Shown: piece by piece, positions 1-43,422 of the stretch
Numbering within the stretch: the stretch's first letter is position 1
Layout of the letters: the number at the start of each line of letters is the position of its first letter
Origin: Calditrichota bacterium
GTDB taxonomy: Bacteria > Zhuqueibacterota > Zhuqueibacteria > Thermofontimicrobiales > Thermofontimicrobiaceae
Assembly (NCBI GenBank): GCA_013152715.1
Contig: JAADFU010000001.1
Coordinates: forward strand, 1-43,422
DNA length: 43,422 nucleotides
Reading direction: 5' to 3'
Translations under genes and position numbers: made by a program
Notes under the pieces: generated by a model
What the model was told of the DNA's origin: nothing
Seen by the model: only the letters and a program-made list of their open reading frames with translations
The model's database searches: none

Positions 1-130
1 ACGCACCATATTCAAACCGTTGAGAAAGAAAATAATAAAAGATGCATAACACATATTTGTCCTTAAAAGCCCCGCCAAAGATGGCCCCAAAACACTTTTG
101 TGCTTGAAATGGCGTATATCGGTGTTATCT

Positions 131-184
131 TTCGCCAACTGGCGAACTGAAAAACAATCCGTGAAAATCCGTTTTATCTGTGGC
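131..184 (+). repeat. Palindrome plus ATCCGTG-type intergenic repeat (copy A)
   Basis: A perfect 7-bp inverted repeat (TTCGCCA at 131-137, TGGCGAA at 140-146) is followed ten bases later by ATCCGTGAAAATCCG at 157-171. The same two-part layout recurs at 19399-19457 and 31242-31315. It lies beyond the 3' end of the pyruvate kinase gene. The rest of 1-259 holds no gene or site that I recognise. Confidence 0.5.
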
Positions 185-259
185 TTTTATTTTCTGGCGC
201 GGCATTGGCTTGGGACTCCGGAATATTTTGAATCTCCAGAACGGCCCTATTCTTTCGTC

Positions 260-1693
260 TTATCTCTGAAAAGACCCTTCGCCAACCACGTGTAATTTCA
301 TCAAATTTGTTGTCCCGCGCGCGAAAATCGGAGCGCCTAGCAGCACGGAAACAACATCACCTTTTTTTACCAATTCTTTTTCGATGAGAATCTCTTCGGT
401 TTTTGCAAAAATAGCGTCGGTGTTTTCCAGATAATCCATGCGAAACGGCGTGACCCCCCAGGATAAATTTAATTGTCGGCGCACAACATCCGATGGCGTA
501 AAAGCGATAATATTTGTTTTGGGTTTGTACTTGGCTACCATCCGCGCGGTGAAGCCCGATTTGGAAAATGCCACAATAGCGCGCGTGTTCAAATGTTCCG
601 CAGCTTCGCAGGCAGAATTGCTCACGGCATCGGCGATGGATTGCGTTTTCTCATCCGCTCTCAGATGCGGCACGGCAATGAAATCTCTGTGACTTTCGGC
701 TTCCCGAATAATTTTGTCCATCACGCGCACTGCTTCCACAGGAAATTTGCCGGTGGCAGTTTCGGCAGAAAGCATCACCGCATCGGTGCCGTCGTAAATG
801 GCATTTGCCACATCGGACACTTCCGCCCGCGTGGGACGAGAAAAAAGACGCATGGATTCCAGCATCTGCGTGGCAGTAATTACCGGCTTGCCCTTCTTGA
901 TCGCCTTGCGAATGATGATTTTTTGCAAAGAAGGCACCTGCTCCAGCGGCATCTCCACGCCCAGATCGCCGCGCGCAACCATCACGCCGTCCGCAACTTC
1001 GATAATTTCATCGAGAAAATGAATGGCTTCTGGCTTCTCCAGCTTGGCGATGACCATGATTTCGCTTCGATTTTGCTCAATAATTTTTTTTATTTTCAAA
1101 ATATCATCCGGATGCCGCACAAAAGACATGGCGACAAAATCCACTTTTTGCTCGATGCCAAACTGCAAATCGGCGACATCTTTTTTCGTTAGCGAAGGCT
1201 GGCTGATGCGCACGCCCGGCAAATTGATCCCTTTGTGATCGGAAAGCGCGCCGCCTTCGACAATTTCGCACTCGACTTTTTCGCCGTCTGAGCGAAGCAC
1301 TTTCAATTTGATCAAACCGTCGTCGAGCAAAATCGCGTTTCCCGGGCTGACATCACTGGCGAGATGCCGGTAGGTCGTGGAAATTAATTTTTCTGTTCCC
1401 CAAACTTCTTCGGTCGTAATCGTAATTCTCTCACCTGTTTTGAGAAATATTTTTCCGTTTTTCATCTTGCCCACGCGTAACTTTGGGCCCTGCAAATCTT
1501 GCAGAATCGCAACGGATTTATTTAACTTCTCCGCCACGCGGCGGATAATTTCAATTCTTTGCCGATATTCTTCGTGGCTGCCATAGGAAAAATTTAGCCG
1601 CGCCACATCCATGCCTGCGTTCACTAACCGCACAATTTTCTCTTCCGTCGCCGTCGCCGGTCCCAAAGTGCACACAATTTTCGCCTTTCGCAT
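260..1693 (-). CDS. pyk: Pyruvate kinase
   Basis: Cytoplasmic glycolytic enzyme that transfers phosphate from phosphoenolpyruvate to ADP, giving pyruvate and ATP. At 477 residues it is the usual bacterial length. The N-terminal barrel starts with KIVCTLGPA and has Arg32, Asn34 and Ser36 in ARLNFS, the nucleotide and phosphate-binding trio of the family. LQDLQGPKLR marks entry of the B domain. The catalytic-lysine region (AKLEKPEA) and the metal-binding ARGDLGVE follow, then ATQMLESM and the signature TRAEVSDVANAIYDGTDAVM. The C-terminal allosteric domain is complete and ends in LHVVGE plus a short tail. A GAGAGGTG Shine-Dalgarno sits just before the ATG. It is the last gene of a minus-strand operon, 12 bases after comEC. 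Identification is secure; the effector specificity cannot be read from the sequence. Confidence 0.97.
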   Translation of the reverse strand: MRKAKIVCTLGPATATEEKIVRLVNAGMDVARLNFSYGSHEEYRQRIEIIRRVAEKLNKSVAILQDLQGPKLRVGKMKNGKIFLKTGERITITTEEVWGTEKLISTTYRHLASDVSPGNAILLDDGLIKLKVLRSDGEKVECEIVEGGALSDHKGINLPGVRISQPSLTKKDVADLQFGIEQKVDFVAMSFVRHPDDILKIKKIIEQNRSEIMVIAKLEKPEAIHFLDEIIEVADGVMVARGDLGVEMPLEQVPSLQKIIIRKAIKKGKPVITATQMLESMRLFSRPTRAEVSDVANAIYDGTDAVMLSAETATGKFPVEAVRVMDKIIREAESHRDFIAVPHLRADEKTQSIADAVSNSACEAAEHLNTRAIVAFSKSGFTARMVAKYKPKTNIIAFTPSDVVRRQLNLSWGVTPFRMDYLENTDAIFAKTEEILIEKELVKKGDVVSVLLGAPIFARGTTNLMKLHVVGEGSFQR

Positions 1694-1705
1694 CTTTCAC
1701 CTCTC

Positions 1706-4087
1706 TCATCGAATTCGTTCTAAAATCTTCCCATTTGTTCGAAAAACAACCGCGCCGGAGTAATCGGTGCGAGCAATTTTTATTTTCATTTTTTCTAACC
1801 GTTCAATCACCTCATCTGAAGGAAAACCAAATTTGTTCATTTTTCCCACGCTGATCACGGCAAAATCCGGTCTCACATTTTGCACGAATTCCTCGCAACT
1901 GGAAGTATTGCTCCCGTGATGGGCAATTTTCAGCACGTCCGCTTGCAAAAAATCGCCGTAGCGAACGAGCGCAACTTCCGCCTCTTTTTCGATATCGCCG
2001 GTGAACAGAAATTTTTTCTCCCCGTAAATCAATTTCAAAACGACTGAGTTGTTATTCACATCATCGGGATTCATGCGCAGAAAATCTTTCATCGGCTGCA
2101 ACGCAACCAAACAGTGTGAACCAGTGGAATCCAGCATTGTCGGCGCACTCACTGCCACGTGCTCCGCGTCGAGTAAAAATTTGTACAAATGACAAATATC
2201 GCTATCGTGGTAAATGCCGTTGTCCACCACACGCTGCACGCTGATGTGTCGCAAAATTTCCGGCAATCCGCCGATGTGATCATTGTCCGCGTGGGACAAA
2301 ACGATCGTGTCCAGATGGCGAATGTGTTTCCTTTTCAAAAAAGGCAAAATAAAAAAATCGGCCGCATTGAAATTTTCTGATTGGGGACCGCCGTCGATGA
2401 GCATATTCTTCCCGTCAGGAAATTGAATAAAAATGGAATCTCCCTGTCCCACGTCCAAAAATGTCACGTACAGCCAGTTATCATCGGAAAAAACCGAACC
2501 CCACAGAGAAATGTTTCCCAAAATCAGCGCCAAAAAAAGGGCGATTTTTGCCACGCGCTTTTTATTGATATTCAGAAAAATCCAAAGCAGAATGTAAAAC
2601 AAAACGACGAACTGAAAATTGCTCACAAAAACATCAGCCGACGCCCAGTGAAAATTTCCTGCGACGTTAGTCAGCGCGAGTAAAATTCGCGCGAACAAAG
2701 TATTGGCATAGGCAAAAATATCTCCGACAGCAAAAATCAAAAAAGAGAAAATCAGCGATGCAAAACCGTAAGCGATCACCACGCCCACCAGAGGAATCAC
2801 GATCAAATTCATGAAAACAGCGATCAGCGGCACGCGGTGAAAATAGTACACCGTCAGTGGCAGGGTTCCCAACTGCGCCGACAGCGAAACAAGAAACAGA
2901 GTGCCGATACTGTTGCCAAATTTTCCGACAGTCAATTTACGAAAAAGTGCGCTCTTTTCAAAGAGAATTTTTAATTTTTGGTAGCCATAAATGATGGCGA
3001 TCACTGCCGCAAATGACAATTGAAAAGATGCCTGAAACAAATCTTGCGGATGAATAAGCAAAATGATCAACGCTGCCGCGGAAATCACATTCCAGATGTC
3101 AATGGGGCGTTGCAGCCATTTTCCCAGCAGAAAAATTCCCGCCATCAACGACGCGCGCACGATGGGCGGTTTGAATCCGACGATTAGATTGTAGGCAATC
3201 AGTCCCAGAATGATGAGCAAATATCCCTGCCGTCGGGGAACGCGGAAAACGCCGAGCAGGCTCCAGAAAATGAGCAAAATATAACCTACGTGCAGCCCGG
3301 AAATTGCCAGCGCGTGAATCACGCCGCTGCGCGCGAACGAATCGCGAATGCGGTAGGAAATTTCGCTGCGCTCGCCGATGAGCAATCCTTTCAGCAGCGC
3401 CGCCACATCGCCGGAATAGAGTTTGTCGATTTGCTCCGCAATTTTTGCTTTCACTCTTGCCGCCAGCGCCAGAATTGAAAAGCTGCGTTTTTGCGGGAGA
3501 CAAATTACCTGCCAGTCTGAGCGAATGTTCACAAGACCGTAAATTCCCTGCGCCGCCAAAAATTTCCGATAATTAAAATCGCCGGGGTTTCTCTCCCCGG
3601 GCGGAGTTTCGATTTTTCCCAGAAATTTTAACCTATCGCCATAAGCCAATGGCAAAACGAAATTCCGCAAACGCAGCAAAATTTTTCCCTCGGTGGCATA
3701 GCTACGTCCCTGAAAGAGCACCGTATCCGGTTCAAATTCAATGCGCATACCGGAGTTTTTCTTTTGCGGAAAGCCGCAAACTTCGCCGGTAACGATGAGA
3801 TTTTCTCTGGTGTCGGTGAAATATTTGATGTGATTTTTTGAAAATAAATGGCTGGAAAGTGAAAGCCGCATCGCCCCAGCGGAGATGAGAGTGATGAGTA
3901 AAAAATAGCCGGCGAGTGGAGGAGAAAATTTTAAACTGACCAACGAGATAACAGCGAAGAAAATCAACATTCCAAAAATGAGTACAGGAGGCGGTTCCAG
4001 CAAATACGCCGCAATAATTCCCAGCAGAAAAGGGAGAAGAGCTTTCAGAGCCGGTTTGGTTTGCAATCGTTTGAGAATATCATCCAT
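1706..4087 (-). CDS. comEC: ComEC/Rec2-family DNA internalization channel protein
   Basis: Inner-membrane protein expected to carry single-stranded DNA across the cytoplasmic membrane during natural transformation. At 793 residues it has the full three-part layout. An N-terminal membrane and DUF4131-like region covers about 1-200. The polytopic Competence domain spans about 215-520 and carries the HALAISGLHVG motif at 258-268. A C-terminal metallo-beta-lactamase-like domain spans about 540-790. The last contains FLDVGQGDS, SHADNDH at 598-604, TGDIE and AHHGS, so its metal site looks intact. It lies 25 bases after coaE and 12 before pyk, probably as one transcript, a housekeeping setting rather than a competence cluster. 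No pilus or ComEA gene is nearby. A full-length ComEC does not prove that the cell is competent. Confidence 0.93.
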   Translation of the reverse strand: MDDILKRLQTKPALKALLPFLLGIIAAYLLEPPPVLIFGMLIFFAVISLVSLKFSPPLAGYFLLITLISAGAMRLSLSSHLFSKNHIKYFTDTRENLIVTGEVCGFPQKKNSGMRIEFEPDTVLFQGRSYATEGKILLRLRNFVLPLAYGDRLKFLGKIETPPGERNPGDFNYRKFLAAQGIYGLVNIRSDWQVICLPQKRSFSILALAARVKAKIAEQIDKLYSGDVAALLKGLLIGERSEISYRIRDSFARSGVIHALAISGLHVGYILLIFWSLLGVFRVPRRQGYLLIILGLIAYNLIVGFKPPIVRASLMAGIFLLGKWLQRPIDIWNVISAAALIILLIHPQDLFQASFQLSFAAVIAIIYGYQKLKILFEKSALFRKLTVGKFGNSIGTLFLVSLSAQLGTLPLTVYYFHRVPLIAVFMNLIVIPLVGVVIAYGFASLIFSFLIFAVGDIFAYANTLFARILLALTNVAGNFHWASADVFVSNFQFVVLFYILLWIFLNINKKRVAKIALFLALILGNISLWGSVFSDDNWLYVTFLDVGQGDSIFIQFPDGKNMLIDGGPQSENFNAADFFILPFLKRKHIRHLDTIVLSHADNDHIGGLPEILRHISVQRVVDNGIYHDSDICHLYKFLLDAEHVAVSAPTMLDSTGSHCLVALQPMKDFLRMNPDDVNNNSVVLKLIYGEKKFLFTGDIEKEAEVALVRYGDFLQADVLKIAHHGSNTSSCEEFVQNVRPDFAVISVGKMNKFGFPSDEVIERLEKMKIKIARTDYSGAVVFRTNGKILERIR

Positions 4088-4112
4088 TGCGTCGGAAAAA
4101 TTCGGTCAACAA

Positions 4113-4715
4113 TCACAACTTTTTCTGTAAAAATCGAATAAATTCATCCACTTCGTTCGCTAAATCTTCCAGCGTGCCGTCGTTGCGAATCACGTAATCA
4201 GCGCGGCGGATTTTCTCTTCCAGCGGCATCTGCGAAACAATTCGGCGCTCGATTTCCGCCTCGTTAATATCGTCCCGCTTTCTCAGCCGCTCAAAAATCG
4301 CCTTTCTCGAAGCACTGACGACAAGAATCACGTCGTAGTGAATATCAGAGCCAGCCTCGAATATCAGCGCCGCCTCGACGCCGGCGATGGGGCGCCTGCC
4401 TTTTTGCGCGATTTTTCCCAGCAATTGATGTTCGTACTGAATAACCCGCGGATGGACGATGTCGTTCACCTTCCCCCGCATTTCAGGATCGGAAAATAAA
4501 ATTTCCGCCATTCGTCCCCGATTCAATTTTCCGTCAGGCTGGTAAATTCCTTCACGCAAAAGATCAACCAATTGCGCTCGAATTTTCGGATCGTGATTCA
4601 TCAAAATTTTCGCCAGCCGATCCGCAGCAAAAATGGGGATTCGCCTCTGACGTAAAAGATGACTGACTTCAGATTTGCCGCAGCCAATGCCGCCGGTGAT
4701 GCCGAGTTTTAGCAT
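4113..4715 (-). CDS. coaE: Dephospho-CoA kinase
   Basis: Catalyses the last step of coenzyme A synthesis, phosphorylating the 3'-hydroxyl of the ribose of dephospho-CoA. The 200-residue length is normal. The P-loop GITGGIGCGKS lies at the N-terminus, followed by the ADRLAK segment. The CoA-domain motifs VNDIVHPRV, VEAALIFEAG and LRKRDDINEAEIERRI are present, and the end carries ADYVIRNDGTLEDL. No strong Shine-Dalgarno precedes the ATG at 4715. It is the first gene of the coaE-comEC-pyk run on the minus strand. A short dispersed repeat (4741-4795) sits directly upstream. Confidence in the function is high. Confidence 0.96.
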   Translation of the reverse strand: MLKLGITGGIGCGKSEVSHLLRQRRIPIFAADRLAKILMNHDPKIRAQLVDLLREGIYQPDGKLNRGRMAEILFSDPEMRGKVNDIVHPRVIQYEHQLLGKIAQKGRRPIAGVEAALIFEAGSDIHYDVILVVSASRKAIFERLRKRDDINEAEIERRIVSQMPLEEKIRRADYVIRNDGTLEDLANEVDEFIRFLQKKL

Positions 4716-4740
4716 TTATTCAATTTGTTTTTTTGCACGC

Positions 4741-4795
4741 GGACACACACGGATTCTGCGGATTTGCACTGATTTATCAATTAATTTCCGCAGAA
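4741..4795 (-). repeat. Intergenic ATCCGTG-type repeat (copy B) with a 9-bp inverted repeat
   Basis: TTCTGCGGA at 4754-4762 pairs with TCCGCAGAA at 4787-4795 across a 24-base loop. Read on the minus strand the segment contains CAGTGCAAATCCGC and ATCCGTGTG, related to the copies at 157, 14551, 19441 and 31299. It lies between the DUF433 gene and coaE. There is no T-run after it, so a rho-independent terminator is not supported. Confidence 0.4.
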
Positions 4796-4929
4796 ATTCG
4801 TTCGTAAGTGTTTATCAACGTTCTATTATTTCATCTCTTCTGTGTGATTGATTGTTTTTTGAAATATCAAAATTATTTTTTTAAGATAAGTGACAACTCA
4901 TTAGCTAACACTTTCACCCACTACTATCT

Positions 4930-5202
4930 TCATGAAATTGATATCTCTTTTTCAGTTGCTAAATATGAAGCGTATTCGAGGCACGCCTTGATATCTTCGA
5001 TTGTAATCCCCGGAAAATTTTCTAAAATTATATCAAAACCATCACCAGCAGCCAAATGGCTTAAAATTATATGAACCGGAATGCTAATTCTCTTTAGGTA
5101 AGAAAATCCACTACAAATTTTTGAATATGAAAAATAATTCGTTCTTTGATTTATATTATTATATATGAATGACCAGTTGGAAAATTTTAAGTAAAATAGC
5201 AA
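4930..5202 (-). CDS. DUF433-family protein, possibly decaying
   Basis: Small protein resembling DUF433, a winged-helix-like family often found as the DNA-binding antitoxin of toxin-antitoxin pairs. The C-terminal half fits well: SIPVHIILSHLAAG, then ILENFPGITIEDIKACLEYASYLA. The segment before it, ICSGFSYLKRIS, aligns in register with the usual ICxGKPxIKGTR, but the Gly-Lys-Pro and Gly-Thr-Arg positions are replaced. The only start that includes the whole domain is TTG at 5202; no Shine-Dalgarno is evident. The usual DUF5615-type partner is absent downstream. I read it as an orphan or degenerating antitoxin. It could also be a functional divergent copy with a different start. Confidence 0.5.
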   Translation of the reverse strand: MLFYLKFSNWSFIYNNINQRTNYFSYSKICSGFSYLKRISIPVHIILSHLAAGDGFDIILENFPGITIEDIKACLEYASYLATEKEISIS

Positions 5203-5212
5203 TGAAAATAAT

Positions 5213-5275
5213 AAAAGCCTTACGGCTTAATTCCTAAATTGGAGTGGAGTTATGGAGTTAAGGCGTCAGCCTTTT
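5213..5275. repeat. Imperfect palindrome between small TA-like genes
   Basis: The arm at 5213-5230 (AAAAGCCTTACGGCTTAA) pairs with 5258-5275 (TTAAGGCGTCAGCCTTTT) at 15 of 18 positions, with a 27-base loop. A second inverted repeat lies outside it: GAATGACCAGTT at 5167-5178 and AACTGGTCATTC at 5310-5321. The nested arrangement looks like a small palindromic element, but no transposase and no clear target duplication are visible. Confidence 0.5.
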
Positions 5276-5416
5276 AAAAACAATAAATTAGCGACCTATG
5301 TTCAATTTTAACTGGTCATTCGCATTATTATTTTCATTCCCAACTTTGCTTTGTTACATTTTTAAACATAAAAGCATTCTATTAATTTCAATCAAAAGAC
5401 TTTCGAAGCTACTATC

Positions 5417-5644
5417 TTACCTCTTGCTCACATTTGTAATGGTAACTCCAACAACTTTTTTCCCGCGAAGTCTGAGCAAAATTCCATCCGGCAAAATATC
5501 AGTGTCAGTTGCGTGTTGTGGTCGTTCAAAGCTGATGTATAAAACGTCGGCTTCTTCATCAAAATCAAACCAGATATGTTTTGAACCAAGTTTTTTGATG
5601 AAGGGTAACGCATTAAAAATGTCTTTCACTACTGTGGTTTCCAT
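5417..5644 (-). CDS. DUF2283-family protein, probable antitoxin
   Basis: A 75-residue protein with the DUF2283 pattern: FDEEADVLYISFERPQHATDTDILPDGILLRLRGKKVVGVTITN. The family is small, cytoplasmic and often paired with small nuclease-like proteins, which has led to its prediction as an antitoxin. The start overlaps the end of the upstream gene by 16 bases (5629-5644), a typical sign of translational coupling. An AGAGGA Shine-Dalgarno lies before the ATG inside the upstream gene. The family match is clear; the antitoxin role is inferred from the pairing. Confidence 0.72.
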   Translation of the reverse strand: METTVVKDIFNALPFIKKLGSKHIWFDFDEEADVLYISFERPQHATDTDILPDGILLRLRGKKVVGVTITNVSKR

Positions 5645-5946
5645 AATATTTTCCTCTTCAATAATTTTTCGATCTTACTGGTAAAAAAAGCGGTAATAAC
5701 AAATCCATCCGAATTCTCTTTTATTTCTCGATAGATAACCAAAAGTGTTTTTCTTTTAGAAACGAATCTTACTGCCCACAATTCTCCCTCGTTTCCTTGC
5801 ACTATCATATCAGGATTTGCAATAGCCTCCAAAACATCGAAATAATGACCAGCCATCTCATCATGGTTTTCAACAACATGAGTCCATCTTTCAGTCGTCA
5901 GTCGAATAGGTATATTGTTTATTGAATAAGCGAAATTATTCATCAT
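5629..5946 (-). CDS. Putative BECR-fold (PBECR-like) toxin
   Basis: A 105-residue protein. The pattern IRLTTERWTHVVENHDEMAGHYFDVLEAIANPDMI, then GELWAVRF and DGFVITAFFTSKIEKLLKR, matches a widespread family of small proteins related to the barnase-EndoU-colicin E5/D-RelE nuclease group. They are commonly paired with DUF2283. Conserved-looking His, Arg and Thr-Ser residues could be catalytic, but I cannot assign a mechanism. The start is ATG at 5946, or 5943 in the same frame, with a weak Shine-Dalgarno. It overlaps DUF2283 and is first in the pair, so toxin precedes antitoxin. The likely role is an RNA-targeting toxin of a type II-like module; this is inference. Confidence 0.6.
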   Translation of the reverse strand: MMNNFAYSINNIPIRLTTERWTHVVENHDEMAGHYFDVLEAIANPDMIVQGNEGELWAVRFVSKRKTLLVIYREIKENSDGFVITAFFTSKIEKLLKRKILWKPQ

Positions 5947-6047
5947 TATTTTAATTTTTAATATCTTTGCTTTGTCAAACGTTAATTTCTAAGGCAAGTC
6001 AAAATCCACCTATTACCTTCTTAATATACCACAAAAAACCACTTCTG

Positions 6048-7217
6048 TCAAGCAAATTTATCCGATTCGTAAACTGCCCGCTGAAGAACCCATTTTTTGA
6101 TCGGCTTCCACAGTAACATCGAAATCGGCACCAGCAAATTTAGCAACGGGAATAAAATGAGAAACCAGAAACCTGTTTTGACGAGTATCGGCGGAATCGA
6201 AAATCCTTTTGCCACCAGAGCAGCGGCGTGGTTGAGCAGACTGGGTTTGACGATCACCAGCGCCAGCGCGTACCATTTGACGTATTTGAATTTCAACAAT
6301 GTTCTCAATGGCAGAGTTCTCCAGACAGCGCCGGATGCGCGGGCAATTTTTGCCATTCTTCCCGTTTGAATCGCCGTGCGGCTGCCCTGCCGCACGATGG
6401 TTCGCTCCGTGATTGTTCCGCCGCGCAGGGCGGCAGCTCCGGATTTGGCAGACCTGGCAAACCAGGAAACTACCGGAATCAACACCACAACATCCAGCCC
6501 GGCATCGAGCAATTCTTTGCCTGTAACGTGGGACAGGCCACGTGTCGCAACAGCAGCGTTGAAATTGGAAAGCCCGCCGCTGAAAAAATTGACGATGGTA
6601 CTGGTGGTGGTCGCCACGTAATTTCGTTTTGCTCCGGATTCGGTAAAAATGAAACGCGCCAGAAAATTGTGTTTTTGATATTGGATTTCATTGAGCACAG
6701 AGAGCAAGCGCTTCTGGCGGTCAGTAAGCGAATCGGCTTGCGGAGATTTTCCGAAAATCTTGTCGAGCAGTTGGTTAAATTGCTCTTCAGCGGAAATGGC
6801 GAGATTTCCTTCGTTGTAAAAATAATCGAGCACCGGAATCACGTGATGCGGGCCAAATTCGTCGATGATCTGATAAAAGAGATGAAAATCTTTCAATTCT
6901 TTGTAAACGCGCACCGTGGCTTTGGGGTACCGCTGCAGCGCGACGAGACCATCCAAATTCAGACGATCGATTATTTCCAGTTCCTCGCCACTGAATTTCG
7001 CCAATCGCCCCGGTTTCATGCCCAGATCATCAGAAATCTCTTTCACCAAAAAATCGCGGCGAATCTCCGGCTCCGGCGGCGTGCGAAAAAAAGTCCGCCA
7101 GGTGACGCAACCCGCCAGCAAAATGATAATGAACGTGATCACTAAAATTCTTCCTTCGTAACGAAAGAATCTTTTCAGCAGCGATTCTTTGCGAATTGAT
7201 TTGAAACGTCTAACCAT
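6048..7217 (-). CDS. Uncharacterised membrane protein
   Basis: I do not recognise this 389-residue protein. It has a basic N-terminus and a membrane segment at about 24-42 that ends near a Cys (LLAGCVTW). A mainly soluble central part of about 200 residues follows, containing an internal segment with VVVLIPVVSW. The C-terminus has hydrophobic stretches around 315-370. The soluble part has no catalytic motif that I can name. It follows the DUF2809 gene by nine bases on the same strand, so the two are probably co-transcribed, and its product may act at the same membrane. The ATG at 7217 is the natural start. Confidence 0.7.
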   Translation of the reverse strand: MVRRFKSIRKESLLKRFFRYEGRILVITFIIILLAGCVTWRTFFRTPPEPEIRRDFLVKEISDDLGMKPGRLAKFSGEELEIIDRLNLDGLVALQRYPKATVRVYKELKDFHLFYQIIDEFGPHHVIPVLDYFYNEGNLAISAEEQFNQLLDKIFGKSPQADSLTDRQKRLLSVLNEIQYQKHNFLARFIFTESGAKRNYVATTTSTIVNFFSGGLSNFNAAVATRGLSHVTGKELLDAGLDVVVLIPVVSWFARSAKSGAAALRGGTITERTIVRQGSRTAIQTGRMAKIARASGAVWRTLPLRTLLKFKYVKWYALALVIVKPSLLNHAAALVAKGFSIPPILVKTGFWFLILFPLLNLLVPISMLLWKPIKKWVLQRAVYESDKFA

Positions 7218-7226
7218 GTTATCACC

Positions 7227-7640
7227 TCACTTTTCAGTGGGTTTTTCGAATTTGCGCAGCAAATGGAGCCATCCCCAGCCGACGATGGCGCCCAAAAAAT
7301 AATAGAAAAAATCGCTCCAGACAAAGGAAGTTCCGATGAGCGCCCTTCCCAAAAAGAATGACCGCATCCATTCCAGCATTGGCGGATGCCAGAGCTGTGT
7401 AAATTCCAGCAGCGAAGTGACGCCCAAAACCCACGCCGCAATGAGTAACGGTTTTGCTCCGGCAACAGCCAGATGAAAAAACAGACACCAGAAAATTACG
7501 TAAAAAAATCCACCGAGCGAATTATTCACCCAGTTCGCTGCTGCGCCCGAGTAAAATTTTGAAGCAAAACCAATCGGAATGATGAGAATCAAAGAGAACC
7601 AGGTCAGGTGTCGTCGCAGAAAAAATTGTTTGATTGTCAT
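7227..7640 (-). CDS. DUF2809/VanZ-like small membrane protein
   Basis: A 137-residue integral membrane protein with about four hydrophobic segments. The pattern IGFASKFYSGAAANWVNNSLGGFFYVIFWCLFF near the N-terminus and LEFTQLWHPPMLEWMR later fits DUF2809, a family of unknown function related in topology to VanZ. It lies upstream of the 389-residue membrane protein with a nine-base gap. A purine-rich stretch precedes the ATG but no clear Shine-Dalgarno is seen. Confidence 0.7.
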   Translation of the reverse strand: MTIKQFFLRRHLTWFSLILIIPIGFASKFYSGAAANWVNNSLGGFFYVIFWCLFFHLAVAGAKPLLIAAWVLGVTSLLEFTQLWHPPMLEWMRSFFLGRALIGTSFVWSDFFYYFLGAIVGWGWLHLLRKFEKPTEK

Positions 7641-7671
7641 CTTTTTTTTCGGAATGGAAGTAAGATTTCAA

Positions 7672-7724
7672 TGAAAAATCGGATCGAAAACCAACGCGTG
7701 AAAAACGCAGCTTCCGATCCGATT
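7672..7724 (-). terminator. Rho-independent terminator of the papain-like gene
   Basis: On the minus strand AATCGGATCG (7724-7715) and CGATCCGATT (7686-7677) form a 10-bp stem, with a 28-base loop that can fold further. A short T-run follows. It starts 24 bases past the stop codon of the 984-residue protease. Confidence 0.65.
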
Positions 7725-7747
7725 GATTAAATTCCACAAAAAATTGG

Positions 7748-10702
7748 TTACTTCAACAAGAGCAATTTTTTCGTATTTTTGTATTTTCCGGCAACTTCCA
7801 GTTGATACAAATAAACGCCGGTGCCGACAATTTGTCCGCTCTGATCCCTGCCGTTCCACTGCACTCGATGTGTACCGGCAGTTCGCAGGCCACTTTCGAG
7901 CGTTCTGACAATTTCGCCATTAATATTGAAAATAGTCAAGTTAACGTTGGCTTTTTCCGGCAGATTGTAACTAATGCTGGTTTCCATGTTGAACGGATTG
8001 GGAAAATTTTGCTTCAATTCATAACGATCCGGCACCATGGCTTCTGTGGTTGGCGTTTCCACGGCAGAAACACTACCCTCAAAAATTTCGACGTCATCGA
8101 TCAAAGCGCCGATGGACGGATTCTGCCCGTCAGAGACAAAATGAAATCTCACGTACACCTTCGTGACACCTGACGTAATCAAATCACTCAAATCCACCAC
8201 ATGCTGCTGCCATTTGGCGTAGTAATTTCCTGTCATGGTGTACAATTTCTGCCAGTTCACACCATCCGTGGAAGCTTCAACGTACAGGAAATCTTTATCC
8301 GCTTCGATGAAATATTTTGCCCAGAATTTCATCTTCATCGCATTAATCGTGGTCACGTCAAATCCGGGCGTAAAAGTCATCATCGCGTCCATGTTGTTGT
8401 TGTAGGGCACTTTGCCGCCATTGACATGAATGGATTGGCCGCCTGAATGAGCGGACATTTTTGTCAAGCCCCAACCGCCGGAGAGATTCCAAAAGCCTGT
8501 TTCATTTTCAAAATCATCCACCAAATTGGAAACATTCGAGGCTGAATGAAAACTATTGTTGTAAGTATTGTAGTCACCGCTAAAATTTGGCAGCGAAATG
8601 TCAAAATCAACCTGGCCTGACTCAGTAAACAGATATGGCTTGAACTGCACCACTGTTTCCCCCCAGGAAGCCAAAGAAGTGATTCGAGAAGTATCCTGAT
8701 AAATGATGCTGCCGTTCTGCGTACCGGTAATTACCAAGTCAACGTTTGTCTCGGTGCTGGCACCCTCGTTGCGGATTTTCGCGCCCAGAGAAATCGGGAA
8801 AAATAATGGAATGCTCTGTCCTGGTAAAGTGACATCAGTTAGCGACAAATCATGTTGCGGCAACGCTACATCTATCTGCCAGTTAAAGCTCAAAATTTCC
8901 GGATTATTAGAATTGTAATCCAAATACACAATTCCTTTGTAGCTGCCGGCATCTAATTTTTTGGCATTGATAATCAAACCTAATTCAGCAGTGCCATTGG
9001 GCTGAATAACGCCAACGCCATTTTCCAGATTAAACCAATCAGTAACGAACTCTGCGCCTTTACCATTCCGGACTATCGTACTATCATCGTCACCATGGTT
9101 TTCATAAATTGTATTTGAGCCGTCGGCAACCTGAATTTCGTCAACAAAGAAACCTTTTAAACTCGGATCATCCGGCGTGCTGTAGCCCATGTCTGAAGCC
9201 AGCGCAAAACGGATGATGACGCTGTCTGATTTGAAAGCTGACAGATCAAACTCCGCAGGCTTCCAGCCATAGCTTTGACCGCCCCAGCCGGGGATCCCGA
9301 TTCCGTAATTCCAGCCTTGTTCCGGATGACCGAAACTCCACATACTCTGGCAGTTGTAGGCTGGTGTCGTCGGCTGCAGGACAGAATATGTGGCGCCGCC
9401 GTCAATAGAAACCCACACATTGCAGCCATCCCAACCGTCGTAATTCGGATCAGCATCTGAAGCGCCGGCAGGATCTTCCACCGCCCATTTTACCAAACAA
9501 TCCAATTTTGGATTAGTCGTTGTTGTCAAATCAAGCATTGGCGTTTCCATCCATTGCAGCCAATGATCCTGATAGCCGCCGATTTCCGGATCGCCGCACC
9601 ACCATGATTGACCGTCGTATGACTCAAAGTCATCAGTGTGGAAGAAAAATTTAGTCAAATAATCGGTCGCGGCGTAGTACAGTGGCTGTGAACCAGTATT
9701 TTTCAAATTTACCAACTGGACGACGGAGTCACCGCGCGTGAATGAGTATTGGTATTCGTTCTGTTCCAAGGAAAGAGAACCGTTATTGGTCAACCCGTCC
9801 CAAATAAATGGGCTCCAACTTCCCATATTGCTATTATTCCACTTAATGCGAAAATACCCTTTCTCGCCCCAATTTTTTCCCCAGCTATTTTTAACGATCC
9901 AACATTGTAAATCGTCTTCCCAGCCCACGATCAAAACTGCGTGCCAACCAATAGACTGGCCGTACACATGTTCGTAAACGCCGCTGCTGTAAGCATTGAA
10001 ATCCTCGAACACTTCGTAGCTAACAGACAACGGGTGCAAATAGACCGCATTTTTTATTTTTTGTATGTCAACTTCTTCCTGAGTCACATATCCCCAGCCG
10101 GGTATTGTGATTTTTTTACTTTCCCAGCCATCGCGGACACTGTCGCAGGGGACAGTATCGTCGGCCTGATATGACATATATTCTTCCGGAGGAACGCCGG
10201 TGTCTTTAATGAAGTCCAGCGCTCCGGAAATTGACCATCCGTTACAAGTTCCGCCGGAGCATGATAAGACGAACTGTTCCGATAAATCAATGGTAGTATC
10301 CGGTAGATTATTTTTTATTTTCCACCACGTTTCCACCTGCGCCACTGCGGAAAAATCCCAGCAGCTTCCGCAATTTGCCTGGTTCGTGACCGGCGTCAGC
10401 CAGTCGCCATTATTATTTCTCCAGTCAAATTTTGCGGGGAGATCATTTTGCGTTGGCAGCTCAATTATTTTGGCCTCCGAAGGATTGGGATGTTCGGGAA
10501 TAGTACCAAGTAATTTGATTTGTTCTTCGCGCGGCAATCTGGTGACCCAATTCTCCCCGGCTGTCCAGCTCGCGCCTTTCGCTTTAATTGCCTGCTGTAT
10601 TTGGCTAATTTCAGTATTGTCCATCGCCGATGAAATTCCAAGCAAACAGTACAACAAAAACAGAACCGAGAATAGAACAAAAAATTGCTTTTTCTGGAAC
10701 AT
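7748..10702 (-). CDS. Secreted papain-family (C1A) cysteine protease with C-terminal sorting domain
   Basis: A 984-residue exported protein. Residues 1-26 are a signal peptide and 27-88 a short propeptide-like region. A C1A peptidase domain spans about 90-300. The catalytic set is visible: Gln108, Cys114 in NCGSCWDF, His254 in GWHAV and Asn272 in VKNSWG. The middle (about 310-640) contains a MAM/jelly-roll-like region that describes a fused adhesion or substrate-binding part. A CARDB-like beta segment around 640-760 and another jelly-roll-like domain before about 890 follow. The last 85 or so residues, starting at QNFPNPFN and ending in KKLLLLK, form a FlgD-Ig-like domain, as in type IX cargo. 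A CAGGAG Shine-Dalgarno supports the ATG. It is monocistronic, with its own terminator, and divergent from the Omp85 genes. Peptidase identity is firm; the export route is inferred. Confidence 0.93.
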   Translation of the reverse strand: MFQKKQFFVLFSVLFLLYCLLGISSAMDNTEISQIQQAIKAKGASWTAGENWVTRLPREEQIKLLGTIPEHPNPSEAKIIELPTQNDLPAKFDWRNNNGDWLTPVTNQANCGSCWDFSAVAQVETWWKIKNNLPDTTIDLSEQFVLSCSGGTCNGWSISGALDFIKDTGVPPEEYMSYQADDTVPCDSVRDGWESKKITIPGWGYVTQEEVDIQKIKNAVYLHPLSVSYEVFEDFNAYSSGVYEHVYGQSIGWHAVLIVGWEDDLQCWIVKNSWGKNWGEKGYFRIKWNNSNMGSWSPFIWDGLTNNGSLSLEQNEYQYSFTRGDSVVQLVNLKNTGSQPLYYAATDYLTKFFFHTDDFESYDGQSWWCGDPEIGGYQDHWLQWMETPMLDLTTTTNPKLDCLVKWAVEDPAGASDADPNYDGWDGCNVWVSIDGGATYSVLQPTTPAYNCQSMWSFGHPEQGWNYGIGIPGWGGQSYGWKPAEFDLSAFKSDSVIIRFALASDMGYSTPDDPSLKGFFVDEIQVADGSNTIYENHGDDDSTIVRNGKGAEFVTDWFNLENGVGVIQPNGTAELGLIINAKKLDAGSYKGIVYLDYNSNNPEILSFNWQIDVALPQHDLSLTDVTLPGQSIPLFFPISLGAKIRNEGASTETNVDLVITGTQNGSIIYQDTSRITSLASWGETVVQFKPYLFTESGQVDFDISLPNFSGDYNTYNNSFHSASNVSNLVDDFENETGFWNLSGGWGLTKMSAHSGGQSIHVNGGKVPYNNNMDAMMTFTPGFDVTTINAMKMKFWAKYFIEADKDFLYVEASTDGVNWQKLYTMTGNYYAKWQQHVVDLSDLITSGVTKVYVRFHFVSDGQNPSIGALIDDVEIFEGSVSAVETPTTEAMVPDRYELKQNFPNPFNMETSISYNLPEKANVNLTIFNINGEIVRTLESGLRTAGTHRVQWNGRDQSGQIVGTGVYLYQLEVAGKYKNTKKLLLLK

Positions 10703-10885
10703 TATCTTTCTCCTGTTTGTAAATTAGCTGATTCATTGATTTGAAAGGGATACCTCTAATTTAACAAAAAAAAAATTACTCGCAACATTTTTTTTGATTT
10801 TTTTTATCCATTGCAAAAATCGAGATAATTTTTTTCACCAATTGTGTTCAAAGCCGAAGAGAAAAAATCTTCCAGCAAATACTTC

Positions 10886-10914
10886 TTGACTCTAACGATT
10901 TATTTTAATAATTT
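10886..10914 (+). promoter_or_regulatory. Candidate promoter for the Omp85 pair
   Basis: TTGACT at 10886-10891 is followed 17 bases later by TAATTT at 10909-10914, or 16 bases later by ATAATT. It lies in the 273-base divergent gap, about 60 bases before the 10976 start codon. This is a sigma-70-like match only; FCB bacteria often use other promoter sequences. Confidence 0.3.
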
Positions 10915-10975
10915 TAGAAAAAATATTAGCCATCTTTTCTCAAAAATCTAAAGCAAATTATCACAGGAGTCAATT

Positions 10976-12196
10976 ATGACTTACTGCAAACGAAACGCCG
11001 GACTCACTTTTTCCCTCATTCTCTTCTTTATTTTCCTTGCAACCGCGCCGTCAGCATGGGGGCAATTCAAAATCGAAAAAATCGAGACTGCCACGCAAAG
11101 CCTTTTTGAGGGAGAAAAAGGCAAAATTGACGTGACGCCTGCTTTGCGCTACAACCGCGTGCAAGGATTTGTTGTTGGCGCCGATGCCACAATTGCATTG
11201 AGCAGTAGCAAAAAAATCGACCTGCTGGGACATATCAGCTACGGATTCAAAGATGAAGTGCGTTACATTGGCGGCCTGCAAAAATCTTTTTTTGAGTTCA
11301 GTCCCCTGACAATCGGCATACGTTACCAAAATGTTGTCGCTTCGCAGGATGACTGGTTCATCAGCTACAATGAAAATTCCGCTGCCGCGCTGTTTCTGAA
11401 AGAGGATTTCATGGACTATTTCGTAAAAAAAGGCTTGCTGGGATTCATCGACCAGAAGATCGCCGAGAAACACACGATTCGGCTCGAAGTGGAACAATCG
11501 CGATTGGAGCCAATTGAGAAAAATACCAACTGGGCACTGTTTGGAAAAAATAAAAATTTCAGGGAAAACCCGCTCGTCAAAGAGGAAGACGTCACCAGCT
11601 ACCGGCTTGTGGGCGCGCTGGACTGGCGCGATAATCCGCTCATGCCCATGTCCGGCTGGTACATCGAAGGGAAAGGCGAGCTCACTAAAGGCGATTTTTT
11701 TGACACCAAAGGAATTTTTCTCACAATTAAAAAATATATGCTTTTGTTCAGCAATCACTCTCTCCGTTTCAAAACCATGATCGGTAGTCGCAGCGGATGT
11801 AAGCCGGACGCCAATTATTACACCATGGACATGGGCGGCATCGGCGCGCTGGTCGGCTACAAAGACAAAGAATTCAAAAACGGCAATCGGTTTTTTTACG
11901 CCACTGCTCATTATTTATTCAACAACACTTTGCTGGGGAAATTGCCACTGGGATTCATTCCGTTTTATGACCAGCTTTCGTTGGGCATTTTTGCCGAGAG
12001 CGGCTGGTTAGATTTTGATTTTGCTGATGAAAATGTTTTTTCCGGTTTTAAAAGCATGACTTTCGCTGACATGAAGTCGGATGTCGGAGTCAGTTTGTAT
12101 TTGACGGAAGGGCTGGCGCGAATCGACTTTGCCAAACGCACCGACCGCGGGAAAGATGCCTGGCGCGTGACGTTTCGGATTATGAATCGGTTTTAA
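10976..12196 (+). CDS. Omp85/BamA-type outer-membrane barrel without POTRA
   Basis: A 406-residue outer-membrane protein. Residues 1-29 are a signal peptide. The rest is a predicted beta barrel with the phrase TPALRYNRVQGFVVGADATIAL near its start, as in the surface-antigen D15/BamA-like barrels of FCB bacteria. LDWRDNPLMPMSGWYIEGKGEL in the middle resembles the DxRDNPLxPxxG signature of Omp85 barrels. The last residue is Phe (IMNRF), typical of Bam-inserted proteins. There is no POTRA domain, since the mature protein begins almost directly with barrel. A CAGGAG Shine-Dalgarno precedes the ATG. It is 119 bases upstream of another Omp85 gene. The substrate is unknown. Confidence 0.85.
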   Translation: MTYCKRNAGLTFSLILFFIFLATAPSAWGQFKIEKIETATQSLFEGEKGKIDVTPALRYNRVQGFVVGADATIALSSSKKIDLLGHISYGFKDEVRYIGGLQKSFFEFSPLTIGIRYQNVVASQDDWFISYNENSAAALFLKEDFMDYFVKKGLLGFIDQKIAEKHTIRLEVEQSRLEPIEKNTNWALFGKNKNFRENPLVKEEDVTSYRLVGALDWRDNPLMPMSGWYIEGKGELTKGDFFDTKGIFLTIKKYMLLFSNHSLRFKTMIGSRSGCKPDANYYTMDMGGIGALVGYKDKEFKNGNRFFYATAHYLFNNTLLGKLPLGFIPFYDQLSLGIFAESGWLDFDFADENVFSGFKSMTFADMKSDVGVSLYLTEGLARIDFAKRTDRGKDAWRVTFRIMNRF

Positions 12197-12315
12197 TTAA
12201 ATGTTTTCAAAACACTGGCGTCAATTTTCGTACAAGCACTTCATTCGCTTATCTTTGCAATTCAAAAAGAGAATGACGGTAGCTTTCGGGAATTTTTTAA
12301 TTCAGGGAGTTTCTA

Positions 12316-13653
12316 TTGCAAGACAGAACCATCACCTTCTATTTAGCAATTTTCACATTAATAATTTTACCGTTTTCCGTCGCGGCCCAGGTTTATTTCA
12401 ACAATCACATTTTGGACCCGGCTGGCAATGGCGACACGGCGTCGGTTTTTCTGGGCAAAATTGAAATTGTCGGCAACAAAGCAACCAAAGCCGTCATCAT
12501 TCACCGGGAACTGCTTTTTTCGGAAAAGCAAAAAGTGACCTTTTCCCAGATTTCCGCGGCACAAAAACGCCTCGCCAGTCTGGAATTGTTCACCCAAGTG
12601 CGCTTCGATATTGTCGGCGATGAAAAATACAGCACGCTCATCATTACGGTTTACGAGCGCTGGTACGTTTATGCAGCGCCGATTTTTTACACCAATGAGC
12701 GGAGTTGGAAAAAACTCTCCTACGGCGCGCAAGGCAGATATTACAATTTTCTGGGCAGAAACATCACGCTCAAACTCACAGCAGCATTCGGCTACAATCC
12801 TGAGTTTCGATTCCAATATGAAAATCCCTGGTTTTTTGGCAATTGGCGATTATTTACGCAATTCAAAGCCTACAAAGGAAAAGTTCAGGCAAAGAATTTC
12901 GAATTGGATCAGTTAGAATATAAATCCCGAGGGATCGACTGGCTGGTCGGGAAACGATTTGGCCATTTTCTTTTTTTCGGACTGAATTTAAGCTATCAGC
13001 AAATCAAAACTGACTCCGGCTCAAAACTCACTGTTTCGCCATCAGGGAAAGACAACAAAATAACGTTTATCAGCAGCGTGCAATATGACAACCGCGATTG
13101 GAAGGAATATCCCCATCGCGGCTGGAATATCAACTTTTGGGGAAAACGGGTGTCCGTGAATCACAGCCATTCCTATTATCGTTTCGGCGGAGATGTTCGC
13201 ACTTATATGCCGGTGACAAAAAAAACAACTTTGGCGCTGCGCGCGGCATCCAGTTTCAAAGCCGGAGACGTGCCGCTCTACGACCGTGTCTTTTTTGGTT
13301 ACGATGAAAGAATTCGCGGAAGATTCAATCAAATCGTGGAAGGCGAACAATTGCTCTTCGGTGGCGCCGAATTTCGTTTTCCGATTTTGCCTATTCGCTA
13401 CATTGCACTTCCCTCGGTGGAACAGTTGGAATATTATTCCAGTCATTTGAAATTTGGCATCAGCGGCGCTCTTTTCGTGGAAACGGGAGCGGTCTGGTAC
13501 GAAAATCAGGCGCTTACCGCGGATATTTTTCGTTCGGGATTTGGCGCCGGCATCCATTTTCATCTGCCGTACGTCAATCTGCTCCGCGTGGAATTGGGTC
13601 TGAACAGCACCTGGAAAGCCGAAGCCATTATCGAAGTCGAAGCTGCTTTTTAA
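12316..13653 (+). CDS. Omp85-family outer-membrane protein with a single POTRA domain
   Basis: A 445-residue outer-membrane protein. The start is TTG at 12316, supported by CAGGGAG seven bases before it and by a signal peptide (about 1-24) ending in AQ. A single POTRA-like domain lies at about 45-114 (GKIEIVGNKATKAVII to LIITVYERW). A 16-strand-type barrel follows at about 120-445. The motif VQYDNRDWKEYPHRGWNINFWG is the Omp85 D-x-R-x-x-x-x-P-x-x-G signature, and RIRGRFNQ resembles the VRGF/Y loop-6 motif. It ends in Phe. With the preceding barrel it forms a likely pair for outer-membrane insertion or export; the two may work together, but this is not shown. Confidence 0.88.
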   Translation: MQDRTITFYLAIFTLIILPFSVAAQVYFNNHILDPAGNGDTASVFLGKIEIVGNKATKAVIIHRELLFSEKQKVTFSQISAAQKRLASLELFTQVRFDIVGDEKYSTLIITVYERWYVYAAPIFYTNERSWKKLSYGAQGRYYNFLGRNITLKLTAAFGYNPEFRFQYENPWFFGNWRLFTQFKAYKGKVQAKNFELDQLEYKSRGIDWLVGKRFGHFLFFGLNLSYQQIKTDSGSKLTVSPSGKDNKITFISSVQYDNRDWKEYPHRGWNINFWGKRVSVNHSHSYYRFGGDVRTYMPVTKKTTLALRAASSFKAGDVPLYDRVFFGYDERIRGRFNQIVEGEQLLFGGAEFRFPILPIRYIALPSVEQLEYYSSHLKFGISGALFVETGAVWYENQALTADIFRSGFGAGIHFHLPYVNLLRVELGLNSTWKAEAIIEVEAAF

Positions 13654-13664
13654 AGAGGATTTTT

Positions 13665-14414
13665 ATGATCACGCACGATTTTTTTTACTCCCCACCGGAA
13701 TTGATTTCCGATGCTGTTGTCGAAATTCAGGGCGAAGAATTCAGGCATTTAACCCGTGTGATGCGCAAAAAACCCGGCGACATCATCAACGTTGTGGACG
13801 GAATCGGGAATGTGTACACTGTGGTCATCAAAAAAATCACGCGCACCCTTGCGCAGGGAGAAATTCAAAAACGCGTCCGTCTCATGGGCGAACCGATTTT
13901 TCAGTTGACTCTGGCGCAGGCAATTCCCAAAAGCACTCGTTTCGACTGGGTCGTTGAGAAATCCACCGAACTGGGTGTCGCTGAAATTATTCCCCTTGTT
14001 TGCGATTTTTCTGTCAAAGAAGGAAGCCCGAATCGCCGCCGTCGCTGGGAAAAAATCGCCATCGCCGCCATGAAACAGTGCCATCGTTCTCGCCTGCCGA
14101 AAATTCACGAGCCAGTGCGTTTTTCTGATTTCCTTGCGGAAAATCCGGCCAAAAGACCGGCGTTCATGGCGCATCCCGAGAAAGGCGCGCCGGGTCTGTC
14201 AACTATCCTTTTGAATAAGCAGGAAAAATATCGCAGAAAACGCTCGGCAATTATTTTCATCGGCCCCGAAGGCGGATTTTCCGAAAATGAAATTGAATTG
14301 GCAAAAAAGAAAGAATGCCAGTTTTTCACTCTGGGACAGAGAAGATTGCGAGCAGAGACCGCCGGGATTGCAGCAGTAACGATTTTCATGGAATTGATCG
14401 AGCAAATTTTTTAA
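13665..14414 (+). CDS. rsmE: 16S rRNA (uracil1498-N3)-methyltransferase
   Basis: SPOUT-class enzyme that methylates N3 of U1498 in 16S rRNA using S-adenosylmethionine. The 249-residue length is normal. An N-terminal PUA-like part (HLTRVMRKKPGD) precedes the trefoil-knot domain with EKSTELGV. Near the C-terminus are FIGPEGGF at 198-205 and LGQRRLRAETA at 223-233, the AdoMet-binding loops. It starts 11 bases after the Omp85 gene with an AGAGGA Shine-Dalgarno, so it is probably co-transcribed, a common loose association without a functional link. Confidence 0.96.
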   Translation: MITHDFFYSPPELISDAVVEIQGEEFRHLTRVMRKKPGDIINVVDGIGNVYTVVIKKITRTLAQGEIQKRVRLMGEPIFQLTLAQAIPKSTRFDWVVEKSTELGVAEIIPLVCDFSVKEGSPNRRRRWEKIAIAAMKQCHRSRLPKIHEPVRFSDFLAENPAKRPAFMAHPEKGAPGLSTILLNKQEKYRRKRSAIIFIGPEGGFSENEIELAKKKECQFFTLGQRRLRAETAGIAAVTIFMELIEQIF

Positions 14415-14425
14415 TTTGCTTTTTT

Positions 14426-14457
14426 GCCACCGAGGCTCCAAAATACAAAGAAACAGA
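14426..14457 (+). repeat. CCACCAAGxCTCCAAAAxACAAAG-type intergenic repeat
   Basis: GCCACCGAGGCTCCAAAATA (14426-14445) followed by CAAAGAAACAG is closely related to CTACCAAGACTCCAAAACAC at 32633-32652. Both copies are intergenic. Similar AT-rich ACCAAGxCxCCAAxACACAAAG strings are widely scattered in bacterial genomes; their origin is unclear. Confidence 0.35.
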
Positions 14458-14544
14458 ATTTTTTTATTTATGATTACTCAATTTGTCCAGAAGAACCATC
14501 TAAATTTGACAGTGCTGAGAAAAAATGGGATGCGAACATTTTTT

Positions 14545-14577
14545 AAAAAAAATCCGCGGAGATCAACCCAATCCGCG
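14545..14577 (-). terminator. Terminator of the CBM9/hydrolase/barrel gene, overlapping repeat copy C
   Basis: On the minus strand CGCGGA (14577-14572) pairs with TCCGCG (14560-14555) over an 11-base loop. After GA, an eight-base T-run follows. It lies 17 bases after the stop codon of the 1189-residue gene. The segment ATCCGCGGAGATC with a second ATCCGCG is also a member of the ATCCGTG-type repeat family. Confidence 0.6.
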
Positions 14578-14593
14578 TGCCATTTTTCCTACC

Positions 14594-17500
14594 TCAAAAT
14601 TTGTAACTCAACCCAAACGATGCATTTTCCCAGAATTGACCGCCGGGCGTAGTATCCCGATCGTAAATAAACTTCACGATGGCATTGAAAACAACGTACT
14701 GCGTCAGTCTGACATTCAGCCGCTGCTCCCAGTAAATATCCAATTTTCGCCAGTTTTGATTCGGGTCTTTTTCTTTGGTAATCGAGGAAATGACGGCTTG
14801 AAAAAATTTCAACTTTCCATCGAGCACGGCGCCTTTTTTGATTTCAGAATGATATTCAGTCAGCCACTCGATTCCGCCGTCGATTTTCACTCCTCTGGAT
14901 TCGTCTCCTGTCCACAGTTTTCGGAATTTGCGCTGCGTAGTGAAAAATTCATTGGACGCGTAACCCACTCGTGTTGTGACTTTAAGTTTCTTTTTCCGGA
15001 TTAAATTTCTCGCTACGCCGGCGCTTTGCGACATTTTTAGCGGGTTGGCAAAACGGGAAATTATTTTTTTTGTTTTCGAATCGTATCCTTCGTGAAACTG
15101 CGTGCTCGCGGAAAATGCCACATAGGGGTCGATGAATTTTTCCAGCGTCAATTTCAACACCGAATCAAAATCGATCACGTCTGTGGACTTCTCCGGCGAG
15201 CGCCATTTTTCATCTTCTTTAACGGTGATTTGCCCGAAGGCAAGATAGAGCGAGTTTTTCCAGTTGTACTTTTTCCTTTTGTACAAAAAATTCATCCGAC
15301 TGTAAATCTTCCAGGTAAAATTGCTCTTGCCGCCGCCTTTCCAGTTGCTGTTAAATGCCAACTGATTGGCGTCAAGCCCCACCGTAATATCGCGCGTCCA
15401 GTAGCGAGGACCAACTTTGAACGGCGGCTTGAAAAAAGGCAGACTCCAGTAATGATCAAACCAGCCGTAATCTGTCCAGGTCGAATAATCATTTTGGGAC
15501 ACATTATTCCCGATGACGACAAAATCATGGTCAAAAATTAAATTGGCATCTTGAAAATCCGATACTTTTTCTAAATTTTCAAGTCCGCTCGTATCTCGCG
15601 CGAAACAAACCAGAATCAAATTCGCCGGACTTTGTGGATTGGGATAAATGAAAAGCGCAGCGCCGCCCTGATCATAGTAAAACATTTTTCCCAGACGAAG
15701 TCCCGGCCCATGAATTTGAATGGGCAATTTTCCCTGAATTTGTTTCAAAAATGCATTGCTCTGGTAATTGCCGAAAATCACAAAATTCGCGTCGCCGGTT
15801 TTTTTGAGCGCCAGCGTGTCCGGCAATAGCATTTTTTTTAAAAAATCACTATTCCCCCGACGCACGCTTTGTCGTGCCAGTTCGTAAGTGTAGTGATTAT
15901 ATTTCTCGTCATCGCCAATGGAGCTGTAAACGAAATAAACTGTTTTGTCGAAAATTGCGCGCATGGGGCCAGAACAGCCTGGCGATTTTTCCAGCGTTTC
16001 CGAATTTGTCTCCGTTTTATTCCATTCGTTCGCTTGCCAAAAAAAATAACTCTTGCCTGATTTCCTTCCGGCGAGCTCGAACTCGAATCTGCCATCAACA
16101 AACACGCGAGCGGGAAATTTCAGTGACTCCGGCAACAAATCCGGCACGAGGGCAAATTGGGACAAATTTTCCGTGGAAATCATCACTTTGTCCGAATCCA
16201 CTCGGGCGCGGAAGAAAGCGACTGACCCGTAATTTTCCTGTCCTAAAATTTCAACCCAGCCGTAACGCGCCGGTTTAAGCTGTTGGATTTCCAGCGTGAT
16301 TTGGCGCGGTTTGCGATTTTTTCTCTGCTGCAATAGCCAGTGCAGATATTCGCCGGCAAACACAGGCGCAAAATCCTGCTCCGGAAAATTTTCAAATTCG
16401 CGCAGGCTGACTTTCCCGCCATGCTTTCGTAAAAATTCAATCTGCTCAGCGATTTTCACTTTTTTCGCCGGAGTGGTATCGATCCACAGCGGCAGCAACG
16501 CCAGATTGGACAACTGCCGCTCATCTTGAAATTCCGGCACAAACAGTGTCAGCGCTACGAACAAATCAGGATTTCTCTTCGCCAATTGCATTGCAGCAGC
16601 AGCGCCGGAGCCTTCAGCAGCGAGAAAAATGCGCGACTTATCGGTGTTGAAATTGTCGCCGGCATGATGCAAACAATCCAGAATTTCATGCAATTGGAAA
16701 AATGAAACCGCCGTTTGAGAATATTCGGGGATGAAAATTCCGATCATTGCCAGATCTTTTTGTGTGAAAATTTCTCCCATTCGGCGGGCGATTTCTTCGG
16801 CATTGTCGCGGCGATCGTGGAGAAACAGATAGACCGGATAAGTCTTGTGTTCGTCATAATCCGGCGGTAGGAAAACGAAATAACGCCGGTATCGCTGCTC
16901 ATATTTTGAAAAATAAAATTTTTCCAAAATATGATTTTCGTGATCAAAATAGACCTGTTTTTTCATGTAAAAATTGGGAATCAATTCCACGCGGCGGCGC
17001 GCTGCCATCATTACCTGATAAAAATCAAAATTTGTTTTCGCCCGTTTTAGTTGATTTTGCAACAAATCGATCCAGTTTTCCACAGTGACGCTCGCTGAAG
17101 GATCGATTTGTTTCACGTTCTTCATCATCGCCGCCTGCTGCGACAAATAATCAATCTGTTCAGCAATAAATTCTTTTGACCAGACTGAAATCTGATACTG
17201 TTGAGATGTTTTCACAGAATTGACGGCGAGCGTCAAATTCCCCCAATTCAAGAATTTCGGCGGAATCGCCAGCCGCGTCCAGCGCTGTCTTCTCAGTGTC
17301 ACCCGTTTGCGAAAAAGAACCTCGCTGGCATTGGAGAGCATAAATTCTACATTTTTGCGATAGTAGCGGCAATACGCCCAGACAAAAAGTGTGTCTTCCG
17401 TGGACAAAAAAGTCTGCGTGGGAATTGCCTGCGTGAAAGTGACGTTGGGATCGAACAAAATTACCGTGGCAAAGGGCAGGGTAAATTTCTTGCGCGTCAC

Positions 17501-18163
17501 GCCCGGCGTCCATTCGATCCAGCCGCGGAAATCACCACCGTCATTATCGAAAAACACCGTTGAAACGCCAATATGCATGCCGGCTGCCGGTTCAGTCATT
17601 CCCAAAGCTTGCCAGGGAATGAGAATTTCATATCGCAGTGTATCGCCGCGCGCGACAATCGAAACAGGAAAATTTCGATAACCGGAAACCCGCTGTTTGG
17701 CGTAGCAAAATTCGTAAACAACCGCCTCACTGTCCGCAAAAGTCGCCACAAATTCCCGGTCGTCATTCTGGTAGGCGTCGGCGTTGTTGTCGTCCTGCAC
17801 GTCGATAGCGAACTGAAAACAATCATTTCGCCACACATCGCGTCCGGTGAACGGAAACGAAAGGGAGTCATCCACAACTTCAGCGGCAAGCGCCAATCCC
17901 CAACTGTTCCAACCGATCCAAAATTTTCCGCTCAAATCGTTTTTTCCGCCCCAGGTTCCGCTGCGATATTCAGTCTGGTTCTGTTTGTCCAGCACAACCG
18001 CAGGCAAACTTCTCCACTCGGAAAGAGAGCTGTCTATTTCAGTGAAATGTCTCAGCGCAACGTAAAATAATCCGTCGTTCGAATTCGGTTGAGATGAAAA
18101 GACTTCAGTAATGTGCATCACAATCAACAAAGTCATCAGAACAAAAAATTGTATTTTTCGCAT
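14594..18163 (-). CDS. Secreted CBM9-like / esterase-like / DUF3078-type barrel fusion
   Basis: A 1189-residue envelope protein. Residues 1-23 are a signal peptide. About 30-240 is a CBM9/DOMON-like sugar-binding domain with IGWNSWGLALAAEVVDDS and FQFAIDVQDD. A mixed region follows, helical at about 335-395. About 400-615 resembles a D-type (Esterase D/FrsA-like) alpha/beta-hydrolase: YFVFLPPDYDEHKTYPVYLFLHD, then KSRIFLAAEGSGAAAAM. The nucleophile elbow there reads E-G-S-G-A (Ser519) instead of GxSxG, and the usual His segment near 595-600 lacks a clear His. About 740-890 is a further alpha/beta region. About 915-1189 is an outer-membrane barrel starting GLDANQLAFNSNWKGGG, the DUF3078 hallmark, and ending in YKF. 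The hydrolase part is therefore probably held at the outer membrane and may be a binding or inactive form. No strong Shine-Dalgarno is seen. Confidence 0.75.
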   Translation of the reverse strand: MRKIQFFVLMTLLIVMHITEVFSSQPNSNDGLFYVALRHFTEIDSSLSEWRSLPAVVLDKQNQTEYRSGTWGGKNDLSGKFWIGWNSWGLALAAEVVDDSLSFPFTGRDVWRNDCFQFAIDVQDDNNADAYQNDDREFVATFADSEAVVYEFCYAKQRVSGYRNFPVSIVARGDTLRYEILIPWQALGMTEPAAGMHIGVSTVFFDNDGGDFRGWIEWTPGVTRKKFTLPFATVILFDPNVTFTQAIPTQTFLSTEDTLFVWAYCRYYRKNVEFMLSNASEVLFRKRVTLRRQRWTRLAIPPKFLNWGNLTLAVNSVKTSQQYQISVWSKEFIAEQIDYLSQQAAMMKNVKQIDPSASVTVENWIDLLQNQLKRAKTNFDFYQVMMAARRRVELIPNFYMKKQVYFDHENHILEKFYFSKYEQRYRRYFVFLPPDYDEHKTYPVYLFLHDRRDNAEEIARRMGEIFTQKDLAMIGIFIPEYSQTAVSFFQLHEILDCLHHAGDNFNTDKSRIFLAAEGSGAAAAMQLAKRNPDLFVALTLFVPEFQDERQLSNLALLPLWIDTTPAKKVKIAEQIEFLRKHGGKVSLREFENFPEQDFAPVFAGEYLHWLLQQRKNRKPRQITLEIQQLKPARYGWVEILGQENYGSVAFFRARVDSDKVMISTENLSQFALVPDLLPESLKFPARVFVDGRFEFELAGRKSGKSYFFWQANEWNKTETNSETLEKSPGCSGPMRAIFDKTVYFVYSSIGDDEKYNHYTYELARQSVRRGNSDFLKKMLLPDTLALKKTGDANFVIFGNYQSNAFLKQIQGKLPIQIHGPGLRLGKMFYYDQGGAALFIYPNPQSPANLILVCFARDTSGLENLEKVSDFQDANLIFDHDFVVIGNNVSQNDYSTWTDYGWFDHYWSLPFFKPPFKVGPRYWTRDITVGLDANQLAFNSNWKGGGKSNFTWKIYSRMNFLYKRKKYNWKNSLYLAFGQITVKEDEKWRSPEKSTDVIDFDSVLKLTLEKFIDPYVAFSASTQFHEGYDSKTKKIISRFANPLKMSQSAGVARNLIRKKKLKVTTRVGYASNEFFTTQRKFRKLWTGDESRGVKIDGGIEWLTEYHSEIKKGAVLDGKLKFFQAVISSITKEKDPNQNWRKLDIYWEQRLNVRLTQYVVFNAIVKFIYDRDTTPGGQFWENASFGLSYKF

Positions 18164-18267
18164 CGTTAAGTACCAACAAATAGTTATTCGTATCCTGCAT
18201 TTTGAAATTATTTTTCAAAAATATCAGTAAAAATGCCCTTTCTCGCGGCGAAATAATTTTTTCGGAT

Positions 18268-18957
18268 TTATGACTCCCGAGCGTATTTCTTTCGGGGAAA
18301 AATAAGAACAATAGCCAATATTCCGGCGACAAATCCGCCGACGTGAGCCCACCACGCGACGCCGCTGTAGGCTTCATGCGCGCCGAGCGATAATGTTCCG
18401 CTGATAAATTGCATGAAAAACCAGATTGCCAGAAAAATCGAAGCCGGAATATGAATAATGGGGAAAATTAAAAACAAAGGAATAATCGTCAAAATTCGGG
18501 AATGCGGGTACAGCACAAAATATGCCCCCATGACGCCGGCGATGGCGCCACTCGCGCCGATCGTTGGCACCGATGATGCCGGATTCATGTAAATATGAAC
18601 CGCTCCGGCAAGAATGCCGCAAAAAATGTAAAACAAGAAAAAATTGAAATGTCCGAAATGATCCTCGACATTATCGCCAAAAATCCACAGATACCACATA
18701 TTCCAGAGCACATGAAACCAGCCGCCATGCAAAAAAACCGAAGTTACGAACGGGAAAAATCGTTCGAAAATATTCGACGCCGGCGCCTGGGCTAATCCAA
18801 AATAGCGGTCAGGAACCAGCCCCATGACATTGATGAAATTATGCAGCGCGTCGCCTAGGGACACTTCAAAGAGAAAAATCACGCCGTTGACGACGATCAG
18901 CAAGATTGTCACGTAAGGAAAAGTGCGCGAAGGAATCGTATCTCGAATTGGTATCAT
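18268..18957 (-). CDS. Rhomboid-family intramembrane serine protease
   Basis: A 229-residue polytopic inner-membrane protein with about six transmembrane segments. The catalytic dyad is visible: Ser136 in GASGAIAGVMGAY and His205 in AWWAHVGGFVAG. HVLWN places His82 and Asn86 in the second segment, where rhomboids have the HxxxN oxyanion motif. The N-terminus IPIRDTIPSRTFPYVT fits bacterial rhomboids of the YqgP/GlpG-like type without an extra cytoplasmic domain. It follows a 98-residue protein gene by six bases on the same strand, so translation may be coupled. Substrates are unknown. Confidence 0.94.
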   Translation of the reverse strand: MIPIRDTIPSRTFPYVTILLIVVNGVIFLFEVSLGDALHNFINVMGLVPDRYFGLAQAPASNIFERFFPFVTSVFLHGGWFHVLWNMWYLWIFGDNVEDHFGHFNFFLFYIFCGILAGAVHIYMNPASSVPTIGASGAIAGVMGAYFVLYPHSRILTIIPLFLIFPIIHIPASIFLAIWFFMQFISGTLSLGAHEAYSGVAWWAHVGGFVAGILAIVLIFPRKKYARES

Positions 18958-18963
18958 AATCCG

Positions 18964-19260
18964 TTAAGACAAAACGTAAACATCGTCTTTCTTCTTGGTA
19001 ATGTGAACCGATTGGCCGAAATGCAGCGGAAAAATTTCCCAGAACGGCTTTGCGTCGATGCGATAATTCTGTTGCGGTTTCTTGGGCCCCATCGTCCAAA
19101 CTTCATGCGGTTGGATCGTCGTTTCAAATTTTTTGTCTTTGACCTTCAACGTGAAGGGTTTCCCGATCTTCGGGAAAAAATCCAGCTTGTTTTTTACGAT
19201 GGCAATGTAACGCTCTTGCGCTTCTTCACCCGAGATCTTGCGACGATACTCTTCAGCCAT
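18964..19260 (-). CDS. Uncharacterised 98-residue protein upstream of the rhomboid gene
   Basis: I do not recognise this small basic soluble protein. The ATG at 19260 is preferred over one at 19284 because a GGAGG Shine-Dalgarno lies seven bases before it. The chain begins MAEEYRRKISGEEAQERYIAI, so a helical start is likely, followed by beta-rich segments (GKPFTLKVKDKKFETTIQP, VHITKKKDDVYVL). No signal peptide or membrane segment is present. The six-base gap to the rhomboid gene suggests one transcript, with a possible role in the same process. Confidence 0.75.
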   Translation of the reverse strand: MAEEYRRKISGEEAQERYIAIVKNKLDFFPKIGKPFTLKVKDKKFETTIQPHEVWTMGPKKPQQNYRIDAKPFWEIFPLHFGQSVHITKKKDDVYVLS

Positions 19261-19398
19261 AAAACCTCCGCCGTTTTTGATCAATAATTTTTTTCGATTT
19301 GGGGAATACCCATCTTCAGTTGCTGAAAACCGTCTTTTGAAATATAGGAAAAGAATCGGGCAAAATCAAGCACTTTCTTTGGGAAAAAAGCAATTCGG

Positions 19399-19457
19399 AA
19401 GATGTAGTCCACCTGCGAGGTGGACTACATCTTGAATAAAATTCGTGCAAACCCGCG
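19399..19457 (+). repeat. Perfect 16-bp palindrome plus ATCCGTG-type repeat (copy D)
   Basis: AAGATGTAGTCCACCT (19399-19414) and its exact reverse complement (19418-19433) flank the triplet GCG. GAATAAA follows, then ATTCGTGCAAACCCGCG at 19441-19457. The element lies between the LysM gene and the 98-residue gene, both on the minus strand, and would form a very stable hairpin in RNA from either strand. No T-run follows on either side. Confidence 0.7.
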
Positions 19458-19563
19458 TTCTGTCATCGGAGTTTTGTCTAAACTAAAAAAGTTGGCTTCC
19501 GCCACTAAAGACGAAAACCAACTTTGCATGATAAGAGGGGAAAACTTGAAGCAGAAAAACTAC

Positions 19564-20310
19564 TTAATCCACCAACACATCTTCCCGGTCCCGTTTGCCA
19601 AATGAAGGAACAAATTCCTCATCTTCATCCGCTTGCCCCATTTCGATGTCTTGTTCCTCATCATCTTCCGGTTCAAATCTTTCCATCTCGTAGTGACGTT
19701 TGCGACGCACCAGATACCACGCCATCACGCCCACAATTAATCCAATCGCCACAATCGTCAAAATGATCGGAAAAAGACTTGACTCTTTCACATCGCTTTC
19801 AGCGGCGCCATTTTCGACAGCAATTGCCGGAACGGGCTCGGCTGCGACTTTTTCAGTTTGTGCTTCCTCGCTCGGCGGCGCAACTGATTTTTCCGCGGAG
19901 GTCTCCGTAGCTGTTTGTTGCTCCTGAAGCTGTGTTTGTGACGCTAAAGGCGTCGTGGAGACGTTGTGATTTTTCGCGATCCAATCTTTCTGATCTTCCA
20001 CAATTGAATTCACCCTTGTCAGGCTCCGGGAATGATGCAATTTCTTGACCGCATCCAGATTGGGAATAATCACTTCTTCCCCGGGAAAAACCAAATCTTT
20101 ATTCGGCGCGCGATTCACCAACGCCAATTCGCGCCAATACTTCGTGGTTCCGTAGTACTGTTTGGACAATTTGCTGAAATAATCGCCCTTTTGAATGATG
20201 TGTTTCGTCGGCTCATTGAAGAGCATTTTTTTACACCACAGCAAATTCTCTTCCGAATACATACCGACAACCACCGTGACCAGTATGAAAATAACCAGTA
20301 ATTTCTTCAT
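19564..20310 (-). CDS. LysM-domain membrane protein
   Basis: A 248-residue protein with an N-terminal signal or anchor segment (1-19). A LysM domain lies at about 35-85 (HIIQKGDYFSKLSKQYYG to NRAPNKDLVFPGEEVIIP) and is predicted to bind peptidoglycan. A low-complexity linker rich in Glu, Ala, Thr and Pro follows at about 115-175. A transmembrane segment spans about 179-201, then a very acidic tail (DDEEQDIEMGQADEDEE). An AAGGAGG Shine-Dalgarno precedes the ATG. Topology suggests an inner-membrane protein that touches the cell wall in the periplasm and carries a charged cytoplasmic tail. Its function is unknown. Confidence 0.82.
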   Translation of the reverse strand: MKKLLVIFILVTVVVGMYSEENLLWCKKMLFNEPTKHIIQKGDYFSKLSKQYYGTTKYWRELALVNRAPNKDLVFPGEEVIIPNLDAVKKLHHSRSLTRVNSIVEDQKDWIAKNHNVSTTPLASQTQLQEQQTATETSAEKSVAPPSEEAQTEKVAAEPVPAIAVENGAAESDVKESSLFPIILTIVAIGLIVGVMAWYLVRRKRHYEMERFEPEDDEEQDIEMGQADEDEEFVPSFGKRDREDVLVD

Positions 20311-20524
20311 CTCAATTCCTCCTTAAAATTTAAAAGTTTTCGGCTCTTTGCACTTTCTATAGGCAATTGAGATGCCAAAAATGAGCCACCCATGCTTATC
20401 TTCTTGTCGCTGCTTTTAGTTATTTGTTTTTATTGGTGTTATAAAATTTTCAATTTTAATCATTTCTTCCAATGATAAATGCACGAAAAGCGATTCGTGT
20501 AATTTTTACACAAAACTTCTCCGA

Positions 20525-21637
20525 TCATTGCTGAAAGTAATTGGTAATTTTTACATACTTTCGACCAATCCAGCCAATGCGGCGGCGCTTCAATTTAATT
20601 TTCACCCAACCACCATATTCCGCGAGCACAATAAACTGCTGCCCTTTCTTCGCAACCGCTACCACCGGAAAATTTACGCCCGGGCCAGAACGAATATTCA
20701 ACTGCCCAACTTTGACTATGGCTCGAGGCGGCGAGTGTTTGGCTTTGGATTTGAAGCTAATGGTAACATCAAAAACATGAGATAATTCATTACTGAGCTG
20801 GTGATTCAAAACAGCGTAATTCAAACTAAAAACCATGTTTCTCAACTCTTGCACCAAACCTACGCCTAACGCCAATTGATTTTCCTGCCACCCCATTCTT
20901 AACCGCAGCGGAGAGGAGATTTTGACTTCAGTGCCCGCTGAAATGATATTTTTGCTGCGATAACCAACTGCAACGAGCGCTCCCGGCGCTAATTCGTAGG
21001 AAACACCCACACTGCCCACCTTTTCGAAATGGTCTGCGTGTCCGGTTTCCCACGCCAATTTTTCCCGAAAATCATTCAATGAAGCGCCAACGCTGAGTTT
21101 TTCTCCTAATCTGTAAATGAATCCAAAGTCGACTCCCCAGCCGGAGGCATAGTGCTCATCCAATGTTTGACGAAGCAAATTAGCCGAAAATCCCAGAGCA
21201 AGGCTCCCACCGATTCTTCTGGCATAAGTGAGACCGACCATCTGTTCCACGTTGTTAAAAAGATAATCCGACTGTGCCGTGTTGGACGATCTCGCTTCAA
21301 TATCATTAATCAAAAATCCTTTCCAGAAAACGCCAAATTTATCATTCCTGTCCACGGGAAGGACTACTGAAACGAATCCGACTTGACGATTGAATGCGAT
21401 TCTCGCATGACTCATGCCAACAAAAATATTTCGCGAGAATCCGACGCCGGCCGGATTCCGCTGACCCGCCAGATAATCTTCACTGACCGCCACAAAAGAC
21501 GATTTGAACACCATCGCCCTCGCGCCGACGCCAAAATTGGTAAAAAAATTCTTCTTCTTATCCGCCGCTTCAAGCGTCAACGCGTTTAACACAAACACGG
21601 CTAACAATATTATTTTCAATATCTTACTTCTCATCAT
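20525..21637 (-). CDS. PorV/PorQ-family outer-membrane protein with C-terminal SH3 domain
   Basis: A 370-residue outer-membrane barrel. The start is taken at ATG 21637, after GCGGAGAAA; the first residues form a signal peptide ending near EAAD. The motif FGVGARAMVFKSSFVAVSEDYLAGQRNPAG is the N-terminal signature of the PorV/PorQ-type proteins, whose PorV member is the outer-membrane shuttle for type IX cargo. The barrel runs to about residue 300. The final 65 residues (VGQLNIRSGPGVNFPVVAVAK to GWVKIKLKRRRIGWIGRKYV) form a bacterial SH3 domain, which usually binds peptidoglycan or peptides. It lies 16 bases after a small FN3/sorting-domain gene. Which member of the PorV/PorQ group it is cannot be told. 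Confidence 0.82.
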   Translation of the reverse strand: MMRSKILKIILLAVFVLNALTLEAADKKKNFFTNFGVGARAMVFKSSFVAVSEDYLAGQRNPAGVGFSRNIFVGMSHARIAFNRQVGFVSVVLPVDRNDKFGVFWKGFLINDIEARSSNTAQSDYLFNNVEQMVGLTYARRIGGSLALGFSANLLRQTLDEHYASGWGVDFGFIYRLGEKLSVGASLNDFREKLAWETGHADHFEKVGSVGVSYELAPGALVAVGYRSKNIISAGTEVKISSPLRLRMGWQENQLALGVGLVQELRNMVFSLNYAVLNHQLSNELSHVFDVTISFKSKAKHSPPRAIVKVGQLNIRSGPGVNFPVVAVAKKGQQFIVLAEYGGWVKIKLKRRRIGWIGRKYVKITNYFQQ

Positions 21638-21653
21638 TTTCTCCGCATTAAAA

Positions 21654-22319
21654 TTAACGCACCACTGCAATCGTCACCACTTTCACAATAAAGTCGTAGC
21701 GAATCACAGCAAAATAGACGCCATTGGACGCTACGGCTCCTTGTTCATTTTTACCATCCCAAACATCTTCGGTGTGCTCGCCCGCTGGCTTGCGAGTCAG
21801 AGGCAGTAGCTGCCGCACAAGTTCATCGTTCACATCGTAAATGTCAATCGACACTTTGCTTGTTTGTGGCAGAACATAACGAATTACTGTTCTCTCTTTG
21901 TCCGGATTGAAAGGATTGGGAAAATTGTACGCCCTGCCGTCATCGCCGGAGCCGGGCTCTGTATCAGGTTGATTTCTTATTTCAAAATAGACTTCTTGCG
22001 AAAATTTGCTCTCATTGCCGGCAGTGTCGTAGGCAGTCACGGCAAAAAAATAGCCGCCTGGCGATAAATTTTCTATCGGGCATATCGTATCCGCCCCCGC
22101 TGCCTTCCAGTGGCTGTAATTTCGCGATTCCGTACCCCAGTAAACGCGATAGCCGGCGACGTCTTTTTCCTGATTTCGATTCCACTGGACAATCACGGAA
22201 TGCCCGGACAATAAAATCCAGAATAATAAAATGAACACAATGTTCAAATATTTTTTGTGACGATGTACTCCATTTTCCGGTTGGAGCGCATCTTTCGTAT
22301 TTAAATATTTTTTTTCCAT
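21654..22319 (-). CDS. Small secreted FN3 protein with FlgD-Ig sorting domain
   Basis: A 221-residue exported protein. A hydrophobic segment at about 24-42 serves as a signal or anchor. A fibronectin type III-like domain spans about 43-115 (VQWNRNQEKDVAGYRVYWGT to GGYFFAVTAYDTAGNESKFS). The last 90 or so residues begin at YNFPNPFNPDKERTVIRY and end VKVVTIAVVR, the FlgD-Ig pattern of C-terminal sorting signals. The ATG at 22319 is followed by a long basic stretch before the hydrophobic core. It is first in a pair with the PorV-like gene, 16 bases apart, so cargo and shuttle-like protein share a transcript. Confidence 0.78.
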   Translation of the reverse strand: MEKKYLNTKDALQPENGVHRHKKYLNIVFILLFWILLSGHSVIVQWNRNQEKDVAGYRVYWGTESRNYSHWKAAGADTICPIENLSPGGYFFAVTAYDTAGNESKFSQEVYFEIRNQPDTEPGSGDDGRAYNFPNPFNPDKERTVIRYVLPQTSKVSIDIYDVNDELVRQLLPLTRKPAGEHTEDVWDGKNEQGAVASNGVYFAVIRYDFIVKVVTIAVVR

Positions 22320-22879
22320 CGACTCTTGTTGTCAATTTCCTGGCTGTTTATTGGTGGAGTGAAGAGATACGTTCCGCCTCTGAGGGGGAGCGTATCTTTA
22401 AAAAAAATGCTAACTTTCTACTCGTCGTTCTCAGTTGCTAATGAAATTAATCATCAAATACAAAACTAATGCCATAAAAAAAATATGCCTTTCAGGCAGA
22501 AAATGTCCTTTGTTTTTATGAAGTTAGAATTGTACTATTTTGTAAAGCAAATATTTTCAAGCAACAAAGCTAGGTAATTTTTTCTCAATTAGCGCTTTTG
22601 TGGGAAAATTTTACACAGTGGGAAGTTTGACAAAATGGGACAACAACAAAATCAGGGGAAAGACAGGATGCCTTTGCCGGAAGTTAGCCAAAAATGAAAT
22701 TTCTTTGCCGCAACGCCGAAAAATTTGCGCGGCGCTCGCGATTTAGCGCTCTGCCAAAATTCAGATATTTTTGCCGCTAATATTTTTTTCTTGGGGGACC
22801 GACCAGCAACTTTTTTAAATTAGCGTTTTTCACAATCTCATTTTAGTAGCAGAGGCTAAAGTTTCAAAAAAGCTATTTT
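22320..22879. other. 560-base intergenic region
   Basis: No convincing gene is seen. It is AT-rich and lies between the yhaM gene and the FN3 gene, both on the minus strand. It holds a strong hairpin at 22365-22397, a small one at 22486-22498 (TGCCT, loop TTC, AGGCA), and a GC-rich degenerate stretch around 22705-22760. Near 22800-22860 nothing is recognisable. The promoter of the FN3-PorV transcript should lie in the right part. Confidence 0.5.
22365..22397. repeat. Palindromic hairpin sharing a core with the 19399 palindrome
   Basis: AGATACGTTCCGCCTC (22365-22380) pairs with GAGGGGGAGCGTATCT (22382-22397) at 15 of 16 positions, counting one G-T pair. Its centre TCCGCCTCTGAGGGGGA aligns with TCCACCTGCGAGGTGGA of the 19399 element. 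No T-run suited to termination follows. Confidence 0.6.
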
Positions 22880-23851
22880 TTATTTGGATTCTTCAACTCC
22901 GCCCAAATAAATAAACCGATCAATCAAATTCACGTAACGGCTCCACATTTTTCCGGGTTCACTTTCTCTGGAAATAATTCGCTGAAACGCACCGACCAGG
23001 GAATCCAATTCATCGGCGTAGCTGAGTATCAGCGCTTCCAGCGTCATCGGGACGACCGGCGAGCCTTTTTCGCGGGCGCCGTGGTGGCTCAAAATGCAGT
23101 GCAAAACCTGCTGGCTCAATTTTTTGGGAAATTTTTCAATTTTCAAAATCGCGTGACTCACCCGTTGAAACGCAATATTGATGTGGCCGATCAGCCGCCC
23201 GTGCGTAGAATAATCAATGAATCCGTTCATTGCAAACTCATCGATTTTACCAATATCGTGCAAAAACGCAGCCGTTTTCAAAATTTCTTTGTCGACATCT
23301 TCTTTGTAATGATCCGCGATTATCTCGACCAGGCGCATCACCGAATACGTGTGTTCGGCCAGGCCCCCAACGCAGGCGTGGTGCCAGAGCTTGCCGGCGG
23401 GGGCTTGTTTGAATTTTTGAATGAAATTGTCGTCGTCAAGGAAATAGTGAATCAATTTAAGCAAATTGGAGTTTTTAATTTCAAGCAACGATTTTTGGAT
23501 TTCAGCAAGCAAAGCTTCAGTATCTTTTTCACTGACAGGCAAAAAATTTTTCGGGTCGACTTTGTCACCGGAACTTGCGGAACGAATTTTTTCCACGTTC
23601 AGATGAGGTTTATTTTGGTAGGAAATCACTTTGGCTTTGATGTTGACGACGGCGCCCACTTCCACGTTTTTTTCAGTTTTTGCGGCATTTTCCCACAACG
23701 ATCCCTGCATCCTGCCCGAGCAGTCGCCAAATTCGAGCGCCAAATAGTTGTCAGCGCGATTTTTCCGCTGCCGCAATTCCTTCTTTCGCAGCACAAAAAA
23801 TCCCTCCACTTGATCGCCGACCTTGAAATCCTTGATTAATTTTTGCGCCAT
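22880..23851 (-). CDS. YhaM-type 3'-5' exoribonuclease (OB-fold plus HD domain)
   Basis: A 323-residue cytoplasmic protein. The ATG at 23851 with AAGGAG before it is preferred to the upstream ATG at 23917. An OB-fold nucleic-acid-binding domain covers about 5-95 (LALEFGDCSGRMQGSLWE and the VVNIKAKVISYQ strand). An HD domain covers about 150-300, with His158 in LWHHACVGGLAEHT, His167 and the HD pair at 198-199 in AAFLHDIGKID. A further metal-ligand-like HH pair occurs in CILSHHGAREKG. The layout matches B. subtilis YhaM, which degrades RNA and single-stranded DNA from the 3' end. It lies 62 bases after the penicillin acylase gene. Confidence 0.9.
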   Translation of the reverse strand: MAQKLIKDFKVGDQVEGFFVLRKKELRQRKNRADNYLALEFGDCSGRMQGSLWENAAKTEKNVEVGAVVNIKAKVISYQNKPHLNVEKIRSASSGDKVDPKNFLPVSEKDTEALLAEIQKSLLEIKNSNLLKLIHYFLDDDNFIQKFKQAPAGKLWHHACVGGLAEHTYSVMRLVEIIADHYKEDVDKEILKTAAFLHDIGKIDEFAMNGFIDYSTHGRLIGHINIAFQRVSHAILKIEKFPKKLSQQVLHCILSHHGAREKGSPVVPMTLEALILSYADELDSLVGAFQRIISRESEPGKMWSRYVNLIDRFIYLGGVEESK

Positions 23852-23913
23852 GTCAAACTCCTTTTTGCTAAAGCAATGAATTTTCCGAGATGTGAACCAA
23901 AGACGCAGAGCGG

Positions 23914-26328
23914 TCATTTTTGAGGAACAAGAGTCAATAAATCCGAAGCCGAAGTTGCAACTGAGAGGCTGTCCAATGCCAACCGGCGGTATTTTCCTCC
24001 CCGCCAGAGCTGAGTCTGATCGCTGTAGTGTTCACTCAATGGGTTACCGCATTGTCCTGTGGGCAAAACATGCCACGGCTCATTCAGACGAGAGAAATCC
24101 ACAATTTGCCGCATGGACGCGCCGACGGTCATGGCAAATTTTTTGTCCGAGAATGGAAACACGCCGGCGTTGACTGTTGTATTGGACCCGCCGATGGGAA
24201 AAGAGCGGATGTTGAAGAAAGAATCGAGCGGCTTTTTTTGGCCCAGCAGATGTTTGAGTTCCAATCGATGGACATTTCCCCAGCGCCACTGGCGAACATT
24301 TTTAGAATAATTTTCCGCCAAAAAATCAAAGGTCTGATTCAGCGAACGCAAAATAATATCGTCCCGCGTTTCGACAATTTCTCCGCTGGAAACATCGTCG
24401 AACCAAGGGGCGTCGTTGCTGTCGATGAATCCGTCAACAGCGCGAATGGGAATGTTCGGCAATTGCACAAATTTTTTGTAAAGCTCCCCACCCATTTCAT
24501 CACGAAAAATATTTTCGTAAAAATGAGTGAGGAACACTTCAAAAATTGCCGCGCCCACCGATTTTTCCGAAACAGTCCGATCCCAGGTTTTCAGCGATCG
24601 GTAAAAATAATTTCTCAAGCTGTCATTTCGATCAAAATTTCCCAGTACCGGCAAAATGAACGGCATCAAATATTCCGCGTGCAAATCGTGACGATCACGC
24701 TGCATTTTTTTGAAATTTTCAACGGAAACTTTTTCCTGAGAAGAAAGCATTTGCCAGATGCGGCGAAAACGATATTTCGGCTCCCAGTAATCGGAAATGA
24801 AAAACGGGTAGCGATTATCGACCATTTTCTGATTGGCGGAGATGATCATTCCGGAATCCGGATTAATCCAGTGCGGCAACTGTTCGAAAGAAATTTTTCC
24901 CTGCCAGTCGAATCGCTGATCCCAGCCGGGTTTCAGCAAAATGCCGCGACCTCGCTTGCGAACGGGGACAGCTCCGGCAGCGTAGTAGCCGATATTTCCG
25001 GCAGTGTCTGCGTAGAGGAAATTTTGCGGCGGCACAGCGAAATCTCGCAGTCCGTCAACAAATTGCTCCCAGTTGCCAGCTTTCATAATTTTGTCAAATG
25101 CCAGAAACTCATCGCTCGCCTCTCTGCCAGTCCAGTGCACGGAGACGCTGAACGGCAATTTCGTTAGACTGCTGTCCAGATCAGAAATCAGAGGCCCGTG
25201 TTTTGTCCGGCGGGTGATTTGAACAAAGGGCTTTTTCCCCTTCACGAAAATCGTGTCGATGACAACGTCCATTTGCCGCCACCTGTTTTGATAAAAATAT
25301 TTCAGCGAGTCCGCCGGATGGATTCTTTCCTGAAAATAATCACAGCCGTCTGCCATGAGATTGGTCAAGCCCCAGGCAAGCGATTGGTTTTGACCGATGA
25401 CAATCCCGGGCAATCCGGGAATGGTAAAACCAGCACATTTCACCTGCGGCGAATGAAGCTGAACTTCGTACCAGATGGACGGATTTTGCAGCCACAAATG
25501 GGGATCATTCGCCAGAAGAGGCTTTCCGCTCCGCGTGCGATCTCCGGATACGACCCAGCCATTGCTGCCGCATCCGGCGCCGCCAATACCAGTGAATTTC
25601 TTCAATGCCAGACCAACGTCCAAAATTTTCGCGAATATTTTAGAAGACGAACCCTTTGCTCCTGGCATGTCCGCATATTTTTTCTCAAAATGTTCCGGTA
25701 AAATTTCCCGCAATTTTTGGGGAGAAATTTTATTTTGCAGCACGGCAAAAGCAGGATCAACAAACCACCCCATTTCCAGAGACAAAGCCAGTAAACGCTG
25801 AATCGCGATGGAGTGCTCGATTTTCCAGGCATGGGGACGATAATTCAAAATAGTAAATTCCGGTGGCAAACGATTCTGGTTTTGTTGCAGAAAAGCGTTG
25901 ACGCCGTGGGTGTAATTTTTGAGGATGAAAAGAGATTGCTCGGAAAGGCTATTTTTTATTTGGGAAGAAATCCGTGGAATTCCCACCAGCCGGATGAATT
26001 TATCCACAAACAGCGCGCGTTCGCCAATAATTTCCGACAACGTTCCGGTTGCCACCCGGCGGTACAAATCCATCTGCCACAGCCGTTCTTGAGCATGAAC
26101 GTAGCCAGAAGCAAAATAGAGGTCTGCTTCGTTCTCGGCAAAAATATGTGGGGCGCCGAATGAATCGCGGAAAATGCGGACAGGACGAGAAACCCCTTCA
26201 ATTTTCAGTTCGCCCGAGGTCTGGGGCAAAGATTTGTGCAGCAAACGATAACTCAAAAAAGCGCCGAAGCCAGCGACAAAAATAATCAGCGCGAAAACCA
26301 GTAACGCAACTCGAACAAGCCGCGGCAT
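23914..26328 (-). CDS. Penicillin acylase (Ntn-hydrolase) family protein
   Basis: An 804-residue periplasmic or membrane-anchored amidohydrolase. Residues 5-28 form a signal-anchor. The early pattern VSRPVRIFRDSFGAPHIFAENEADLYFASGYVHAQERLWQMD is family-typical of the alpha chain. The autocatalytic site is CGSNGW with Ser255, which becomes the new N-terminal nucleophile after cleavage behind Gly254. KPLLANDPHL follows, as in the family. The beta chain continues with GLTNLMADG, NPDSGMIISANQ and an end segment TVGASMRQIVDFSRLNEPWHVLPTGQCGNP that contains the conserved Asn-Pro-type region. Targets could be acyl-homoserine lactones, N-acylated amino acids or acyl peptides; the sequence does not decide. 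AGAGG precedes the ATG, and it starts 32 bases after the preceding gene. Confidence 0.93.
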   Translation of the reverse strand: MPRLVRVALLVFALIIFVAGFGAFLSYRLLHKSLPQTSGELKIEGVSRPVRIFRDSFGAPHIFAENEADLYFASGYVHAQERLWQMDLYRRVATGTLSEIIGERALFVDKFIRLVGIPRISSQIKNSLSEQSLFILKNYTHGVNAFLQQNQNRLPPEFTILNYRPHAWKIEHSIAIQRLLALSLEMGWFVDPAFAVLQNKISPQKLREILPEHFEKKYADMPGAKGSSSKIFAKILDVGLALKKFTGIGGAGCGSNGWVVSGDRTRSGKPLLANDPHLWLQNPSIWYEVQLHSPQVKCAGFTIPGLPGIVIGQNQSLAWGLTNLMADGCDYFQERIHPADSLKYFYQNRWRQMDVVIDTIFVKGKKPFVQITRRTKHGPLISDLDSSLTKLPFSVSVHWTGREASDEFLAFDKIMKAGNWEQFVDGLRDFAVPPQNFLYADTAGNIGYYAAGAVPVRKRGRGILLKPGWDQRFDWQGKISFEQLPHWINPDSGMIISANQKMVDNRYPFFISDYWEPKYRFRRIWQMLSSQEKVSVENFKKMQRDRHDLHAEYLMPFILPVLGNFDRNDSLRNYFYRSLKTWDRTVSEKSVGAAIFEVFLTHFYENIFRDEMGGELYKKFVQLPNIPIRAVDGFIDSNDAPWFDDVSSGEIVETRDDIILRSLNQTFDFLAENYSKNVRQWRWGNVHRLELKHLLGQKKPLDSFFNIRSFPIGGSNTTVNAGVFPFSDKKFAMTVGASMRQIVDFSRLNEPWHVLPTGQCGNPLSEHYSDQTQLWRGGKYRRLALDSLSVATSASDLLTLVPQK

Positions 26329-26360
26329 GTCAACCTCTTTCCCATTGAATCAGCAGATCA

Positions 26361-26939
26361 TCATTTTTTCTCTTTCTTTTTCTCCTTCGTTCGCGAGACA
26401 CGTTTTGGCGCCGGCGCCGCAGGCTGACTTTTTTTTGCCGGTGTGGAAACAGAATGGCGCCGCTCTCTGCGCTTTGACGGCGACGAATTATTTGAAGAGC
26501 CGCTCGATCTCGACTTGGACAAAGCCGGGCTGGAAGAAGCTGGCGTGGCATAATTGGGCCCGGGCGCTTTCTGACGGCGATCAAAATCCCGGCGTTGCGT
26601 AGGCGCTAATTGGTCGTCTCCGACCGCAGTCCTGCTGTCGCCAGAATAATAATACGGATCGTACCACCACGGCGTCATGTAATAATAGTTCCAGTCAGAA
26701 TTTTGTTCATAAATCGGATCCGCGTAAATGTCAGTCTCGTTCTCGACATATTTTTTCTGATCTTCGTGGCATTGGCTGCAATCATCGGCAAACGTTACTT
26801 CCTGCGCGTAATAACTCGTAGAATCCACCGGCACATAAACCGTGGGGTGCTGAAATGTCGTATAGCATTGAGAAAAAAGAAAATAAAATAAAATTGCCAC
26901 CATAAAAATGATCGGACTGTGGAGATAAATTTTTTTCAT
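26361..26939 (-). CDS. Uncharacterised CxxCH-containing exported protein, lipoprotein candidate
   Basis: I do not recognise a named family. The 192-residue chain begins with a hydrophobic export segment (8-23), then Cys24, which could be lipidated (FLFSQC, although Gln at -1 is not ideal). DDCSQCHEDQ at about 52-61 has one CxxCH motif, as in c-type haem attachment or small metal sites. A Tyr/Trp/Asp-rich stretch follows (about 80-105). The C-terminal 85 residues are low-complexity and rich in Ser, Arg, Lys and Pro, and highly basic. It lies 32 bases upstream of the penicillin acylase gene on the same strand. A single haem-binding or redox-sensing role is possible, but nothing else supports it. 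Confidence 0.65.
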   Translation of the reverse strand: MKKIYLHSPIIFMVAILFYFLFSQCYTTFQHPTVYVPVDSTSYYAQEVTFADDCSQCHEDQKKYVENETDIYADPIYEQNSDWNYYYMTPWWYDPYYYSGDSRTAVGDDQLAPTQRRDFDRRQKAPGPNYATPASSSPALSKSRSSGSSNNSSPSKRRERRHSVSTPAKKSQPAAPAPKRVSRTKEKKKEKK

Positions 26940-27008
26940 GAATTCACCATCAGCAAAAATTGTTCGGGCATTTCAAATAATTTGACAACAATCATCGGCT
27001 AAATTTTC

Positions 27009-27824
27009 TTAAAAATTTTCAAAATAGAGAATCTTCAGTTCTCTGCTTTCGTTAGGAATCTCTTCGATCTTGCCCACTGCCTTGTTATTTTTTAGCAAAT
27101 TTTTCACAGAAAATTCCAGCATCAAATGCCGCGAAAATGCCCAGCGAACCGCTATATTCATGTATCCTTTGCCGGTCCCAATGGAAGAACTGTCGTTGTC
27201 GTTGGTAGCAAAATTATATTCCCAGATGAGCGACAGGTCACGATCCACGTACAAATGGGAGCCAATAAAAAAATTCATATCTCTTTCCGACCCCTTGTTT
27301 TCGCTGCTGTAATTGATGCCGCCGTGCAAACCTAAATCTTTTAAAATTGTAAAATTCTTACTCGCGACCGCGTAAAAACCCATGGATTTGATCTGATATC
27401 TTTTCAAATCAGAGTAATATGTGCCGTATCCTTGAGAGTCAAATCCGATGGAGACCGCAGGGTAACGCTCGGTTTCAAATTTGACGCGATAGCGAACATT
27501 TACCCCCGGCGCCTCGTTCCACTTGATGTGTCCATGTCCGACAATATTCTGACCGCCATAGGTCACGCCGAACATCAGTCGGGGAGTCAGCCCCACTGTC
27601 AAACCAGCGAGCATTCCACCCAAATCATAAACGCGCAGTTTCAACTGAAAATTTTTCAGGCTCAAAAAATTTGCCGTGGGGACGTCAATTAAATTGATCG
27701 GCTTGATCTTGTCAACCAGGCCATAACCATCATATCCGCCTCCGCCATATTCACTCTGCTGGGAAAAGCCGAAGTTGACAAGAAGAAACACCTGTAAAAG
27801 GATGCAAACAGCTCTTCGCTTCAT
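27009..27824 (-). CDS. YjbH-like outer-membrane beta-barrel protein
   Basis: A 271-residue exported protein. The signal peptide is about 1-21, ending in FSQ. A Gly/Tyr-rich stretch follows, then INLIDVPTANFLSLKNFQLKLRVYDLGG. This GxIDxPTA pattern starts the YjbH-type barrels implicated in exopolysaccharide export. The remaining sequence consists of alternating amphipathic strands with aromatic ends. AAAGGAGC lies before the ATG. It is divergent from the TonB-dependent receptor. Barrel assignment is reasonable; a polysaccharide role is only family-based. Confidence 0.7.
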   Translation of the reverse strand: MKRRAVCILLQVFLLVNFGFSQQSEYGGGGYDGYGLVDKIKPINLIDVPTANFLSLKNFQLKLRVYDLGGMLAGLTVGLTPRLMFGVTYGGQNIVGHGHIKWNEAPGVNVRYRVKFETERYPAVSIGFDSQGYGTYYSDLKRYQIKSMGFYAVASKNFTILKDLGLHGGINYSSENKGSERDMNFFIGSHLYVDRDLSLIWEYNFATNDNDSSSIGTGKGYMNIAVRWAFSRHLMLEFSVKNLLKNNKAVGKIEEIPNESRELKILYFENF

Positions 27825-28050
27825 CGTAATGCTCCTTTTTAAGTGAAGCAGTCAAATTTGTTAAGATAATATAAAATATTTGAGTTACAAAATCAATGGA
27901 AAAGTCATATTTTTAAAAAAAATACCTGAAACAGAAAATATGCTTTATTTTTTCAATAAAATTTATTATTTTAACGCTCAGTAGCACCATTTTGCTCCGA
28001 ATAAAGTTCATTTTTTATTTGCAAAAATTCAGAAGACAACTGAGGTTAAA

Positions 28051-29976
28051 ATGAGATACAAAATTCAGCGACTGCTTTCAAAACAAAAAATAATAATCTC
28101 ATTGCTTTTCATCGCCATCGCAACTCAAGCGGTGCCGACATTTGCTCAAATTCCATTGCCGCCAGTTCCTCCTCCACCGGACTCATTGACCAAACAAACA
28201 AGGACGGATTCACTCCCTGCACCGCCAGCGAAACCGCGGCTCGTTTTCCCGAATGACACTCTGGCGCAAGTTCCCTTTCAAATTTTGAATCACCATTCCT
28301 TGCAATCCATTTTCGCCGAAGACATCAGCGACTGGTTCAAATTAGTCAATTCGATTTACATTTTTGATCCGGCCGCTGCGGGACAGCAGACCTATTTTTC
28401 ATTTCGCGGCACAAATCCACGCCAATCAAAAGTGTTTCTCGATTACAGACCTTTCTACGACCCGATGAGCGGCGAGGCCGATTTGACGCTCCTTCCCATG
28501 GAATTCATGGAATCGGTCGATGCAAAAAATTCGAACGAAATGCTATTATTTTTTTCTGACGCGGAGACTATCGGTTTGCGAACGACTCCCTTTCGCGGAC
28601 GCGAGCCCTATTCGCAAATTTACCACCACAAAGCGCCGCGCGGCTTCAGCGATGTCGATTTTCGTTTCGGGCAGCAAGTGAGCCACAAAGCCAACGTCAT
28701 GGTCGGCGGACACATCAAATCCAACGACGGCAGAAACGGCGCCTATTTGTACGAACATCAAAATCTGCGCGCCCGGGTGAATTTTCTTTTCTCGCAAAAA
28801 TGGCGGCTGCAATATTCGGTGATCAACCATTCTCTGAATCGCAAGCTGCCCGGCTATTTCGTCAACGATGAATTTGCCGCGCCGTCCGCAAAACAAAAGC
28901 TGACGCGCACCGATCACACCGTCAATTTCTTCGGCAGAATGTTCGGCGCGCAAGCGGAGAATTTTCGCGGCGCCCTTTACTTCAGCAATCAATATACCAA
29001 ATTGACGGACGTTGAAGTTGACAAAAAAGACATCGATCGCAGCCGTTACGCGGGAACGAATTTCACCTTTCGGCTCGGCAACGGCTCTTACTCGGCGTCG
29101 CTGGACGGAGATGCCGAGTTCACCGACGCCAACGCGGCTGATTTCGGCGAGAAAAAACAAAGCAAAGTCGGCGGTTTTCTGCGGCAAAGCTGGCGTCCCA
29201 ATGAAAAATGGGCGACAAATTTCGCCGCGGGACTGCGCTGGCAAAATGATTTCTCCCCGCGATTTTCCGGTTCATTTTCTCAAATATTCTCTCCGGACAG
29301 CAGTTGGGAATTTTCTCTGCGCGGCAGCCGGGGCGTGCGTTTTCCGTTTTTGGCCGAACTTTTCGCAGGCAGTCCCGTTCGCGGCAATCCGTCACTTGCG
29401 CCGGAAACAGTTAATGAACTCGCGTTGCAGACAAATTTTTCTCTAACGGGTTCCGCCCATTTTCTCGCTACCGGATTTTTCAAACAGATTGAAAATGAAA
29501 TACAGTACCAATTTTCAGATTCATCGGCTTTCATCGCTGCCAATTCTGATGCGTATCAATTTTTCGGCGCCGACCTGGGAGCGGAAATTTTCTTCTTTCA
29601 CAATTTTAAATTCCAATCAATGGCGATGCTGCTGGAGAAGTGCCGCACAAATCATTTGCCAAAAATCAGCGCTGTAACGGCGCTTGAATATTGGAATCAA
29701 TTTTTTCAGGGAGACTTGCGCGTCCTCGCGCGAATCCAGGGGCAATATTGGGGAGAAAGGACGAGTGAAGTTTTTCACCCGTACCAGGCGATCAAATTAT
29801 CAAAAAAACTTGATCCGGCGCTGGTGCTGAATTTTTTTGCTAATTTGAAATTTGGCAAATTGCAGTTCTATTTTTTGCTGGAAAATATTCTGGATGAAAA
29901 ATACGAAATCATCTACGGCTATCCCATGAATCCGCGATCTTTCCACTATGGCATTCGCTGGGAATTCTGGAATTGA
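28051..29976 (+). CDS. TonB-dependent outer-membrane receptor
   Basis: A 641-residue receptor of the BtuB-like size class. The signal peptide covers about 1-32 (to TFAQ). A Pro-rich stretch (about 35-65) may act as the TonB-contact linker. A plug domain lies at about 75-185 (YFSFRGTNPRQSKVFLDYRP to LLPMEFMESVDAKNSNEM). The barrel follows with SPDSSWEFSLRGSRGVRFPFLAELFAGSPVRGNPSLAPETVNELALQ, the TonB_dep_Rec phrase before the last strands. It ends in WEFWN rather than Phe. The ligand cannot be read; the lack of an N-terminal CarboxypepD_reg domain speaks against a SusC-type sugar receptor. No SusD gene is adjacent. CTGAGGT precedes the ATG. Confidence 0.9.
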   Translation: MRYKIQRLLSKQKIIISLLFIAIATQAVPTFAQIPLPPVPPPPDSLTKQTRTDSLPAPPAKPRLVFPNDTLAQVPFQILNHHSLQSIFAEDISDWFKLVNSIYIFDPAAAGQQTYFSFRGTNPRQSKVFLDYRPFYDPMSGEADLTLLPMEFMESVDAKNSNEMLLFFSDAETIGLRTTPFRGREPYSQIYHHKAPRGFSDVDFRFGQQVSHKANVMVGGHIKSNDGRNGAYLYEHQNLRARVNFLFSQKWRLQYSVINHSLNRKLPGYFVNDEFAAPSAKQKLTRTDHTVNFFGRMFGAQAENFRGALYFSNQYTKLTDVEVDKKDIDRSRYAGTNFTFRLGNGSYSASLDGDAEFTDANAADFGEKKQSKVGGFLRQSWRPNEKWATNFAAGLRWQNDFSPRFSGSFSQIFSPDSSWEFSLRGSRGVRFPFLAELFAGSPVRGNPSLAPETVNELALQTNFSLTGSAHFLATGFFKQIENEIQYQFSDSSAFIAANSDAYQFFGADLGAEIFFFHNFKFQSMAMLLEKCRTNHLPKISAVTALEYWNQFFQGDLRVLARIQGQYWGERTSEVFHPYQAIKLSKKLDPALVLNFFANLKFGKLQFYFLLENILDEKYEIIYGYPMNPRSFHYGIRWEFWN

Positions 29977-30176
29977 CAGCGCATTTTTTTTGGCGAAAAA
30001 TATTTTCTTCGTTTTCAAAGATCAAAAAAAACAATTTCTACCGTAGAAGACACCGAGGGTGTTCAATATTTGCAGAAAAAAATGCACAAAAGAATCAACA
30101 ATCCCAGTAGGAATGAAACCATTTTCAAATTGCAGCGTCAATTTATATTGAACTAACAACCAGAGAGGATTTGAAA

Positions 30177-31190
30177 ATGCAAATAAAACAACCCTTTCGC
30201 GCTTATCTGGCGACAAAAGACGACTCCGGCGACACGCACGCTGAAATTGTTCCGCGAAATTTATCCGATTTGCCGCAAGGAGACGTGACCATTCAGGTCG
30301 CCTATTCTTCGTTGAATTACAAAGATGCGCTTTCCGCGACCGGTGTTTACGGCGTGACGCGGAATTATCCGCACGTCCCCGGAATTGACGCCGCAGGGAT
30401 TGTCGCCCGCAGTGAAAATTCCGATTTCCAGCCCGGCGACCGTGTGCTCGTGACCGGCTATGATCTGGGAGCAGACACCGACGGCGGCTACGAAGAATAC
30501 ATTCGCGTTCCCGCGGACTGGGTTGTGCCGCTGCCTTTGGATTTGTCGCTGAAACAGGGTATGATTCTGGGCACAGCCGGCTTTACCGCGGCAATTGGCA
30601 TTAACGCCGCGCTGGAAAATAATCTGAAACCGTCGGCCGGCGAAGTTGTCGTCACCGGCGCGACCGGCGGCGTGGGTTCCATTGCGGTCGCACTGCTGGC
30701 AAAGGAAAAATTCCAGGTGGTGGCGGTCACCGGGAAAGCCGACGCCGTCGATTTTTTGAAATTTCTCGGAGCGAGCCGGGTAATTGGCAGAGAAGAACTG
30801 AACGACCAAAGCAACAAGCCTCTGCTGAAAATGGTCTGGGCCGGCGGCATGGACACGGTCGGCGGAAACACGCTGTCAACGCTGGTCAGATCGACCAGAA
30901 ATCACGGCGTCATTTCCGCGTGCGGCGTTGTCGCTGGCGCAGAGTTGAACCTGACTGTTTATCCTTTCATTTTACGCGGCGTGCGGTTGATCGGCGTTGA
31001 TTCCGCGCAATGGCCCAAAGAGCCGCGCTGGAAAATCTGGCGCAGATTAGCTCATGAGTGGAAAATTGAGCAGTTAGAAGACATTGCAACGACCATTCAG
31101 TTGGAGCAGCTTCCTGAATACATCGAGAAAATTCTCCAGGGAAAAATTCGCGGTAGAGTGGTTGTGGAAATTAATGGGGAACTGGAATAG
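30177..31190 (+). CDS. YhdH/AcuI-family NADPH-dependent reductase
   Basis: A 337-residue zinc-free medium-chain dehydrogenase/reductase. The ATG at 30177 lies eight bases after AGAGAGGA and is preferred to TTG at 30171, although both are possible. YSSLNYKDALSATG (43-56) is the group signature. A Rossmann motif GATGGVGSIA (161-170) follows. IRGRVVVEIN at the end is also typical. E. coli YhdH and Ruegeria AcuI reduce acryloyl-CoA to propionyl-CoA with NADPH, which detoxifies acrylate. The family match is firm; the substrate here is not known. It is a single gene, with a convergent neighbour. Confidence 0.93.
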   Translation: MQIKQPFRAYLATKDDSGDTHAEIVPRNLSDLPQGDVTIQVAYSSLNYKDALSATGVYGVTRNYPHVPGIDAAGIVARSENSDFQPGDRVLVTGYDLGADTDGGYEEYIRVPADWVVPLPLDLSLKQGMILGTAGFTAAIGINAALENNLKPSAGEVVVTGATGGVGSIAVALLAKEKFQVVAVTGKADAVDFLKFLGASRVIGREELNDQSNKPLLKMVWAGGMDTVGGNTLSTLVRSTRNHGVISACGVVAGAELNLTVYPFILRGVRLIGVDSAQWPKEPRWKIWRRLAHEWKIEQLEDIATTIQLEQLPEYIEKILQGKIRGRVVVEINGELE

Positions 31191-31241
31191 GGTTTCGGTT
31201 TGTAGTTTCGAGTTCAGCAAAACACAGAGCCGGATGCTAAC

Positions 31242-31315
31242 ACAGCGTCTCGCCTATTTCCGAGGCGCTGTTCCGTTCTTGCCGAATAAAAGTACTTTAT
31301 CCGTGCAAATCCGCG
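31242..31315 (+). repeat. Hairpin plus ATCCGTG-type repeat (copy E)
   Basis: ACAGCG-T-CTCG (31242-31252) pairs with CGAG-G-CGCTGT (31261-31271), an 11-bp stem with one G-T pair and an 8-base loop. GAATAAA follows at 31284-31290, then ATCCGTGCAAATCCGCG at 31299-31315. It lies between two convergent genes, where it may also stop transcription, although the T-run is missing. Confidence 0.65.
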
Positions 31316-31339
31316 TTCCATGTTTTTAATGATTTCCAA

Positions 31340-32449
31340 CTAATCGAATCTCAATTGCCGCGCTTGATTCGTTCTCAGCTTGTCATTTTGCTTCTCCCAA
31401 TATCGAATCCATTGATCCAAAATGTGGTTCTTCATGTAAATTTCATTGCCTGTTCCGATTTTCAACTCATCAAATTCACCGATGATTTCAAAAGTTTTTC
31501 TCCACTTTTTTTCGCGCCACAATTGTTCCAACGATCGAGCAAATACGGTGCGACAGTTTTTCACAAAATTTTCGTTATCAGGATAGCGGTACGCGGCGTC
31601 TGCCATCACCTCGAATGCCTGGGCATAGTCCCTTTTCTCGAAAAGTTTCCTGCCCCAGCGATAGTAGAGATTGATTTCAAATTTCTCGTTGGAGCGGGAA
31701 TCGCTGTTGAATAACTGCGCTAATTGCACAAACTGATACGCCCGATCAAACTGCTGCCGCTCCGCGTGCATCACTGCTTCGTTGTAGCAGATGAGACCCA
31801 ATAATTCAATATTCGAAATTTCTCGCCCGCGGGAATTTTCGTAGAAATAGAGCCGATCCAGTCCAATTTTCAATGCTTCATTTTTGGGATAAAAACGCGC
31901 CAAATAGCGGGAATATTGCTGCAAATTTTTCATGATGTTGAAGCCCATGGACGAGGTATTTTCCACCATCAGCCGCTCCGTGACATTGGTGAAAATCGTG
32001 TAAACGTGCGTCGGCGTCTCGAAAGCGCTGGTCGAAAGCCCCAATTCGTCGCACGTCAAATTGAACAACACCGTGGCGCTGACGCAATTGTAATCGCCTT
32101 TTTCTTTAATATCGAACAACGTAGTTGCTCGCTCGCGATATTTTTTCAGCACCAGCGAATGAAAATACATGAACAGCCGTTCCGCCGAAGCGCGGCGGTC
32201 AAATTGAATCAAATTTTTTTCGCGAATATCGACAAGCAAACTGTCGTACCAGCGAATGCCATCATTCATTTTTTCGCGCGTGTCTGCCCCGGAAAGAATG
32301 AACGCCGCTTCAATGGGAGAAAATTTACGCAGTTCGCCATTCCGGATGTCCTTTTTTAATTTTTGTAGCAAATCAGACTTTGCCGGAAGTATTGCCGGAG
32401 CTGCCAACAAAAGTGCTACTACGAATAGTCGCGTTATTTTTTTTCTCAT
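31340..32449 (-). CDS. Exported transglutaminase-like protein with helical repeats
   Basis: A 369-residue exported protein. The ATG at 32449 gives a clean signal peptide (about 1-24, to LPAKSD); an ATG at 32491 is the longer alternative. About 95-175 resembles the core of a transglutaminase-like cysteine protease domain: Cys122 in YNCVSATVLFNL, His148 in ETPTHVYTIF and a possible third residue (Asn164) in VENTS, where Asp is more usual. The last 180 residues are helical and TPR-like (YNEAVMHAERQQFDRAYQFVQLAQLF; YAQAFEVMADAAYRYPDN). This is a plausible peptidase or a peptide-binding scaffold with an altered triad. Confidence 0.6.
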   Translation of the reverse strand: MRKKITRLFVVALLLAAPAILPAKSDLLQKLKKDIRNGELRKFSPIEAAFILSGADTREKMNDGIRWYDSLLVDIREKNLIQFDRRASAERLFMYFHSLVLKKYRERATTLFDIKEKGDYNCVSATVLFNLTCDELGLSTSAFETPTHVYTIFTNVTERLMVENTSSMGFNIMKNLQQYSRYLARFYPKNEALKIGLDRLYFYENSRGREISNIELLGLICYNEAVMHAERQQFDRAYQFVQLAQLFNSDSRSNEKFEINLYYRWGRKLFEKRDYAQAFEVMADAAYRYPDNENFVKNCRTVFARSLEQLWREKKWRKTFEIIGEFDELKIGTGNEIYMKNHILDQWIRYWEKQNDKLRTNQARQLRFD

Positions 32450-32788
32450 AAAAACCCGTTTCCCCAATGTTTTCACTGACGAAAATGCCATCTATCAATT
32501 TACACCCTTCAGGGCAAAGATTCAAGCATTTTTTAAAATTTGCCGCCAATTTGTTCGATTGTTAATTTTTTGCAACGAAGATGAATTGAATTGATTTTTT
32601 CGGTGAGAAGTTTTATATTAAAAATCATCAAGCTACCAAGACTCCAAAACACAAAAATTTATATTCTATTAGAACAAAAACGCACCATGACTTGTTCAAT
32701 TTTTAATGAATTATTCTTTTTGAAAAATAAATATTTTGAATGATCAAGCTCATTTCCCATCGCGGCAAAAAAACAATCACAAAATAAA
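32450..32788. other. Divergent intergenic region of 339 bases
   Basis: Between the transglutaminase-like gene (minus) and the GH13 gene (plus). It is AT-rich and contains CCCTTCAGGG near 32505, a short perfect inverted repeat with 4-bp arms, and a repeat at 32633-32660. No small gene or clear promoter is seen. Both promoters should lie here. Confidence 0.4.
32633..32660 (+). repeat. Second CCACCAAGxCTCCAAAAxACAAAG-type repeat
   Basis: CTACCAAGACTCCAAAACAC at 32633-32652 continues into CAAAAATTT-like sequence and matches the copy at 14426-14457. It lies in the divergent gap, upstream of the GH13 gene. Confidence 0.35.
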
Positions 32789-35644
32789 ATGGACAATTGC
32801 ATGGAGCATTTTCGCCGGTTGAGTACAAAAAAATCTGTTTTTCAAAAATATTTAATTTTTCCGCTATTCATTTTTCTTGTCTTTCCAAATTTTTTGATTG
32901 CACAACAGCCAATCAAATTTTCTTTGCGCGCGCCAGAAAGCACTAAATCAATCTCGGTGGTCGGAGATTTCAATAATTGGGATAAAAATGCCAATCCGCT
33001 GCACGACAAAAATGGAGACGGAATCTGGAAAACGGAAATTTCTCTGAAGCCCGGCATTTATCAATACCGATTTTTGCTCGACGGCGTTCGCTGGATTAAA
33101 GACCCGGCAAATCCGCGCTGGAGCGGACCTTACAGCAATTCCACATTATTCGTCACGAAAAAAGGTGCGCCACAATTAACCAATTTGAAACCGGAGACCG
33201 GAAGTGTCCTGCGCCGCGCCGACATCACCATTCGCGCTGATTACCGCTCGGACTGGCGAAAAATTCCGCCGGATTTACAAAAATCGGAAATTTTGCTCAA
33301 CGGCAGAAAATTAAATTTCATCTTCAACGAAAAAGAAAGCCGCCTCGAAATTCTTCCTGGCAAATTGAAAGACGGCGAGTACGATTTGCAAATACGCATT
33401 CGCGACAAAGAAGGAAATTCTGCACCGCCCTTACAATCGTATTTTATCGTCAACGCCGTAAATTCGCCGCCGGTGGCAGACGCCGGATTCACGACCATCG
33501 CCGCTGCCAATTCGAAAGTCACGCTCAATTCCGGCGTGTGCTACGATCCGGATCGCGAGCCGATTGAAAATTATCGCTGGAAAATGATCAGCAAACCGGC
33601 ACACAGCAAAACCAAATTGAAAAATTCGCATGCGCCATTTCCCTCTTTTGTCCCGGACAAAGTTGGCAGATACGTTTTCACGGTGCAAATCAGCGACGGC
33701 AGAGCGCAAAGCAAAATTGACACCGTCGATGTGTACAGTTTTGTGCGGCACGAATATCCGGTAAAATTCGAGCTTGCCGACTCAGTTTTCTTCCGTCAGT
33801 TTGAGAAATCCATCGATTCCGTGAGCGTCGCCGGAGAGTTCAATAACTGGTCTGCCAACGCCACTCCGCTGCACGACTACAATCACGACGGCGTCTGGAC
33901 CGCGTGGGTGAATTTGGATCCCGGTGAGTACGAGTACAAATTTGTCGTCAACGGCAAGCATTGGATTCCCGATCCGACAAATGACCGAAAAGTCCCCGAC
34001 GGCTGGAACGGGTACAACTCTGTGATTGCTTCCACGAAAAATTTGGCGCCGGTCATTGCCGTGCAGCAGAAATTTGCGCCGGGGAAAATTATTCTGGATG
34101 CGTCCAAAAGCCAACCACAGATGGGCGAATCGCTGGAATTTCTCTGGTTTCAGGACATCAATAATCCGCAGCGGTTCAAACTGCCACATTCGCCCAATCT
34201 GCAAATTCCTCAACCGAAACAAAATGGCACTTACTATTTTTACCTCGTCACTCGAGACAAGTACGGCAACACTTCGCAGGAAATCATCGCCTTGTTTGTC
34301 GAAAGAGGAATGGCGAAAATCGCCAATTTCAGCCAGACGCCCGACTGGGCACGAGACGCGATTGTTTACGAAATTTTTCCCAGAAAATTTCATCCCAGCG
34401 GCAACTTGCGCGGCATCATCGAAAAACTGCCGTATTTGAAATCGCTGGGCATCAACTGCATCTGGCTCATGCCCGTCTGGGAAGGTCCCACGGAGCACGG
34501 TTACGGTCCCACAAATTTTTTTGCCATTGAATCGGATTACGGAACCATAGCAGACTTTCGGGATTTGCTGCAAAAAGCACACGCCGCCGGCATCCGCCTG
34601 ATTCTCGATTTTGTCGCCAATCACACGTCGGATCAGCACCCCTATTTTTTGTCGGCGTATCAGAATCGATTTTCTGCCTTTCGCGACTGGTATCGCTGGA
34701 AAAGCACCCCGGCACAAGACTCGTTTTATTCCTACGAATTTCACAACGACTGGGACACTTTGCCCAATTTAAATTACGAGAATCCCAACGTTAGGCGCTA
34801 TGTATTAGATGCAGCAAAGTTCTGGGCAAATTTAGGCGTTGACGGTTTTCGCTGCGATGTTGCCTGGGGCGTACCGCACGATTTCTGGAAAAGATTTCGC
34901 CGTGAACTCAAGCAAATCAACCCGGACATTTTGCTCATCGACGAAGTGTTGCCCCGCTCGCCGGCGTATCACAAAGACGAATTTGACATGTCCTACGATA
35001 CTGATTTTTACGGAAATGTGCTCGATGTCTTGAATGGCAAAAAACCGCTCACAGCGATCCACTACGGCTTGGAGAAAACAAAAAAGAATTACCCGCGCCA
35101 GACACTCGATTTTCGCTATTTGGAAAATCACGATTTGGAGCGATTCGTCAAAACTTTTGGCTTGGAAAAAACAAAATTAGCGGCAACGCTGCTGCTGACT
35201 GTTCCGGGCACGCCACTGATTTATTACGGTCAGGAAATCGGGCTCACGGGAAAAACGCCGACGATGGCGTGGGACAAAGTCGGCAATGATTTGTACAAAT
35301 TTTACCAAAAACTTATTCTGCTACGCCGTGAGCACCGTTGTTTCCGGCGCGGTGAAATGGTGAAAATTCCCACGGATCACGAGCAAGAAGTTTACGCCTA
35401 TTTGCGTTTCAATAAAAATGAAAAATTTCTGGTCGTGCTGAATTTCGGCGATCAGCCTGATCAGTGCCGGTTCGTTGTCCCTGAGAAAATTTCCTTTTTC
35501 AAATCTGGTAAAAAATTCATTTTACAGGACATTCTTGGCAACGAGATCCCGCCGGTAAAATTCATCGATAGCAATCATTTTCAAATGGAATTGCAGCCGG
35601 GAACCGGAAAAATTTTTCGTTTGTATAATAATTTTAAAAAATAA
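32789..35644 (+). CDS. Secreted GH13 alpha-amylase-family enzyme with two CBM48 domains
   Basis: A 951-residue exported glycoside hydrolase. The signal segment lies at about 18-40. A CBM48-like domain covers 43-123 (VVGDFNNWDKNANPLHDKNGDGIW). Ig/PKD-like domains follow at about 130-220 and 225-316 (SPPVADAGF). A second CBM48-like domain covers 323-415 (VAGEFNNWSANATPLHDYNHDGVW), then another Ig-like segment to about 505. The GH13 barrel spans about 518-870, with DFVANHT (607-613), nucleophile Asp690 in GFRCDVAW, acid/base Glu719 in LLIDEVLP and Asp782 in YLENHD. The catalytic set is intact. A beta-rich C-domain closes the chain. It should cut alpha-1,4- or alpha-1,6-glucan outside the cytoplasm; the exact subfamily cannot be told. 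A debranching-like gene follows. Confidence 0.93.
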   Translation: MDNCMEHFRRLSTKKSVFQKYLIFPLFIFLVFPNFLIAQQPIKFSLRAPESTKSISVVGDFNNWDKNANPLHDKNGDGIWKTEISLKPGIYQYRFLLDGVRWIKDPANPRWSGPYSNSTLFVTKKGAPQLTNLKPETGSVLRRADITIRADYRSDWRKIPPDLQKSEILLNGRKLNFIFNEKESRLEILPGKLKDGEYDLQIRIRDKEGNSAPPLQSYFIVNAVNSPPVADAGFTTIAAANSKVTLNSGVCYDPDREPIENYRWKMISKPAHSKTKLKNSHAPFPSFVPDKVGRYVFTVQISDGRAQSKIDTVDVYSFVRHEYPVKFELADSVFFRQFEKSIDSVSVAGEFNNWSANATPLHDYNHDGVWTAWVNLDPGEYEYKFVVNGKHWIPDPTNDRKVPDGWNGYNSVIASTKNLAPVIAVQQKFAPGKIILDASKSQPQMGESLEFLWFQDINNPQRFKLPHSPNLQIPQPKQNGTYYFYLVTRDKYGNTSQEIIALFVERGMAKIANFSQTPDWARDAIVYEIFPRKFHPSGNLRGIIEKLPYLKSLGINCIWLMPVWEGPTEHGYGPTNFFAIESDYGTIADFRDLLQKAHAAGIRLILDFVANHTSDQHPYFLSAYQNRFSAFRDWYRWKSTPAQDSFYSYEFHNDWDTLPNLNYENPNVRRYVLDAAKFWANLGVDGFRCDVAWGVPHDFWKRFRRELKQINPDILLIDEVLPRSPAYHKDEFDMSYDTDFYGNVLDVLNGKKPLTAIHYGLEKTKKNYPRQTLDFRYLENHDLERFVKTFGLEKTKLAATLLLTVPGTPLIYYGQEIGLTGKTPTMAWDKVGNDLYKFYQKLILLRREHRCFRRGEMVKIPTDHEQEVYAYLRFNKNEKFLVVLNFGDQPDQCRFVVPEKISFFKSGKKFILQDILGNEIPPVKFIDSNHFQMELQPGTGKIFRLYNNFKK

Positions 35645-35683
35645 GACGATTGACGATGCGGGGATTTTAGAGGAGAAGCACCA

Positions 35684-36481
35684 ATGACAATCAGACGCGC
35701 GCTGATTTCATTCATGTTGACAATTTTCGGATTGGTTTCAACGAGTATCGCTCAACAACGGGAATCGAAACCTGTCATTGAAGTTCCAGTGGGCGAAAGC
35801 CGGACCTTCATGCTGTCCAACGACATCGGGCTTTACTTTTGCGGAGAAACCAATCAGCACAACACCGCCCGCTATCACGGGCTGAGTTTTTTAACTGAAG
35901 AATTTCTGGAAGATTTGCTTTTGGAAATAGGCGGCAAGCCGCTGGACAGAGGACAGGCGAAAACGACTTTGTATCCCGACAGCTTGAAACGTTTCTATTC
36001 GCAACTACAATTAACAGAAACCATAACTTTGCCCGATTCCATTCCTGCTCTCATCATGCGGTTGGAATCTCCGAAAAGGTACTTGTTGAAGATTGTTCCC
36101 GTTGTGTCCGGCTCCAGAAGGCTCCGCGATTTCAACATTAGTTGGGACACAAATGAAAAAATACTATTCGTCAGCCGCCGGAACCAATTTGTCCAAAATC
36201 CTCAAAATCACAAAGTTTCTTTGATGGGAATTTTCTCTTACCCCCTGTCTGATTTCTTTGATGGCGAATTTGGCAATTTTACAAGTCTGAATTTGCACCA
36301 AAAATTCAATAGTGTGGTCGCCGGCGAACTCAACACCATGCTCGACCGCAAGGCGCTGGTGTTAGTCATTTTAGGCGACACGAAAAAGGAAATCACTACG
36401 CTGCGCAATAAAATTCTCAACAAGTGGCACATCGAATTTGAAGCACCGAAAACACAAATTGAGGGGATCAGAAAAATTTAA
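35684..36481 (+). CDS. Secreted protein resembling the glycogen-debranching-enzyme N-domain
   Basis: A 265-residue exported protein with a signal peptide (about 1-23, to IAQQ). The segment from about 33 on resembles the N-terminal beta-sandwich of bacterial/archaeal glycogen debranching enzymes: GESRTFMLSNDIGLYFCGET-NQHNTARYHGLSF aligns with the usual NGLGGYxS…NTRRYHGLL. DLLLEIGGKPLDRG and LPDSIPALIMRLES continue the pattern. The catalytic (alpha/alpha)6 domain is missing and only 109 bases separate its stop from the convergent gene, so it is a stand-alone or truncated protein. It begins 39 bases after the GH13 gene, with AGAGGAG before the ATG, so one transcript and joint glucan binding are likely. 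Confidence 0.5.
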   Translation: MTIRRALISFMLTIFGLVSTSIAQQRESKPVIEVPVGESRTFMLSNDIGLYFCGETNQHNTARYHGLSFLTEEFLEDLLLEIGGKPLDRGQAKTTLYPDSLKRFYSQLQLTETITLPDSIPALIMRLESPKRYLLKIVPVVSGSRRLRDFNISWDTNEKILFVSRRNQFVQNPQNHKVSLMGIFSYPLSDFFDGEFGNFTSLNLHQKFNSVVAGELNTMLDRKALVLVILGDTKKEITTLRNKILNKWHIEFEAPKTQIEGIRKI

Positions 36482-36543
36482 AAATATCTCTCGTGATCGC
36501 GGCTTCAATCGTGAAAAAAATCAAAAACTTCTCAACGCAAAAG

Positions 36544-36565
36544 ACCCGGGGCAACCGGGTTTTTT
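36544..36565 (+). terminator. Terminator after the debranching-like gene
   Basis: ACCCGG (36544-36549), a GGCAA loop and CCGGGT (36555-36560) are followed by five T. It lies 63 bases after the stop, in the gap before the convergent isomerase gene. Confidence 0.75.
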
Positions 36566-36590
36566 GCAAATATTCACGGGAAAATCCGGA

Positions 36591-37472
36591 TCACTCTTTA
36601 AAGGCATTGCTCACGATTTTTGTCAGTGATGAATAATGAAGCAAAAGCTGAAGTTTTGAGCGCAAATATTGAGGATAATCAAAAGTTTTCATGACCATCA
36701 AATAACTTTCGATTAGCGGTCGAATATCGGATAATTTCCTCGGCATGAGTTCCAGATTAACGAAACCGTCAAAATTTTGCTGTTTGACTTTTTCTAAAAT
36801 TTCAGCGACGGGCAACTGTCCGCCCAGACCGAAAGGCAGGTGTGCGTCCACATTGTTTTTGCAATCAGAAAGATGCAAACAAAAAATATCGCCGTCCATT
36901 TGACTCAAAAATTCGACCGGATCATTACCGGAAAGAAGATAATGCGGCGCGTCGAAACATTTTCCGACAAGCTTGTCACCGAGGACAGATTGAGCCTGGC
37001 GATAAAATTTTTCAAATTGCTCTGGACTCATGAATTGCGTGTTTTCTATTACTAAGGGGACCTGCAACTGATTTAAATTCGATAACAGATATTCGACTTG
37101 TTCCGTTGTCGGCTGAGAGCCATGCTCCTTTTCAGGCGGGTGCGAAAGACAATATTGAATGTGCAGATCGCGATAATTTTCATTAATCAGGGCGATTAGA
37201 TTTTGAATATGATCATGTTTATCACGGTGAGAAAAATCATATCCAAAGTCGTGCAAATTGGGCAAATGGAATCCTGTTTCAATGCCGGAAACTGCTTTTT
37301 TGACATTGTCCAAATCGTCAAAAACGGACTCCGTTAATTCCACGAATTTGACGCCGAATTTCGAGATAATTGTCAACAACTGCGAAGGGGACAATCCCTT
37401 GAAGTTATCAATGGTAATGCCAACTTTAGCTCTTTTTTTCAATGGTATTCCCTTAATCTTCTGTTCTCGCAT
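36591..37472 (-). CDS. Sugar phosphate isomerase/epimerase-type TIM barrel
   Basis: A 293-residue cytoplasmic protein of the AP-endonuclease-2 / xylose-isomerase-like fold. Metal-ligand positions are visible: Glu143 in PLVIENTQ, Asp174 and His177 in KCFDAPH, His200 in FCLHLSD and Glu241 in VNLELMP. GLGGQLP before the last ligand is family-typical. The start is ATG at 37472 with no strong Shine-Dalgarno. It is a single gene with a convergent neighbour. Members act on ketoses, inosose or hydroxypyruvate; no substrate can be assigned. The nearby glycan genes suggest sugar metabolism. Confidence 0.85.
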   Translation of the reverse strand: MREQKIKGIPLKKRAKVGITIDNFKGLSPSQLLTIISKFGVKFVELTESVFDDLDNVKKAVSGIETGFHLPNLHDFGYDFSHRDKHDHIQNLIALINENYRDLHIQYCLSHPPEKEHGSQPTTEQVEYLLSNLNQLQVPLVIENTQFMSPEQFEKFYRQAQSVLGDKLVGKCFDAPHYLLSGNDPVEFLSQMDGDIFCLHLSDCKNNVDAHLPFGLGGQLPVAEILEKVKQQNFDGFVNLELMPRKLSDIRPLIESYLMVMKTFDYPQYLRSKLQLLLHYSSLTKIVSNAFKE

Positions 37473-37646
37473 AAAAACCAGGTTCAGCGATATTCTATGA
37501 AAATTTCGTTAATGATTTTAATCCGTTCCACGCGATAAGTTCCCGAAACAATTTTCAAATATTATTGTAAAAGCAGCTAACTAACTATTTTCACATCAGA
37601 TGTCAGCAATGCGAATACGATTCAATTTTGGCAGAAGGAGATTTAT

Positions 37647-38684
37647 TTGAAATATTTTGTGGAAAATATGGCGCTGTTCGTCATCATTTTTTTAATGCGG
37701 GCTGACGTTTTCGCCCAAAATAATTTCGGCAACGCTGATTCGTTAATTCAGCGCGCGATCAGGCTGTCCATTATTCACAAGTACGAAACCGCGGACTCCC
37801 TGCTCGATGAATTTGTAAAGCAATTTCCCGATCATCCCGCGGGCTATTTTTTCAAAGCAGCAGTTTTGCAATCGCGCATGATGGACTACGAGCGTTACGA
37901 CCAAAAACAAAGCTTTGTCTTTTATTTGAAACAAACCATCAAGAAATCTGACGCTTCTGTAGCGCACCTCGGCCGCAAAAAACAGGCGGAAATGTTATTT
38001 TTCAAAGCCAGCGCGCTCTCGTATCTGGCCTTTCAGCAGGGGAAAGAAAAAAATTACTTGCGTGCCATTCAGCAGGGAATTCAAGCGATCACTCTGTTGA
38101 ACAAAATCGTTAAAATGGATCCCGAATTTTACGACGCCTATTTAGGCATCGGCACGTTCAAATTTTGGCGCAGTCAACTGACGCGATCGCTGAACTGGCT
38201 GCCGTTAGTGCCGGACGAACGAGAAAAAGGACTAAAATATGTCAAACTTGCCATTACAAAAGGACGCTATTCCCGCTACGCCGCTTTGAACGAAATTGTC
38301 TGGATGCTGTTGAAAATCCATCGCCCGCAGGAAGCGCTCAACTGGGCGCAGGCAGGATTAAAAAAATTTCCCGGCAGCCGATTTTTCCTCTGGGGAGCTG
38401 CAAAAAGTGCGTTTGCCGTGAAGGATTTTTCCCTGTCAAAAAAATATTTTGAGCAAATTTTGAGTTCCCTGCAGAAGGAATCAATTAAGTCCAAATACAA
38501 CATCTACATTTGCCGCCTGAACCTTGCCAGAGGCGCAATAGAAATGGGCAATATTGACGAAGCAAAAAATAATTTGGATTATCTGGAAAATATGACATTA
38601 GAAAAAGCGGAAAAAAACCGGCTGAAAAAACAGATTCAAGAAACGAAAGAGCTAAAGCGGGAAATTAAACAAACTGGGCGATAA
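37647..38684 (+). CDS. Exported TPR-like protein
   Basis: A 345-residue exported protein. The start is TTG at 37647 with an AGAAGGAG Shine-Dalgarno seven bases before it, and a signal peptide ending near VFAQNN (about 1-24). The mature part is all-helical and resembles tetratricopeptide repeats: DSLLDEFVKQFPDHPAGYFFKAAVLQ, LRAIQQGIQAITLLNKIVKMDPEFYDAYLGIGTFKF, PQEALNWAQAGLKKFPGS and FSLSKKYFEQIL. Such proteins act as periplasmic scaffolds. No catalytic motif is visible. Function is unknown. Confidence 0.8.
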   Translation: MKYFVENMALFVIIFLMRADVFAQNNFGNADSLIQRAIRLSIIHKYETADSLLDEFVKQFPDHPAGYFFKAAVLQSRMMDYERYDQKQSFVFYLKQTIKKSDASVAHLGRKKQAEMLFFKASALSYLAFQQGKEKNYLRAIQQGIQAITLLNKIVKMDPEFYDAYLGIGTFKFWRSQLTRSLNWLPLVPDEREKGLKYVKLAITKGRYSRYAALNEIVWMLLKIHRPQEALNWAQAGLKKFPGSRFFLWGAAKSAFAVKDFSLSKKYFEQILSSLQKESIKSKYNIYICRLNLARGAIEMGNIDEAKNNLDYLENMTLEKAEKNRLKKQIQETKELKREIKQTGR

Positions 38685-38818
38685 TATTTTGATTTTAAAA
38701 GTTTAAGCTGACGAGGTAGCAATAGTTGCGTTTTTATTTAGTAAGGGGGGGTGAAATTATTTTGCCTCTAAATTGCGAAACACAGCAGCGCTTCAAAACA
38801 GACGATTCGATTAATCCC

Positions 38819-38847
38819 TTGACATTTTACCAGAGAATGAATATATT
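38819..38847 (+). promoter_or_regulatory. Sigma-70-like promoter for the NifS-SelD fusion
   Basis: TTGACA (38819-38824), a 17-base spacer and TATATT (38842-38847) give an almost consensus match. It is about 270 bases before the start codon at 39117, which implies a long leader RNA if used. Confidence 0.4.
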
Positions 38848-38873
38848 TTGAGAGTTTCGAGATCGCGGAATAC

Positions 38874-39002
38874 GGTTTGTAAGTTGTTGCTTCACGGGGC
38901 ATCAGGAATAGAAAGCTATTGTCAAAGAAAAAAATGTAATTTTGCTGAATTGCTACCATTCTGACAGGTCAAAATTTAGGAATTAATAACAAGTTACAAA
39001 CC
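38874..39002 (+). promoter_or_regulatory. Long inverted repeat in the nifS-selD leader
   Basis: GGTTTGTAAGTTGTT (38874-38888) pairs with AACAAGTTACAAACC (38988-39002) at 14 of 15 positions; the loop is about 99 bases. It starts about 27 bases after the candidate -10 box. It could shape a regulatory leader RNA, or be a small non-coding insert. Confidence 0.35.
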
Positions 39003-39116
39003 AGAAATGTCGCGCCAATAATCAAAACGCGGAACTTCCACTTCAAAATTCAGAAGCCAAAAAATCGAAACTCAAAATACACTTGTTCTTCGTTTTTCTC
39101 TAAATGGAGATATTGC

Positions 39117-41324
39117 ATGAAGCCGATTTATCTTGATCACAATGCCACGACTCCCATCATCGACGAAGTGGCGGACGCGATGATCCCTTTTCTCAAGGAA
39201 AATTTTGGCAATCCATCGAGTTCCCACTACTACGGTATGCAGACGAAAAAAGCGATTGCTCTTGCAAGAAGACGAGTGGCGGAATTGCTCGATTGCCAGC
39301 CGGAAGAAATTATTTTCACCAGCGGCGGCACCGAGTCGAACAACTACGCCATTCGCGGCGCAGCAGAGACTTTTCAGCACAAAGGAAATCACATCATTAC
39401 ATCCCAGGTCGAACATCCGGCAGTAAAAAATGTTTGCCAATATCTGGAGGGAAAAGGTTTTTCCGTGACATATCTGCCCGTGGACAAATTCGGCATGGTC
39501 AATCCCGAAGATGTAGAAAAAGCCATCCGCCCCGAAACGTTTTTGATCACCATCATGCACGCGAATAACGAAGTGGGTACGATTCAACCCATCGCTGAAA
39601 TCGCTCAAATTGCCAAAAAACACGACGTTTTGCTGCACACCGACGCGGCACAATCTGTAGGAAAAATTCCCACGCGCGTAAACGAGCTTGGAGTTGATCT
39701 GCTGTCTGTTGCCGGGCACAAATTGTACGCGCCTAAAGGCATTGGCGCGTTGTACATGCGCAAAGGTCTCCGGCTGCAACCGCTGATGATTGGCGCGGAC
39801 CACGAATCAGGCCGACGCGCCGGCACGGAAAATGTGCTGGAAATTGTCGGTCTGGGCAAGGCATGCGAAATCGCCCGGCGTGATTTGGACGAAATTCAGC
39901 GTCATTCGCGGAAATTGCGGGAGAAATTGTGGGAAGGTCTAAAAAAAGAGATTCCCGACATTCAGCTCAACGGACATCCGGCAAAAAGGCTGCCCAACAC
40001 ACTCAATGTTTCTTTTCCGGGAATCGACGCCAACACTCTTTTGGACGAGCTGACAGATATTGCGGCTTCTGCCGGCGCCGCCTGCCACACGGACGTGGCG
40101 GAACCGTCGGAGGTTCTCGTCGCCATGCGTCTGCCGTTGGGGCAAGCTCTGGGAACGATTCGTTTTTCCGTGGGCCGGCTGAATGACGAAAAACAAATCG
40201 ACCGCGCCGTTCGTTCGGTCACGGGAGCAGTGAAACGACTGAAGCCAGCCGCAGACGAAGAAACACCGCTTTTCGTCGACAGCGAAAATATTAAATTGAC
40301 GCATTTCACTCACGGTCTGGGCTGCGCCTGCAAATTACGGCCGCAAAATCTGGAGCAGGTGCTTGCGTCAATGCCGAAAATCACCGACGCTAACGTATTG
40401 GTCGGAACGAACACCGCGGACGATGCGGCAGTTTACCGCATCAACGACGAGCAGGCTGTGGTGCAGACAGTGGATTTTTTCACGCCAATTGTGGATGATC
40501 CGTACGATTTCGGCGCGATTTCCGCTGCCAATTCTTTGAGCGATATTTACGCCATGGGCGGCAAACCGATTTTTGCTCTCAACATTGTCGGTTTTCCTGA
40601 GAAAAGGCTGCCGCTGGACGTTTTGCAGCAAATTTTGCGTGGCGCGAGCGACAAAGCCACGGAAGCAGGAATTCCCATCGTCGGCGGCCACACGGTAGAA
40701 GACAGCGAACCCAAATTCGGTCTCGCTGTCACCGGACTGATTGACCCGAAAAAAGTTCTCACCAACAGCCAGGCGCGTCCCGGCGACGCCATCGTTTTGA
40801 CCAAACCCATCGGATTGGGAATCATCACCACCGGTCTCAAACGCGGCGTAGTTGACGAGGCCACAAAAAAACAAGCCATTGCAATAATGGCGCAGTTGAA
40901 CGGCGCCGCCGCCGAGCTGATGGTGCAGTTTGAAGTTCACAGTTGCACTGATGTGACCGGGTTTGGCTTGTTGGGACATTTGAAAGAAATGACGACCGGC
41001 AGCGGCGTCAATGCAGAAGTGCGAGCTTCCGAGGTGCCGATTCTGGAGCAGGCGCGCGAATTAGCGCTCGCCGACGTGATTCCCGGCGGCACGGTGGCGA
41101 ACGTGGATTTTGTTAAAAAAGTTGTCCGTTGGCACGAAAAAATTTCCGAAATTGACAAATTGCTCCTTTGCGATGCGCAGACTTCCGGAGGCTTGCTCAT
41201 TGCACTGCCGGAAGTTGATGCGAAAAAGTTCGTCGGCCAAATGAATGCGAGTGCCAATGGCGGCAGTGCAATTATTGGTAAATTTACCGAAAAGGGAGAG
41301 GGGAAAATCACAGTGATTCCTTGA
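39117..41324 (+). CDS. selD: Cysteine desulfurase - selenide, water dikinase fusion
   Basis: A 735-residue bifunctional cytoplasmic protein. Residues 1 to about 385 form a NifS/IscS-type PLP enzyme: LDHNATTP, NNEVGTIQP, Asp176 in HTDAAQSVGK, PLP-lysine Lys202 in SVAGHKLYAPKG, and the active Cys323 in SAGAACHTD. Residues about 392-735 are a full-length SelD: THGLGCACKLRP with Cys403 and Lys406 at the E. coli Cys17/Lys20 positions, TADDAAVY, DFFTPIVDDPYDFG, ANSLSDIYAMGG, GGHTVEDSEPKFGLAVTG and CTDVTGFGLLGH. The first half would free selenium from selenocysteine or sulfur from cysteine; the second would make selenophosphate with ATP. SelD uses Cys, not selenocysteine. TGGAGAT precedes the ATG. 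No other selenium gene is seen in the window. Confidence 0.93.
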   Translation: MKPIYLDHNATTPIIDEVADAMIPFLKENFGNPSSSHYYGMQTKKAIALARRRVAELLDCQPEEIIFTSGGTESNNYAIRGAAETFQHKGNHIITSQVEHPAVKNVCQYLEGKGFSVTYLPVDKFGMVNPEDVEKAIRPETFLITIMHANNEVGTIQPIAEIAQIAKKHDVLLHTDAAQSVGKIPTRVNELGVDLLSVAGHKLYAPKGIGALYMRKGLRLQPLMIGADHESGRRAGTENVLEIVGLGKACEIARRDLDEIQRHSRKLREKLWEGLKKEIPDIQLNGHPAKRLPNTLNVSFPGIDANTLLDELTDIAASAGAACHTDVAEPSEVLVAMRLPLGQALGTIRFSVGRLNDEKQIDRAVRSVTGAVKRLKPAADEETPLFVDSENIKLTHFTHGLGCACKLRPQNLEQVLASMPKITDANVLVGTNTADDAAVYRINDEQAVVQTVDFFTPIVDDPYDFGAISAANSLSDIYAMGGKPIFALNIVGFPEKRLPLDVLQQILRGASDKATEAGIPIVGGHTVEDSEPKFGLAVTGLIDPKKVLTNSQARPGDAIVLTKPIGLGIITTGLKRGVVDEATKKQAIAIMAQLNGAAAELMVQFEVHSCTDVTGFGLLGHLKEMTTGSGVNAEVRASEVPILEQARELALADVIPGGTVANVDFVKKVVRWHEKISEIDKLLLCDAQTSGGLLIALPEVDAKKFVGQMNASANGGSAIIGKFTEKGEGKITVIP

Positions 41325-41520
41325 AAGGCAATAAATTTCTTTTGCACCAATTCGTTCAATGACTTGTACCCTGTGGGGCATTGTTTTGTCGACATTACTT
41401 TTCAATTGCTAATTTTTGTCACAAATTATTTGTAACCATTTGTTTTTATTGTTTTCTTTGTTTCCTAAATTATTTGGTACATTATTTGATAAATGAATAA
41501 CAAAAGTCGAGTTCACAAAA

Positions 41521-43026
41521 ATGGTTTATTTTAGAACAATATTTTTAATTTTTTTTCTCTTGGTCAGTTTGCCATTAAAGCCGACTGTGGCGCAAGAAGC
41601 TCGTATCTTCGTGAAAAGACTCAATCAGACGCGCCAGAAACTGAATTTTGCGCGAGACATCCAGACAACCGCCAATAACCCGGAAGCGGGCAGACTTATC
41701 CGCATGGCTGACGTAAACCTCCGACGGGCGGCAGATGCCGCGCGAAATCTTCGGCGCTTTATAGCCGCTCGAAAATTGCGCAAGGCGGACAATGCTGTAA
41801 ATTCCGCATTAAAAATTTTATTCCGGGAAAATATCACCAACCGCCGGCGCAAGCTGGAAAATCTCATTGGGGAAGCCGGGCAATTGACTCAAACCCATGA
41901 AAGCCCGGAAGCGCGACAATTGTTTGAGCAAGGACTGAAAAATAGAGATTTAGCTGTTAATTCTTTGAAAAATAATGATTTCAAGCAAGCGCTTTTTTAT
42001 TATAACAAAGCAGTTTTTTTGTTGCGAAAATCAATCACCGTGGCACGAAATGAAGATAAATCGACGGCGCAATTGGCAGAAGATGAAGCCTATCGCTTTG
42101 ATCAATTTTATCAGAAAAACAAGCAGGTTTTGCCGAAATCATCCAATCCGGCGGTAAGAAAAAATACAAATCTGGCTCTGAAAATAGCAAACAAAGCTGA
42201 TCAGGCTCGTCGTAACGGTGAATTTCAGCAAGCGATTGACTATTACCATCAAGCGACACGGCTCATGTCGCGGGCTTTAAACATCGCAACGGGAAAAGGC
42301 GGACTGACAGAGACACGCGCGGATGAGGAAGTGGCTTTGCTCGACGAATTAGTCGAAAATCTGGAAAGCCAGCTCACGCCTGAAAACAGCGACGAAATGA
42401 CAAATTTTTTATTCAGCCAGATAAAATTGCTTCAGGAAAATGCGCATGTTTTTTTGAAAGATCAAAAATCAGACGAAGCAATCAAGAACGCTTCCATGGC
42501 GCGGAATCTGGCGGAGCGATTGTTAAAAAAAATGAGAAAACCAAGTGGAGGAAAAAAGCCTTCAATCGCGATAGCCTTAACTGATCTGGAAGATCATATT
42601 CGACAAATTGAACCACAGGTGACGCAGGACACAGACACTGAAGTGAAAATTTTGTTAAATTATGCCAAAACAGGATGGCGAAAAGCACAGACAGCAGCCA
42701 ATAATAATAATTTTTTATTAGCACTCGAGGTAATTGACATGGCAGAGAACTTATTAAATTCGGCGGATCAGATGATAAACGACAACGCACCACAAATTTC
42801 CCAGCAAAAATTGAAAGAGCGAATCGACAAATTGAATAAGTTAGTTGCCGAAAACCGCCTCAAAGTCGAGCGGGCCAAAAATAACCGCACAGAATTTCAT
42901 TTCAATCAGGCGGAAAACATGCTCCAGTTGGCGCAGGAAAACTATGACAAAGGATTTTTTCATGTGGCAAATGCTTTTTTGCAATTAGGAGCAAATCACA
43001 TCAGAAAAATAGGCAGAATAAATTAA
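41521..43026 (+). CDS. Secreted protein of six helical repeats
   Basis: I do not recognise a named family in this 501-residue protein. Residues 1-25 are a signal peptide (to VAQE). The rest consists of six diverged helical units of about 65-75 residues at roughly 35-100, 108-175, 190-256, 272-338, 350-418 and 432-497. Each has a starting helix, a segment with Asn/Ser-Pro-Glu, and an end helix with a pattern like (N)xxFxxALxxxxxAxxLLxxA. The pattern is TPR-like but longer. No catalytic residue is visible. It is a likely periplasmic scaffold. The stop overlaps the convergent gene's stop by four bases. Confidence 0.8.
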   Translation: MVYFRTIFLIFFLLVSLPLKPTVAQEARIFVKRLNQTRQKLNFARDIQTTANNPEAGRLIRMADVNLRRAADAARNLRRFIAARKLRKADNAVNSALKILFRENITNRRRKLENLIGEAGQLTQTHESPEARQLFEQGLKNRDLAVNSLKNNDFKQALFYYNKAVFLLRKSITVARNEDKSTAQLAEDEAYRFDQFYQKNKQVLPKSSNPAVRKNTNLALKIANKADQARRNGEFQQAIDYYHQATRLMSRALNIATGKGGLTETRADEEVALLDELVENLESQLTPENSDEMTNFLFSQIKLLQENAHVFLKDQKSDEAIKNASMARNLAERLLKKMRKPSGGKKPSIAIALTDLEDHIRQIEPQVTQDTDTEVKILLNYAKTGWRKAQTAANNNNFLLALEVIDMAENLLNSADQMINDNAPQISQQKLKERIDKLNKLVAENRLKVERAKNNRTEFHFNQAENMLQLAQENYDKGFFHVANAFLQLGANHIRKIGRIN

Positions 43027-43422
43027 TTTTCAAACTTTTCTTCAGTAACATAAAAATAAGGCGCCTGCAAAATAGCGAGCCCGATTTGAGACCTTCCACT
43101 CTCGAGGTAAGAATCATAAGGCACATCGCGATTTTCTCCCCCGCCATAGCCTTCATACCACAGAAAATATTTCCCGGCAATCTTTTCCACTGTGGTAAAC
43201 CAAATCGCTCCTTCGTCCCAATTTCCGCGATCGCCACGAGAGAAAATCGGGTTATGCGGGAACTTTTTCCAGTGAATCAAATCTCTCGAAATTGCCAGCC
43301 CGGCATGTTCCGGGTAGTCGTCATGCTCACCAGAGCCACAATAAATCATGTGAAATAAATCGCCTTCGCGAAAAATTCGCGGCGTTTCCACAGTATGGCT
43401 TTCCCAGCAATTTTCACCCCCG
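43023..43422 (-). CDS. Beta-propeller glycosidase (GH43/GH130-like), partial at window edge
   Basis: The gene runs off the window; 132 codons are visible, and the frame stays open through CWESHTVETPRIF to the last base. The chain reads GLAISRDLIHWKKFPHNPIFSRGDRGNWDEGAIWFTTVEKIAGKYFLWYEG, the blade pattern of five-bladed propeller hydrolases or phosphorylases. WDEGAIW and METPRIF are typical of this fold. The start is outside, so the catalytic set and subfamily cannot be judged. Confidence 0.7.
   Translation of the reverse strand, partial: GGENCWESHTVETPRIFREGDLFHMIYCGSGEHDDYPEHAGLAISRDLIHWKKFPHNPIFSRGDRGNWDEGAIWFTTVEKIAGKYFLWYEGYGGGENRDVPYDSYLESGRSQIGLAILQAPYFYVTEEKFEN

Follow-up and report, generated by a model that had tools for sequence, protein, structure and literature searches.

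A CBM9-like domain, a triad-less esterase fold and a DUF3078 barrel joined in one predicted outer-membrane protein of a Calditrichota bacterium

The window analysed here, a stretch of 43,422 nucleotides from a Calditrichota bacterium (GCA_013152715.1, contig JAADFU010000001.1, positions 1 to 43,422), encodes a single chain that is exported and combines a CBM9 domain, an esterase fold lacking its catalytic triad, a companion module and a C-terminal 12-stranded DUF3078 barrel; this anatomy is computed. We propose, with roughly even confidence, that the fusion protein is a non-enzymatic, outer-membrane-anchored glycan receptor or tether, for which we infer the ligand, the partner and the side of the membrane.

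Results

Layout of the chain

A first-pass annotation of the window had described a frame at 14594-18163, naming no strand, with several domains in one chain. The frame is present on the minus strand and runs without interruption from the ATG at 18163 to the stop at 14594, giving 1189 aa. The domain order is borne out by domain searches, structure prediction and single-chain orthologues, the signal peptide by the N-terminal sequence and a hydrophobic helix at 2-21 in the model, and the chain does end in YKF. The features are as follows.

14594..18163, minus strand: whole gene, 1189 aa, single frame including the stop; full-length orthologues L002, L003 and L005 and partial L004
18092..18163, minus strand: signal peptide region, residues 1-24 (MRKIQFFVLMTLLIVMHITEVFSS); from the sequence and the hydrophobic N-terminal helix in the AlphaFold2 model
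17444..18076, minus strand: CBM9-like domain, residues 30-240; Pfam PF06452, Foldseek, alignment with 7nwn, conservation
17180..17431, minus strand: Ig-like beta domain, residues 245-328, lying ahead of the esterase-like domain; AlphaFold2 strands at 245-327
16970..17176, minus strand: helical segment, residues 330-398; AlphaFold2 helices at 330-348, 355-373 and 378-393
16319..16969, minus strand: alpha/beta-hydrolase (feruloyl/CE1-esterase-like) putative pseudoenzyme domain, residues 399-615; phmmer and Foldseek matches to 3wyd, triad loss
16610..16612, minus strand: Gly518, at the nucleophile position; alignment with orthologues and catalytic relatives
15464..16303, minus strand: middle module, residues 621-900 (beta-rich 621-717, alpha/beta 741-900); without a Pfam name, common to catalytic esterase relatives
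15401..15463, minus strand: low-confidence linker, residues 901-921; pLDDT <50 at 903-920
14597..15400, minus strand: DUF3078 12-stranded outer-membrane barrel, residues 922-1189, last residue aromatic; Pfam PF11276, AlphaFold2, Foldseek
15329..15370, minus strand: DUF3078 signature ANQLAFNSNWKGGG, residues 932-945, spanning the end of strand 1 plus the first long loop; sequence, alignment, AlphaFold2

The full chain was modelled with AlphaFold2 from a 49-row alignment (mean pLDDT 80, pTM 0.56); most domains are modelled with confidence, but not the way they are placed relative to one another. The predicted elements (CBM9 30-240, Ig-like 245-328, helices 330-398, alpha/beta 412-612, module 621-900, disordered linker 903-920) agree with the domain order claimed earlier. 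Searched with the full model, Foldseek found esterases (3doh; 3wyd, TM 0.81), CBM9 modules (7nwn, TM 0.74; 1i82, TM 0.73) and outer-membrane barrels. The alignments to 3doh span 461-464 columns, a length that suggests, and in part leads us to infer, an Ig-plus-esterase arrangement in the model.

The CBM9 domain

A CBM9/DOMON-like domain had been proposed at about 30-240, and its CBM9 fold in the Foldseek comparison is matched by a significant Pfam hit to CBM9_1 (PF06452) at 64-219 (E=4e-12, 46.8 bits against a gathering score of 23.4), a profile that also takes in CBM9-like domains for which sugar binding is unproven. The aromatic clamp of the solved CBM9 7nwn is formed by Tyr89 and Trp191 (PMC8280721). 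W111, invariant among the orthologues, aligns with Tyr89, and the conserved F/Y212 or W215 aligns with or near Trp191; because this alignment is weak (E=0.0027) and stops just before Trp191, the choice between F212 and W215 is uncertain. The clamp positions thus appear, in sequence alignment, to be kept in the fusion protein. The 7nwn domain, which shares the fold, is a module of a secreted xylanase-esterase (Caldicellulosiruptor Xyn10C-GE15A) and not of an outer-membrane protein.

The DUF3078 barrel and its orientation

The barrel placed by the first-pass annotation at 915-1189 is indeed predicted: DUF3078 (PF11276) matches residues 933-1027 (Pfam E=1e-15, 58.2 bits against a cut-off of 25), the characteristic phrase ANQLAFNSNWKGGG is found at 932-945, and 12 strands lie at 922-1188 both in the full-chain model and in a barrel-only model built on an alignment that included stand-alone DUF3078 members. 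The barrel sequence profile found no relative among solved structures. With the barrel alone, Foldseek returned the autotransporters EstA (E=5e-7) and NalP as well as COG4313 and FapF at TM about 0.4-0.5, matches that back the fold class only.

The strand connections alternate between long and short (12, 3, 19, 6, 11, 2, 17, 2, 15, 4 and 3 residues). Because of this alternation, and by the usual rule for outer-membrane proteins, both termini, and hence the arm that precedes the barrel, would be periplasmic. The main rival to the receptor or tether reading is autotransporter-like display, in which the barrel would bring the arm to the surface in a type V-like manner, as in EstA and NalP, and the CBM9 domain would bind an external polysaccharide. 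The order of signal peptide, passenger and C-terminal 12-stranded barrel of ~270 residues fits this, display at the surface would be fitting for a CBM, and the EstA autotransporter of Pseudomonas (3kvn), the best Foldseek match of the barrel, likewise places a 12-stranded barrel at the C-terminus behind an esterase-type domain, with the NalP translocator also among the best matches. However, a TM of ~0.4 is generic barrel likeness only, no sequence similarity between EstA and the fusion was found, DUF3078 usually stands alone without a passenger, and it is not a known autotransporter family. EstA is an active esterase of a different fold (GDSL) and has a pore helix; in the fusion, AlphaFold2 predicts no helix before strand 1, residues 901-921 being an unstructured, low-confidence linker. 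We regard self-display as unlikely, though worth keeping in view. A bolder form of it, that KSB1 bacteria have turned a duplicated DUF3078 barrel into the translocator of its own glycan-binding pseudo-esterase passenger, so that DUF3078 would be an unrecognised type V-like translocation domain, seems to us improbable.

The barrel could also be an accessory of the type IX secretion system (T9SS), whose cargo, secreted or glycan-modified, the arm would handle. The DUF3078 protein PG1786 of P. gingivalis (PF11276) is a predicted T9SS component on the basis of species distribution (PMC5053529; PMC9722745), and SprA occurs in all 12 genomes of the order; since SprA is near universal, its co-occurrence with DUF3078 says little. 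Against this, ten phylum genomes, six of them >=90% complete, have SprA_N without DUF3078, three have DUF3078 without an SprA_N match, and no T9SS machinery gene was recognised adjoining the fusion gene. Across 82 genomes of the phylum, the distribution of SprA_N and DUF3078 therefore leaves a T9SS component unsupported, and we give this explanation little chance. No Por_Secre_tail or CHU_C match, indicative of a T9SS C-terminal sorting domain, was found by Pfam in the fusion protein; its C-terminus is the last barrel strand.

Loss of the catalytic triad

The hydrolase-like domain is below Pfam significance (Hydrolase_4, E=0.21). An alpha/beta-hydrolase-like domain at 400-615, as first proposed, is nevertheless backed by a phmmer match of residues 426-610 to the solved LC-Est1C (3wyd; E=4e-5) and by the Foldseek match to the same structure. 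In alignment, the nucleophile Ser is replaced by Gly518, the loop of the acid (Asp) is deleted and the catalytic His is replaced in all five orthologues, while the 11 catalytic relatives sampled all keep the Ser, together with GxSxG, HGxxD and the catalytic His. The first-pass annotation had pointed to an elbow EGSGA and a missing His. The His is indeed absent, as is the Asp, but EGSGA (residues 517-521) is of the GxGxG type and its Ser lies one residue off the classical elbow position; the alignment register, which puts Gly518 at the nucleophile position, rules this Ser out as the nucleophile. Loss of all three residues upholds the suggestion of an altered hydrolase, hinting at binding rather than catalysis, and judged by its sequence the domain is a conserved triad-less pseudoenzyme.

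A hydrolase that is still active by unusual chemistry, with CBM9 for targeting and the barrel as its anchor, would account for the retained esterase fold, the invariant LH motif of the oxyanion-side His449 and the purifying selection described below. It is hard to reconcile with the loss of three catalytic positions in every orthologue, the invariance of Gly518 and the location of the esterase region in the less conserved half of the chain, and we consider it very improbable.

The further alpha/beta region noted at 740-890 is borne out as part of a module of ~280 residues (621-900) that also occurs in catalytic esterases. As a phmmer query the module matched no solved relative. Catalytic esterases with this unnamed module, marked by the motifs GPI.D.F, VYGT and YPNP and lying outside Pfam coverage, are L027, L041 and L044, and the module is, from these alignments, a candidate new domain family. 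L027, which is encoded in the same genome as the fusion, and L041 (Peptidase_S9/feruloyl-type esterases) resemble the fusion protein in esterase domain and middle module (~21% identity over 417-908); they differ in having an intact Ser-Asp-His, a carbohydrate-binding NPCBM at the C-terminus in place of the barrel, and no CBM9_1 match.

Orthologues and locus

A search for the same domain order in other genomes gave three further full-length chains within the order: G003 (51% identity), G011 (45%), which belongs to a different family within the order, and G005 (40-41%). The unbroken frame is found in four species, this one included, and spans several genera. A homologue of the same genus in G001 (78% identity) is partial, running off the contig end. 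Of the order's 12 genomes, 5 carry the fusion; beyond the order, a class search of 63 genomes gave no full-chain match, and within the 82 phylum genomes examined the fusion is restricted to this order. DUF3078 frames over the Pfam cut-off in those 82 genomes are all of 180-450 aa, except four fused ones of ~1,200 aa. A contig scan with two CBM9-domain patterns found the same-order fusions, one distant CBM9 match (a Lentisphaeria record) and nothing more, a scan that remote fusions could escape because both patterns lie within the CBM9 domain.

The gene is flanked in G000, G003 and G005 by a rhomboid gene upstream and a convergent RsmE gene, followed by an Omp85-type barrel gene. The G011 copy lies elsewhere, between oxidoreductase-like and beta-glucosidase-like genes (named by sequence inspection). 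G006, of the same family and another genus, is a clean natural site without the fusion gene: at L106 (G006:C564, 727-1492) the rhomboid-RsmE gap is ~37 bases with no gene inside. Separate genes might be suspected of having been joined by an assembly artefact, a frameshift or read-through, given that stand-alone DUF3078 and CBM9-pseudoesterase genes occur elsewhere. However, relatives have single-chain, full-length orthologues, with the same single frame and a conserved junction in independently assembled genomes at 40-51% identity, and with conserved flanking genes in two of those genomes. These orthologues rule out read-through or misassembly, to which we attach a negligible probability.

A promoter and terminator scan gave no informative excess. 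Elsewhere in the window are two Omp85-superfamily genes in succession (10976-13653), the first also matching DUF5686; a 984-aa protease of the papain family (C1) whose C-terminal region resembles FlgD/Por_Secre_tail (7748-10702) and which is probably a type IX secretion substrate; a protein whose LysM match is borderline and which has a strongly acidic tail as well as a C-terminal transmembrane segment (19564-20310); and a DUF5723-like protein (weak match) with a C-terminal SH3 domain (20525-22319), adjoining a protein that matches FlgD-type and, weakly, CHU_C type IX sorting domains.

Constraint and origin

The CBM9 domain and the barrel are the best-conserved parts (63, 52 and 50% and 67, 59 and 49% identity to the orthologues, respectively) and the esterase and module the least (esterase 31-38%; esterase plus module 24-39%). 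Against the same-genus homologue, dN/dS is 0.053 for CBM9 and 0.085 for the pseudo-esterase, compared with 0.069 for the neighbouring rhomboid gene, values that are rough because dS is high. By this sequence measure, the pseudo-esterase is still under purifying selection and shows no decay.

In a tree the fused barrels group together in a single clade (100/100) that excludes the stand-alone DUF3078 proteins, and the genome keeps a stand-alone DUF3078 copy besides the fusion; a single fusion of a divergent DUF3078 paralogue is thus the simplest reading. At L031 (2501-5220), the next gene after that stand-alone copy, in the same orientation, codes for a protein that carries a type IX sorting domain. 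With midpoint rooting, the G011 sequence nests inside those of the other family with modest support (88/79), a tree position compatible with transfer between families.

L025 (G010, 2237-5170) is a barrel-less CBM9-pseudoesterase-module protein with the same Ser-to-Gly replacement and without the other two catalytic residues; its end coincides with the end of the module, and a macrodomain-like gene (named by sequence inspection) comes next. Because this barrel-less protein shares the losses, catalysis was probably lost before the barrel fusion. The fusion would have arisen when a DUF3078 barrel joined a CBM9-pseudoesterase-module protein resembling that of G010.

Comparison with known architectures

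The first-pass annotation knew of no described protein with this order. In favour of that view, DUF3078 frames other than the fused ones do not exceed 450 aa, and within the literature searched, the papers mentioning DUF3078 describe no such architecture; searches on DUF5916, on inactive esterases with outer-membrane domains and on KSB1 glycan use found nothing specific. However, CBM9-DUF5916 proteins (PF06452 and PF19313) are common in the same genomes, so that the domain plan is less isolated than claimed: DUF5916 occurs in 12 of 12 genomes of the order, with CBM9_1 in front of it in 4 of 4 proteins scanned. Like the fusion, they carry an N-terminal CBM9-like domain and a large C-terminal region, which we take to be a predicted outer-membrane barrel; they differ in having DUF5916 instead of DUF3078, no esterase-fold or middle module, and a length of ~700-900 aa. 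The fusion protein (P0001) has no PF19313 match in Pfam. Stand-alone DUF3078 proteins such as PG1786 share a homologous barrel (24-34% identity) and the same signature, but consist of the barrel only (~290 aa) and form a clade separate from the fused copies. A CBM9 domain with a C-terminal (predicted) barrel domain is already known as a plan, and it is the DUF3078 version with an intervening pseudo-esterase that appears undescribed within the 82 phylum genomes and the literature searched.

Discussion

We propose the following course for the receptor or tether. The chain would be exported by Sec, and the barrel, with its C-terminal Phe, would be inserted by the BAM machinery. The arm of ~900 residues would remain in the periplasm, since by the topology rule the N-terminus enters strand 1 from the short-turn side. 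There the CBM9 clamp would hold an oligosaccharide or a polysaccharide end, while the pseudo-esterase, together with the companion module, would offer either a scaffold or another surface for binding. Two roles would be open to the protein: receiving glycans that have come in by way of the barrel, or tethering the outer membrane to some polymer of the periplasm.

The fusion is the sole DUF3078 architecture found here that links this widespread barrel of unknown function to a recognisable activity, glycan binding, and would therefore offer a first handle on the role of DUF3078. It also presents a case of a conserved triad-less esterase kept under selection within a predicted outer-membrane protein. 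Should the arm prove to lie on the surface, this would hint at a new display route.

Follow-up and report, generated by a model that had tools for sequence, protein, structure and literature searches.

The perfect palindrome at positions 19399-19433 of the window, by which we mean the whole analysed stretch of 43,422 nucleotides, raises the question of what kind of element it is and how it came to lie between two genes of a Calditrichota bacterium. Its arms AAGATGTAGTCCACCT (19399-19414) and AGGTGGACTACATCTT (19418-19433) are exact reverse complements of 16 bp around the loop GCG, just as an earlier note on this DNA had read them. The note let the feature run on to 19457; its start stands, but the palindrome stops at 19433 and the remainder is unpaired flank. 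GTAG and CTAC, a 'double foot', bracket TCCACCT-NNN-AGGTGGA, and the outer arm AAGAT/ATCTT is paired as well. The palindrome, to which no strand is assigned, has a length of 35 bp and a loop of 3, and lies within the size range of REPs (palindromes of 20-40 bp with a small loop). Among perfect stems with loops of 3-8, the longest in the window measures 16 bp, and the longest in each of 40 dinucleotide shuffles 8-13 bp. Trained on 14 other copies, and on neither of the two window hairpins, a covariance model recovers the palindrome in the 43 kb at E 4e-11.

Counts of the sequence in the host genome, a check that the earlier note had proposed, reveal a dispersed family. The 35-mer, with at most 3 mismatches, occurs at nine places (control: 0), and the palindrome core at 46 (control: 7). 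The core is thus present beyond the two window sites; its restriction to them, which the note had named as the refuting outcome, did not occur. Model R1, with 17 seeds including both window hairpins, yields 120 rows over both strands of the 4.15-Mb genome, corresponding to at least 65 places at E <= 0.1, at least 61 at E <= 0.01 and at least 55 at E < 0.001; the number of 65 is a lower bound because 150 out of 1029 first-look candidates were scored. A leave-out model without the window copies (R2) recovers 47 of the 47 non-seed places searched and one new place, in stretches which had been picked using R1. The idea that the palindrome is due to chance is refuted by this genome-wide family: both the 35-mer and the core recur, the family occupies at least 65 places, and the stem exceeds those of all shuffles. 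Nothing speaks for chance in the case of the window copy, although a single match in Rhodococcoides may be of that kind.

Two sequence types can be distinguished, which differ at pair 9 (G-C in 23, C-G in 26 and another state in 5 out of 54 copies of 35 nt). Type I reads GTAGTCC...GGACTAC and type II GTRCTCC...GGRGYAC; the window copy belongs to type I and, like this type in general, carries the foot GT[AG]G on both strands, while type II has GTAC or GTGC. A second hairpin of the window (22364-22398, no strand assigned) shares the geometry of 16+3+16 and is possibly a diverged copy. The earlier note had counted 12 of 17 core positions in common between the two hairpins; our recount gives 13 of 17, and the resemblance amounts to a weak match, with E 0.016 in 43 kb for the 14-copy model trained on neither hairpin. 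The low E-values of this hairpin in other searches are explained by its presence among the seeds of the model used there.

Pairing between the arms is better preserved than in shuffled data, and covariation, the check for compensatory changes that the earlier note had proposed, is higher as well. In an alignment of 53 copies, 91.4% of the cells are paired (shuffled: 82.9%), 96 cells are double changes (shuffled: 41.8), and the score for covariation reaches 0.367, compared with 0.204 in shuffles that leave the relatedness of the copies in place; none of 500 shuffles scored as high. The number of pair types does not exceed that of the shuffles (26 versus 24.7; 132 of 500). At positions 4, 9, 11 and 15 both arms change together; most copies have the same 3-nt loop, and the closing pair is mostly T-A.

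In G001, a genome from the genus of the window, 17 copies have an orthologous gene end at 70% identity or more, pairs below this value being left out. At six of these places the model recovers a copy in the same position (E <= 0.05), and three more copies are recognised by eye only (C105, C25, C203). No copy is present at four places (C1, i.e. the window copy, C125:21560, C7, C180), and at another four a T-tract hairpin is found instead (C20, C121:8682 and the C125 pair). The nine orthologous pairs comprise 49 changed stem pairs, a count that includes the poor alignments of C203 and C25: 7 changed on both sides and are paired, 17 changed on one side and are paired, and 25 are unpaired. In G003, G004 and G005, 40 stretches were compared with the model, and none matched at E <= 1. 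These results indicate that copies persist, with decay, within the genus but not between genera. In G001, the window copy itself is missing beside both flanking orthologues; this place was rejected as an exact empty site, since both flanks are kept without the palindrome but lie on separate contigs with broken synteny, and no clean-ended empty site of the window copy was seen. As to the earlier suggestion of selection on the fold, the excess of pairing over the shuffles agrees with it, but the 25 unpaired changes do not, and such selection is not proven; as we infer, matched arms could also result from the recent spread of perfect copies or from correction by template switching.

The position of the family relative to genes was evaluated for 64 sequenced copies of the 65, with simple ORF calls as genes. 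In 58 copies, any overlap with a called gene is at most 20 bp. Of the 64 copies, 37 follow a stop codon at a distance of 25 bp or less, and 40 at 60 bp or less; among the 58 intergenic copies, 36 are at most 25 bp behind a stop, a position taken by 21% of copies placed at random in intergenic DNA (p 2.5e-11). The type of gap is not special: 34 copies fall into tandem, 15 into convergent and 6 into divergent gaps and 9 lie at edges, and the background gaps of the same stretches are 42 tandem, 15 convergent and 8 divergent. The family therefore shows both the dispersed extragenic copies and the preference for gene 3' ends that characterize REPs.

The window copy lies, as the earlier note had placed it, in the gap between two minus-strand genes, at a distance of 130 bp from the upstream stop codon. 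The upstream gene (19564-20310, minus strand) encodes 248 aa with a weak LysM match slightly below the Pfam cut-off. The downstream gene was called as an ORF of 106 aa (18964-19284, minus strand) from a TTG at 19284; its start is probably the ATG near 19260, which follows a GGAGG and is kept in relatives. This ORF is without family match, and orthologues exist in four of six relatives from the same family. On the minus strand, a terminator-like hairpin with a T tract (19488-19525), situated 3' of the LysM-domain gene and kept in G001, precedes the palindrome, and a promoter-like site of the downstream gene, TTGATT-17-TATATT (19341-19369, minus strand), comes after it. The promoter-like element is recognisable in G001, G003, G005 and G006, with no palindrome ahead of it there. 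Between terminator and promoter, the window copy probably has little effect. Elsewhere, the window contains another terminator-like hairpin, GCAAAAGACCCGGGGCAACCGGGTTTTTTGC, at 36537-36567, as well as type IX secretion features at 7748-10702, 20525-21670 and 21654-22319 (a PorV/PorQ-like protein and secretion-tail or FlgD-like domains).

In a wider set of genome contigs, at least 120 stretches contain the exact core, with its 22 fixed or two-way letters. Most of those listed belong to Candidatus Kapaibacterium PH2015_12D_48_15; the other hosts listed are KSB1, Ignavibacteriales, Bacteroidetes, Calditrichia, Fodinibius and CSSED10-310, and once, possibly by chance, Rhodococcoides. Outside the main Kapaibacterium genome, all 29 copies (27 stretches) have exactly paired arms of 13-18 bp with differing outer letters, a search for only 11 bp of arm having led to them, and 19 of the 29 are located at most 25 bp from a stop. 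The main Kapaibacterium genome is different in that the core forms part of three longer repeat families, which differ in their inverted ends. This holds for 81 of the 101 copies with 120 bp on either side, namely 68 in element A, 9 in B and 4 in C; the other 20 are unclassified. Both ends of element A, TATACT...AGTATA, could be read in 34 copies, 24 of which measure 105 bp. One copy, L118:151 (loci L047-L165), is a chimera with a left half from A and a right half from B, and is counted in B.

Which enzyme could have spread the palindrome? The earlier note had proposed a search for an associated REP-type transposase (RAYT). Matches to NCBIfam NF047646, which covers RAYTs in general, are present in 35 out of 40 genomes, 22 of them above the cut-off, whereas a family match at E <= 0.01 exists in 14 of the 40, the window's own included; hence, the repeat cannot be predicted from the mere presence of a RAYT. 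All nine genomes reached through loci have family matches, these genomes having been selected for presence of the core. Family copies occur at 2 of 60 loci around RAYT matches. In the Bacteroidetes genome UR.bin72, a RAYT of 183 aa (L069:965-1516) is surrounded by eight family copies; the next copy contains its stop codon, and three of the stretches between copies duplicate about 80 nt from the 5' end of the RAYT gene. In G004, from the window's own family, a RAYT remnant is followed after 48 bp by a family copy. Copies flanking a RAYT, the arrangement known as a REPtron, are thus found in UR.bin72 and at the G004 remnant; in the window's own genome they were not found. With regard to the earlier note, an associated RAYT exists in Bacteroidetes, but the window copy has none next to it, and the host's own RAYT is from another clade.

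With the UR.bin72 RAYT as a query against 20 genomes, 12 were matched at E <= 1e-6; neither the window's genome (G000) nor G001 was among them. Because no RAYT of this clade was found in the window's genome, the host copies are probably orphans. In a tree of 31 RAYTs, the UR.bin72 protein belongs to a clade of eight (support 100/99), six of which have matched palindromes of their own on both sides; the exceptions are L287, without palindromes, and L290, with a different hairpin on one side. The arms vary from RAYT to RAYT (for instance ACGTGCCAGGCACTT, ACGTGACCGTCACCT, AGCTTTGCGAAACCT, ACTAACCCAATTTCT), and the geometry and the closing YT-NNN-AR are common to them. An automated test for palindromes on both sides was positive for 5 of 30 RAYT ORFs and 1 of 49 other genes; owing to over-called ORF starts, the test missed L326 and L328, which were counted by eye instead. 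Some cognate palindromes even lie within the transposase: three in the RAYT frame of G005 (L329:1684-1833), which is left open, and one in the RAYT gene of G038 (L328:1678-1710).

Several other candidates were rejected. The single RAYT above the cut-off in the window's genome (C204) has neither a family copy nor a stem of 9 bp or more in its 3.2-kb stretch, and belongs to another clade. The IS200-type gene near the C131 copy is an IS200 TnpA, no copy of its own ends was tied to the family, and we regard it as a mere neighbour; at this locus (L028), the TnpA gene starts about 215 bp from the family copy, and a hairpin similar to an IS200 end lies beside the copy. A hairpin near a RAYT match in G028 is a different palindrome, GTGCAACGCACTT. 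Independently of these, a possibly foreign contig was noticed in the window's assembly (L027, G000:C23), with a Y1 transposase and ORFs that seem more G+C-rich than those of the window.

Based on these data, alternative origins and roles of the palindrome can be weighed. A functional RNA hairpin of any origin, retained as a terminator or as a stabiliser of 3' ends, would account for copies that lie 3-20 bp behind stops and for the four of 17 orthologous places in G001 that carry a T-tract hairpin instead. Yet an intrinsic terminator was rejected because the T tract in gene sense is missing: at least 5 T in the tail of 8 bases are present behind 5 of 37 copies, compared with 14.3% of control tails. 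Likewise, RNA-level constraint in gene sense was rejected for the 27 copies with a single gene in reach, since G.U and A.C mismatches are balanced there (23:21, p 0.88), and Rfam yields no match at the gathering score or at E <= 1. The 12 copies in convergent gaps, with two gene ends in reach, show a ratio of 19:5 (p 0.007) in the sense of the nearer gene; whereas the single-gene result is against selection at the RNA level, this one leaves room for it. The window copy, 130 bp past the stop and behind a terminator-like hairpin, fits this explanation poorly. Altogether, we regard it as unlikely; copies 3-20 bp behind stops may nevertheless serve incidentally as candidate 3' mRNA hairpins.

The missing gene-sense bias of the single-gene copies, together with the strand symmetry of the sequence, would equally suit a double-stranded site bound by a chromosome-organising or regulatory protein. 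We consider such a site very unlikely, as the sequence is freer than the pairing, with positions 4, 9, 11 and 15 covarying between the arms; moreover, the loop is constant in most copies, with mostly T-A as its closing pair, and the cognate palindromes of the other RAYTs are alike in geometry but not in sequence. The Kapaibacterium copies, in turn, suggest a miniature transposon with terminal inverted repeats, mobilised by an unrelated transposase, given that 81 of 101 cores sit within repeats with inverted ends. As an explanation for the host genome this is highly improbable: in the rows read, the copies share no common flank past the palindrome and have no target duplication, no inverted ends or target duplication were visible by eye around the window copy in the flanks of the copies read, and the 20 unclassified Kapaibacterium copies do not speak for it either.

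The reading we favor, with a probability of about 0.74, is that the window palindrome is a copy of a double-foot REP, whose family was presumably spread by a RAYT of the UR.bin72 clade and is probably orphaned in this host. The earlier comparison with REP-like palindromes is borne out by at least 65 dispersed copies, the covariation of their arms and the Bacteroidetes RAYT flanked by eight copies. According to this model, a RAYT of the UR.bin72 clade, i.e. a single-strand transposase of the HuH/Y1 type, would have recognised the hairpin in single-stranded DNA, cut it and rejoined it at new places, the repeat being a non-autonomous passenger; the copies of the host genome would then have been inherited vertically, with slow decay. 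A further idea is tentative and rather doubtful: a RAYT clade of the FCB phyla may act on fully symmetric palindromes (arms of about 15 bp, three free bases, YT/AR closing), with an arm sequence particular to each RAYT and the core GTAGTCCAC(C/T)T as a portable module. If this were true, symmetry would make either strand a possible substrate, the core would serve in solo REPs (KSB1), in RAYT-flanking REPs (Bacteroidetes) and as the centre of the three Kapaibacterium element families, and the A/B chimera would have been joined at the core.

According to these results, uncultured FCB phyla harbour a RAYT-linked REP family, with a single core common to solo REPs and three longer repeat families. 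The RAYTs, each accompanied by a perfect palindrome of its own, form a natural series that offers material for the question of how RAYTs recognise REPs. The open-licence literature searched yielded no report on REPs in KSB1, Kapabacteria or Ignavibacteria, which is no proof of absence. The RepRanger survey (2025, PMC12306157) describes REPs across phyla together with stop-codon distances; a word search of its main text gave neither KSB1 nor Kapabacteria.

In the published descriptions, REPs are short palindromes that follow ORFs at a distance of less than 20 bp, and RAYT genes are flanked by cognate REPs (PMC3733652, PMC6006769); REPs in single-stranded form are cut at CT steps, guided by GTAG (PMC8266576). 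For GTAG repeats, Di Nocera et al. (2013, PMC3733652) report Proteobacteria, Cyanobacteria, Chloroflexi and the PVC group as hosts; CGTC repeats are listed there for Chlorobi and Bacteroidetes. Our family resembles the GTAG-tagged REPs as described in that source in its length of 20-40 bp, loops of 2-4, extragenic position, often less than 20 bp past the 3' end of an ORF, GTAG foot and link to a RAYT. It differs in that their tag is unpaired and at one end, whereas GTAG here pairs with CTAC within arms of 15-18 bp, and type II lacks GTAG. Like REPINs (Bertels and Rainey 2011, PMC3116915), the repeats are non-autonomous units tied to RAYTs; unlike them, most copies are single palindromes, and spacer-paired units occur beside the UR.bin72 RAYT. 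Deletion between two REPs is named in the same paper as a source of long single palindromes. Judged by eye, the motifs of the UR.bin72 RAYT (NHFH, FQ, YIHQNP) are a mixture of those listed for subclasses 2.1, 2.4 and 2.6 (PMC6006769). With TnpAREP 2.4 and with 2.6, the subclass described as having 'atypical secondary structures', our RAYTs share in-frame REPs in the transposase gene (G005) and copies elsewhere (PMC6006769). In agreement with the double-foot REPs of subclass 2.4 (Quentin et al. 2018, PMC6006769), whose hosts include Bacteroidetes, the palindrome has GT[AG]G on its 5' side and the complementary motif on its 3' side. Taken together, the match to described REP features leads us to propose a new REP family, orphaned in this genome, for which a RAYT of other genomes is a plausible partner.
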